The translations under genes were made by a program, and so were the position numbers. Under the pieces are notes generated by a model that ran no database searches, was not told the DNA's origin, and was given only the letters and a program-made list of their open reading frames with translations. This document shows, piece by piece, positions 1-42,954 of a stretch of 42,954 nucleotides of DNA. Source of the stretch: an uncultured Synergistales bacterium (GTDB lineage: Bacteria > Synergistota > Synergistia > Synergistales > Aminobacteriaceae); assembly GCA_905233215.1 (NCBI GenBank), contig CAJODC010000015.1, positions 1 to 42,954 of the forward strand, written 5' to 3'. How positions within the stretch are numbered: position 1 is the first letter of the stretch; every line of letters begins with the position of its first letter.

Positions 1-1221
1 TTCACTGTCAAAGTGATTAACCCGATGGTCATCAACTACACGTTCAAAGACGGCACTGTCGGTACGTCATATTCCGATTTTGTTACAGTAAGCGGAGGAA
101 CAGCACCGTATACTTGGACTTACACGGGAACGCTTCCTAAGGGTCTGAGAGGTACTTATTCGGGTAACAGACAGACGCTCTCGGGAACGCCGACAAAAGC
201 GGGAACGTACGACTTCACGCTCACTGTCAAAGACAGCAACGGCAACAAGGCTACAAAGTCTTTCACTGTCAAAGTGATTGCCCCGATGTACATCAACTAC
301 ACGTTCAAAGACGGAAGTGTCGGTACGTCATATTCCGATTTCGTTACAGTAAGCGGAGGAACAGCACCGTACACTTGGACTTACACAGGAACGCTTCCTA
401 AGGGTCTGAGAGGTACTTATTCGGGTAACAGACAGACGCTCTCGGGAACGCCGAAAAAAGCAGGAACGTACACCTTCACGCTCACCGTCAAAGACAGCAA
501 CGGCAACAAGGCTACAAAGTCTTTCACCGTCAAAGTGATTGCCCCGTTGTACATCAACTACACGCTCAAAAACGGAAGAGTTGGTACGTCATATTCCGAC
601 TATGTTACGGTAAGCGGAGGAACAGCACCGTATACTTGGACTTACACAGGAACGCTTCCTAAGGGTCTGAGGGGTACTTATTCGGGCAACAAGATGACGC
701 TTGCAGGAACTCCAACAAAAGCAGGAACGTACACATTCAAGCTCACCGTCAAAGACAGTAACGGCAGCAAGTTGACAAAGTCTTTCACCGTTCAAATCGT
801 CTCTTCAACCGACCCAATCAGCGAGTCACAGAGTGATAAGTCGTCAAAGGAAGAAGCATCAGACATTGAACTTTCTGACGGCAAAACACCTCTTCAGAAG
901 GTTGACGACACATTACCTTCAGGAGAGGATACAGCTAACTTCACGCCTTCAGTGATTCTCAGCGTTGAAAGCGATGACATCGTTGAGACTTATGAAGGCA
1001 AAGACAGCGACATGGTGAAGGTCAAAGCAGACACACCGCTTCACTTCATCGTCAATGTCTCTGACGTGATCGTTTATGTTGACGAGAAAGCAGTCGATGA
1101 CATCACGGTATCGCCTGAAGGGAAATTCACACTTCCTGCCGAAATCGTACACGATGATTTCAAGGTAAGCGCGAAATCTGGTGAACTCGAATCCGAAGAA
1201 CTCTTCATCATCGCAGAGTAA
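1..1221 (+). CDS. Secreted/surface protein with tandem He_PIG (putative Ig) repeats, 5' partial
   Basis: The reading frame is open from the first base of the window, so the N-terminus lies upstream; 406 residues are visible. It holds three consecutive 87-residue repeats, each with the He_PIG-like pattern GTxYSDxVTVSGGTAPYTW, then LPKGL, SGTP, KAGTY and LTVKDSNG. Such domains are known from bacterial surface and extracellular proteins, where they form beta-sandwich modules. After repeat 3 comes a Ser/Glu/Asp-rich linker (about residues 275-315) and a C-terminal region of about 90 residues that I do not recognise, possibly another beta domain. There is no C-terminal membrane helix or sorting tail. 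A strong terminator follows directly. Function beyond a probable extracellular role is unknown. Confidence 0.75.
   Translation, partial: FTVKVINPMVINYTFKDGTVGTSYSDFVTVSGGTAPYTWTYTGTLPKGLRGTYSGNRQTLSGTPTKAGTYDFTLTVKDSNGNKATKSFTVKVIAPMYINYTFKDGSVGTSYSDFVTVSGGTAPYTWTYTGTLPKGLRGTYSGNRQTLSGTPKKAGTYTFTLTVKDSNGNKATKSFTVKVIAPLYINYTLKNGRVGTSYSDYVTVSGGTAPYTWTYTGTLPKGLRGTYSGNKMTLAGTPTKAGTYTFKLTVKDSNGSKLTKSFTVQIVSSTDPISESQSDKSSKEEASDIELSDGKTPLQKVDDTLPSGEDTANFTPSVILSVESDDIVETYEGKDSDMVKVKADTPLHFIVNVSDVIVYVDEKAVDDITVSPEGKFTLPAEIVHDDFKVSAKSGELESEELFIIAE
31..813 (+). repeat. Three tandem 261-bp direct repeats encoding Ig-like modules
   Basis: The units begin near 31, 292 and 553, each exactly 261 bp (87 codons). 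Units 1 and 2 are almost identical at DNA level over their whole length, including synonymous positions; unit 3 has more changes, mainly at its ends. Near-identity at silent sites indicates recent duplication or gene conversion, and the copy number may vary or be collapsed in an assembly. More units may lie upstream of the window edge, because the first 12 bases match the end of a unit. Confidence 0.9.
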
Positions 1222-1230
1222 CAAGCAAAA

Positions 1231-1270
1231 TTTTTCCCCTCTGGTCTTCATGGCCGGAGGGATTTTTTTT
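1231..1270 (+). terminator. Rho-independent terminator after the Ig-repeat gene
   Basis: An 8-bp stem (1237-1244 pairing with 1254-1261, one G-T pair) with a 9-base loop is followed by eight T residues (1263-1270). It separates the Ig-repeat gene from lepA. Confidence 0.85.
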
Positions 1271-1301
1271 GACGTGATATTATTTTCCTTGAGGTGAAAA
1301 A

Positions 1302-3056
1302 ATGAACAACATCAGAAACTTTTGCATAATCGCTCACATAGATCACGGAAAATCTACTCTCGCTGACAGATTACTAGAGTCAACAAACACAATATCTTCA
1401 CGCGAAATGAAAGCTCAAATCCTCGACTCTCTCTCCCTCGAACGTGAACGGGGCATAACAATAAAACTCGTTCCCGTCAGAATGGATTACACCGCAAAGG
1501 ACGGACAGAAATACATTCTCAATCTCATAGATACTCCCGGCCATGTCGATTTCGCTTACGAAGTCTCTCGTTCCCTCGCTGCCTGTGAAGGAGCGTTACT
1601 CGTTGTTGATGCTACACAAGGCGTTGAGGCTCAGACGGTAGCGAACGCTTATCAGGCAATCGAGCAGGGACTGGAAATCCTCCCGGTAATCAACAAAATA
1701 GATCTCCCGTCAGCAAGACCGGACAACGCAAAGCAGGAAATTTCCGATGTTGTCGGACTCGATGCAAGCAACGCCGTCTTGACCAGCGCGAAAACCGGCG
1801 AAGGAGTTACGGACATTCTCGAAAGAATCGTTACAGACGTTCCAGCACCAGAAGGAGACCCGAAAGCACCGTTGCAGGCATTGATATTCGACTCGGTCTA
1901 CGACAACTACAGGGGCGTTATATGCTACGTCAGAGTCGTGAACGGTACAATCAAGTCAGGTCAAAATATCATGTTCATGGCCAACGGCATCACTTACCCC
2001 GTCAACGAAGCTGGAGTGTTCAAACCCGGTTTCACTCCTGTCAATGAACTCAAAGCCGGTGAAGTCGGTTACGTTACGGCCAGCATCAAGACACTTGCTG
2101 AAGCTCAAGTCGGCGACACAATCACTGACGCTAACAACCCGGCAGGCTCACCGCTTCCCGGTTACAAGAAGGTCAAAAGCGTAGTATTCTGCGGATTCTA
2201 TCCTGTTGAACGGGACAATTACCCACAGCTCCGCGACGCTCTCGAAAAATTATGTCTCAATGACTCCGCCGTAACTTATGAGCCGGAAAGCTCGGAGGCT
2301 CTCGGCTTCGGTTTCAGGTGCGGTTTCTTGGGACTCCTTCACATGGACGTTGTACGGGAAAGATTGAGGGAAGAATACGGCGTTGAACTTGTCGCCACCG
2401 CTCCCAACGTAATTTACGAGGTCGTCAAAACTTCCGGCGAAGTAATCGAGGCTCACAGGCCGTCAGATTTTCCTGACCCTTCAGAGATTGACGAGATTAG
2501 AGAGCCTTACATCAAGTTATCAGTCTTCATGCCCTCAGAATTTACCGGGCGAGTCATGCAGTTGGTACAGGACAAGCGAGGAACGTATAAATCAATGGAC
2601 TACATAACGCCCGAAAGAGTCAGGCTTGTTTACGAAATGCCATTGTCGGAATTTATCGTTGACTTTCACGACAAATTGAAATCTCAGACTAGGGGCTATG
2701 CCTCGCTCGATTATGAACTTGTCGGACTGAAAGCCAGCGAACTTGTGAGGGTTGACATTTTGGTGAACGGTGAAGCAGCCGATGCCTTTTCGTTCGTCTG
2801 CCACAAAGATCAGGCGTATAACAGAGGCCACGCAGTCGTAACGAAACTGAAGGAGTTAATCCCGTCGCAATTATTCGAGATACCTATACAGGCATCAATA
2901 GGACGGCGTGTTATCGTCCGTGTGAATGTCAAGGCGTTGCGCAAGGACGTACTCGCTAAATGTTACGGAGGCGACATCACAAGGAAGCGTAAACTTCTCG
3001 AAAAACAGAAGGAAGGCAAGAACTCAAGAAGCGTTCTTGGCCTTCATGCAGGTTGA
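1302..3056 (+). CDS. lepA: Elongation factor 4 (LepA) with altered C-terminus
   Basis: This is the ribosomal back-translocase/biogenesis GTPase LepA (EF4), a cytoplasmic translational GTPase. The G1 motif AHIDHGKST (residues 11-19), DTPGH and NKID are present, and the LepA-specific C-terminal domain runs up to KQKEGK. The family normally continues with about 12 basic residues and then a QEAF-type end. Here the frame instead reads [11 protein letters not shown] and stops, while the +1 frame reads [11 protein letters not shown] and stops at 3070-3072. This fits an out-of-frame deletion of roughly 29 bp near position 3020 (length inferred from family alignment from memory). The RBS GAGGTG lies 6 bases before the ATG. 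The stop overlaps the start of hemW, the usual lepA-hemW pairing. The core GTPase is intact; the extreme tail is lost. Confidence 0.93.
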
Positions 3057-4141
3057 TACTGGTGAAAAGTAGAGGGCTTTATGTTCACGTTCCATTCTGT
3101 GAGAGAAAGTGCGGTTACTGTTCGTTTTACAGCGTGAGGAAAGACAACGGCCTTGTCTCATCGTGGCTTGAGGCTGTTGAACGTGAAGCAGGGCGTTATT
3201 CAGTCAACGGGCGTTTGAGGCTGTCGACTCTCTACATCGGCGGAGGGACTCCTACAGTTTTGACACTAAGCGAGTGGGAGCGTTTGATGTCAATCATCGG
3301 CAATAATTTCGACACTTCAACGCTCATTGAGGCAACATGTGAGGCTAACCCGAACTCATTGACGGCTGAACATCTTGCCTTCCTCAAGGCTGACGGTTTC
3401 ACGCGAATCAGTCTCGGAGTTCAGAGCCTGAAAGATTCTGAACTGTCGACACTCGGACGTGTTCATGATTCACGGACGGCACTTGACGCAATGAAGCTGG
3501 TGAAATCTTCGGGGCTTTCGCTTTCCTGTGATTTGATTTTCGCAATACCCGGACAGACTCTCAGAACGTGGGATTATTCCTTGAAGTCTGTGATTGAGTT
3601 TGCCGATCATGTCTCGTGCTACCAGTTGACGCTTGAGCCAGATGCGCCGATGTTTGAGCGTTACGGCCATGATGACTTGAACAGCGAGGGCTACAAGTTC
3701 TATCGTTACGCTCAATATTTTCTGCCTCTGAAGGGTTTTGAGCAGTACGAAATCTCGAACTTTGCGCCGGAAGGTTATGAGTGTCGGCACAATATCTCAT
3801 ACTGGAATCATTCTGATGTTATCGCTTTAGGGCCGTCTGCCGTGAGTTATGTTGACGGTGTGAGGTACTCGAATCCTCGAACGCTTGAGGATTATGTTGC
3901 TGACACTGAAGGGACATTCGAGAAATTATCGCCTAGAGAGTCAGCGTTTGAGCTTGCGATATTATCGTTGAGAACGAAATGGGGAGTGTTGCGGAAAAAT
4001 CTTTTGCCTGAAATTGAGTCGGCCATAATGAATATGCCTGATGATTTGTTTGTTTTCACGCCTGAGAGAATCGCTTTGTCAAAAAGAGGAATGAGGCTCG
4101 GTAATTCTGTGTGGAGCGAAATTCTGCTTCGTTCCGATTAG
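3053..4141 (+). CDS. hemW: HemW-like radical SAM protein (coproporphyrinogen III oxidase-like)
   Basis: The 362-residue protein has the radical SAM cluster motif CxxxCxxC at C16, C20 and C23 ([11 protein letters not shown]), followed by IGGGTPT for SAM binding. HemW is a heme chaperone derived from the HemN family, and the gene commonly follows lepA. The HemN/HemW type is supported by the fourth aromatic/Cys-rich context CGYC, the mid-domain LGVQS motif, and the C-terminal region with SYWN and LGPSAVSY. The start is uncertain: TTG at 3053 overlaps the lepA stop, and an in-frame GTG at 3062 leaves [13 protein letters not shown] as the N-terminus; neither has a strong RBS. No heme-synthesis gene is nearby, so the substrate role is not established here. 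Confidence 0.88.
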
Positions 4142-4167
4142 CAATACCTGCCTCAATCCTTTATTCC

Positions 4168-5544
4168 CTAGAGATTCACATTCGGTATTGTCGCAAAGCC
4201 TTTCGCTAAATCCTCGTCTGTCGGAATATAATCGCTCATCGTTCCGTTGTTGTACTTCTCGTAAGCAACCATGTCAAAATATCCTGTTCCCGTCAGACCG
4301 AGAATGATTGTCTTCTCTTCGCCCGTTTCTTTGCACTTCAAAGCCTCGTCAATCGCAACTCGTATAGCATGACTCGATTCAGGCGCAGGCAAAATTCCTT
4401 CAACCCTTGCGAACATCTCGGCAGCCTCGAAAACGCTGGTCTGTTCAACCGCACGAGCCTCCATCATTCCATCGTGATAGAGCTGTGAAAGTATGCTGCT
4501 CATTCCGTGATACCTGAGACCGCCAGCGTGATTCGCGCTCGGTATGAAGTCATGACCCAGCGTGTACATCTTCGCCATCGGGCAGACCTTCCCTGTGTCG
4601 CAGAAGTCATAAGCGAATTTTCCCCTCGTGAAGCTCGGACAGCTCGCAGGCTCAACCGCTATGAACTGATAATCAGCCTCGCCCCTCAGCTTCTCGCCCA
4701 TGAACGGAGAAATCAGACCTCCCAAGTTCGAGCCTCCTCCAGCACAGCCGATGATGATGTCAGGCTTGATGCCGTACTTCTCACACGCCTTCTTCGTCTC
4801 AAGACCGATCACTGACTGATGAAGCAGTACCTGATTCAACACGCTTCCGAGTACGTACCTGTAGCCCTCAGTCGATACAGCAGCTTCAACAGCCTCGCTT
4901 ATCGCACAGCCTAGAGAGCCTGTAGTGTTTGGGTGTTCAGCGTTGATTTTGCGTCCGATGTTCGTTTCCATTGACGGCGAAGGCGTAACGCTTGCTCCGT
5001 ATGTCCTCATCACTTCACGGCGGAACGGCTTTTGTTCATACGACACTTTCACCATGTAGACTTTGCACTCAAGCCCGAAGAACGAACACGCCATAGCCAG
5101 AGCTGTTCCCCATTGCCCTGCGCCTGTCTCTGTCGTTACGCCCTTGAGGCCCTGCATCTTTGCGTAATATGCCTGAGCCATTGCGCTGTTCAGTTTGTGA
5201 GAACCTGACGTGTTATTACCCTCGAACTTGTAGAATATATGCGCTGGCGTTCCGAGCAGTTCTTCAAGAAATACGGCGTGTGTCAGCGGTGAAGGTCTGT
5301 ACATCTTGTATGCGCTGAGTATTCTTTCGGGTATGGGAATGTATGCCGTCGTATCGTCAAGTTCCTGACGTATCAGCTCGTCACAGAACACCGGCTGCAT
5401 TTCCTCAAACGTCATCGGCTTCATTGTCGCTGGATTGATTAGAGGCGCAGGCTTGTTCTTCATGTCTGCCCTGACGTTGTACCACGATGACGGTATCTCT
5501 GACTCCTCAAGATATATTTTGTACGGTACATCAAGTTTGCTCAT
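4168..5544 (-). CDS. trpB: TrpB2-type tryptophan synthase beta chain (PLP enzyme)
   Basis: The 458-residue protein is a fold-type II PLP enzyme of the TrpB2 class. TrpB makes tryptophan from indole and serine; TrpB2 forms often act without a TrpA partner. The PLP lysine lies in GNNTSGSHKLNSA (K117), GAGQWGTALAMA follows, and the phosphate-binding loop is GCAGGGSNLGG. The long N-terminal extension before TPLTHA is typical of TrpB2 rather than TrpB1. No trpA, trpC or other trp gene adjoins it, which fits a stand-alone indole-salvage enzyme. An AGGAGG RBS lies 7 bases before the ATG. It is divergent from the 5649 gene across about 100 bp. Confidence 0.92.
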   Translation of the reverse strand: MSKLDVPYKIYLEESEIPSSWYNVRADMKNKPAPLINPATMKPMTFEEMQPVFCDELIRQELDDTTAYIPIPERILSAYKMYRPSPLTHAVFLEELLGTPAHIFYKFEGNNTSGSHKLNSAMAQAYYAKMQGLKGVTTETGAGQWGTALAMACSFFGLECKVYMVKVSYEQKPFRREVMRTYGASVTPSPSMETNIGRKINAEHPNTTGSLGCAISEAVEAAVSTEGYRYVLGSVLNQVLLHQSVIGLETKKACEKYGIKPDIIIGCAGGGSNLGGLISPFMGEKLRGEADYQFIAVEPASCPSFTRGKFAYDFCDTGKVCPMAKMYTLGHDFIPSANHAGGLRYHGMSSILSQLYHDGMMEARAVEQTSVFEAAEMFARVEGILPAPESSHAIRVAIDEALKCKETGEEKTIILGLTGTGYFDMVAYEKYNNGTMSDYIPTDEDLAKGFATIPNVNL

Positions 5545-5648
5545 GTTCTAATCCTCCTGTTATCATAATGACCGCTATTATAATTCACCGTCAAATTTTC
5601 CATGTGTCATAATTGAGATAGAATAATGAAAAAATTGGAGGCTCTAAA

Positions 5649-6098
5649 ATGTTTGACAAAAAACTGAAAATTCTTGTCCTTCTCTCGGTGCTGGTCATGC
5701 CGATCTGTTCTTACGGTGCTGACATTTCCGTGATTGAGCGTGAAGCTATGATGATGAGAGTCGAACTGAACAGGCTGGGAAGCAATGACGATCCTTCCGA
5801 GAAAGAGGCCATTCTCAGGAAGATTGCTGACCGATGCAAAGGCACTGAAGAGGGCGAAGCTGCTTATTGGGATTTAGCCGACTTGTACCTTGACGGCTTT
5901 CCGTCCGAGATGCGTAAGGAAGCCTGCGAGATGCTTGAACTTTGTCTGCGTAATTATCCTAATTCTAGCCGTGCCGGTATGGTCAGGTGTAAACTTGCTG
6001 AACTCTATGACAATGGTAGCAAGAGACGTTCGGAACTGGTCAGGCTGGTGAAGAATGATTCGACATTGCCCAACGCTGTCAAGTCAACGCTGAATTGA
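5649..6098 (+). CDS. Small exported protein with TPR-like helical repeats
   Basis: The 149-residue product starts with a basic stretch and a hydrophobic core (LKILVLLSVLVMPICS) and a likely signal peptidase site after SYGA. An alternative reading of the C20 as a lipobox (VMPICS) is weak, since the consensus L-A/S-G/A-C is not met. The mature part is helical with TPR-like spacing (AYWDLADLYLDG, CLRNYPNSSRAGMVRCKLAELY), similar to YbgF/BamD-type tetratricopeptide segments. No specific family was recognised. GGAG lies 8 bases before the ATG. The last 20 bp overlap the convergent GNAT gene. Confidence 0.7.
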   Translation: MFDKKLKILVLLSVLVMPICSYGADISVIEREAMMMRVELNRLGSNDDPSEKEAILRKIADRCKGTEEGEAAYWDLADLYLDGFPSEMRKEACEMLELCLRNYPNSSRAGMVRCKLAELYDNGSKRRSELVRLVKNDSTLPNAVKSTLN

Positions 6099-6687
6099 TG
6101 ATTTTCATGTCTAACAGTCTTTCAGCGAGTGTATTTAGTTTGGCTCTCATACTGATTGGCGAGTCGTATTCGCGTTTTGCGGTTTGGATTTGATTGCGCT
6201 TGAAACCGAGATGTTCATAGAAAGAGACTCTGTGTTCGTAACAGTCGAGAGTCAAAAACGCTATTCCGCAGTGTTCCGTCAATCTGTAAGCCGTATGAAC
6301 CGCGAATCTAATCAGCATCTTTCCGAAACCTTTTCCATGATAATCAGAGGCTACAGCAAGACGGGCTATCTTCAACGCTGGCGATGTGCTGTAGCTCATT
6401 TTTCCTTCTTCTCGTTCCTGTACTTCAAGAGGTATAGCATCAGCGCAAAGTGAAACGTAAGCAATGAGTCCGTCAGCGTCATCATTGAGCAGGAGATGAG
6501 TCGTATTAGTGCCGCGCTCCTGCTCGGACAGTGCTTCATCGTGAAGGAAACTGTCCATTTCACGCGAGTGTTGACGAATCCGCCGACGCTGTTTAGAGTT
6601 CAGGCTCGCAACAAAATCATCGTGTTCAACGCATGAAAACGACTGCACAACCCGGAAATGCTTTTCGGATAATTTTTCGATAATCAT
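6079..6687 (-). CDS. GNAT-family N-acetyltransferase (possible toxin)
   Basis: The 202-residue protein has GNAT motif A at residues 109-124, with RLAV followed by DYHGKGFGKML, the acetyl-CoA pyrophosphate loop. It also has motif B, FYEHLGF (156-162), with Y157 in the place of the usual general-acid tyrosine. The N-terminal region is basic (KQRRRIRQHSR). The RLAV...GxGxG plus FYxxLGF arrangement is shared with tRNA-acetylating GNAT toxins (AtaT/TacT type), but it also occurs in ordinary GNATs. It starts directly after the stop codon of the 52-aa gene upstream, so the two are translationally coupled. This is the typical antitoxin-then-toxin order. The substrate is unknown; toxin activity is inference. 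Confidence 0.85.
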   Translation of the reverse strand: MIIEKLSEKHFRVVQSFSCVEHDDFVASLNSKQRRRIRQHSREMDSFLHDEALSEQERGTNTTHLLLNDDADGLIAYVSLCADAIPLEVQEREEGKMSYSTSPALKIARLAVASDYHGKGFGKMLIRFAVHTAYRLTEHCGIAFLTLDCYEHRVSFYEHLGFKRNQIQTAKREYDSPISMRAKLNTLAERLLDMKIINSALT

Positions 6688-6846
6688 TCAGTCGCGTCTT
6701 TCCCTTACAATCATTTTCGAGAACTCAGCTTCCAGCATCTCAAAGGCTCTGCGGGCTTTTTCACTCGTTTTGCTTTTGGCTTCTTCAAGAACTCTCAGAG
6801 CTTCCTCGCCTCTCAGCGTTGGGGTAGCAGCGATTTGTGTTGCCAT
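6688..6846 (-). CDS. 52-aa small protein upstream of GNAT, candidate antitoxin
   Basis: This short gene has a strong RBS (GGGAGG, 7 bases before the ATG at 6846) and ends in TGA at 6690-6688, immediately before the GNAT ATG. The peptide begins MATQIAATPTLRGEEALRVL and continues as a highly charged probable helix ending in REERRD-like residues (VRERRD). The TPTLxGEEAxRxLEE start resembles a family of short bacterial and archaeal ORFs that I recall next to acetyltransferases; I cannot verify this here. There is no ribbon-helix-helix signature of the classic DUF1778 partner. Size, charge, order and coupling suggest an antitoxin, but function is unproven. Confidence 0.7.
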   Translation of the reverse strand: MATQIAATPTLRGEEALRVLEEAKSKTSEKARRAFEMLEAEFSKMIVRERRD

Positions 6847-6914
6847 AACAATTCCTCCCTTACTAGTTTAGTTATGATAGCATACAGCACGTTGAAAAAA
6901 ATTTGCGTCATTTA

Positions 6915-6942
6915 TTGACAAGATAATATCTCGGTGTAAAAT
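6915..6942 (+). promoter_or_regulatory. Sigma-70-type promoter for the Synergist-CTERM protein
   Basis: A perfect -35 TTGACA (6915-6920) and -10 TAAAAT (6937-6942) are separated by 16 bp. The predicted start near 6949 leaves a leader of about 70 bases before the ATG at 7020. Confidence 0.7.
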
Positions 6943-7019
6943 GTGCAGCGTAGTTCTGCGTGTATTACTTAGTTCAGTTTAATACATTTTTATTATTCCG
7001 AAAGGAGTGCTTTAGTTTC

Positions 7020-8525
7020 ATGAAGAAGTTATTTGCGTTATTCCTCGTCGTTGCTATGCTCTCAGTAGCAGGCACAGCAATGGCAACAGTAACAGTCAGC
7101 CCTACTACGGTAACCGTAACAGTCGGGACTCCTGTGACCGTAACTGTAACCCTTTCACCTGACCATAATGGCAAAATGTCAGACCCTACGGCAAATGTTG
7201 ACTGGATATCAGTTGCGGCAAGCAGCGACAGCAAAACAGTATATGTCGCTACTATCAATCCGACAAGCTCAGTGTCTGCCGGCGATAAGAATGTTGAGTT
7301 CAGTTCGACCGAGAAGACGAGCGATGTTGCTGGTCACGCAGGCTGGACGACAACCGGGAAGCTCACTGTTACAGTAACCAACGCTTCCCCCAAGAAGATC
7401 GAGTACAACCAGCCTACTACTGGCGGAGAAGTGAAGAACGTCAAGGTTATCTCGAGCAATCTAGCAGTTGTGTTTACTCGTAATGCTTTTGCAGCGTCTG
7501 TGAAAGCGGCAGCTGCAAAAGTAGACGCCTTCTTTAAGAAGGCAGTTGAGGTAAAGACAGCGGTTGTCGCAGACCTCAGTAAAAAGCTCGGCGGTGCAGT
7601 TCCTGAAAATGCTGAAGTACGTGATGATACCAACATGACTGCGTACGAGAGTGCAAACTACACGGAAAACTCTACCTCCACGCAGAGCGTGTCAGTTGCT
7701 GATGCCAATTCCGACAACCTTGAGAAGGCAGCCGCAAGACTGAAGCTGTTGACTAACGATGACACCAAGAGAGCTATCGGTGTTATCCCTCCTTTCACAG
7801 TAAAGGCAGCTGGACTTCAGCCTATGAATTTGAGCGTTGACAAGACGTTCGCAGGCTACGAAGTCGGAATGAACATGGGTGCTTATGCGATTACTACTGC
7901 AAGCTCAGTGAGCACAGCGGCAGCACCGAACGGCGGCAACGAAGTCGTGTTCTTCAATAGCAAAGACGTTCAGGTTGAGAAAGTACCTACTGACGGTCAG
8001 CTTACAGCCATTGCGTATGTTGAACCCAACGTAGCGTATGAGCCTATCCTCTTTGTCGTAGTTCCCGCAGCGTCAGCAGACCAGTTCGATAAGGCTACCG
8101 GCACAACGTCAAAGGACGTAACAGTTGCTGACGAGGGTGTGGCTATTGATGCAGGACTCCTGGATCTTCTCTCGAAAGATCTCATAGCATGGGACACAAC
8201 TGGAACATACCGTCTCACATTGAAGGCCTTCAAAAACGGCGTGGCCCCTGAACCGGAGCAGAGCGGAACCGTTTACACGTGGGACATCGGCCTTAACTTC
8301 CCCGTCAAAACCGGAGGCTGGAGATTACATGCAGACGGCAAGACTTACAGCGGCGAATTTGAAGCCAGCGCAACCGGCATCGAAGCTACAACCAGCACTG
8401 ACGCGAAAGCAACGATTGACGTTTCAGACGCGGCTCTTTCCGTAGGAACGTACACAGTAACGTTAGGTGTAATTCCTGCCAGCTCAGACAGCAACACAGG
8501 AAGCGCAGCGAAGATGTCGGTGTAG
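7020..8525 (+). CDS. Exported surface protein, frameshifted before its Synergist-CTERM tail
   Basis: I place the start at ATG 7020, 12 bases after AAAGGAG; an upstream in-frame GTG at 6960 lies between promoter and RBS and is unlikely. The 501-residue product has a clear signal peptide (MKKLFALFLVVAMLSVAGTAMA). A valine/threonine-rich Ig-like N-terminal domain (VTVTVGTPVTVTVTLSP) follows. The central region, with alternating beta-type segments, is unrecognised. Translation ends at 8525 after AAKMSV. The -1 frame continues from about 8507 as SEDVGVGSSSGGC, a hydrophobic segment and RKK, stopping at 8609-8611. That is the pattern of the Synergist-CTERM sorting domain, so a single-base deletion around 8505-8512 seems to have cut the anchor off. 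Without it the protein may be released rather than processed at the surface. Confidence 0.8.
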   Translation: MKKLFALFLVVAMLSVAGTAMATVTVSPTTVTVTVGTPVTVTVTLSPDHNGKMSDPTANVDWISVAASSDSKTVYVATINPTSSVSAGDKNVEFSSTEKTSDVAGHAGWTTTGKLTVTVTNASPKKIEYNQPTTGGEVKNVKVISSNLAVVFTRNAFAASVKAAAAKVDAFFKKAVEVKTAVVADLSKKLGGAVPENAEVRDDTNMTAYESANYTENSTSTQSVSVADANSDNLEKAAARLKLLTNDDTKRAIGVIPPFTVKAAGLQPMNLSVDKTFAGYEVGMNMGAYAITTASSVSTAAAPNGGNEVVFFNSKDVQVEKVPTDGQLTAIAYVEPNVAYEPILFVVVPAASADQFDKATGTTSKDVTVADEGVAIDAGLLDLLSKDLIAWDTTGTYRLTLKAFKNGVAPEPEQSGTVYTWDIGLNFPVKTGGWRLHADGKTYSGEFEASATGIEATTSTDAKATIDVSDAALSVGTYTVTLGVIPASSDSNTGSAAKMSV

Positions 8526-8611
8526 GCAGTTCAAGCGGCGGATGCGCATCAATGGGATCAGTCCTCGCAGTGGCAGTTCTCGGCGCGTTCATCGCAGCTC
8601 GCAAGAAGTAG
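8507..8611 (+). pseudogene. Out-of-frame remnant: Synergist-CTERM sorting tail
   Basis: In the frame one base back from the gene above, this stretch encodes GSSSGGC followed by a roughly 17-residue hydrophobic run and a final RKK before TAG. Synergist-CTERM tails have a Gly-rich segment with a Cys, a transmembrane helix and a basic end, and occur at the C-terminus of secreted proteins in Synergistota. No start codon or RBS precedes it, so it is not a separate gene. It is best read as the displaced 3' end of the 7020 gene. Confidence 0.75.
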
Positions 8612-8651
8612 TACAACGCAGACAATACTACAATCAAGCAGTAATTTACAG

Positions 8652-8690
8652 CGTCCTCCTTGTTCAAGTGTGAACGGGGAGGGCGTTTTT
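8652..8690 (+). terminator. Rho-independent terminator
   Basis: A long 15-bp stem (8652-8666 pairing with 8671-8685, with three G-T pairs) and a 4-base loop are followed by five T residues. It lies after the displaced tail at 8611, so the transcript unit still includes the tail. Confidence 0.9.
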
Positions 8691-8709
8691 GTTGTGGTAG
8701 AATGGGACA

Positions 8710-8949
8710 ATGAGCAGACTTGAATACAAAGGTTATTACACTCACATTGAAATTGACTTTGATGATGAATTGTTCTACGGCAAAATTGATGGCATACGTG
8801 ATTTCGTAAACTTCATGAGCGACATCAAAGACGGTGTTGCTGGCATAGTCAAAGAATTTCACAGCGCAGTTGATGATTATCTCGAATTTTGCAAAGCGAT
8901 AGGAAAAGAACCCAATGTCCCGGAAGTTTTGCAGGAGGCAGCACTTTAA
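8710..8949 (+). CDS. HicB-family protein, orphan antitoxin-like
   Basis: The 79-residue product matches the HicB fold: an N-terminal YKGYYTHIEIDFDDELFYGK beta region, then GIRDFVNF and the hallmark VDDYLEFCKAIGKEPNVPE. HicB normally neutralises the HicA mRNA-interferase and represses its own operon through a C-terminal ribbon-helix-helix domain. Here the protein stops soon after the hallmark, so the DNA-binding part is absent, and no hicA gene adjoins. TAGAAT (8698-8703) sits only 6 bases before the ATG with no clear RBS, so a leaderless transcript is possible. It is probably a remnant or a stand-alone regulator. Confidence 0.75.
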   Translation: MSRLEYKGYYTHIEIDFDDELFYGKIDGIRDFVNFMSDIKDGVAGIVKEFHSAVDDYLEFCKAIGKEPNVPEVLQEAAL

Positions 8950-8982
8950 GTTTGAGCTATAATACTCTCGGGAGGTGCTGGA

Positions 8983-10455
8983 ATGAAGCACTATATATGT
9001 TTTGATGCCGGAACACAGAGCGTTAAAGTTGCGGTATACGATGAGGCAGGCGTTCAGGTTGCTGTTGACGTGAATCCAACAACGCTGAATTATCCTGAAG
9101 CAGGCTGGGTTGAAATGGACGTTGACGAGTATTTCCGTCTGGCTCTCAAGGGAATGAGACGCTGTGCCGGGATTATGCGTGAAAAAGGTCTCGACACATC
9201 ATCAGTCCGTTCAGTCATGGGAGACGGGATAATTTGCGGAATCGCTGGCGTTGACGAAAACGGAAAGGCCGTAACGCAGTACATCAATTATCTTGACTCA
9301 CGGACACAGGAAGACGCTGAGGCTTTGTCGGCGAAAAATCTTAACATCTGGGCAAATGAGACAGGAAACCCTGAACCTTTGTGTTTGTTCCCTGCGTTAC
9401 ATGCTCGTTGGCTTCTGAAAAATTCGCCAAACATCGGGAAAGTCAAAAAGTTCGTACACAATGCGCCCTACATTTTGATGAATCTTGCCGGATTGAAGGC
9501 CGATGACGCTTTCATTGACTGCGGAGCGATGTCAGGCTGGGGACTCGGCTACAATGTTGTCAAAAAGCAGTGGTCAGACGAACAGTTAGACATTCTCGGA
9601 ATCGACAAGTCATTGATGCCGAGAATCGTTAAGGCTTGGGACGTTGTAGGCGGATTGTCTCATGAATGCGCCGAATACACAGGCTTCCCCGAAGGAACTC
9701 CGATCTGCGCAGGAGCAGGAGACACGATGCAATCATTGCTGGCCTGCGGAGTTCACGAGCCGGGACACGCCGTCGATGTCGCCGGGACCTGTTCAATGTT
9801 CTGCATATCAACGGGCGGAATCGTTCCCGGTCTCAGCAAAAAGGGCAACTCTCTCATCTTCAACAGCGGTACTCTTCCTGACACTTATTTTTACTGGGGC
9901 TTCGTTCGGACTGGCGGACTCGCTCTCAGGTGGTTCAGGGATAACATCTGCAACAAGCCCGGCGATGATTCGTATTATGATTACTTGAGCGAAGGCGCGG
10001 AAAAATTATCAGGCTCAGAGGGAGTCCGCTTCCTTCCGTACCTGACTGGAGGCCCAAAAGGTATGGAGAACGTTCACGGCTGTTTTCTGAACATGGGAAT
10101 GAACACAAATCAATTCGTACTGTGGCGTTCCGTACTTGAGGCCATCGCTGGCGAGTATTCAGAGATTGCTGACAGGTGCAGGGAAGCTGGGACTCCTGTT
10201 GACAGAGTGATAATCACTGAAGGCGGAAGCAAATCGGCTTTGTGGAATCAGATTAAGGCTGACATGATTCGGGCTGAGACCGTAACGCTCAAGACAGGCG
10301 GTGCCCTTGCGACCAATGCTGTTACCGGTGCTTACGCTGTCGGCGATATTCCTGACATGGCCGGGAAAGTTCATGAAGTTTTGACTGAAACGGGGCATTA
10401 CATTCCGAGTGAAAAGAAACTCTCACTGCCTAAGCTGAAAGTTATAGGGGAATAG
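8983..10455 (+). CDS. FGGY-family carbohydrate kinase (xylulokinase-like)
   Basis: This 490-residue protein phosphorylates a sugar or polyol with ATP in the cytoplasm. The N-terminal phosphate-1 motif is ICFDAGTQSVKVAVYD, the sugar-contact region YPEAGWVEMD is typical of xylulokinase-like FGGY enzymes, and the C-terminal ATP domain has AGAGDTMQSLLACG and ITEGGSKSALWNQI. The substrate cannot be fixed from sequence; xylulose, or an unusual ketose, is likely. GGGAGG lies 8 bases before the ATG and a TATAAT at 8958-8963 may serve as -10 without a good -35. No sugar isomerase or transporter adjoins; a PfkB kinase lies 1.4 kb away on the other strand. Confidence 0.87.
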   Translation: MKHYICFDAGTQSVKVAVYDEAGVQVAVDVNPTTLNYPEAGWVEMDVDEYFRLALKGMRRCAGIMREKGLDTSSVRSVMGDGIICGIAGVDENGKAVTQYINYLDSRTQEDAEALSAKNLNIWANETGNPEPLCLFPALHARWLLKNSPNIGKVKKFVHNAPYILMNLAGLKADDAFIDCGAMSGWGLGYNVVKKQWSDEQLDILGIDKSLMPRIVKAWDVVGGLSHECAEYTGFPEGTPICAGAGDTMQSLLACGVHEPGHAVDVAGTCSMFCISTGGIVPGLSKKGNSLIFNSGTLPDTYFYWGFVRTGGLALRWFRDNICNKPGDDSYYDYLSEGAEKLSGSEGVRFLPYLTGGPKGMENVHGCFLNMGMNTNQFVLWRSVLEAIAGEYSEIADRCREAGTPVDRVIITEGGSKSALWNQIKADMIRAETVTLKTGGALATNAVTGAYAVGDIPDMAGKVHEVLTETGHYIPSEKKLSLPKLKVIGE

Positions 10456-10478
10456 GATTCGGCCTGTTCCCCTTTTTT
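10447..10478 (+). terminator. Rho-independent terminator after the FGGY kinase
   Basis: A 10-bp stem (10447-10456 pairing with 10463-10472, one G-T pair) is followed by six T residues. Its 5' arm overlaps the stop codon of the kinase gene. The convergent antiporter gene stops 2 bases beyond. Confidence 0.9.
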
Positions 10479-10479
10479 G

Positions 10480-11802
10480 TTAATCCTCTCCGTAGAGGCC
10501 GTACATTTGACGGTTAAGTTTGTTTCTTCTCTGATACAGATCTTCCTCAATCTCGTCTGCTTGTTCCTCAAGCATGTACTTATCTTCAAATACTGTCGTT
10601 CCTACGGCATCATTTCCGCCCTTGAACGCTCCCTTCAAAAGCACAGGCGTTATTATCGTGCAGATGATTATCATGATGATTATCGGGCCGAGTTCGCTTT
10701 CCTCAACAAGATTCATAGCGACCCCCTTGTTCGCAACAATCAAGGCGACTTCTCCCCTGCATACCATTCCGAGTCCGACCTGATAGCTTTGGCGTTTGTC
10801 GAAACCGCAGACGAACGCTCCCAATCCACAGCCGAAAAGTTTTGACACTATGCTGACGATAACAAGAACTACGGTGAAAATCACAACGCTTGATGAAAAT
10901 TCAGGCAGTGTAACTTCGAGTCCAATGTTGGCGAAAAACACAGGTGTCAACAAAAGATAAGCGATCGTGTCGAACTTGCTGGCGATGTACTGCCCCTTCG
11001 GAGACATCGCTATTATCATTCCAGCCGCAAACGCCCCGATAATGTCAGCAACTCCGAACACAACTTCAGCCGCCCACGCCATGAACAGGCAAAGAGCGAA
11101 GCCCATGACAGGATAACGCCTCAAGTTTCTGCTCTCCTGTATGCGGTCTGACCACATCATATATTTGTTGTAGACGTAGCCTGTTATCACGATGAACACG
11201 AAGAAGCCCAGAATCTTCACGAACACCATCAAAAGATTCGTATCGCCTCCAGCTATACCCGTAACAATCGTCAGGCATATCAAGCCCAAAATATCGTCTA
11301 TCAATGCCGCCGCTAATATCGTGTTGCCGACTTTCGTTGACATCTTGCCGAGTTCCTTCAGTGCTTCAACGGTAATTGACACTGATGTTGCCGTGAGAAT
11401 CGCTCCGACGAATATCGCCGAGTGGAAATCGACATCAGGGTTGAAGAAGTACATCATTCCCGTACCCATTCCGAGAGGCAGAGCGACTCCCAAAAGAGCC
11501 ACGATGAAACCCGAAAAGCCTGACGCTTTGAGTTCCTCAACATTCGTCTCCATTCCTGCGGTGAACATGATTACTATAACGCCTAATGCCGCTATTCTTG
11601 AGAGAAGCTCAGACGGCATCAGGCAGATTTGAACGCCGAAGAAATGATTTGTTACCGCTCCGAGTACGGCAGGCCCGAAAAATAATCCCGCCATCAACGC
11701 TCCCACAACCTGCGGCATTTGCGCACGTCTTGAAAGTATGCTGAAGATTTTTGTTGACATCAAGATTACGCAAAGGCTCAACAGGTAGTTATAGCCTTCC
11801 AT
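10480..11802 (-). CDS. Monovalent cation:proton antiporter, CPA2 (KefB/NhaS) type
   Basis: The 440-residue inner-membrane protein has about a dozen hydrophobic segments, beginning YNYLLSLCVILMSTKIF. It carries the CPA2 hallmark paired aspartates in ALIDDILGLICL, preceded by the conserved ILTATSVSITVEALKELG segment. It should exchange Na+ or K+ for protons across the cytoplasmic membrane. The C-terminal 50 residues are hydrophilic and acidic; the TrkA-N/C regulatory domain of KefB/KefC is absent. It lies 18 bp downstream of the PfkB kinase and probably shares its transcript; the RBS is weak (GGGGGAAG). Confidence 0.9.
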   Translation of the reverse strand: MEGYNYLLSLCVILMSTKIFSILSRRAQMPQVVGALMAGLFFGPAVLGAVTNHFFGVQICLMPSELLSRIAALGVIVIMFTAGMETNVEELKASGFSGFIVALLGVALPLGMGTGMMYFFNPDVDFHSAIFVGAILTATSVSITVEALKELGKMSTKVGNTILAAALIDDILGLICLTIVTGIAGGDTNLLMVFVKILGFFVFIVITGYVYNKYMMWSDRIQESRNLRRYPVMGFALCLFMAWAAEVVFGVADIIGAFAAGMIIAMSPKGQYIASKFDTIAYLLLTPVFFANIGLEVTLPEFSSSVVIFTVVLVIVSIVSKLFGCGLGAFVCGFDKRQSYQVGLGMVCRGEVALIVANKGVAMNLVEESELGPIIIMIIICTIITPVLLKGAFKGGNDAVGTTVFEDKYMLEEQADEIEEDLYQRRNKLNRQMYGLYGED

Positions 11803-11820
11803 TTTTGTCCATCTTCCCCC

Positions 11821-12756
11821 TTAAAGCTCGTAGTCATCGCCTGACGCTTCGCCAAGCAATGCGCTGACCTGATGCCGCCATGGCATTGAAGGGTGTGCGC
11901 CGATCTTCGTACACGCCAAAGCACCGCAGGCCGATGCGAATCTTGCGGCTGACTTCAGCGGCATTCCCTCGCAGAGTCCAACGCAGAAACCTGCGCAGAA
12001 TGCGTCCCTTGCTCCTGTGTTGTCGACTGATCGAATGTTGAAAGCATCGAATGAAAAGTTATCGCCGTTCTTTGCGAAAATTGTTCCGCCCTTTGCGCTT
12101 TGAGTTACTACAAGGCACTTTATGCCCCTGTTCATAACAGCATTAGCCATTGATGCTATCGAGTCATGCTTCTTTTTACCGGCGTAAAAACTCAATGCTC
12201 TTTCGTTCAAAATGAGATAGTCAATGTTCCCCCACGCTTCAGCCGGAAGCGAAAACGGAGGTTCAGCGGATAGAAATGTTCTACAGCCGTGACGGCGTGA
12301 TAGTTTCAATCCTGTTACTACCGTGTGAGTCGGGCTTTCCATTTGGAATAAAGCAGCGTCAGAGTCTTCAAAAATTTTCGCCGCTCCTGTTACCGCTTTG
12401 TCATCAAGTAATGAATTTGCTCCTTGTGAAACTACAATCGAATTTTCGCCCTCATCAGTTACCGTTATGACTGCTGTACCTGTAGGAGCGTCTCTGCGTG
12501 TTTGAAGCTGTGAGCAGTCGACACCGTTTTCAGTCAGTACGGCTCTGAGCCGCCGGCCGAAATCATCACTGCCTACGCAGCCAATAATATGAGAAGATGC
12601 ACTGAGTCGAGCTGCCGCTAACGCCTGATTAGATCCCTTTCCGCCTCCTGCCATTCCGAACGCGCTGCCTATAACAGTTTCGCCCTTCTGCGGACAATGA
12701 GGAGCGCGTACAACTAGGTCAATATTTAATGAGCCTACTACTGCAACTGCCGACAT
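11821..12756 (-). CDS. rbsK: PfkB-family sugar kinase, ribokinase-like, with G-to-R change in GAGD motif
   Basis: The 311-residue protein has the ribokinase substrate signature GGGKGSNQALAAARL (residues 38-51) and the N-terminal VGSLNIDLV. It would transfer phosphate from ATP to ribose or a related sugar. The family signature 2 normally reads DTTGAGD; here it is DNTGARD, with R250 replacing the third glycine of the anion hole while the catalytic D251 is kept. The codon is AGG, one transition from GGG. An Arg at this site could weaken or abolish catalysis. GGGGG lies before the ATG. The antiporter gene follows at 18 bp. Substrate identity is inferred from family only. Confidence 0.85.
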   Translation of the reverse strand: MSAVAVVGSLNIDLVVRAPHCPQKGETVIGSAFGMAGGGKGSNQALAAARLSASSHIIGCVGSDDFGRRLRAVLTENGVDCSQLQTRRDAPTGTAVITVTDEGENSIVVSQGANSLLDDKAVTGAAKIFEDSDAALFQMESPTHTVVTGLKLSRRHGCRTFLSAEPPFSLPAEAWGNIDYLILNERALSFYAGKKKHDSIASMANAVMNRGIKCLVVTQSAKGGTIFAKNGDNFSFDAFNIRSVDNTGARDAFCAGFCVGLCEGMPLKSAARFASACGALACTKIGAHPSMPWRHQVSALLGEASGDDYEL

Positions 12757-12837
12757 AATGTTTTGCCCCCTTTTATTTATAATTTTCGTATAATATCACA
12801 GTTCACATATTTTTATACTATAAGGAGGTATTTTTTC

Positions 12838-14256
12838 ATGCAGGGTTTTTCAGAAATTCTAGGTCTCATTGATGACTACATGTACTACCCTGTTTTAATC
12901 GTTGTCTTGACTTTTGCGGGAATATATTTCTCGTTCAAGTCAAAATTCGCTCAAGTCCGTTTGTGTTTCGAGTCGATGCGCATCATTGCCGAACGTCCTG
13001 ACGACAAAAACGCTGTCTCATCGTTCGGAGCGTTGATGGTCTCGACAGCCTCAAGGGTCGGAACAGGCAACATCATCGGAGTCTCAACGGCGATATGTCT
13101 CGGCGGTCCCGGTGCAGTGTTCTGGATGTGGGTGCTTGCGATTCTCGGAGGCTCAAGCGCATTGGTCGAAAGCACACTGGCTCAGATCTTCAAGCATAAG
13201 GACACGAAGACCGGCCACAGTTACGGCGGACCTGCCTATTACATCGAGGCAGTAATCCACAGCAAAGCATTAGCGGTGATATTCTGTATCTCGCTGATTG
13301 CCACGTATGCTTTCGGTTTCAACGCTCTAGCTTCGTATAACCTTCAGTCGACATTCTCTGTCTATCCGTTCTATGACGCTGACATAACGCCGATGGCAAT
13401 CGGTTTTGTTACTGCTCTTGCTGCCGGTTGGTGCTTGTTCGGAGGAGCGAAGAGAATCGTTAAGGTTACGGGAGTTCTTGTGCCTGTGATGGGAGTAGTT
13501 TACGTTCTCGCTTCAATCGCTGTCATCGTGATAAAAATCGACATGCTTCCGTCAGTGCTGAAGATGATATTTTCTGACGCTTTCAACTTCAAGGCAATAT
13601 TCAGCGGTATAGCTGGCTCTTGCTTGATGTTCGGAATAAAGCGAGGTCTGTACTCGAACGAAGCCGGAGTCGGTTCAGCCCCCAACGCAGCAGCATCAGC
13701 TCAGACTTCACACCCGGTGAAGCAGGGACTGATTCAGATGCTTTCGGTTTACATTGACACGATTCTGATCTGTTCGGCAACGGCGTTCATGTGCCTGATG
13801 TCTGGCGCACCGATAAGCCGTGAAGCAGCAGGGGCGCAATACGTTCAGCAGTCCATGTTCATGATATTCGGGGACTTCGGGCCCGTGTTCATTTCGGTGA
13901 TAATGGTGCTGTTCGCTTTCACGACACTTCTGGGCAATCTGTTCTACGTTGACAACGCCATAGCCTACATCAACGGAAAGAAGATGCCCAGTCATGTATT
14001 CATGTCAGCGTTCAAAGTGGTGTGCGCAATCGTTGTACTTGTCGGAGCAATGATGCCGATGAATGATGCTTGGGCAATCGCTGATATTCTCATGGGAGTC
14101 ATGGCACTGATAAACATACCGTGCATAATGATAGCCGGAAAGATCGCTTTCTCCGCTCTTGCTGATTACGAGTCACAGAGGCGTTCAGGGAAGAATCCTG
14201 AGTTCCACGCTTCATCAATCGGTCTTGATTCGTCAAAGCTGGCCTACTGGAAATGA
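12838..14256 (+). CDS. Sodium:alanine (AGCS) family symporter
   Basis: I start at ATG 12838 because AAGGAGG (12822-12828) is placed ideally; a longer open frame back to 12763 lacks an RBS. The 472-residue membrane protein shows the AGCS signature region (STASRVGTGNIIGVSTA, then CLGGPGAVFWMW) and a later RGLYSNEAGVGSAPNAAA. The family imports alanine or glycine with Na+. It has about 11 transmembrane segments. Its stop overlaps the start of the dehydrogenase gene (ATGA, 14253-14256), so amino-acid uptake and 2-hydroxyacid metabolism are co-translated. TATAAT at 12789-12794 is a possible -10. Confidence 0.93.
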   Translation: MQGFSEILGLIDDYMYYPVLIVVLTFAGIYFSFKSKFAQVRLCFESMRIIAERPDDKNAVSSFGALMVSTASRVGTGNIIGVSTAICLGGPGAVFWMWVLAILGGSSALVESTLAQIFKHKDTKTGHSYGGPAYYIEAVIHSKALAVIFCISLIATYAFGFNALASYNLQSTFSVYPFYDADITPMAIGFVTALAAGWCLFGGAKRIVKVTGVLVPVMGVVYVLASIAVIVIKIDMLPSVLKMIFSDAFNFKAIFSGIAGSCLMFGIKRGLYSNEAGVGSAPNAAASAQTSHPVKQGLIQMLSVYIDTILICSATAFMCLMSGAPISREAAGAQYVQQSMFMIFGDFGPVFISVIMVLFAFTTLLGNLFYVDNAIAYINGKKMPSHVFMSAFKVVCAIVVLVGAMMPMNDAWAIADILMGVMALINIPCIMIAGKIAFSALADYESQRRSGKNPEFHASSIGLDSSKLAYWK

Positions 14257-15239
14257 AGATTTGTTTTTACGCACTTCGGGAATATGATGAGCTTCATTTC
14301 TGCCGTCAGATGAAACAAAAGTACGGCGTTGATTTCGTCTACACTACTGAATACCCGAACGATGACAACATCACGCTGGCTTCTGGCTGCGACGGAATGA
14401 GCTGTACGCCCTGCGACATGTCAGCGAAAGTCCTTGAGGCTTTCCACAACGTTGGAGTGAAATATATTCTTCTTCGTTCAGTCGGTTACGATCATGTTGA
14501 CATGGAAGCGGCGAGGCGACTCGGTCTCAAAGTTGACACTGTAACTTATCCGCCGACAGGAGTGGCAGATTACGCGATAATGCTGATGCTTGCCAGCGTG
14601 AGGAGATTCGCTCACATTCTGAAGCGTGCTGAACTTCAGGACTATTCGCTGAAGAACAAACTTGGCCGTGATTTTTCGATGTGTACTGTCGGCGTAATGG
14701 GAACAGGGCGAATCGGTACTACAGTCATTCAACACCTTTCGGGCTTCGGCTGTAGGATACTCGCTTATGATGTCCGCAAGAACGAGACGGCCATGAAGTA
14801 CGCCGATTATGTCGACCGTGATACTATCTTCGCCGAGTCCGACATCATCACTCTTCACATGAACGCCAACGATGACAACTACCACATCATCGACAGGTCA
14901 GCGATCGAAAAGATGAAGGACGGAGCATACATCATCAACACTGCACGAGGGAAGCTGGTTGACTCTGAGGCGTTAATCTGGGGGATTGAGACCGGGAAAC
15001 TCGGAGGAGCCGCTCTTGATGTCGTTGAGTTCGAGAACGGTTTGTATTATTACGATCTTATGGGCGAAGTCATGGTCAACCCTAAACTCGCTATGCTGAG
15101 ATCTTTTCCGAATGTGATACTGAGTCCGCACACGGCTTTTTACACTGCTGAAGACGTTTGCGACATGGTAGAGGGAAATTTTCGGAGCTGTTACGAGTTC
15201 GGAACTGGAAAGAAATCTCACGGCGTTGAGATTCAGTAG
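14253..15239 (+). CDS. D-2-hydroxyacid dehydrogenase (D-lactate dehydrogenase / VanH type)
   Basis: The 328-residue protein is an NAD-dependent D-2-hydroxyacid dehydrogenase. It has the nucleotide-binding loop GVMGTGRIG with an acidic residue ending the next strand (LAYD), which favours NAD over NADP. The catalytic set is Arg in NTARGKLVD, Glu in DVVEFENG and His in LSPHTAF. The N-terminal SVGYDHVDMEAA and the YPPTGVADYA segment resemble D-lactate dehydrogenases. It should reduce pyruvate or a related 2-oxoacid. It is translationally coupled to the alanine symporter, so alanine-derived pyruvate is a reasonable substrate. No D-Ala-D-Lac ligase is nearby, so a VanH role in cell-wall synthesis is unsupported. 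Confidence 0.9.
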   Translation: MKICFYALREYDELHFCRQMKQKYGVDFVYTTEYPNDDNITLASGCDGMSCTPCDMSAKVLEAFHNVGVKYILLRSVGYDHVDMEAARRLGLKVDTVTYPPTGVADYAIMLMLASVRRFAHILKRAELQDYSLKNKLGRDFSMCTVGVMGTGRIGTTVIQHLSGFGCRILAYDVRKNETAMKYADYVDRDTIFAESDIITLHMNANDDNYHIIDRSAIEKMKDGAYIINTARGKLVDSEALIWGIETGKLGGAALDVVEFENGLYYYDLMGEVMVNPKLAMLRSFPNVILSPHTAFYTAEDVCDMVEGNFRSCYEFGTGKKSHGVEIQ

Positions 15240-15245
15240 CAAACA

Positions 15246-15284
15246 AAAAGCGGGACTCCCTCAAAAGGAATCCCGTTTTTTTTG
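15246..15284. terminator. Bidirectional terminator between convergent ldh and htrA genes
   Basis: A 9-bp stem with one mismatch (15252-15260 with 15268-15276) has eight T residues after it (15277-15284) and an A-rich tract before it (15242-15250), so it can end transcripts from both sides. Confidence 0.85.
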
Positions 15285-15302
15285 GGGGTTTTCTGCGTGT
15301 TA

Positions 15303-16751
15303 CTACTTATCTGGCTTGCTGGCCATTATAAAATATGTTGAGCCTTCTCGCTCAATCATCAACACGATTGAATTATCATTGCCGACAGCCTTCTTGAGGT
15401 CGTTTACGGTCTTGACCTCCTGACCGTTGACCTCAATAATCAAATCGCCCTCTCGAATGTCTCCGTCTGATGAGGCTCTCGAGTCCTTGTCGATTTCCGT
15501 TACGACAAGCCCGTTGCTGTTCGAGTCGATTCTGTACTGCCGTCTTAGTGAGTCATTGAGCGGTGAAACTTCAGCGATTCCAAAATCCTTCAGAGTGTCG
15601 ACTCCGCTTGAACTTTCCTTTGACTTTTCATCGCTTCTGGAATTTTCAACGCTTCCATCGCCTTTGCTGTTGCGTTCGGCAAGTTTCACGTTGAATGTGA
15701 GTTTCTTGCCCTTCCTGATGACTTGAAGTTTTGCCACTGAGTTCGGCGCGAGAGTTCTGACTTTCGACACGAAGTCGTTAGCGTCCTTGACCTTATGCCC
15801 GTTGATTTCAACAACAACATCGCCGCGCTTGATTCCGGCTTTTTCCGCAGGGTCTCCCTTGAAGACATCGTTAATCATCGCTCCGTTAGTGCCTTCAACA
15901 CCGTAAGCCTTCGCCATTTCGGGAGTGATTCCCCTGACGCTAACGCCGAGCCAGCCGCGTTTGACACGTCCGAACGACACAAGGTCGCCCATGATTTCTT
16001 TCGCTTTGTTGACTGGAATTGCGAAGCCCAAGCCCTGAGCGTAAGGAATGATTGCCGTGTTGATGCCGACAACTTTTCCGTCCATGTTGAGAAGAGGCCC
16101 GCCGGAGTTGCCCGGGTTAATCGCTGCGTCTGTCTGCAAAAAGTCATCAAAGTTCACGTCCTGAGCATGAATGCTTCTGTTCTTCGCCGAAATCACTCCG
16201 GCTGTAACTGACTGCTCAAAGCCGTAAGGATTGCCGATTGCTACGACAAATTCGCCGACTTCGAGAGCGTCAGAGTCGCCAAGTTCGAGAACAGGCAGAG
16301 ACTCATCAGGCTCAATCTTTATGACTGCGAGGTCATACGTTGGATCACTGCCTACGATTTTTGCGGGATAAGTCTTTTTGCTTCCGTTCTCAAGCTGTAA
16401 TGACACTGTGATTTTGTCTACTCCGTCAACAACGTGATTGTTCGTGAGTATCTGGCCTTCTTTGCTGACTATGAAGCCGGAGCCTCTGCCCTTCATCGGA
16501 ACTGAGCGAGTGAACTCCTTGAACGAATCGCCGAAAAATCTCTTGAAGAACGGGTCATCATCAAACGGAAACGGCGAAATTGAACGTCTTGCTGTCTTTT
16601 CAACGTCAATGTTGACCACAGCAACCGATGCTTTTTTCACGATAGGCACAATAGGATTCGATAACGCTGACGAAAGAGCGAAAGCACTCCCTGACACCGT
16701 GAAAATTACTGCAATAGCAAGTGTAAAAGCTAAAAATTTTCTTGTTGTCAA
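15303..16751 (-). CDS. htrA: HtrA/DegP-like periplasmic serine protease
   Basis: I choose TTG 16751, because GGAGG lies 11 bases before it and it gives a proper signal peptide (MTTRKFLAFTLAIAVIFTVS); the open frame to ATG 16817 lacks an RBS. The 482-residue product has the trypsin-like triad H106 (TNNHVVDG), D140 (DPTYDLAVIKI) and S216 (NPGNSGGPL). Two PDZ domains follow, the first from about GWLGVSV and the second from about 390. A charged Ser/Lys-rich linker separates them. It should degrade or refold misfolded envelope proteins. The gene follows the Lgt-like gene and converges with ldh across a shared terminator. Confidence 0.95.
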   Translation of the reverse strand: MTTRKFLAFTLAIAVIFTVSGSAFALSSALSNPIVPIVKKASVAVVNIDVEKTARRSISPFPFDDDPFFKRFFGDSFKEFTRSVPMKGRGSGFIVSKEGQILTNNHVVDGVDKITVSLQLENGSKKTYPAKIVGSDPTYDLAVIKIEPDESLPVLELGDSDALEVGEFVVAIGNPYGFEQSVTAGVISAKNRSIHAQDVNFDDFLQTDAAINPGNSGGPLLNMDGKVVGINTAIIPYAQGLGFAIPVNKAKEIMGDLVSFGRVKRGWLGVSVRGITPEMAKAYGVEGTNGAMINDVFKGDPAEKAGIKRGDVVVEINGHKVKDANDFVSKVRTLAPNSVAKLQVIRKGKKLTFNVKLAERNSKGDGSVENSRSDEKSKESSSGVDTLKDFGIAEVSPLNDSLRRQYRIDSNSNGLVVTEIDKDSRASSDGDIREGDLIIEVNGQEVKTVNDLKKAVGNDNSIVLMIEREGSTYFIMASKPDK

Positions 16752-16829
16752 AACTAAATTACCTCCATAAAGATTTTCACGGCCATGTATTTTAGTTGCT
16801 AATTGTGAGTAAAACATGAATGTTTTTGC

Positions 16830-17621
16830 CTATTCCTGACTAAGTGATTTTAACTTATACAGGCTATATATCAGCCAGATTAGCACGAACGGAAGCGCGA
16901 ACGCAATCGCCGGGTACGTTGTGAAGCGTTCGTAATGCTGTATCATGTAGAGAAGCGATCGGCGTTCCCGAACTGGAGCAACTGAAAATCTCATCAGTGC
17001 GTAACATAGCATTCCGAGCGGTGCGATGACGGAGTAATATTTCTTTTTCTGCAACGGTAAAATTTTTCGTTCAACCAAAAGAAGGAAGCCGACAATCACG
17101 AAGGCAATCAGCGAGTAATATATCTGTACAGGGTGTCGAGTGACTCCGATTTTGTCGAATGGGAAGTGTACAGCCGTGAAGAATTTTGAGGTTATACCGA
17201 CACAGCAGCCGTTGAAGAAACAGCCCCATCGGCCTATCGCTATTGAGAGAATTGCCGGAGGCATGGCAGCATCACAGAGCTTCATGAATGAGACTTTGCG
17301 CGAGAACAGGCACATCACTAACGCTGAGATGAACGCTCCTAGAATCGCTCCGAACTCACTGATTCCCCAGTTGAAGAAATTGAGAAGGTACGAAGGATTT
17401 TCGATCATGTAGGGAATCATGCGAATTTTCTTGAAGAGAGTCGCTCCTATCAGCATGAAGAAAAATGAGACGGCCATGACGCGCCTTGACTCGTATTCGT
17501 CAAGTTCGTAAATCTCAAGACGCTTGATGACCCATATTATCGCTATCGACAGAGCTATGAACCAGATTACGCTGTAAGTGTCGATTCTTATTCCGAAGAG
17601 GTGAAATAGTGTCGGGTGCAT
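16830..17621 (-). CDS. lgt: Divergent Lgt-like prolipoprotein diacylglyceryl transferase family protein
   Basis: The 263-residue protein has about seven hydrophobic segments and the Lgt signature core GRWGCFFNG (residues 130-138) plus RHPVQIYYSL (162-171). Lgt transfers diacylglycerol from phosphatidylglycerol to the lipobox Cys of prolipoproteins in the inner membrane. Several expected residues differ. The His of the canonical SFHGG loop is replaced (GISEFGAILG), the Glu in NGELYGR is Cys (NGCCVG), and the usual YE after HPxQ is YY. It may be a true but divergent Lgt or a paralog with another substrate. GGAGG lies 9 bases before the ATG. It is 51 bp after fic and 78 bp before htrA. Confidence 0.75.
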   Translation of the reverse strand: MHPTLFHLFGIRIDTYSVIWFIALSIAIIWVIKRLEIYELDEYESRRVMAVSFFFMLIGATLFKKIRMIPYMIENPSYLLNFFNWGISEFGAILGAFISALVMCLFSRKVSFMKLCDAAMPPAILSIAIGRWGCFFNGCCVGITSKFFTAVHFPFDKIGVTRHPVQIYYSLIAFVIVGFLLLVERKILPLQKKKYYSVIAPLGMLCYALMRFSVAPVRERRSLLYMIQHYERFTTYPAIAFALPFVLIWLIYSLYKLKSLSQE

Positions 17622-17672
17622 AAATATTGCCTCCGTTGCGTGAAAATTTTACACTGACAATATATCACAAGG

Positions 17673-18218
17673 CTAAAATTTTTCGTAACTGTAGGAAACT
17701 TCAAGCCCTCCCGTGAATATTGTCTTGTCCTTGAGACTTTCACCGCTCATCATCGAACGCTTCAGTATGGTCTCAAGTTCGAGAGCGTTCACGGGGCTTC
17801 GTTCCATAGCGGAAATGTAATCGCTGCGTGAGATTTGCCGCCAGTCAACACGAACATTCATCTCACGTTCAAACATTGCGTCAAGCCACAGCCTCATCGC
17901 TCTTCCGTTGCCTTCACGGAAAGGGTGAGCGATATTCATCTCGATGTACTTCGCTATGATGTCATCAAAATTTTTCTGAGGCATCTCGCAAATCACAGGG
18001 ATTATTTTTTCGAGGAATATAACGTTTGCGAATCTGAAACTGCCTTTAGCGATGTTGATTGTACGAACAGTTCCGGCAAAATCAAAAAGACCTCCGAAAA
18101 GTTCAGCGTGAATTTTCCTGAGACATTCCCAAGTTCCGGCAGTCTCCAAAAATTTCGGCCATGCTTCCCAAATTTTATCGACTCTCTGAAGTGAAAGCCT
18201 GTCAATTTCCATCATCAT
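17673..18218 (-). CDS. fic: Fic-family AMP-transferase, class III (C-terminal inhibitory helix)
   Basis: The 181-residue protein carries the complete Fic motif HPFREGNGR (residues 98-106) with catalytic H98. It also has the upstream flap region GSFRFAN and the KYIEMNIA helix, all closely like Neisseria meningitidis Fic. Class III Fic proteins end in an inhibitory helix of pattern (S/T)xxxE(G/N). Here S175-Y-S-Y-E179-K180 keeps Ser and Glu but has Lys in the last place. Such enzymes AMPylate proteins, DNA gyrase and topoisomerase IV among known class III targets. The ATG overlaps the thiN stop (ATGA), so it is the last gene of the thiamine operon. Confidence 0.92.
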   Translation of the reverse strand: MMMEIDRLSLQRVDKIWEAWPKFLETAGTWECLRKIHAELFGGLFDFAGTVRTINIAKGSFRFANVIFLEKIIPVICEMPQKNFDDIIAKYIEMNIAHPFREGNGRAMRLWLDAMFEREMNVRVDWRQISRSDYISAMERSPVNALELETILKRSMMSGESLKDKTIFTGGLEVSYSYEKF

Positions 18219-18838
18219 CTCACGCAGACAAGAAGCAGACAGCCCTCTTTCAGTGAAACAACAGCGTCATTCTCCGGCGATGTTACCTCGTTGCTTATTC
18301 CGTACTGAAATTCAGGGGTTATCTCTGCTCCGTCAACGTTGTACTTCGCTCCCGTTATCGTTATTCCTGATGCTTTGCCCGTTATGTTGAGCAGCGAGAA
18401 GAATCGCCAGCCGTATTTCACACGCTTCGTTTCGCCTGCTCTGATTAGGCTGATTTCGGAATAGTCGTCAACAATCATGGCCGAAATTCCAGCGTTCCTC
18501 AGCATCAAGAGAGCGTAAATGTTGCCGAGCGTCATATCCTCACGGCCTCCAGTTACGCCCGTCATCAATACTTCAGTGAAGCCCCGCCGTATTGCCTCCT
18601 TCACAGCAAATATCGTGTCTGTGTCATCTTTCACTACAGGAAGCTCGATAACGTTGCTCATGTCGTCCGGCCTTGAATGCGAGTCAAAATCGCCGACTAT
18701 CAGCGAAGGTTCAACACGGAGAGAGTCTTTGTGCTTCAGTCCGCAGTCGCAAAAAATGATGAAGTCATCGCTCCTCATGTATGACCTCATCATTTCGTAA
18801 TTCCTTATCTCAGATCCGCCGATTATCACACAGCGCAT
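18215..18838 (-). CDS. thiN: Thiamine pyrophosphokinase
   Basis: The 207-residue cytoplasmic enzyme transfers pyrophosphate from ATP to thiamine, giving TPP. Recognisable motifs in order are an N-terminal CDCGLKH, VGDFDSHS, KDDTDTIFAVKEA and GGREDMTLGNIYALL. The C-terminal half is the beta-rich thiamine-binding domain (FFSLLN, ITGAKYNV, SNEV). This is ThiN, which uses free thiamine, in contrast to ThiL, which uses thiamine phosphate. The ATG overlaps the thiD-tenA stop by one base (TAATG) and its stop overlaps the fic start. Confidence 0.95.
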   Translation of the reverse strand: MRCVIIGGSEIRNYEMMRSYMRSDDFIIFCDCGLKHKDSLRVEPSLIVGDFDSHSRPDDMSNVIELPVVKDDTDTIFAVKEAIRRGFTEVLMTGVTGGREDMTLGNIYALLMLRNAGISAMIVDDYSEISLIRAGETKRVKYGWRFFSLLNITGKASGITITGAKYNVDGAEITPEFQYGISNEVTSPENDAVVSLKEGCLLLVCVR

Positions 18839-20295
18839 TATTCAGACCAGCCCATATCCCAAAATCCCATCTCATAGAGCGAGCATGTTCGGAAAATTTC
18901 AGCAAGCCTCTTCATCTCCGACTCGCCGTAATCCTCGCACGCCTTCTCAAAGAATGACAGAAGCACATTGTTGAGATCACAATATTCTTTGCCTGAGTAG
19001 ATGCTGACCCATGTACCGTAAAATTCATCGTTCACTGACGCAGGGTTGTTCTTCACCATCTCTTTGGCAATGTCCTCGTAACTCAATGCGCATGACAGAA
19101 TCGCCGCTAAGATTTCAGCCTCTCCGCCCTCGTACGCAACTTTCAGCATGTATGAAGTGTATGACTGGTTAGCAAGTTCACGCTCTGCCCTGTCTAATTC
19201 CTCCTGAGTAACTCCAAGCCTGCCCATGTAGCCCTTGTGATTGTTCATCTCAACGTTGGCTATCGCTTCGATTACTGATGTGAAAAGTTTTGCCGTCTCA
19301 AGCGATTTTGTCTTCGCTATTCCGAGAGCGAAAACTTTGCTGTACTCGTTCAGATAGTGATAGTCCTGAATGATGTAGCGTTTGAATTTCTCACGGTCAA
19401 GTGTGCCCGTCTCAATACCTTTGACGAATGGGTGATTGTTGTATTCAGGCCAAATGTCTGACACTGAATCTGTCAGGAACGCACGAAGATTTCTCCTCTC
19501 AGCGAATTTTCCAGTCAGGTTGAATGAGTGCTTCATCGGTCCGCTTCCCCTGCCTAAGTCAAGCATCGCTCCTAGTGCGCCCGAAATGTATTCCTTCGCA
19601 AGCCTCACACTGTCGGCGAGCGTGTAACCTTTCGCCAAGTTCGCAGCGATTGCGCTTGAGAGTGTGCAGCCTGTGCCGTGAGTGTTGGACGTTTCGATTC
19701 TTTTGCCCTTGAACCACGTGAATTTTCCTGCGCCTTCACAGAGCAGATCATCAGCGTCATTGACTGAATGACCGCCCTTCACGAGGACTGAACAGCCGTA
19801 TTCAGCGTTGATTTTCTCACCGGCCTTCATCATGTCGTCCCTTGTCGAAATTTTCATGCCTGATAGAATTTCAGCCTCCGGGATATTCGGAGTAGCGACA
19901 ACAGCAAGAGGCATCAATTCTTCAGCGAGAGTCTTCACGGCTTCGTCAGCGATCAACTTCGCTCCGCTTGTCGAGACCATCACAGGGTCAACAACAATAT
20001 TCTTCGCCTCGTAACGTCTCAATGACTCAGCGATTTTGCGAATCAGTGCTGAACTTGATACCATTCCGATTTTCACGGCATCAGGGAAAATGTCGGTGAA
20101 AACAGCGTCAATCTGTTGTCCGAGAAATTCAGGTGTTACCTCAAAGATTCCCGTTACTCCTGTAGTGTTCTGTGCCGTCAACGCAGTTACAGCACTCATC
20201 GCGTACACTCCGTTCATCGTCATCGTCTTGATGTCCGCCTGAATGCCTGCTCCCCCTGATGAGTCGCTCCCTGCTATCGTCAATGCTGTGTTCAT
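18838..20295 (-). CDS. thiD: ThiD-TenA fusion: HMP(-P) kinase and aminopyrimidine aminohydrolase
   Basis: This 485-residue fusion has ThiD in residues 1-265 (LTIAGSDSSGGAGIQADIK; DPVMVSTSG; the C-terminal NTHGTGCTLSSAIAANL). A TenA domain follows at about 275-485 (YNNHPFVKGIETGTL, RYIIQDYHYL, LSCALSYEDIAKEM, with the Cys in the active-site position). ThiD phosphorylates hydroxymethylpyrimidine to its mono- and diphosphate; TenA/TenA-II hydrolyses aminopyrimidine from degraded thiamine. ThiD-TenA fusions are known in several bacteria and plants. The gene overlaps the HAD gene upstream by 4 bp (ATGA) and thiN downstream by 1 bp. Confidence 0.95.
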   Translation of the reverse strand: MNTALTIAGSDSSGGAGIQADIKTMTMNGVYAMSAVTALTAQNTTGVTGIFEVTPEFLGQQIDAVFTDIFPDAVKIGMVSSSALIRKIAESLRRYEAKNIVVDPVMVSTSGAKLIADEAVKTLAEELMPLAVVATPNIPEAEILSGMKISTRDDMMKAGEKINAEYGCSVLVKGGHSVNDADDLLCEGAGKFTWFKGKRIETSNTHGTGCTLSSAIAANLAKGYTLADSVRLAKEYISGALGAMLDLGRGSGPMKHSFNLTGKFAERRNLRAFLTDSVSDIWPEYNNHPFVKGIETGTLDREKFKRYIIQDYHYLNEYSKVFALGIAKTKSLETAKLFTSVIEAIANVEMNNHKGYMGRLGVTQEELDRAERELANQSYTSYMLKVAYEGGEAEILAAILSCALSYEDIAKEMVKNNPASVNDEFYGTWVSIYSGKEYCDLNNVLLSFFEKACEDYGESEMKRLAEIFRTCSLYEMGFWDMGWSE

Positions 20296-20930
20296 CTCAA
20301 AGTCTCCTTGAATGATGTAATGTAGTAATCTGAAATTGATTTTATTCGTTCTCTGTCATGCCTGTTTGACTCGTCCTCAACCCCGAACGTTACGAAACCA
20401 GCTCTCTTCGCCGTCTCAATCGCAAACAATGCGTCCTCAAATACTCCGATATTCTCAGGCTCAAGCCCCAAAAATTCAGCACACTTCACAAAAATTTCAG
20501 GCTCATGTTTGTTAGTGTCAAGTTCGGAACAAGTGAAAATCTCCTCAAAGTAACCGGCGATTTCGTTCCGTTCTAGTGCTGACGATAATAATTCCCTGTC
20601 TCCTGATGTCGCTATCGTCATTGATACGCCCTTTGATTTCATGGCTGAGAGAAATTCCTTCACGCCTTCTTTGAGTTTCACTTCTTCACGGTAGAATGAG
20701 GCGATTATTCCGAGAATGCCCGACTGAATTTCGCCCTCTGACTGTTTCAGACTGTAATGCTCTTTCAGGTAATGACAGCCCTGTTCAAGGCTCAAAGGGT
20801 AGAGCTTCTGCGGTAAATCATCGCTCGGTGTTACGTTCAGCGACTCAAGATAGCGAGTGCCTAGTTCGTGCCAAATGTGCATCGAGTCCAATAATGTCCC
20901 GTCGGCGTCAAAAATCGCTCCCTTAATCAT
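20292..20930 (-). CDS. HAD-superfamily phosphatase in thiamine operon
   Basis: I start at ATG 20930, which overlaps the thiE stop by 8 bases and gives MIKGAIFDADGTLLDS; an open frame back to 20996 has an unrelated N-terminus. The 212-residue protein has the HAD nucleophile and general acid D8 and D10, motif II TSGD, the Lys of NKHEPEIF and the acidic pair in VFEDA. A helical cap after motif I places it in subfamily IA. It could dephosphorylate thiamine phosphate or a precursor. No close identification is possible from sequence alone; the position within a thi operon supports a thiamine-related substrate. Confidence 0.85.
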   Translation of the reverse strand: MIKGAIFDADGTLLDSMHIWHELGTRYLESLNVTPSDDLPQKLYPLSLEQGCHYLKEHYSLKQSEGEIQSGILGIIASFYREEVKLKEGVKEFLSAMKSKGVSMTIATSGDRELLSSALERNEIAGYFEEIFTCSELDTNKHEPEIFVKCAEFLGLEPENIGVFEDALFAIETAKRAGFVTFGVEDESNRHDRERIKSISDYYITSFKETLR

Positions 20931-21567
20931 CGCCGAAATATTTTTCCGACAATGAGCGCAAGTCCTCCGCTGCTTTGCGAATATCATCTGAGGCAAATAT
21001 CGCGCTTATCACAGCGATTCCGTCAATGCCTGAGCCTTCAAGCTCGTGAATATTTCCGGCATTGATTCCGCCGATTGCTACGACAGGAATTTTCACCGAT
21101 GAGCAAATCTCTTTCAGTGCCTCGTGAGTGATGTCTACTGCGTCATCTTTTGAGCCTGTGTGAAATACCGCTCCAGCTCCGAGATAGTCAGCACCTTGAC
21201 GTTCAGCCAAAATCGCTTCTTCTGCCGTCCTCACAGAGACACCGAGAATTTTCCCTGTGCCTGTCATTTTCCTAACGTTCACGGCGTTCATGTCGCTCTG
21301 TCCAACGTGTACGCCGTCAGCGTCAATTTCACAGGCAAGTTCAACGTTGTCATTCACTATGAACGGGATATTATGTTCACGGCACAAGGCTTGAATCTCA
21401 AGAGCCTCAGACTTGAAATCATCATAGCCGAGATTCTTTTCTCGTAACTGAATGAGAGTCGCTCCGCCATCTATCGACTCTCTGACAACTTCAAGGAGCG
21501 TTCTTCCGTTTAGCCAAGTCCTATCGGTTACAGCGTAGAGCCTGAGTGATTTACTATCGAACTTCAT
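20923..21567 (-). CDS. thiE: Thiamine-phosphate synthase
   Basis: The 214-residue TIM-barrel enzyme joins HMP-pyrophosphate with thiazole phosphate to give thiamine phosphate. Markers are LYAVTD at the start, LIQLREKN, IVNDNVELACEIDADGVHVGQ, LGAGAVFHTGSKDD and the phosphate-binding VVAIGGINAGN. The gene overlaps thiM by 14 bp and the HAD gene by 8 bp, indicating tight coupling. Confidence 0.96.
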   Translation of the reverse strand: MKFDSKSLRLYAVTDRTWLNGRTLLEVVRESIDGGATLIQLREKNLGYDDFKSEALEIQALCREHNIPFIVNDNVELACEIDADGVHVGQSDMNAVNVRKMTGTGKILGVSVRTAEEAILAERQGADYLGAGAVFHTGSKDDAVDITHEALKEICSSVKIPVVAIGGINAGNIHELEGSGIDGIAVISAIFASDDIRKAAEDLRSLSEKYFGDD

Positions 21568-22375
21568 ACCTTGCGCCCTCGTTGAGTGTGTCTGCGGTCA
21601 TGTTGTAGATTGCGTCAATGATTCTGTTTCTGTAGCTTGAATTGCCCTCGTAAGGCTGAAGGTGAGTGTAACCGATTTCGCCAGCAAGCCCCATCATGCA
21701 CACGGAAGCAGCGCAAGCCTCAAGAACGTTGTCAGGATTGGCAGCAGCAAAAGCGGCCATGATTCCGGAAAGCTGGCAGCCTGTTCCCGTAATCCTTCCC
21801 ATTTCGGCCCGGCCGTTGCGGATAACGTAGCACTTCTCACTGTCGGCAACAAGGTCAATCGCTCCCGTCAATGCTATCACAGCTCCAGTTGACCTTGCGA
21901 AATCCTTGACGAACCACGTCATGTAGTCGAGATTGTCATCGCTCACTGCATCGGCCTTGTCTGCGTCAACTCCGTGTGTAGTCCCTGAACCTTTAACGAG
22001 CGTCTTAATCTCCGAAGCGTTGCCCCTGATTACGTCAAAACGAATCTCCCTCATCAAGTTCAACGCCGTCTGTGTTCTGAGTGAACTCGCTCCAGCTCCC
22101 ACAGGGTCAAGAAGATTCGTGTGTCCGAACTTCTGCGACATTTTCCCGGCTCTGTGCATTGCGTCAATCGTCCGTGAATTTAGCGTGCCTATGTTGATGT
22201 TTAGGGCGTTGCAGATTTTTGTGATCTCCTCAGCGTCTGACGGCTCATCGGCCATGATCGGACTTCCTCCGGCAGCAAGTATCGCGTTTGCTACATCGTT
22301 GACGGTAACGTAATTCGTGATGTTGTGGACTAACGGCGATTTCTTGCGGACATTCTCAAGACATGTTCCTAACAT
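21554..22375 (-). CDS. thiM: Hydroxyethylthiazole kinase
   Basis: The 273-residue salvage enzyme phosphorylates 4-methyl-5-hydroxyethylthiazole with ATP. Family motifs are VHNITNYVTVNDVANAILA, GGSPIMADEPSDAEEI, LDPVGAGASS, IRGNASEIK and GTGCQLSGIMAA near the C-terminus. It is the first gene of the operon, directly below a TPP riboswitch, with AAAGGAG about 10 bases before the ATG. It is the start of a thiM-thiE-HAD-thiD/tenA-thiN-fic transcription unit. Confidence 0.97.
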   Translation of the reverse strand: MLGTCLENVRKKSPLVHNITNYVTVNDVANAILAAGGSPIMADEPSDAEEITKICNALNINIGTLNSRTIDAMHRAGKMSQKFGHTNLLDPVGAGASSLRTQTALNLMREIRFDVIRGNASEIKTLVKGSGTTHGVDADKADAVSDDNLDYMTWFVKDFARSTGAVIALTGAIDLVADSEKCYVIRNGRAEMGRITGTGCQLSGIMAAFAAANPDNVLEACAASVCMMGLAGEIGYTHLQPYEGNSSYRNRIIDAIYNMTADTLNEGARYEVR

Positions 22376-22417
22376 TTTGACTTCTCCTTTTGATGTGAGA
22401 GCGTGCGTGAATGCTTT

Positions 22418-22504
22418 GAAGTTCCCTACGACGGCATTACCCGTATCAGGTTATGATGGTCGGAAAATTTTTCCCTCTCAGCCTGTTTCGACAAGCTCCC
22501 ATAA
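22418..22504 (-). promoter_or_regulatory. TPP (THI-box) riboswitch upstream of thiM
   Basis: On the minus strand the conserved THI-box elements occur in order: GGGAGC, then a small hairpin with a GAAA loop, CTGAGAGGGA, ACCTGATACGGGTAATGCC and GTAGGGA. These are the thi-box aptamer consensus blocks. No U-tract follows before thiM, and the segment ACTTC just after the aptamer can pair with GAAGT at the Shine-Dalgarno region. Translational control is therefore the likelier mechanism (inference). TPP binding would lower expression of the whole salvage operon, including fic. Confidence 0.95.
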
Positions 22505-22520
22505 TTTTTTGAATAAAATT

Positions 22521-22551
22521 ATTATATCACTAAAATTTTTCTTGAGAACAA
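22521..22551 (-). promoter_or_regulatory. Likely promoter of the thiamine operon
   Basis: On the minus strand a perfect -10 TATAAT (22521-22526) lies just upstream of the riboswitch. A weak -35 TTGTTC (22546-22551) sits 19 bp further on. Transcription would begin near 22514, about ten bases before the aptamer. Confidence 0.5.
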
Positions 22552-22579
22552 ATTATTACACGTTAGAATTTTTCTTCAC

Positions 22580-22608
22580 TTGACATATCTTTATGAAACA
22601 GGTAATCT
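22580..22608 (+). promoter_or_regulatory. Sigma-70-type promoter of the cold-shock gene
   Basis: TTGACA (22580-22585) and TAATCT (22603-22608) are spaced 17 bp apart. The predicted leader before the ATG at 22673 is about 60 bases, shorter than the long leader of E. coli cspA. Confidence 0.65.
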
Positions 22609-22672
22609 AATCTCCGTAGTTTCATGGATATAATTTCATGTTGCGAAATATTTTTTATCAGGAGGCTTTTTT

Positions 22673-22873
22673 ATGGCACAGGGAACTGTCAAATGGTTCA
22701 ACGAGAGCAAAGGGTACGGATTCATCACCGTAGACGACGGGAAGGACGTATTCGTTCACTTCAGCGCAATTCAGGGCGAAGGCTTCAAGACACTCAATGA
22801 GGGTCAGAAGGTAACGTTCGACATCGTAAACGGCGAGAAAGGCCCTCAGGCTGCCAACGTCGTCAAGCAGTAA
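22673..22873 (+). CDS. cspA: Cold-shock protein (CspA family)
   Basis: The 66-residue single cold-shock domain begins [18 protein letters not shown], with RNP1 (KGYGFITV) and RNP2 (VFVHFSAI). It binds single-stranded RNA and DNA and acts as an RNA chaperone. AGGAGG ends 7 bases before the ATG. It has its own promoter and terminator, so it is monocistronic. Confidence 0.97.
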
Positions 22874-22932
22874 TTCACAAGTCTCCTGCAACACTCCTCA
22901 ATCACTTCGTAAAGAACAGCAAGAGAATAACG

Positions 22933-22971
22933 ATGAGAGCTTTTCAGAAATTTTGAAGGCTCTCATTTTTT
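22933..22971 (+). terminator. Rho-independent terminator after the cold-shock gene
   Basis: An 8-bp perfect outer stem (22933-22940 with 22959-22966), extended by weaker inner pairs, is followed by six T residues ending 5 bases before the next ATG. The CCA gene therefore probably depends on readthrough or on an unseen promoter. Confidence 0.85.
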
Positions 22972-22975
22972 CGTC

Positions 22976-24127
22976 ATGAACAAAAACCTTTCAATGTCCC
23001 TCAAAATCGCTCAGGCCGTCCGCAAAAACGGCGGAAGAGCGTTCTATGTCGGCGGTTACGTCAGAGATAAAATTCTCGGACGCTTCAGCAAAGACATTGA
23101 CATCGAAATTCACGGTCTGTCCCAGCAAAATCTCTCCGAAATTCTCTCCTCTCTCGGTCAACCTGTCGAAATGGGCGCAAGTTTCGGCCTCTTGAGCCTC
23201 AAACATTACTCACTCGATATTGTCATGCCTCGTTCGCTGTTGACGGGCGAAATTGACCCGTTTGTTACCGAACGTGAAGCAGCAAGACGGCGCGACTTCA
23301 CCATGAACGCATTGATGCAGGACGTTTTGACGGGCGAAATTCTCGACTTCTTCGGCGGAATTGACGACATTAACGCCAAAGTTATCCGGCACGTTGACGA
23401 TGATACATTCCTGCTTGACACTCTGAGAGTCATGAGGGCCGCGAGATTTTCATCTTCTCTGGGTTTTGTTGTTGACGGGGCAACAAGGGCTGTCTGTTCA
23501 TCGGCGGATTTAACATCGTTGGCTCAAGAAAGAGTTTTCGCTGAGGTCGAGAACGTTATCACAAAGTCCGAAATGCCTTCAATATTCTTTGAGGAACTCG
23601 AAAGAATGAAGCAGTTATCGTTCTGGTTTCCTGAAGTACAAAGCGTCAAAAATAACATCATCGACAAGGCCGCTGTCGTTCGCCGAAAATCCGTGTACCC
23701 TTTAGGCTTCATGCTCGCTTCGCTGTGTCATGACATGGCCGGGACTGAACGCTTCATTTCACGCCTGACGAATGACGCTAAACTCAACAAGTACGTCATC
23801 AACATGGCCGGACTTGCCGACACTCTCGAAGGAATGGACGAAGAAGCACTCATGAGAGCGTTTGATCGGAGCGAATGCCCTGAAGATTTATCGCTGTTGA
23901 GTGAAACTCTTTCGGGTAATTCTCACTCTGACATGTTAGCTTTGTACCGTGAAAGAATGAGTCGGCCTTTTGTTACCGGAGCTGACATTCTCGCAATGGG
24001 AGTTAGTCCCGGTCCTTTGGTCGGCAAAATCTTGAAGCATGTTCACAACTTGAGGCTCTCAGGCTTGCCGAAGAGTGTACAATTTGAAGAAGTCATGAAA
24101 TTCATTAGAGGTGAAGAAAATGATTGA
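22976..24127 (+). CDS. cca: CCA tRNA nucleotidyltransferase family (poly(A)-polymerase-like)
   Basis: The 383-residue protein belongs to the class II nucleotidyltransferase superfamily that adds CCA (or a poly(A)/CC/A fragment) to tRNA 3' ends. It has GGYVRD (residues 26-31), the metal-binding aspartates in DIDIE (D40, D42) and RRDFTMNAL (105-113). A tRNA-binding helical C-terminus follows, without an obvious HD domain. It sits 5 bases after the terminator T-tract with no Shine-Dalgarno in view, which is unusual; a later start would cut into the domain. It overlaps RNase Z downstream, another tRNA 3'-end maturation enzyme, so the two genes form a functional pair. Confidence 0.93.
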   Translation: MNKNLSMSLKIAQAVRKNGGRAFYVGGYVRDKILGRFSKDIDIEIHGLSQQNLSEILSSLGQPVEMGASFGLLSLKHYSLDIVMPRSLLTGEIDPFVTEREAARRRDFTMNALMQDVLTGEILDFFGGIDDINAKVIRHVDDDTFLLDTLRVMRAARFSSSLGFVVDGATRAVCSSADLTSLAQERVFAEVENVITKSEMPSIFFEELERMKQLSFWFPEVQSVKNNIIDKAAVVRRKSVYPLGFMLASLCHDMAGTERFISRLTNDAKLNKYVINMAGLADTLEGMDEEALMRAFDRSECPEDLSLLSETLSGNSHSDMLALYRERMSRPFVTGADILAMGVSPGPLVGKILKHVHNLRLSGLPKSVQFEEVMKFIRGEEND

Positions 24128-25049
24128 TGTTACACTTTTGGGAACTGCCGCTCTTGCTCCTATACCTGAACGGGCTTTGTCTTCCGCTTTCTTGAGATGC
24201 GGAGGACGTTCGATTTTGTTCGACTGCGGAGAAGGCACTCAGTCAGCGGCAAGAAAAGCAGGTGTCAGCCTCATCAATACCGACATTATCGCCCTCACTC
24301 ATTATCACGGAGATCACATCTTCGGACTTCCGGGACTGCTTCAAACCATGTTCAGCGCAGGCAGAATCGCTCCCCTCTACGTTACCGGCCCTGACGGCCT
24401 CGATGACGTTATGAGTGTGATGCTGCGATTGGCGGGGGATTTGTCGTTTGACGTTGAGACTTTCGAGACTCCTGATGACGGCTTGTGGCTGCGTGAGTAC
24501 TTCTATTGCTGGCCTGACAGAGCTGTACTATCTTCGTTCCCAACAAATCACAGGGGAAAAAGTCAGGGCTATTCTTTCACTCTCGGACGTGCAGGCAAGT
24601 TCAACCCCGAAAAAGCCATCGCTCTCGGTATACCCGTTGAATCATGGCGAACAATCCAAAATGGCGGCTATGTCCTTTCTGGAGACGGTCAGCCTGTTGC
24701 GCCGAAAACGATTTTAGGTCCCGACAGAAAAGGTCTCAAAGTCGTTTTCACAGGCGATACGACCATGTACAGCCCTATGACAAAAGCGGCCAAAGATGCT
24801 GACCTCTTGATTTGCGATGCAACCTACGGCGATGACGAACAAACCGAACTCGCCGTTGAGCATGGACACATGACATTCTCTCAGGCCGCTATGACCGCTA
24901 AATTGTCAGGCTCAAAAACTTTATGGCTCACTCATTACTCTCAGAGAGTTACTAGACCTGAATACTTTCTTCCGGGAGCAAAAAAGATTTTCCCTGACAC
25001 TGTATGCGGTTATGACGGCCTCTCGGTTACGTTGAGATTTGAAGAGTAG
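24120..25049 (+). CDS. rnz: Ribonuclease Z / tRNA 3' endonuclease
   Basis: I start at ATG 24120, 7 bases after AGAGGTG, rather than at the earlier GTG. The 309-residue metallo-beta-lactamase-fold enzyme removes the 3' trailer of pre-tRNAs. The metal motif is HYHGDH (H61, H63, D65, H66), preceded by the FDCGEGTQ loop. VVFTGDT supplies a further metal Asp and WLTHYSQR the C-terminal His. The gene overlaps cca by 8 bp and converges with truA, whose 3' end it overlaps by 40 bp. Confidence 0.93.
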   Translation: MIDVTLLGTAALAPIPERALSSAFLRCGGRSILFDCGEGTQSAARKAGVSLINTDIIALTHYHGDHIFGLPGLLQTMFSAGRIAPLYVTGPDGLDDVMSVMLRLAGDLSFDVETFETPDDGLWLREYFYCWPDRAVLSSFPTNHRGKSQGYSFTLGRAGKFNPEKAIALGIPVESWRTIQNGGYVLSGDGQPVAPKTILGPDRKGLKVVFTGDTTMYSPMTKAAKDADLLICDATYGDDEQTELAVEHGHMTFSQAAMTAKLSGSKTLWLTHYSQRVTRPEYFLPGAKKIFPDTVCGYDGLSVTLRFEE

Positions 25050-25777
25050 TTGACACGCCAAAACCATAAGCCGCAAGCCGGAACTGTCATGGCCGATTCT
25101 GTCCTTTCAGTACCAGTCAACAAACCTTCAAGCCATTCGAGGCTCTCTTTGCCTGACGCTACACGGTCAACATTGCCCACGATTATTCTCACCATGTTGG
25201 TCAAAAATGACTGCGCCTTCACGCTGATTATCGACAAGTTCCCGTGTGTCCTGACTTTGAGACTGTCTATCGTCCTGAATGGATCGTCTGGACATTCTAC
25301 AGCCCTGCAAAAAGCCCTGAAGTTGTGTCGGCCTTCGATAAGTTTGCAGGCTTCACGGGCTTTGTTCATGTCCCAAGTCTTTGCCTTCCTCCACCATACG
25401 AAATCGTTGAACACCGGAGGACATACCCAGCCGTGCCAGATGAAATATTTGTACTCACGAGACAACGCCGAGTATCTAGCGTTGAAATCTTCCGGGACTT
25501 GATACGCTCTCATCACTCGTACATCGTCAGGAAGGTAGAAATTCATTGCCAGTCTCAATTTTTCGGGCTGAATGTTTTTTTTGAGACTGAATGAGGCCGT
25601 CTGTCCCCATGCGTTCACACCCTTGTCAGTTCGTCCTGCTCCTGTTATTCGTATCGGCGAGCCTTCGATTTTGGCTAAAACTTTCTCGATTACTTCCTGA
25701 ACGCTGACTGCTTCGGGTTGAATTTGCCAGCCTGAATAATTCTTGCCAATGTAGGAAATCTTGATACAGTATTTCAT
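25010..25777 (-). CDS. truA: tRNA pseudouridine(38-40) synthase TruA
   Basis: The 255-residue enzyme isomerises uridines 38-40 in tRNA anticodon stems. The catalytic Asp is D51 in GAGRTDKGVNAWGQ; the family usually reads GRTDAGVHA, so Lys and Asn replace Ala and His after the catalytic residue. The N-terminal YIGKNYSGWQIQP and the C-terminal MVRIIVGNV region fit TruA. Its ATG overlaps the ECF fusion gene by 4 bp, a neighbour order also seen in many Firmicutes. Confidence 0.94.
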   Translation of the reverse strand: MKYCIKISYIGKNYSGWQIQPEAVSVQEVIEKVLAKIEGSPIRITGAGRTDKGVNAWGQTASFSLKKNIQPEKLRLAMNFYLPDDVRVMRAYQVPEDFNARYSALSREYKYFIWHGWVCPPVFNDFVWWRKAKTWDMNKAREACKLIEGRHNFRAFCRAVECPDDPFRTIDSLKVRTHGNLSIISVKAQSFLTNMVRIIVGNVDRVASGKESLEWLEGLLTGTERTESAMTVPACGLWFWRVNYSSNLNVTERPS

Positions 25778-27882
25778 AGTCCAGTAAAAATAAAAATCAC
25801 TGCCATTACAGCACTAGTCAACAAAATTATCGTGTCAGACATTTTCCACGTCAACGGCTTTCGTCTCGTCCGTCCCTTTCCGCCCTTGTAACCCCTCGCT
25901 TCCATCGCCAACGCTATCTCATCAGCCCTGCGAAATATCATCAGCATCAATGGTATCAGTATCGGCATGAACGCTTTGACACGCCGAAATATTCCGCCCT
26001 CGTCAAGCCTCGCTCCCCTCGATAGTTGAGCCCGTCTGATTTTGTCCGTCTGTTCCGTCAGCATCGGTATAAATCTCAATGACATTCCCACCATCATTGA
26101 GATTTCGTCAACTGGAAAGTCGAAGCGTTCCAACGGCCTCAAGAGCTGGCACAATCCGTCAGAAAGTTCAAGAGGCGATGTCGTCAATGGCATCATCAAC
26201 GCAAACATCATTATCACAATCAGCCTCAATGATGTGAAAATTGCCGGGTAAATCCCTGTGAATAACATGTTGAATATGAACGTGAATAACACTAGGAACA
26301 TTAACGGCCTCGATGACTTCATCAGTGAACGAAGAGGGATTTTTGACAGTCCTACAAGAAATATCAACAGCATCGCCCATATTCCAACGCCGAAAAGAGT
26401 TTTTGACGGAAAAATCGCTGTCATTATCAGAAACAGTGAAAATAATTTCGCTCTAGGGTCAAGACGATGAACGAATGAGTTTCGGTGAACATAATGGCCT
26501 GATGACGTTCCTTTTGCGTGAATTTTTCCGTCCGTCAACGTCAATGTTCGGTCGCTGTATCTCGTTGCCATGTTGAGATTGTGAGTGATTGTGATTACCG
26601 TTCTTCCTTCGTCCCTGAGTTTTGAGAGAATTTCAAGAAGTTTACGCTGATAGAAACTGTCAAGACCTGCTAAAGGTTCATCAAGGATTATCACTTCCGG
26701 TCTGGCTGAAAGTATTGACGCTATCGCTGTTAATCTCTGTTCACCGCCTGAGAGCTTCAAGGGGTTACGGTCGAGAAATTCAACGCTCAGTCCTACGCAA
26801 TCAAGACCGTACATCACAGCCTCGTTAAGTTCTTCACCGCTCAAGCCTGCGTTCATCGGGGCGAACTCTAGCTCCTCACGTACAGTAGCCGAAAAGAACT
26901 GGTCTTCAGGATTCTGGAACACTAGACCTACACGCTTGCGGAGGCGGTAAACTTCACGTCCGCTTTGAGGCAGTTTATCGCCGTCAAAATCTATCCTCCC
27001 TTCCTGTATCTTGTACAGTGCGTTCAGATGCTGCACTAGCGTTGATTTACCTGCTCCAGTCCGGCCAAGAATTGACAGCCATTGACCAGCGAAGATTTCA
27101 GCGTTCACGCCTTCAAGAACTTTATTCACTCCGTCAAAACTGTAGCTGAGACCGTCAACCTTGAACTTCATGTTACCGTCAACAACTGTCGATGCTCTCG
27201 GTGTCATGTCTGGAACGTCAAAGCCGAGTGTCTCCAAGCTGTCAAAAAATTCAGCAGTCGTTCCCTCCCACGCTACAGCACCTTCAGACAGCACAACAAC
27301 ACGGTCAACATCGTCTAACGCCTCAATCTGATGAGTGATCTGTATCACCGTCATTCCGTCAGCGTGAAGCCGCTTCACAGTCTCCCATATTTCGGAACGT
27401 CCTTGAGGGTCAATCATCGCCGTAGCCTCGTCAAGTACAAGACAGTCAACCCTCGCCGCCAACACTCCTGCTATCGCTGTGCGCTGTTTCTCTCCGCCTG
27501 AAAGTGCTGACACTGGAGCGTTGCGCTTGCGGCTCATTCCAGTTGCCGAAAGTGCAGTGTCAACAAGAGACTGAATCTCCTCCGGTGAAAGTCCCTGATT
27601 TTCGGGCGCAAAGGCTACATCGTCCTCAACGATTGAGGCGATAATCTGGCTCTCCGGGTTCTGGAACACAATTCCCACTGTGCCGAATGTCTCGACAGTC
27701 CCCGTGTCAGGTTTCAACAAGCCTGCGATAATTTTCGCCAACGTTGATTTACCGCTTCCGTTACGGCCTAACACCGCTACCCTCTCGCCCCTGTCCACAA
27801 AAAACGAGACGTGTTTCAATCCACGTCCCGCTTCGTATCTCAACGAAACTCCTTCCAGTTTCAGCAGTCTATCTCTCAACAA
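25774..27882 (-). CDS. ECF transporter fusion: EcfA-EcfA'-EcfT in one polypeptide
   Basis: The 702-residue protein joins three energy-coupling parts. ATPase 1 covers residues 1-230 (Walker A GRNGSGKST 39-47, Q-loop VFQNPESQ, signature LSGGEKQR, Walker B DEATAMID). ATPase 2 covers 235-460 (GRTGAGKST 273-281, VFQNPEDQ, SGGEQR, DEPLAGLD). Membrane EcfT runs from about 465 to the end, with the coupling-helix motifs QLSRGARLDEGG and AMEARGYKGG. ECF modules power vitamin or metal uptake with separate S-subunits, none of which is nearby. Separate ecfA1, ecfA2 and ecfT genes sit in this rplQ-truA slot in many Firmicutes. The TTG start overlaps rplQ by 14 bp. Confidence 0.93.
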   Translation of the reverse strand: MLRDRLLKLEGVSLRYEAGRGLKHVSFFVDRGERVAVLGRNGSGKSTLAKIIAGLLKPDTGTVETFGTVGIVFQNPESQIIASIVEDDVAFAPENQGLSPEEIQSLVDTALSATGMSRKRNAPVSALSGGEKQRTAIAGVLAARVDCLVLDEATAMIDPQGRSEIWETVKRLHADGMTVIQITHQIEALDDVDRVVVLSEGAVAWEGTTAEFFDSLETLGFDVPDMTPRASTVVDGNMKFKVDGLSYSFDGVNKVLEGVNAEIFAGQWLSILGRTGAGKSTLVQHLNALYKIQEGRIDFDGDKLPQSGREVYRLRKRVGLVFQNPEDQFFSATVREELEFAPMNAGLSGEELNEAVMYGLDCVGLSVEFLDRNPLKLSGGEQRLTAIASILSARPEVIILDEPLAGLDSFYQRKLLEILSKLRDEGRTVITITHNLNMATRYSDRTLTLTDGKIHAKGTSSGHYVHRNSFVHRLDPRAKLFSLFLIMTAIFPSKTLFGVGIWAMLLIFLVGLSKIPLRSLMKSSRPLMFLVLFTFIFNMLFTGIYPAIFTSLRLIVIMMFALMMPLTTSPLELSDGLCQLLRPLERFDFPVDEISMMVGMSLRFIPMLTEQTDKIRRAQLSRGARLDEGGIFRRVKAFMPILIPLMLMIFRRADEIALAMEARGYKGGKGRTRRKPLTWKMSDTIILLTSAVMAVIFIFTGL

Positions 27883-28228
27883 GCTCTATCACTGCCATCG
27901 GTGAACCGTCGCCCTTCCTCGCTCCGAGTTTCACTATCCTCGTGTAACCGCCCTTGTCGAAACTCTTGTACTTCGGCGCAATCTCTTGGAATAACTTTGT
28001 TGCCGCCGCCTTGTGGGGCATCTTGGCGAATACTACCCTTATGTCGTGGACGCTTCCGCCTCTGGCTCTGGTGATTAACTTCTCGGCTACCCTTCGGAGT
28101 TCTTTGGCTCTGGTTACTGTTGTCGTTATGCTCCCGTTAAGGAAAAGGCTTGCGGCCATGTTCCCCAACATCAAACGTCTGTGGCTCCCGTATCGGCCAA
28201 GTGTCCTATGGTCTACATGATGTCTCAA
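27869..28228 (-). CDS. rplQ: Ribosomal protein L17
   Basis: The 119-residue protein starts MRHHVDHRTLGRYGSHRRLM and has the L17 core AASLFLNGSITTTVTRAKEL. It binds 23S rRNA near the exit-tunnel side of the 50S subunit. The ATG overlaps rpoA by 4 bp; the end overlaps the ECF fusion by 14 bp. Length is normal for the family. Confidence 0.97.
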   Translation of the reverse strand: MRHHVDHRTLGRYGSHRRLMLGNMAASLFLNGSITTTVTRAKELRRVAEKLITRARGGSVHDIRVVFAKMPHKAAATKLFQEIAPKYKSFDKGGYTRIVKLGARKGDGSPMAVIELVER

Positions 28229-29340
28229 TTCTCCTCGTCACCTCCCGTTGTGTCAGTATCTTCTTCTGTCTCTTCCTCTTCGTATTCTTCCTCGTCTTCT
28301 GTTGACGGCTTTGTTGATGGCTCTGTTGACGGCCTAAGCTCATAACCCAGCGCATCGAGACGGGCTTCTATCTCACGGAGCGAAATTTTACCTAAGTTGC
28401 GAATCTTGAGAAGGTCATCTCGTGATTTCTGCAATAGTTCGCCTACGCTCTGTATTCCGCCTCTGAGTAAACAATTCTCGCTCCTTATCGACAGCTCAAG
28501 CTCGTGTATCGGGTGCTTGAAGTGTTCAGGGTCGGTAACAGGCTCAGGCTCTTCGGCTTTCGGCTCTTCCTCTGGAGGCTCTTCAACTTCCTTCACTACA
28601 GGTTCAGCCGTCTTGACCGTAGCCGCTACCCTTCCGAAGTAGTCCTCAGCTATGCTGGACGCTTCCCTGACAGCTTCTTCGGGCGATATTGCTCCGTTCG
28701 TCCAGACTTCCAGTATCAACCGCTCGTAGTCTATGCTCTGTCCGACTCTCGCTGGCTCTATCCTGTAATTCACTCGCTCTACAGGCGAAAACACTGCGTC
28801 CGTCAATATCGCGTCAACAGGCAGAGGAGGCTGTGACGGCCTCTCACGTTCTGCTGAAAGATAGCCTACTCCCTGCTCTACGTAAATCTCCATGAGCAAG
28901 TGTGCATCAGGTTCAAGAGTACAAAGAACGCCATCGCCGATAAACTCGAAATCATTATCCCATGGCATATCTTTGGCCGTGATTACTCCGGGATTTTCTG
29001 AACGTGTGAAAAAATCTTTCGGCAAATCGTCTGAATCCAGCGTTATCACTTTGAAGCCGTCAGCGTTAAGAGCGAAATTCTCTGTCTTGGCCTTTATCGG
29101 TATGTGCTTCAAGTTCATGAGAATCTCGATAACGTCCTCGCGTATTCCCCTTATCGTGCTGAACTCGTGCAGAATGCCGTTGATTTTCACCGCCGTTACA
29201 GCCGCTCCCCTTATTGACGAGAGCAGGAGCCGTCTCAAACCGTTTCCGAGTGTGTCGCCGTAACCACGTTCAAGAGGCTCAACATAGAGCTTGCCGTAAT
29301 TGTCTCTTTTGTCCTCAATGTAGACTTTGAAATTCTCCAA
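28225..29340 (-). CDS. rpoA: RNA polymerase alpha subunit with extended acidic linker and tail
   Basis: I favour TTG 29340, since AGGAGA lies 10 bases before it; a GTG at 29349 is in frame but only 2 bases after that site. The product has 371 residues, longer than the usual 310-330. The N-terminal dimerisation domain has LGNGLRRLLLSSI and TAVKINGILHEFSTIRG. The C-terminal domain has LSIRSENCLLRGG and LLKIRNLGKISLREIEARL for UP-element and regulator contact. Between them lies an unusually Glu/Pro-rich linker, and after them an acidic, Ser/Thr/Pro/Glu-rich tail of about 35 residues. It overlaps rplQ by 4 bp. Confidence 0.96.
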   Translation of the reverse strand: MENFKVYIEDKRDNYGKLYVEPLERGYGDTLGNGLRRLLLSSIRGAAVTAVKINGILHEFSTIRGIREDVIEILMNLKHIPIKAKTENFALNADGFKVITLDSDDLPKDFFTRSENPGVITAKDMPWDNDFEFIGDGVLCTLEPDAHLLMEIYVEQGVGYLSAERERPSQPPLPVDAILTDAVFSPVERVNYRIEPARVGQSIDYERLILEVWTNGAISPEEAVREASSIAEDYFGRVAATVKTAEPVVKEVEEPPEEEPKAEEPEPVTDPEHFKHPIHELELSIRSENCLLRGGIQSVGELLQKSRDDLLKIRNLGKISLREIEARLDALGYELRPSTEPSTKPSTEDEEEYEEEETEEDTDTTGGDEEN

Positions 29341-29341
29341 A

Positions 29342-29740
29342 CTACACACGTCTCCTCTTAGGGGGTCGGCAGCCGTTGTGAGGGATTGGGGTTGCGTCCT
29401 TGATTAGGTTCACCTGAAGTCCTGCGCTCTGCAACGCCCTGATCGCGCTCTCTCTTCCGGGTCCGGGACCTTTCACGATTACGTCAATCTCCTGTACTCC
29501 CTGATCCTGCGCTCCCTTCGCAACCTGTCCGGCCGCCATCTGAGCCGCGAACGGTGTTGATTTTCTCGCTCCTTTGAAGCCCACGTTGCCGCCTGATGCC
29601 CACGTTATGACGTTACCGGCCGGGTCGCTGATGCACATGATTGTGTTGTTGAACGTTGAGTAGATGTGCGCAACGCCTTTATTGATGTTGCGCTTCTCTC
29701 GCTTCTTGCCCTTTCTGGCTTGAGTTGTTCGTTTTGCCAC
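29342..29740 (-). CDS. rpsK: Ribosomal protein S11
   Basis: I place the start at GTG 29740 ([13 protein letters not shown]), 9 bases after GGGGTG, rather than the earlier GTG at 29752. The 132-residue protein has [24 protein letters not shown], the [14 protein letters not shown] region and the conserved end [11 protein letters not shown]. It binds 16S rRNA at the 30S platform. The usual next gene, rpsD, is absent and rpoA follows directly. Confidence 0.96.
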
Positions 29741-29755
29741 TTGTCTGTTCACCCC

Positions 29756-30133
29756 TTACTTCGTCGCCATCTTCTTGTTCGCTACTGTCCTGCGCGGACC
29801 TTTGCGGGTTCTAGCGTTGGTCTTGGTGCGCTGGCCTCTGACCGGCAGACCGACTCTGTGTCTCTGGCCTCTGTAGCAGCCGATGTCCATCAATCTCTTG
29901 ATGTTCATTGAGACCTCACGCCTTAAATCGCCTTCAACTTTGTAGTTGTCCTCAATTTCACGGCGCAGTTTCTGCGTGTCTTCCTCGCTCAAGTCCTTAA
30001 CCCTTATGTCGGGATTAACGCCTGTCGCTGACAGTATATTCTGCGATGTCTTGAGACCTATCCCGAAAATGTACGTCAATCCTATCTCGATGCGCTTCTC
30101 TCTCGGAAGGTCAACTCCTGCTATTCTTGCCAC
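29756..30133 (-). CDS. rpsM: Ribosomal protein S13
   Basis: The 125-residue protein starts at GTG with a good AGGAGG RBS that overlaps the rpmJ stop. It shows [20 protein letters not shown] at the start, [19 protein letters not shown] and the basic tail ending KKMATK. It contacts tRNA and 16S rRNA at the 30S head. Length is typical. Confidence 0.97.
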
Positions 30134-30138
30134 TGTGT

Positions 30139-30264
30139 TTACCTCCTCACGCCTTGACGCTGTTTGTGTCTGGGGTTACGTGAGCAGATTACACGAACTA
30201 CCCCATGACGGCGGATTACTCTGCAAAATTCACAAATAGGCTTCACTGAAGGTCCTACTTTCAT
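30139..30264 (-). CDS. rpmJ: Ribosomal protein L36 (zinc-binding form)
   Basis: This 41-residue gene starts at ATG 30264 (GGTGG RBS upstream) and stops at 30141-30139. The peptide begins [20 protein letters not shown] and has the C-x2-C, C and H zinc pattern (C11, C14, C27, H33), so it is the metal-binding L36 form. It lies in the standard infA-rpmJ-rpsM order with 10 and 5 bp spacers. Confidence 0.97.
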
Positions 30265-30274
30265 TTCTACCACC

Positions 30275-30505
30275 TTATTTATACCTGTAAATTATTCTGC
30301 CCCTCGTCAAATCATAAGGGCTTACCTCAACAAGCACCTTATCACCGGGCAATATCCTGATGAAGTGCATTCTCATTTTACCGCTGACGTGTGCCAATAC
30401 CTTATGGCCGTTCTCTAATTCTACCCTGAACATTGCGTTCGGCAACGGCTCTGTGATTACGCCTTTTACCTCGATTACGTCCTCTTTGCCGGAATTATTT
30501 GCCAT
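30275..30505 (-). CDS. infA: Translation initiation factor IF-1
   Basis: The 76-residue S1-fold protein reads [20 protein letters not shown] and ends [13 protein letters not shown], nearly the bacterial consensus, with a few extra N-terminal residues (MANNSGK). It binds the 30S A-site during initiation. Its ATG lies inside the last codons of the KOW gene (11-bp overlap). Confidence 0.97.
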
Positions 30506-30758
30506 TCCTTACGCTCCTGTGAAAATTTCCCGCATCAATGTCGCTACCTGCCTTTATCTTTTCCGTTAAACTCTCCGCCGTTCTTGACGTTCCCTGCAAG
30601 TGTCGGACATTCTTTTTCTTTGGGTGTGTTACGTTGAACTTATCGGGGCGTATCAGCTTCAGTCTTCCGTCAGCCTCAAACCCTGACACAACGTATTCAA
30701 GCCCCGTGTCCTTTCCCTGCCTCGAAATCACTATCTGGCCTAGCGTGAACTCTGCCAT
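30495..30758 (-). CDS. KOW-domain RNA-binding protein (L14e/L19e-like small protein)
   Basis: The 87-residue protein begins with a KOW-like half-barrel ([21 protein letters not shown]), then [20 protein letters not shown] and a basic tail. A comparable small KOW protein sits between map and infA in many Firmicutes and Synergistota, where its role is unknown but presumably ribosome- or RNA-related. It overlaps the map remnant by 19 bp and infA by 11 bp. Confidence 0.8.
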
Positions 30759-31476
30759 TTCGTTAAAATCTCCGCTTCTCCGTCAAGTACCGCTACTGAG
30801 CGTTCAAAGTGCGCCGCGTCTGAACCGTCAACCGTTAAGACCGTCCAGCCGTTTGTACCTGTCTTCACTTTCTCGCGTCCTGACATAATCATTGGCTCAA
30901 TCGCTATCGTCATTCCGGCCTTCAGCGTCATTCCTGTTCCCGTCCGATGCCGTGTCCGGTGTAGTCCCGGACTATTCCGTAACCGAGCGGCTTCACGTAA
31001 CTTTCGACAGCGTTGCCGATGTCCCCTAGAGTGTTTCCTGAGACAGCCTGAGCGATTGCCCTGTTGAGAGCGTCTTCGGTAACTTCAAGGAGCCTCTGAC
31101 GTTCGGGACTTATTTTGCCGACCGGGTAAGTGCAGGCAGCGTCTCCGCACCAGCCGTTCACGTAAGCTCCGACATCAACGCTGATTATGTCGCCTTCCTC
31201 AAGGATTCGGCCGAAACTCGGTATGCCGTGTACGACTTCTTCGTTGACGGAAGCGCAAATCGTTCCGGGAAAAGGTGTCATGCTCGACATTGGGCGGTAA
31301 TTCTTGAACGCTGGAACGCCGTTGTTGCGCCTGATATGCTCTTCGGCTAGACGGTCAAGCTCTCCCGTAGAAATTCCCGGACGAACTGCCTCTCTCATTA
31401 TGTCAAGAACTTCAGCGGTAACTCGTCCGGCTATTCTCATCAACTTCAAGTCTTCTTCCGTCTTCAGCTTAATCAT
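30740..31476 (-). pseudogene. map: Methionine aminopeptidase, frameshifted by internal deletion
   Basis: Map removes the initiator Met from new proteins and is normally about 250 residues. From ATG 31476 (MIKLKTEEDLKLMRIAGRV) the frame covers the first metal ligands (ISVDVGAYVNGWCGDAACTY) and GHGIGRE, then stops at 30928. The rest (GMTLKAGMTIAIEPM to ILTKWQSSR) continues in another frame to 30740. The segment after GIGRE, which normally holds the HExP metal/catalytic His and about 13 residues, is missing. CGGGAA at 30942-30937 fits a join between two short repeats; a loss of about 43 bp is inferred. The Glu of AIEPM and AHFE remain. The product as read would be inactive. The start overlaps adk by 8 bp. 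Confidence 0.88.
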
Positions 31477-32074
31477 GTTCAAGCGTCTCAATAACTCGGT
31501 CAAAAATCTCATCAGGCGTTCCGATAGCGTCAATCTCGGTCAAAAGTCCCCTCTTGCGGTAGTACTCTACGAGTGCCTCAGTCTGTTCGTGAAAGACCCT
31601 GAGCCTGTTCCTGATGGTGTCTTCATGGTCATCATCACGCTGGTACAGCTCTCCTCCGCAGTCGGGACACTTCTTGTGAGCGTAAACGTTCGTAACCTTT
31701 CCGCAATCCCTGCAAGTTACACGGCTGGACAAACGCTGAACGATCTCGTCATCGTCAACCTTGAACAGAATCACAGCGTCAATCTTCGTCAGCATCTCAA
31801 GGAACTCAGCCTGTGCCACAGTTCTAGGGAAGCCGTCAAGCATGAAGCCGTCATCGGGCAGTCTCTCTCCGACCATCTCCATAACGATTTTGTCTGGTAC
31901 TAAGTGGCCGATGTCCATGTACTTTTTCGCTTCAAGTCCCAAAGGCGTTTTTTCTCTCAGGTTTTGACGGAAAATATCGCCTGTCGAAATGTGCTCTAAC
32001 TTGTATTTCTCCCGAAGGAGGGCGGCCTGAGTACCTTTTCCGGCACCGGGCGCGCCCAGTAATATCAGCCTCAT
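31469..32074 (-). CDS. adk: Adenylate kinase, zinc-LID type
   Basis: The 201-residue enzyme interconverts 2 ADP with ATP and AMP. P-loop GAPGAGKGT (residues 7-15), the AMP-site STGDIFR and DGFPRT are present. The LID has four cysteines, C121, C124, C136 and C139, as in zinc-binding forms of Gram-positive and related bacteria. It lies 1 bp after secY and overlaps map by 8 bp (ATGATTAA). Confidence 0.97.
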   Translation of the reverse strand: MRLILLGAPGAGKGTQAALLREKYKLEHISTGDIFRQNLREKTPLGLEAKKYMDIGHLVPDKIVMEMVGERLPDDGFMLDGFPRTVAQAEFLEMLTKIDAVILFKVDDDEIVQRLSSRVTCRDCGKVTNVYAHKKCPDCGGELYQRDDDHEDTIRNRLRVFHEQTEALVEYYRKRGLLTEIDAIGTPDEIFDRVIETLEHD

Positions 32075-32075
32075 G

Positions 32076-33377
32076 TCAGCCCCTCAGCAGTCCACGACGG
32101 CCACCGCCGGACTTCTTCAGTATTCCGTCATAGTGCCTCATGAGCAGCTGCGCCTCAATCTGATTCACAGTGTCCATCGCAACTCCAACGACAATCAAAA
32201 CCGCAGTTCCGCCGAAGTAGAAGCTCCGAATGCCCAGCAGTGATGACATCAAGTTGGGTATCAATGCGATCACAGCAAGGAACACAGCACCGCCAAGCGT
32301 TATCCTCTCCATCACTTTTGTGATGTAGTCGCTAGTGGGCTGACCGGGCCTGATGCCGAGAATGAAACCGCCATACTTCTTCATATTGTTGGCGATGTCT
32401 GAAGGGTTGAAGACAACCGCCGTGTAGAAGTACGAGAAAAAGATTATCAACGCAACGTAGCACAGTGTGTAGAAAAAGCTGTTCGGCGTGAATAGCGTGC
32501 TGATGAACCTGCCTACGGAGCTTTCACTGAAGTAGTTTGCTATCGTGTAAGGGAAAATCAGCAGTGAGCTTGCGAAGATTATCGGTATGACTCCTGACTG
32601 GTTGACCTTCAACGGTATGAAAGTGCTTTGACCGCCGTAAATCTTGTTACCGACAACTCTCTTTGCGTACTGCACGGGAAGTCTTCTCTGTCCTTCCTGC
32701 AGCAGTATACAGCCAGCGACTACAACGACCATCAGGACAAGTCCCACGATGAGGCCGATGACGCTCATTGAGCCGAGTCTGACCATGCTCCAAGTCTGCA
32801 AAATCGCCTCCGGGATTCTTGCAACGATTCCGGCGAAGATGAGCAGAGAAATTCCGTTGCCGATGCCGTGATCAGTGAGTTCTTCACCGAGCCACATTAC
32901 TGCTACAGAACCGGCTACGAGAGTGATTATCACCAAAAGCCAGTCGAAGAAACCGCCCTGCATGATACCGAGACTTCCGAGCCACGCCGTCATTCCGATT
33001 GCCTGAACGACTGCGAAGACAACAGCTCCGTAACGTGTCCATTGCGTAATCTTCTTGTGTCCGTCAGCCGAATCCTTCTGTAACTTCTCAAGGTAAGGGA
33101 AGATTACTACCAAGAGCTGCATGACGATGCTTGAGTTAATATAAGGAGCCACGCCGAGCGAGAATATCCCGAAACGGCTCAAGGCTCCGCCCGAAAACAG
33201 GTTGAGGAAGTCCATCATTCCGCCGCCGGTGCTGAAGAGGCTGGCCATAGCGGCACGGTCAACGCCCGGACTTGGGATATACGAACCGAGCCTGAATATG
33301 AACAGAATGAAGAGAGTGAAGAATATTCTGCGTTTCAAGTCGGGAAGTCTGAATATATCACCCAATGAGCCGAACAT
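32076..33377 (-). CDS. secY: Protein translocase subunit SecY
   Basis: The 433-residue channel protein of the Sec translocon has ten hydrophobic segments, the N-terminal LGSYIPSPGVDRAAM region, the plug/TM2 segment FSLGVAPYINSSIVMQL and the cytosolic loop GQRRLPVQYAKR for ribosome/SecA binding. Its ATG follows the rplO stop without a gap. Confidence 0.97.
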   Translation of the reverse strand: MFGSLGDIFRLPDLKRRIFFTLFILFIFRLGSYIPSPGVDRAAMASLFSTGGGMMDFLNLFSGGALSRFGIFSLGVAPYINSSIVMQLLVVIFPYLEKLQKDSADGHKKITQWTRYGAVVFAVVQAIGMTAWLGSLGIMQGGFFDWLLVIITLVAGSVAVMWLGEELTDHGIGNGISLLIFAGIVARIPEAILQTWSMVRLGSMSVIGLIVGLVLMVVVVAGCILLQEGQRRLPVQYAKRVVGNKIYGGQSTFIPLKVNQSGVIPIIFASSLLIFPYTIANYFSESSVGRFISTLFTPNSFFYTLCYVALIIFFSYFYTAVVFNPSDIANNMKKYGGFILGIRPGQPTSDYITKVMERITLGGAVFLAVIALIPNLMSSLLGIRSFYFGGTAVLIVVGVAMDTVNQIEAQLLMRHYDGILKKSGGGRRGLLRG

Positions 33378-33827
33378 TTACGCTACCTCATGAGTTCCGC
33401 CAGCGGCCTCAATCTTTTTGACCGCACCTGCGCTGAACGCTCCAGCTTTGATTTTGAGTGCCTTCGTGAGTTCACCGTTGGCCAAAACTTTCACGGGAAT
33501 GTCCTTTTTGCGGATTATCCTAGCATCGTACATGGCCTGAGCGTCAACTTCCGTTCCAGCGTCAAACTTAGCGTCAATCGCAGAGAGGCTGACGATCTGC
33601 CAGACTTTAGCGAATCTAGCGTTGTTGAAACCTCTCTTAGGCGTTCGACGTGTCAAAGGCATTTGACCGCCTTCAAAACCGGGTCTTACGCCTCCGCCGG
33701 TTCTCGACTTGTCGCCTTTATTGCCTTTTCCGGAAGTCTTGCCGTTCCCTGAGCCTATTCCCTGACCGAGACGCTTGGCTCTGTGGGTTGAACCCTTTGT
33801 CGGCTTTAAGTCCTGTAACGTAATCAT
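33378..33827 (-). CDS. rplO: Ribosomal protein L15
   Basis: The start is ATG 33827 (MITLQDLKPTKGSTHRAKRL) with GGGAGG 6 bases upstream. The 149-residue protein has the glycine-rich N-terminal KRLGQGIGSGNGKTSGKGNK and the FEGGQMPLTRRTPKRGF segment. It binds 23S rRNA. The start overlaps rpmD by 4 bp (ATGA). Confidence 0.96.
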   Translation of the reverse strand: MITLQDLKPTKGSTHRAKRLGQGIGSGNGKTSGKGNKGDKSRTGGGVRPGFEGGQMPLTRRTPKRGFNNARFAKVWQIVSLSAIDAKFDAGTEVDAQAMYDARIIRKKDIPVKVLANGELTKALKIKAGAFSAGAVKKIEAAGGTHEVA

Positions 33828-34006
33828 TCGACTACCTCCCATGTTACCAGATGGCGCACATGCTCAATCATTCCGCGAATCTGCGGAGTGTCATTGTGTT
33901 CGACCACTGAGTTCAGCTTGCGGAAACCTAGAGCCTTTATCGTGCGCTTCTGTCTTTCCGGGAAAGATATTGCGCTCTTTACCCATTTCGCTCTAATTTT
34001 CGCCAT
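33824..34006 (-). CDS. rpmD: Ribosomal protein L30
   Basis: The start is ATG 34006 ([20 protein letters not shown]), after AAGGTG; the longer open frame upstream lies inside rpsE. The 60-residue protein has the L30 segment LGFRKLNSVVEHNDTPQIRG. It overlaps rpsE by 14 bp and rplO by 4 bp. Confidence 0.95.
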   Translation of the reverse strand: MAKIRAKWVKSAISFPERQKRTIKALGFRKLNSVVEHNDTPQIRGMIEHVRHLVTWEVVE

Positions 34007-34541
34007 GTGTATCACCTTCCGCTTCAGTGCTGTTCGCTTCGGCCGCTTCATCGGGGATAAGTCCTCGAAGTTTCCTGATTTCGTCTCCTGTTCTAGTGGC
34101 TTTGATTGCCTCAAGAGTTGCGTGAGCTATGTTGATGGCGTTGGACGTTCTGCCTGTAACTTTGGTGACAACGTCTTTCACTCCGCCAAGCTCCATGATA
34201 GCTCGGACTACACCGCCAGCGATGACTCCGGTACCTTCGGGGCAGGGCTTGAGCAGGACTCTAGCTGCGCCGAACTGGCCGACTACGGGGTGAGGAATTG
34301 TGCTTCCGTCGTGCTTAACGCTGACCATATTCTTCTTGGCCTTTTCGATGCCTTTACGGACGGCTTCAGCGATTTCCTTTGCTTTACCGATGCCGGTGCC
34401 TACCTGTGAATCTCCATCGCCTACTACTACTAGGACTGCGAATCTGAAACGCTTACCGCCTTTGACGACTTTGCTCACTCGGTTGATGGCGGCTACACGT
34501 TCCTGAAGTTCGACAGTTTCGGGTTTAATTTTTGTGGGCAT
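33993..34541 (-). CDS. rpsE: Ribosomal protein S5
   Basis: The 182-residue protein of the 30S body has the S5 N-terminal double-stranded RNA-binding fold ([19 protein letters not shown]) followed by [17 protein letters not shown] and the C-terminal [18 protein letters not shown]. It has an extra acidic tail ([13 protein letters not shown]). It shares TAATG with rplR upstream. Confidence 0.97.
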
Positions 34542-34906
34542 TAGAATACGAGCCCTCCTTCTCTGGCGGCGGCGGCTAATGCCATCACTTTACCGATATA
34601 GGCATGGCCGCCCCTGTCGAATACAACGCTGGTTATGCCTTTAGCGATGGCTCTTTCGGCTATAGCTTTGCCGATTACTTTGGCGGCTTCAACGTTGCAG
34701 TGTCCTTTGAGTTCCGGCTGTAACGACTTATCGAGCGTTGACGCTGAAGCCAGCGTATGACCCTTGTCGTCATCAATTACCTGAACGTAAATATTCTTGA
34801 GGCTTCTGAACACGCAGAGACGCGGTCTTTCGGCAGTGCCGTAAAGCGTTCTGCGTAATCTCTGATGCCTGATTACACGCAAATCATTTCTGCTTTTGTT
34901 CTTCAT
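34541..34906 (-). CDS. rplR: Ribosomal protein L18
   Basis: The start is ATG 34906 ([20 protein letters not shown]), 7 bp after rplF; the open frame further upstream overlaps rplF. The 121-residue 5S rRNA-binding protein has [20 protein letters not shown] and [20 protein letters not shown]. No strong RBS is seen, so expression probably relies on coupling to rplF. Confidence 0.95.
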
Positions 34907-34913
34907 TTTGATA

Positions 34914-35453
34914 TTATTTCGCCCCCGTCTTGCCAGCCTTGCGGAGGATATATTCATTCTCGAACTTGATGCCTTTTCCGTGATAAGGCTCAGGCGGTCT
35001 AAATTTCTTTATCAGGGCGCAAGTCTGACCGACCAATTCTTTGTCTATGCCCTTTACGTGGAACTTTATCGGGTTCTCTACGACTATTTCAATTCCTTCG
35101 GGGGGCGTGAACTCTATCGGGTGAGAGTAGCCGAGATTCATGACGAGCTTTTTGCCCTGAAGAGCTGCTCTCCAGCCTACTCCGACGATCTCCATTGTCT
35201 TTGAGAATCCAGCCGTTACGCCTGTTACCATGTTGGCGATCAACGCTCTTGTCATTCCGTGCCACGCTCTTGTCTGTTTCTCTTCGTTAGTGCGTGAAAC
35301 TTTGACCAGTCCGCCGTCAATTTCAACATTGATTCCGGGCATCAACTGAGCGTGAAGTTCGCCTTTCGGGCCTTTGACAACGATGTCAGTGCCTTTGACT
35401 TCAACGCTTGCGCCCTTTGCGATTTCTACTGCTTTTCGTCCGATACGAGACAT
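34914..35453 (-). CDS. rplF: Ribosomal protein L6
   Basis: The 179-residue protein begins [20 protein letters not shown] and has two L6 half-domains, with [19 protein letters not shown] and a C-terminal [18 protein letters not shown]. It sits near the factor-binding site of the 50S subunit. The gap to rpsH is 13 bp with AGGAGG before the ATG. Confidence 0.97.
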
Positions 35454-35466
35454 GATTTTTCCTCCT

Positions 35467-35871
35467 TTACCAGACGTAGCAGAGGACTTCTCCGCCTAAG
35501 CCGAGTTTGTGAGCCTCAGTGTTAGTCTTGAGTCCTTTTGACGTTGAGAGAATAGCCAGACCCAAACCGCCCATTACTACTGGTAGCTTGTCTCTTCCGA
35601 CATAAATACGCCTGCCGGGCTTGCTGATTCTTCTCAGTCCCTGAATGACTCTCTCCTTGCCTCCGCCGTAAGAGAGATAGATGCGAATCTCTGCGTAAGG
35701 CTTTGCGGGGTCAGTCATCATTCTGAAATTCCTGATGTAGCCTTCCTCTTTCAGTATGCGGGCTAGTGCCAGTTTCATTTTGCTTGACGGGACATCAACG
35801 CTCTCAGCGTACGTGAGATTAGCGTTGCGTATCCTTGTCAGCATATCTGCAACAGGATCATTTACGTACAA
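35467..35871 (-). CDS. rpsH: Ribosomal protein S8
   Basis: The 134-residue protein begins [20 protein letters not shown] and ends [13 protein letters not shown], both typical S8 signatures. It binds the central domain of 16S rRNA and in other bacteria represses the spc operon; no control site could be resolved here. Confidence 0.97.
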
Positions 35872-35886
35872 TCTAACCCGCCTCCT

Positions 35887-36072
35887 TTACCAGCTTGACT
35901 TGACTACGCCCGGGAACATTCCCTCGCGTGCCATTTTCCTGAAGCAGCAGCGGCACATGTCAAACATTCTGATGTAACCGTGAATCCTTCCGCATAGCGG
36001 ACACCTGTTGTGCTGCCTTGTGCTGAACTTCGGGGGACGAACTGCCTTTAACTTTAATGCTTTTCTTGCCAT
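35887..36072 (-). CDS. rpsN: Ribosomal protein S14, zinc-binding type
   Basis: The 61-residue short S14 has two Cys pairs, in NRCPLCGR and DMCRCCFRK, which mark the zinc-containing type Z. It lies between rplE and rpsH as in other bacteria, with the start [16 protein letters not shown]. Confidence 0.97.
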
Positions 36073-36081
36073 TTGATTTAC

Positions 36082-36639
36082 TTATGCCCCCTGATTTGCT
36101 GTTCTGAACGGCATTCCAAGTCCCTTCAACAGCTCGAACGCTTCTTCATCTGTCTTTGCTGTTGTTACGATTGAGACATTCATGCCTCTTGAACGAATAA
36201 CTTTGTCATAACTTATTTCCGGGAATATCAACTGTTCTTTCAGACCTAAATTGAAGTTGCCGCGTCCGTCAAAACCTTTTCGGCTAATTCCCTGAAAGTC
36301 TTTAATGCTCGGCAGTGCCAATGAGATCAGCCTGTCGAGAAATTCCCACATCTTCGCGCCTCTTAGAGTAACGCAGCAGGCTACGGGCATATTCTGCCTG
36401 ACCTTGAAGCCAGCGATGGACTTCTTTGCGCGTTTCAACAAAGGCTGCTGACCCGTAATCGCTCTGAGTTCCGCTATAGCTGCGTCCATGAACTTAATAT
36501 CGAGTTTCGCATCTCCAACGCCGATATTGACAACGATTTTTTCGATCTTGGGCATCTGCATGACGTTCTTGTACCCGAACTCACGGAGCAGAGCGGGAGC
36601 CACTTCACTTTTGTATTTCTCAAGCATTCTTGGTGTCAT
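36082..36639 (-). CDS. rplE: Ribosomal protein L5
   Basis: The 185-residue 5S rRNA-binding protein has [19 protein letters not shown], then [30 protein letters not shown] and the C-terminal [20 protein letters not shown]. It follows rplX by 3 bp. Confidence 0.97.
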
Positions 36640-36642
36640 GGC

Positions 36643-36972
36643 TTAAAGACCTCCACGATCAATAATTTCTCCGCACTTCTTGCAGACACGGACTTTCTTG
36701 CCGTTCTCCAAGAACGATGAGCCTACCCTAGTAGCTTTTCCGCACTGAGGGCATACGAGCATGACCTTGCTTGCGTAAATCGGAGCTTCCTGCTTGACTA
36801 TGCCTGACTGCGGATTACTCTGATTCGGTCTGACATGCCTTGAGACGATGTTCACGCCCTCAACAACGATTAGATCTCGTTCAGGAACTCTGCGGATAAT
36901 CTTGCCTTCAAGACCTTTGTTTTTGCCTGAGATGACTTTCACTCGGTCGTTTTTCTTTAATCTAACTGACAT
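36643..36972 (-). CDS. rplX: Ribosomal protein L24
   Basis: The 109-residue assembly-initiator protein has a KOW motif ([20 protein letters not shown]) and a C-terminal zinc-ribbon pair, CPQC and CKKC, as in many bacterial L24 proteins. It sits between rplN and rplE. Confidence 0.97.
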
Positions 36973-36984
36973 GGCTAAAATCTC

Positions 36985-37353
36985 CTAAACTACTTCAGGA
37001 GCGAGGGACAAAATGCGCATGTACTTTTTTGCTCTCAGCTCTCTTCCCACAGGCCCGAAAATTCTCGTTCCTCTGGGTTCGCCGTTAGCGTCTATGAGTA
37101 CAGCGGCGTTGTCATCGAACCTGACATAAGTACCGTCCCTGCGTCTGACTTCTTTTTTTGTTCTGACTATAACGGCCTTGACTACGCTTCCCTTTGGTAT
37201 ATTGCTGTTGGGTATAGCCTCTCTGACGGAAGCAACGATTACATCGCCTATAGTGCCGTAACGTCTTTTGCTGCCGCCCATGACCTGAATACAGAACAAT
37301 TTTCTTGCCCCTGAGTTATCAGCAACATTGAGTACACTGGTCAACTGTATCAT
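36985..37353 (-). CDS. rplN: Ribosomal protein L14
   Basis: The 122-residue protein has the near-invariant [20 protein letters not shown] start and the end [20 protein letters not shown]. It contacts 16S rRNA helix 14 and forms an inter-subunit bridge. The start overlaps rpsQ by 4 bp. Confidence 0.98.
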
Positions 37354-37637
37354 TCTTCGCTGACCTCCTCTAATGTTTCGTTACTGCCAAACACAGGAGC
37401 TTTCCTCATGATTTCGACCAGTTCCCAGCGTTTCGTTTTACTGAGCGGCCTAGTCTCACGGATTTTGACTTCATCGCCCACAGCGCAGACATTTTCGGCG
37501 TCATGAGCGGCGTATTTCTTAGCGCGTTTAATTCTTTTACCATAAAGCGGGTGTTCAGCCATTCTCTCGACACGAACTATTATAGTTTTGTCCATTTTGT
37601 CGCTGACTACTATACCCGTTCTCACTTTACTCGGCAT
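37350..37637 (-). CDS. rpsQ: Ribosomal protein S17
   Basis: The 95-residue protein has [20 protein letters not shown] and the [18 protein letters not shown] end, both S17 hallmarks. Its ATG lies inside the last codons of rpmC (11-bp overlap) and its stop overlaps rplN. The last about ten residues are a non-conserved acidic extension. Confidence 0.97.
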
Positions 37638-37860
37638 TGTCTGCTTCCTTTTCTGGCTTATTAGCTGCTTTTTCGCTTGCGATGGTCATCAGCCTTGCGA
37701 TAGTTTTCCTGACTTCGCGTATTCTGCTTGTATTCTTGAGATGACCTACGGCATTTTGAAAACGCAGATTGAATAATTCTGTTTTGTACTCTTTGATTTT
37801 CCCGGCAATCTCATCGCCGTTTAATTCTCTGAGTTTTTCCGGTTTAACGCTCGCGTCCAT
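37627..37860 (-). CDS. rpmC: Ribosomal protein L29
   Basis: The start is ATG 37860 ([20 protein letters not shown]), with GGAGGG upstream; an earlier ATG at 37890 lies inside rplP. The 77-residue helical-hairpin protein has [20 protein letters not shown]. Its C-terminus carries a charged extension ([15 protein letters not shown]). It lies near the tunnel exit. Confidence 0.95.
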
Positions 37861-37864
37861 CAGG

Positions 37865-38281
37865 TTAATCACTCCCTCCGCTTCTGACAAAACGAACCTT
37901 CAGCGGCAGCTTATGACTAGCTGTTCTGAAAGCCTCCTGTGCGATTTCCTCAGAGATGCCTGAGAACTCGAAAAGCACGCGGCCTCTTTTTACGGCGGCT
38001 ACCCAAAATTCCGGCGCGCCTTTACCCTTACCCATACGAGTTTCGAGGGGCTTTTTAGTGTACGGTCTGTCAGGGAAAACTCTAATCCAGATTTTACCGC
38101 CCTTCTTCATCTTACGTGAGATAGCGACACGAGCGGCCTCAATCTGTCTTGCGGAGAGCCATACATTTTCGAGAGCCTGAATACCATAATCACCGAAAGC
38201 TACAGTCGTACCGCCTTTAGAGATGCCTCTGAGCGGCGACCTGTGGGACTTTCTGAACTTAACACGGCTAGGCATTAACAT
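37865..38281 (-). CDS. rplP: Ribosomal protein L16
   Basis: The 138-residue protein starts [20 protein letters not shown] with a GGGGG RBS and has [20 protein letters not shown] and [18 protein letters not shown]. It is near the peptidyl transferase centre and A-site. It follows rpsC by 5 bp. Confidence 0.97.
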
Positions 38282-38286
38282 GATGA

Positions 38287-38970
38287 TTACGCCCCCTTGT
38301 TAGCAGGTCTGTTTCTGGCCGGACGAGCAGGAGCGGCTGATTTTTCGTTCTTCCTGTCTCTGTAAATCCAGACCTTGCAGCCTATAACGCCGTACATCGT
38401 CTTAGCCTCAGCGAAGCCGTAATCAATATCGGCTCTTATTGTCGACAACGGGAGCTGACCTTCGTTGTACCATTCAGTACGAGCGATTTCAGCACCACCG
38501 AGACGACCGGCAACCTGAGCTTTGATGCCTTTAACGCCTGCTTTTGTAGCTCTGAAAATCGACTGCTTCATTGCACGCCTGAAAGATACTCTTCGTTCGA
38601 GAGAGCTGGCGATGCCTTCAGCTACGAGCTGAGCTTCAACGTCAGGGTTCTTAATCTCATGAACGTTGACCATAACTTTTCCGCCTGTCATAGCCTGAAG
38701 CTCGTTCTTGATGTTCTGAATTTCGTTGCCGCCTTTACCGATAACAACGCCGGGTCTAGCGGTGTGAATAGTGAACCTGACGACGGGTCCGACACGTTCA
38801 ATCTCAATCTTAGAGATGCCTGCGCCCTCCCATTTTTTCATGATGTACTTGCGAAGTTTGATGTCTTCATGGAGCTTCTTCGCATAATTTTTCTTGTCGG
38901 CGAACCATCTTGACTGACATTCGCTTGAAACGCCGAGACGATAACCGACTGGGTGAACTTTCTGTCCCAT
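38287..38970 (-). CDS. rpsC: Ribosomal protein S3
   Basis: The 227-residue protein begins [14 protein letters not shown] and has the KH RNA-binding loop [18 protein letters not shown]. The C-terminal half has [15 protein letters not shown]. The tail is basic, rich in Ala/Pro/Arg. It lines the mRNA entry tunnel on the 30S. Its ATG shares TAATG with rplV. Confidence 0.97.
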
Positions 38971-39329
38971 TATTTTGCCTCCTGCTGACGTTCGGCGAGC
39001 TTAACGGTGATATGGGAGAGCCTGTGAACATAGGGGTGAGCCCTGCCCATTGAGACCGGACGAAATCTTTTCATGACCGGTGCTTGGTCGGCAAAAGTCT
39101 CATGGACATAGAGTTTGTCCAAATCCATACCGTAATTATGCTCTGCGTTAGCCATTGCGCTGTTCAGGACTTTGAGTATCAAAGCTGCTGCTTTTTTGTC
39201 GCTGAACTTTAATATTACCTGAGCTTGTTCGGCCGACTTCCCTCTAATCAAAGCAAGTACCTGACGGACTTTATAGGGGGAAATTCTGGCGTTTTTAGTT
39301 TTTGCCACTGCTGTTTTAATCTCTGCCAT
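38970..39329 (-). CDS. rplV: Ribosomal protein L22
   Basis: The 119-residue protein has the L22 core ISPYKVRQVLALIRGKSAEQ and the tunnel-lining beta hairpin with KRFRPVSMGRAHPYVHRLSH. It is located at the nascent-peptide exit tunnel. It follows rpsS by 9 bp. Confidence 0.97.
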   Translation of the reverse strand: MAEIKTAVAKTKNARISPYKVRQVLALIRGKSAEQAQVILKFSDKKAAALILKVLNSAMANAEHNYGMDLDKLYVHETFADQAPVMKRFRPVSMGRAHPYVHRLSHITVKLAERQQEAK

Positions 39330-39338
39330 AATTTATCC

Positions 39339-39608
39339 CTACTTCTTTTTGTCCTGACCTGCGTGATGACCGAAGCGTCTTGTCGGAGCGAACTCGCCCA
39401 GCTTATGTCCCACCATATTCTCGCTGATGTAAACCGGGAGGTGCATTTTCCCGTTATGAACAGCGATAGTATGTCCAATCATCTGAGGGACTATCATTGA
39501 ACGTCTTGACCAAGTTTTGACGACTTTTTTCGCGCCTGAGACGTTCATAGCTTCAATTCTGTCTAGGAGCCTCTGTTCAACAAAAGGCCCTTTCTTACTT
39601 GAGCGCAT
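39339..39608 (-). CDS. rpsS: Ribosomal protein S19
   Basis: The 89-residue protein begins [20 protein letters not shown] and has STWSRRS-like ([20 protein letters not shown]) and [18 protein letters not shown] segments. It binds the 30S head together with S13. Confidence 0.97.
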
Positions 39609-39625
39609 AATGTTTTCAGCTCCTT

Positions 39626-40453
39626 TTACTTGTCATACCTTCTGCGGATTATCAGTTTATCTGAAGGCTTGCGCTTTCTAGTTCTGTAACCCTTAGCAGG
39701 AGTGCCCCAAGGTGATACGGGGTGTTTGTTCGACTTAGACTTACCCTCGCCGCCGCCCATCGGGTGGTCAACAGGGTTCATGACCATTCCGCGAACGTGA
39801 GGTCTTCTGCCTCTGTGGCGAGTTTTGCCAGCTTTGCCCCACGAGATATTGTCGTAGTCTTCATTGCCGACCTGACCGACTGTAGCCATGCACTCAAGGA
39901 GAACAAGTCTCAACTCGCTGCTGGGCATTCTGATGTAGGCGTATTTACCCTCTTTTGACATGAGCTGCGCTGAAGTTCCTGCGGATCTGACGAGTTTTGC
40001 GCCTCTGCCGGGCTGAAGCTCGATGTTGTGAATGACTGTACCGACTGGAATATCTTTCAGCTTCAAGGCATTACCGGGAGTAATATCGCTCTCAGGGCCT
40101 GAATAAATCAAGTCGCCTACATTGAGGTCTTTCGGCATGATGATGTAACGTTTTTCGCCGTCAGCATAATTGACAAGACCGATGCGGGCGTTACGGTTAG
40201 GGTCATATTCGACTGTAGCGACACGACCGGGCACGCCGATTTTATCGCGCTTGAAATCTATAATTCGGTAAGCTCTTCTGCTTCCTCCACCGATATGACG
40301 CATGGTGATACGGCCAGTGTTGTTACGGCCTCCATGCTTCTTGAGGTGAACGACGAGCGAGCGTTCCGGTTTGTCTGCCGTAATATCCTCACGCCCCTGA
40401 ATGCTCATATGACGGCGTGCGGCGGTATACGGCTTGAACTGTTTAATTGACAT
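39626..40453 (-). CDS. rplB: Ribosomal protein L2
   Basis: The 275-residue protein, central to subunit association and peptidyl transfer, has [15 protein letters not shown], then the conserved C-terminal [18 protein letters not shown] and [18 protein letters not shown]. It follows rplW by 15 bp. Confidence 0.98.
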
Positions 40454-40468
40454 GCTATATTCTCCTGT

Positions 40469-40765
40469 TTATATCGATGCGCCCTCGAAGAACTCTATAT
40501 GCTGGTCAGGCTTCAACGCTACGATAGCTTTCTTCCACGAACGCGTATAACCTTTAGTGATGCCGCGTCTGCGGAGCTTGCCTTTAACGTTGATTGTGTT
40601 CACCGAGTCTACTTTAACGCTGAAAACTTCCTCTACAGCCTTACGGATCTGGATTTTGTTAGCGTTTTTGTGAACTTCAAACGTGTACTTATTCAAGGCC
40701 ATGAGCGAGCTTGATTTCTCCGTGATTATCGGGCGAATGATGATGTCATGGGCGGATAAATTCAT
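40469..40765 (-). CDS. rplW: Ribosomal protein L23
   Basis: The 98-residue protein, the main docking site for trigger factor and SRP at the tunnel exit, has [14 protein letters not shown] and [20 protein letters not shown]. Its start overlaps rplD by 4 bp (ATGA). Confidence 0.97.
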
Positions 40766-41388
40766 TTTGAATAAACCTCCTCAATTTTTGCGACAACTTC
40801 GGGAGTTACAATCAGGTTCTTAGCGTTGAGAATGTCGTAAACGTTGATGCTGGCGACATTGATGCTCTTAGCGTTAGGAATGTTCCTGACGGAGCGAGAA
40901 ACGTTGAGGCCGTTGTTGTGATAAATTACGAGCGTCTTTCCTGCGCCGATAGCGTCAAAAAGCTGCTTCACTGCTTTTGTTGACGGCTTCTCGATAGCGT
41001 CAAAGCCTTTAACGACCGCCATTAACTCCTCGCGCACCTTGTCAGACAAAACGCTCCTGAGTGCGAGCCTCATAACCTTTTTATTGACCTTCTGATGATA
41101 GTCTCTAGGGTGCGGACCGTGAGCAACACCGCCGTGTACCCAGATGGGCGAACGTGTGCTTCCCTGACGAGCCCGGCCTGTGTGCTTCTGCCTCCAAGGC
41201 TTCTTTCCTCCGCCTGAGACATCGCCGCGTGTTTTAGTGCTGTGAGTACCTTGACGGCAATTCGCCAAGTGAGCGACAACGACCTGATGAATCGCTGGCA
41301 TGTGTACAGGAACATCAAAGACTGCTGACGAAAGCTCCATTTCACCTGCTCTATCACCGTTGAACTCGTATACTTTTACGAAAGGCAT
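40762..41388 (-). CDS. rplD: Ribosomal protein L4
   Basis: The 208-residue protein has the extended tunnel loop ([20 protein letters not shown] then [18 protein letters not shown]). The usual KGTGRARQG reads KHTGRARQG, a mild change in a conserved loop. In other bacteria L4 autoregulates the S10 operon; no leader site was resolved. Confidence 0.97.
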
Positions 41389-41406
41389 AATAATCTTGAC
41401 CCCCCT

Positions 41407-42033
41407 TTAGGCTTTCTTGTAGAGGGCAAGCAGGCTGTTTTTCGCGCCCGGAACTGCACCTTTTACCAGAAGTAAATTATTCTCAACGTCAACGGCCATG
41501 ACAGTCAAATTCTTGACGGTAACTTTTTCGCTTCCCATGTGGCCGGGCATTCTCTTTCCGGGAAATACTCTGCCGGGGTACGATATAGCACCGCTTGAGC
41601 CTCCGTGCCTGTGTTCGACCGAAGTACCATGACTGAACTGCTGACCGCCGAAGTGATGACGCTTGATTACACCAGCGAAGCCTTTACCTTTCGAGATACC
41701 TTTGACGTTAATTTTCTCACCGGCCTCGAACAAGTCAGCTTTCAACTCTTGGCCGACTTCATAGCCTTTCACGTCATCAAGCCTAAATTCCCGAAGTGTT
41801 TTCTTGGGTTCAAGTTTCAATTTCTCGAACATGACCCTTTGCGCTTTGGACAGCTTATGAGCCTTAGCGGCCCCGAAGCCGAGAAGAACGGCGGAATAAC
41901 CGTTCTGTTCAGGGGTTCTCAGAGCGACAACGGAACAAGGCCCGGCGAGGACGACCGTAACGGCTACGGCCTGTCCTTCTGAGTCATAGATCTGTGTCAT
42001 TCCGAGTTTTTTCCCCAGAATCCCGATTGACAT
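41407..42033 (-). CDS. rplC: Ribosomal protein L3
   Basis: The 208-residue protein begins MSIGILGKKLGMTQIYDSEG. The central rRNA-penetrating loop has QQFSHGTSVEHRHGGSSGAI and GKRMPGHMG. It reaches near the peptidyl transferase centre. It lies between rpsJ and rplD with 17- and 18-bp spacers. Confidence 0.98.
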   Translation of the reverse strand: MSIGILGKKLGMTQIYDSEGQAVAVTVVLAGPCSVVALRTPEQNGYSAVLLGFGAAKAHKLSKAQRVMFEKLKLEPKKTLREFRLDDVKGYEVGQELKADLFEAGEKINVKGISKGKGFAGVIKRHHFGGQQFSHGTSVEHRHGGSSGAISYPGRVFPGKRMPGHMGSEKVTVKNLTVMAVDVENNLLLVKGAVPGAKNSLLALYKKA

Positions 42034-42050
42034 AATGCTAAATCTCCTTG

Positions 42051-42356
42051 CTAGAATTTAATCTGTATGTCCACGCCTGACGCTAAATTCAGCTGCATCA
42101 GTGCGTCCATAGTTCTCTGTGTCGGATCGATAATATCTATGAGTCTCTTGTGAGTTCTCATCTCAAACTGCTCTCTTGCGTCCTTGTCCTTGTGAGGGGA
42201 CTTGAGGATAGTAATCCTGCCGACATGAGTCGGAAGCGGTATAGGTCCTGAGACCCTTGCGCCTGTGGACTGAGCCGTCTCTGCAATCTGAGCCGCTGAA
42301 ATGTCGAGAACTCTATGGTCAAAAGACTTGAGACGAATGCGGATTTTACGTGCCAT
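42051..42356 (-). CDS. rpsJ: Ribosomal protein S10
   Basis: The 101-residue protein has [20 protein letters not shown] and the conserved [19 protein letters not shown]. It is part of the 30S head and also the transcription factor NusE. It follows tuf by 15 bp, as in the tuf-rpsJ arrangement of many bacteria. Confidence 0.98.
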
Positions 42357-42371
42357 GATGTTATCGCCTGA

Positions 42372-42954
42372 TTACTCGATGATTTGAGTTACAACACCTG
42401 CGCCGACAGTATGACCGCCTTCACGTACGGCAAAGCGGAGACCTTCTTCCATCGCTATCGGCACGATGAGTTCGACTTCAAACGTAGCGTTGTCGCCGGG
42501 CATGACCATTTCAACGCCCTCAGGGAGCTTGATGTTGCCGGTAACGTCTGTCGTTCTGAAGTAGAACTGAGGCTTATAGCCAGCGAAGAACGGTGTATGA
42601 CGGCCGCCCTCTTCCTTTTTGAGTACGTAGACCTCGCCTTTGAACTTAGTGTGAGGAGTAACTGTGCCGGGCTTTGCGAGAACCTGACCGCGCTGAACCT
42701 CGTCTTTGTCAATGCCGCGAAGGAGTACACCTACGTTGTCGCCTGCTTCTGCGCTGTCAAGAATTTTCCTGAACATTTCGAGCGATGTAGCGACTGACTT
42801 CTGAGTATCTCTTGACATACCGACAATCTCGACAGGCTCGCCAGCGTTGATTACGCCGCGCTCAACACGTCCGGTAACGACTGTTCCACGTCCTGAGATG
42901 GTGAATACGTCCTCAATGGGCATAAGGTAGGGCTTGTCGATTTCACGAACAGGG
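42372..42954 (-). CDS. tuf: Elongation factor Tu, C-terminal half (partial at window edge)
   Basis: The frame is open to the right edge of the window, so the GTPase domain lies outside; about 193 residues of domains 2 and 3 are visible. The start seen is [20 protein letters not shown], followed by [33 protein letters not shown] and the C-terminal [22 protein letters not shown]-Tu delivers aminoacyl-tRNA to the ribosome. It is upstream of rpsJ in the same transcriptional direction. Confidence 0.98.

Follow-up and report, generated by a model that had tools for sequence, protein, structure and literature searches.

The window, which is the whole stretch of 42,954 nucleotides analyzed here, is one contig (G000:C15) of a 1.74-Mb draft genome assembled into 80 contigs. 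It carries a gene for a putative exported surface protein, situated between the genes of a second exported protein and of an FGGY sugar kinase, both of which were used as controls (Table 1). The body of the surface protein is open over 501 codons, and codon usage favors its own frame up to the break described below, with no further break. The distance between the surface gene and the kinase gene is approximately 370 bp in the window, including a 79-aa ORF, compared with approximately 110-260 bp in relatives. This small ORF resembles HicB by eye, while Pfam gave no match to it at an E-value of 1. Searches of the surface-protein body and tail against Pfam returned no match above the cut-off, a scan of IMG/VR gave no match, and structure prediction for the surface protein reached a mean pLDDT of 33 and a pTM of 0.23.

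Table 1. Positions of the features of the surface-gene locus in the window.
Feature	Position	Strand	Remarks
149-aa exported protein	5649..6098	+	second control gene; precedes the surface gene in many relatives
Body ORF, predicted hypervariable exported surface protein, 501 aa	7020..8525	+	ATG at 7020, TAG at 8523-8525, before the sorting tail
Signal peptide MKKLFALFLVVAMLSVAGTAMA	7020..7085	+	cleavage site judged by eye
Sharply diverged stretch	7104..8257	+	window vs. L036 1963-3203: dS 0.68, dN 0.35, 385 aligned codons
Frame-change zone, net -1	8500..8520	+	from codon usage; holds a 5-mer near-repeat (8502-8511)
Displaced Synergist-CTERM-type sorting tail	8510..8611	+	EDVGVG linker, GSSSGGC motif, hydrophobic segment, RKK, stop at 8609-8611
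Terminator-like hairpin	8650..8691	+	17-bp stem, then T run; hairpin and U's at 8650-8687
79-aa ORF	8710..8949	+	between surface gene and FGGY kinase; homologous DNA elsewhere in other genomes of the genus
FGGY (xylulokinase-like) sugar kinase	8983..10455	+	syntenic marker and control; named from reading the sequence alone

The sorting tail and its reading frame

In the body frame, the surface protein ends with the residues SSDSNTGSAAKMSV. The sorting tail, EDVGVGSSSGGCASMGSVLAVAVLGAFIAARKK, is encoded at 8510-8608, in a frame that is shifted by -1 from that of the body and open from position 8420. The frame displacement of the tail is thereby confirmed: as a preliminary description of the locus had claimed, a tail consisting of GSSSGGC, a hydrophobic stretch, and RKK is intact at the DNA level, and it lies out of frame with the exported body, from which it is offset by a net -1; the body stops at 8523-8525. 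A codon-usage scan favored the body frame up to approximately 8500 and the tail frame from approximately 8515, with the best single switch at 8517. The zone of the frame change contains 'AGCGCAGCGA', a two-copy 5-mer near-repeat (AGCGC AGCGA). Homopolymers of 4 or more are absent from the region 8420-8530, in agreement with the same description, which had noted the lack of a long one.

Downstream of the tail, the RNA of the region 8600-8700, which contains the terminator-like hairpin, folds with -35 kcal/mol (z -4.4). Since the terminator lies beyond the tail and 16 of the 18 informative syntenic loci described below have an in-frame tail, the gene once included the tail, as had been proposed. 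An ungapped comparison of the window tail with its nearest relative revealed 7, 1, and 10 differences at codon positions 1, 2, and 3, respectively. The few changes at position 2 suggest that the tail was read as protein until recently and that the break is therefore young.

At the DNA level, the tail shows the GGC with the invariant Cys, the hydrophobic segment, and the basic RKK end when aligned with 11 in-frame tails of the genus. Nine homologues of the body in the genus carry a tail of this kind at their C-terminus, in frame, for example GSSSGGCSAGSAVFALAVLGAFIAARKK in G030, and tblastn searches with intact relatives found body and tail in different frames of the window (for example L104, 75% over 32 aa). 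Because the in-frame homologues share the tail and because tblastn recovers body and tail in separate frames, the tail is not due to chance, and by homology it is a real Synergist-CTERM-type sorting tail. The assignment to a Synergist-CTERM profile, as implied by the preliminary description, stood for a genus-tail profile (A1), which scored 63 bits with the window's own row among its members, and failed for TIGR04564, to which the window tail alone scored 8.5 bits, below the curated cut-off of 22.5. One other protein of the same genome passes TIGR04564 with 26.5 bits.

The genome also encodes the putative sorting enzyme MrtS (G000:C36, L139 1258-1806), which matches NF040589 with 240.5 bits (cut-off 130) and is the sole CPBP-family match in the genome. 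A Synergist-CTERM sorting route is therefore predicted for this organism. To our knowledge, Synergist-CTERM processing is known by computational prediction only; a literature search found no paper on Synergist-CTERM and, for MrtS, unrelated ones only.

The surface gene in related genomes

Syntenic loci were defined among 43 genomes of the genus by a tail of at least 30 bits that precedes the FGGY kinase gene by no more than 400 bp, with adjacency taken from coordinates. Nineteen loci were found, including the window; in L108 the tail is truncated by a contig end, which leaves 18 informative ones. Of these, 16 have an in-frame tail, including L107 and L122, which reach a contig edge in frame. 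The two displaced tails are those of the window and of L115 (G033:C71), which belongs to another species. Both tails are shifted by -1 against a body that has an open ORF and a signal peptide. At first, second, and third codon positions, the L115 tail shows 3, 4, and 9 differences from its nearest relative and 7, 1, and 14 from L131, figures that speak less clearly for recent reading than those of the window tail.

Altogether, 52 tails of at least 30 bits were listed in the genus, of which 8 have short frames resulting from contig ends. Among the remaining 44 tails, there are 2 linker breaks (the window and L115) and 2 body breaks, while all others follow at least 243 open codons. One of the body breaks affects a 173-aa second copy in G010, in which the signal peptide is missing, and the other affects G004:C56 (334 aa). 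Order-wide, 92 genomes were searched and 150 tails listed; the 6 short-framed ones are all at contig ends, and none of the 144 tails kept has a short upstream frame. Given these counts, with a single locus supplying the only two good examples, displaced sorting tails are rare. Short-frame tails were also considered as a sign of many broken genes; this was rejected, as most are cut by contig ends.

The decayed copy in G010 (G010:C13, L106 5418-6786, reverse complement) lies directly downstream of an intact surface gene; it lacks a signal peptide but retains a tail, and may be a silent donor or else a pseudogene. The copy in G004:C56 (L137 4150-5833), with its break in the body frame, is an extra one located elsewhere in the genome, and its tail nearly equals that of the main copy (L100). 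Interior tails of less than 26 bits, outside the count of 44, were seen in L072 (G017:C276), in the other shifted frame, and in L069 (G015:C272), behind an earlier shift and an in-frame TAG.

Variation of the surface gene

One contig binned with another genome, G017:C389 (JAFSQO010000130.1; loci L013, L036, and L136), shares 98% identity with the window over 1.95 kb of flank. G017 has its own 149-aa gene (C180), with 69% DNA identity to that of the window, and its own FGGY gene, with 72%. Based on flanks of about 98% identity as opposed to about 70% for G017's own copies, the contig was taken as a stray one: it is probably mis-binned and comes from a different strain of the same species as the window, with horizontal transfer as the alternative origin. 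The comparison of L036 with the window shows that the first 84 coding bases, and with them the DNA of the signal peptide, are identical, that the sequences diverge abruptly from position 7104, and that identity returns in the final 45 bases (8258-8302). This contig, the only one that appears to come from the window's species, ends there, before reaching the tail. A synonymous divergence this high, enclosed by nearly identical flanks, suggests that alleles were exchanged and did not simply drift apart slowly.

A similar pattern is found between other relatives. L102 and L103 share 89% identity in the FGGY kinase and 100% in the tail, compared with 41% in the body. For L100 and L102, the values are 96% (kinase), 85% (signal peptide), 79% (tail), and 36% (body). 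Mean identities over 120 pairs were 81% for the kinase, 64% for the signal peptide, and 31% for the body; the mean for the tail was 55% over the in-frame-tail pairs, compared without gaps, which counts tails of unlike length low. The surface gene is thus hypervariable in its middle and conserved at its ends, and the data point to an exchanged cassette.

Discussion

Our results suggest that a recent net -1 mutation in the low-constraint linker has probably removed the sorting tail from an otherwise intact exported protein, leaving it without its anchor. With the body separated from the tail, ribosomes would stop at the TAG at 8523 and release a 501-residue product that has the signal peptide. 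Because this product would carry neither the Cys motif nor the membrane helix nor the basic RKK end, MrtS would have no substrate, and we infer that the protein is exported and ends up unanchored, either periplasmic or released. As a precedent, Ves proteins of Vibrio cholerae with a replaced GlyGly-CTERM are released to the supernatant (PMC13393428). Loss-of-anchor alleles might arise and be tolerated in a hypervariable, allele-swapping gene with conserved ends.

If instead the break were an error of assembly or consensus calling, the gene would in reality be in frame and the protein anchored normally. We consider this unlikely, though it deserves careful weighing, since the draft is fragmented and L036 breaks off inside the hypervariable gene where alleles converge, a setting for false assembler junctions. 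Strain mixtures can produce such junctions at hypervariable genes, an artefact that the control genes do not gauge, and the case rests on two broken loci, one of them being the window that prompted the question. However, the controls are in a single frame at 35 of 35 loci for the FGGY kinase (approximately 300 aa in most) and at 18 of 18 for the 149-aa gene, and in a second species (L115) a break of this class occurs at the corresponding position. With 2 breaks in 18 loci and none in the controls, Fisher tests that assume 110 bp of linker per locus gave p = 0.002, or p = 0.045 when the window was left out. These figures argue against a uniform assembly error, yet not against strain-mixture artefacts of the hypervariable gene. 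Taken together, we infer that the break is more likely a real mutation than an assembly error. A misjoin between paralogues was considered separately and rejected: a DNA search of the genome itself gave no second copy, and exact matches between the break region and the fetched loci were at most 24 bp long.

The preliminary description had raised the idea that the frame change switches the protein between an anchored and a released form, and this idea found no support in the features of the break. Slipped-strand changes in the linker could toggle the two forms by reversible phase variation, and the -1 offset at the same position in both broken species, the two-copy near-repeat at the break, and the hypervariable nature of the protein would fit such a mechanism. 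Nevertheless, the long simple-sequence repeat that sets the frame of phase-variable genes was not found at the break, where the 5-mer near-repeat is the only one and homopolymers of 4 or more do not occur; the linker repeats of in-frame relatives, such as PTPTPGPTPTP (L101) and RPTSPDT (L102), consist of whole codons and thus cannot switch the frame, and the order-wide count of 0 of 144 speaks against the mechanism as well. We regard phase variation as very improbable. Programmed -1 ribosomal frameshifting could yield a minority of anchored protein, since ribosomes slipping back by one base at any point of 8420-8522 would enter the tail frame. This was rejected as extremely improbable, because neither an in-phase slippery heptamer (XXXYYYZ, searched in 8420-8522) nor downstream structure was found. 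The RNA near the break is less structured than shuffled sequences (z +1.7), and 16 of the 18 syntenic loci are in frame without any shift. Hardly any more credence can be given to an ordinary pseudogene on its way to loss. Decayed copies do occur in the genus, namely the frame-broken second copy in G010 and the copy in G004:C56, yet the body in the window is open throughout, with the codon usage of its own frame maintained up to the single break. At this age, a pseudogene and a recent loss-of-anchor mutation are hard to separate.

An improbable further reading takes this fixed chromosomal site to encode a hypervariable antigen that swaps alleles, with the linker as a recurrent break point. Populations might then carry anchored and released forms side by side, as a heritable decoy or an anchor switch that works through Synergist-CTERM and MrtS; to read the frame break as such a switch is a guess. 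If the loss of the anchor is real, the window would hold a natural loss-of-anchor allele of a Synergist-CTERM system, marking a hypervariable surface locus in ruminant-gut-type Synergistaceae. Tail-less natural alleles of this kind would offer a direct way to find out if retention at the surface requires the tail.

With the Synergist-CTERM/MrtS system (TIGR04564 and NF040589, the latter a predicted glutamic-type intramembrane protease), the locus shares the Gly-Gly-Cys motif, the hydrophobic stretch, and the basic end of the tail, as well as the presence of MrtS in the genome and in-frame homologues bearing the tail. It differs in that the tail is out of frame and would not be translated with the body, and in its score below the TIGR04564 cut-off. 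Similar accidents are known in other bacteria. The invasin InlA of pathogenic Listeria is likewise a surface protein that is reported to be shortened, with the difference that premature stop codons cause the truncation. InlA truncations remove the C-terminal anchor. In the MYXO-CTERM system, a Cys-containing tail is likewise processed by a CPBP protease, the myxosortase MrtX (PMC11980579); this has been experimentally shown for TraA, whereas for Synergist-CTERM only prediction is known to us. In Streptococcus equi, a one-base deletion in fne causes the loss of the LPXTG anchor and yields a secreted product (PMC2654543), so that a small indel converts a surface protein from anchored to secreted. 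FNE differs from the protein described here in phylum, anchor, and sorting enzyme, and its conservation extends to all S. equi strains studied there (PMC2654543).
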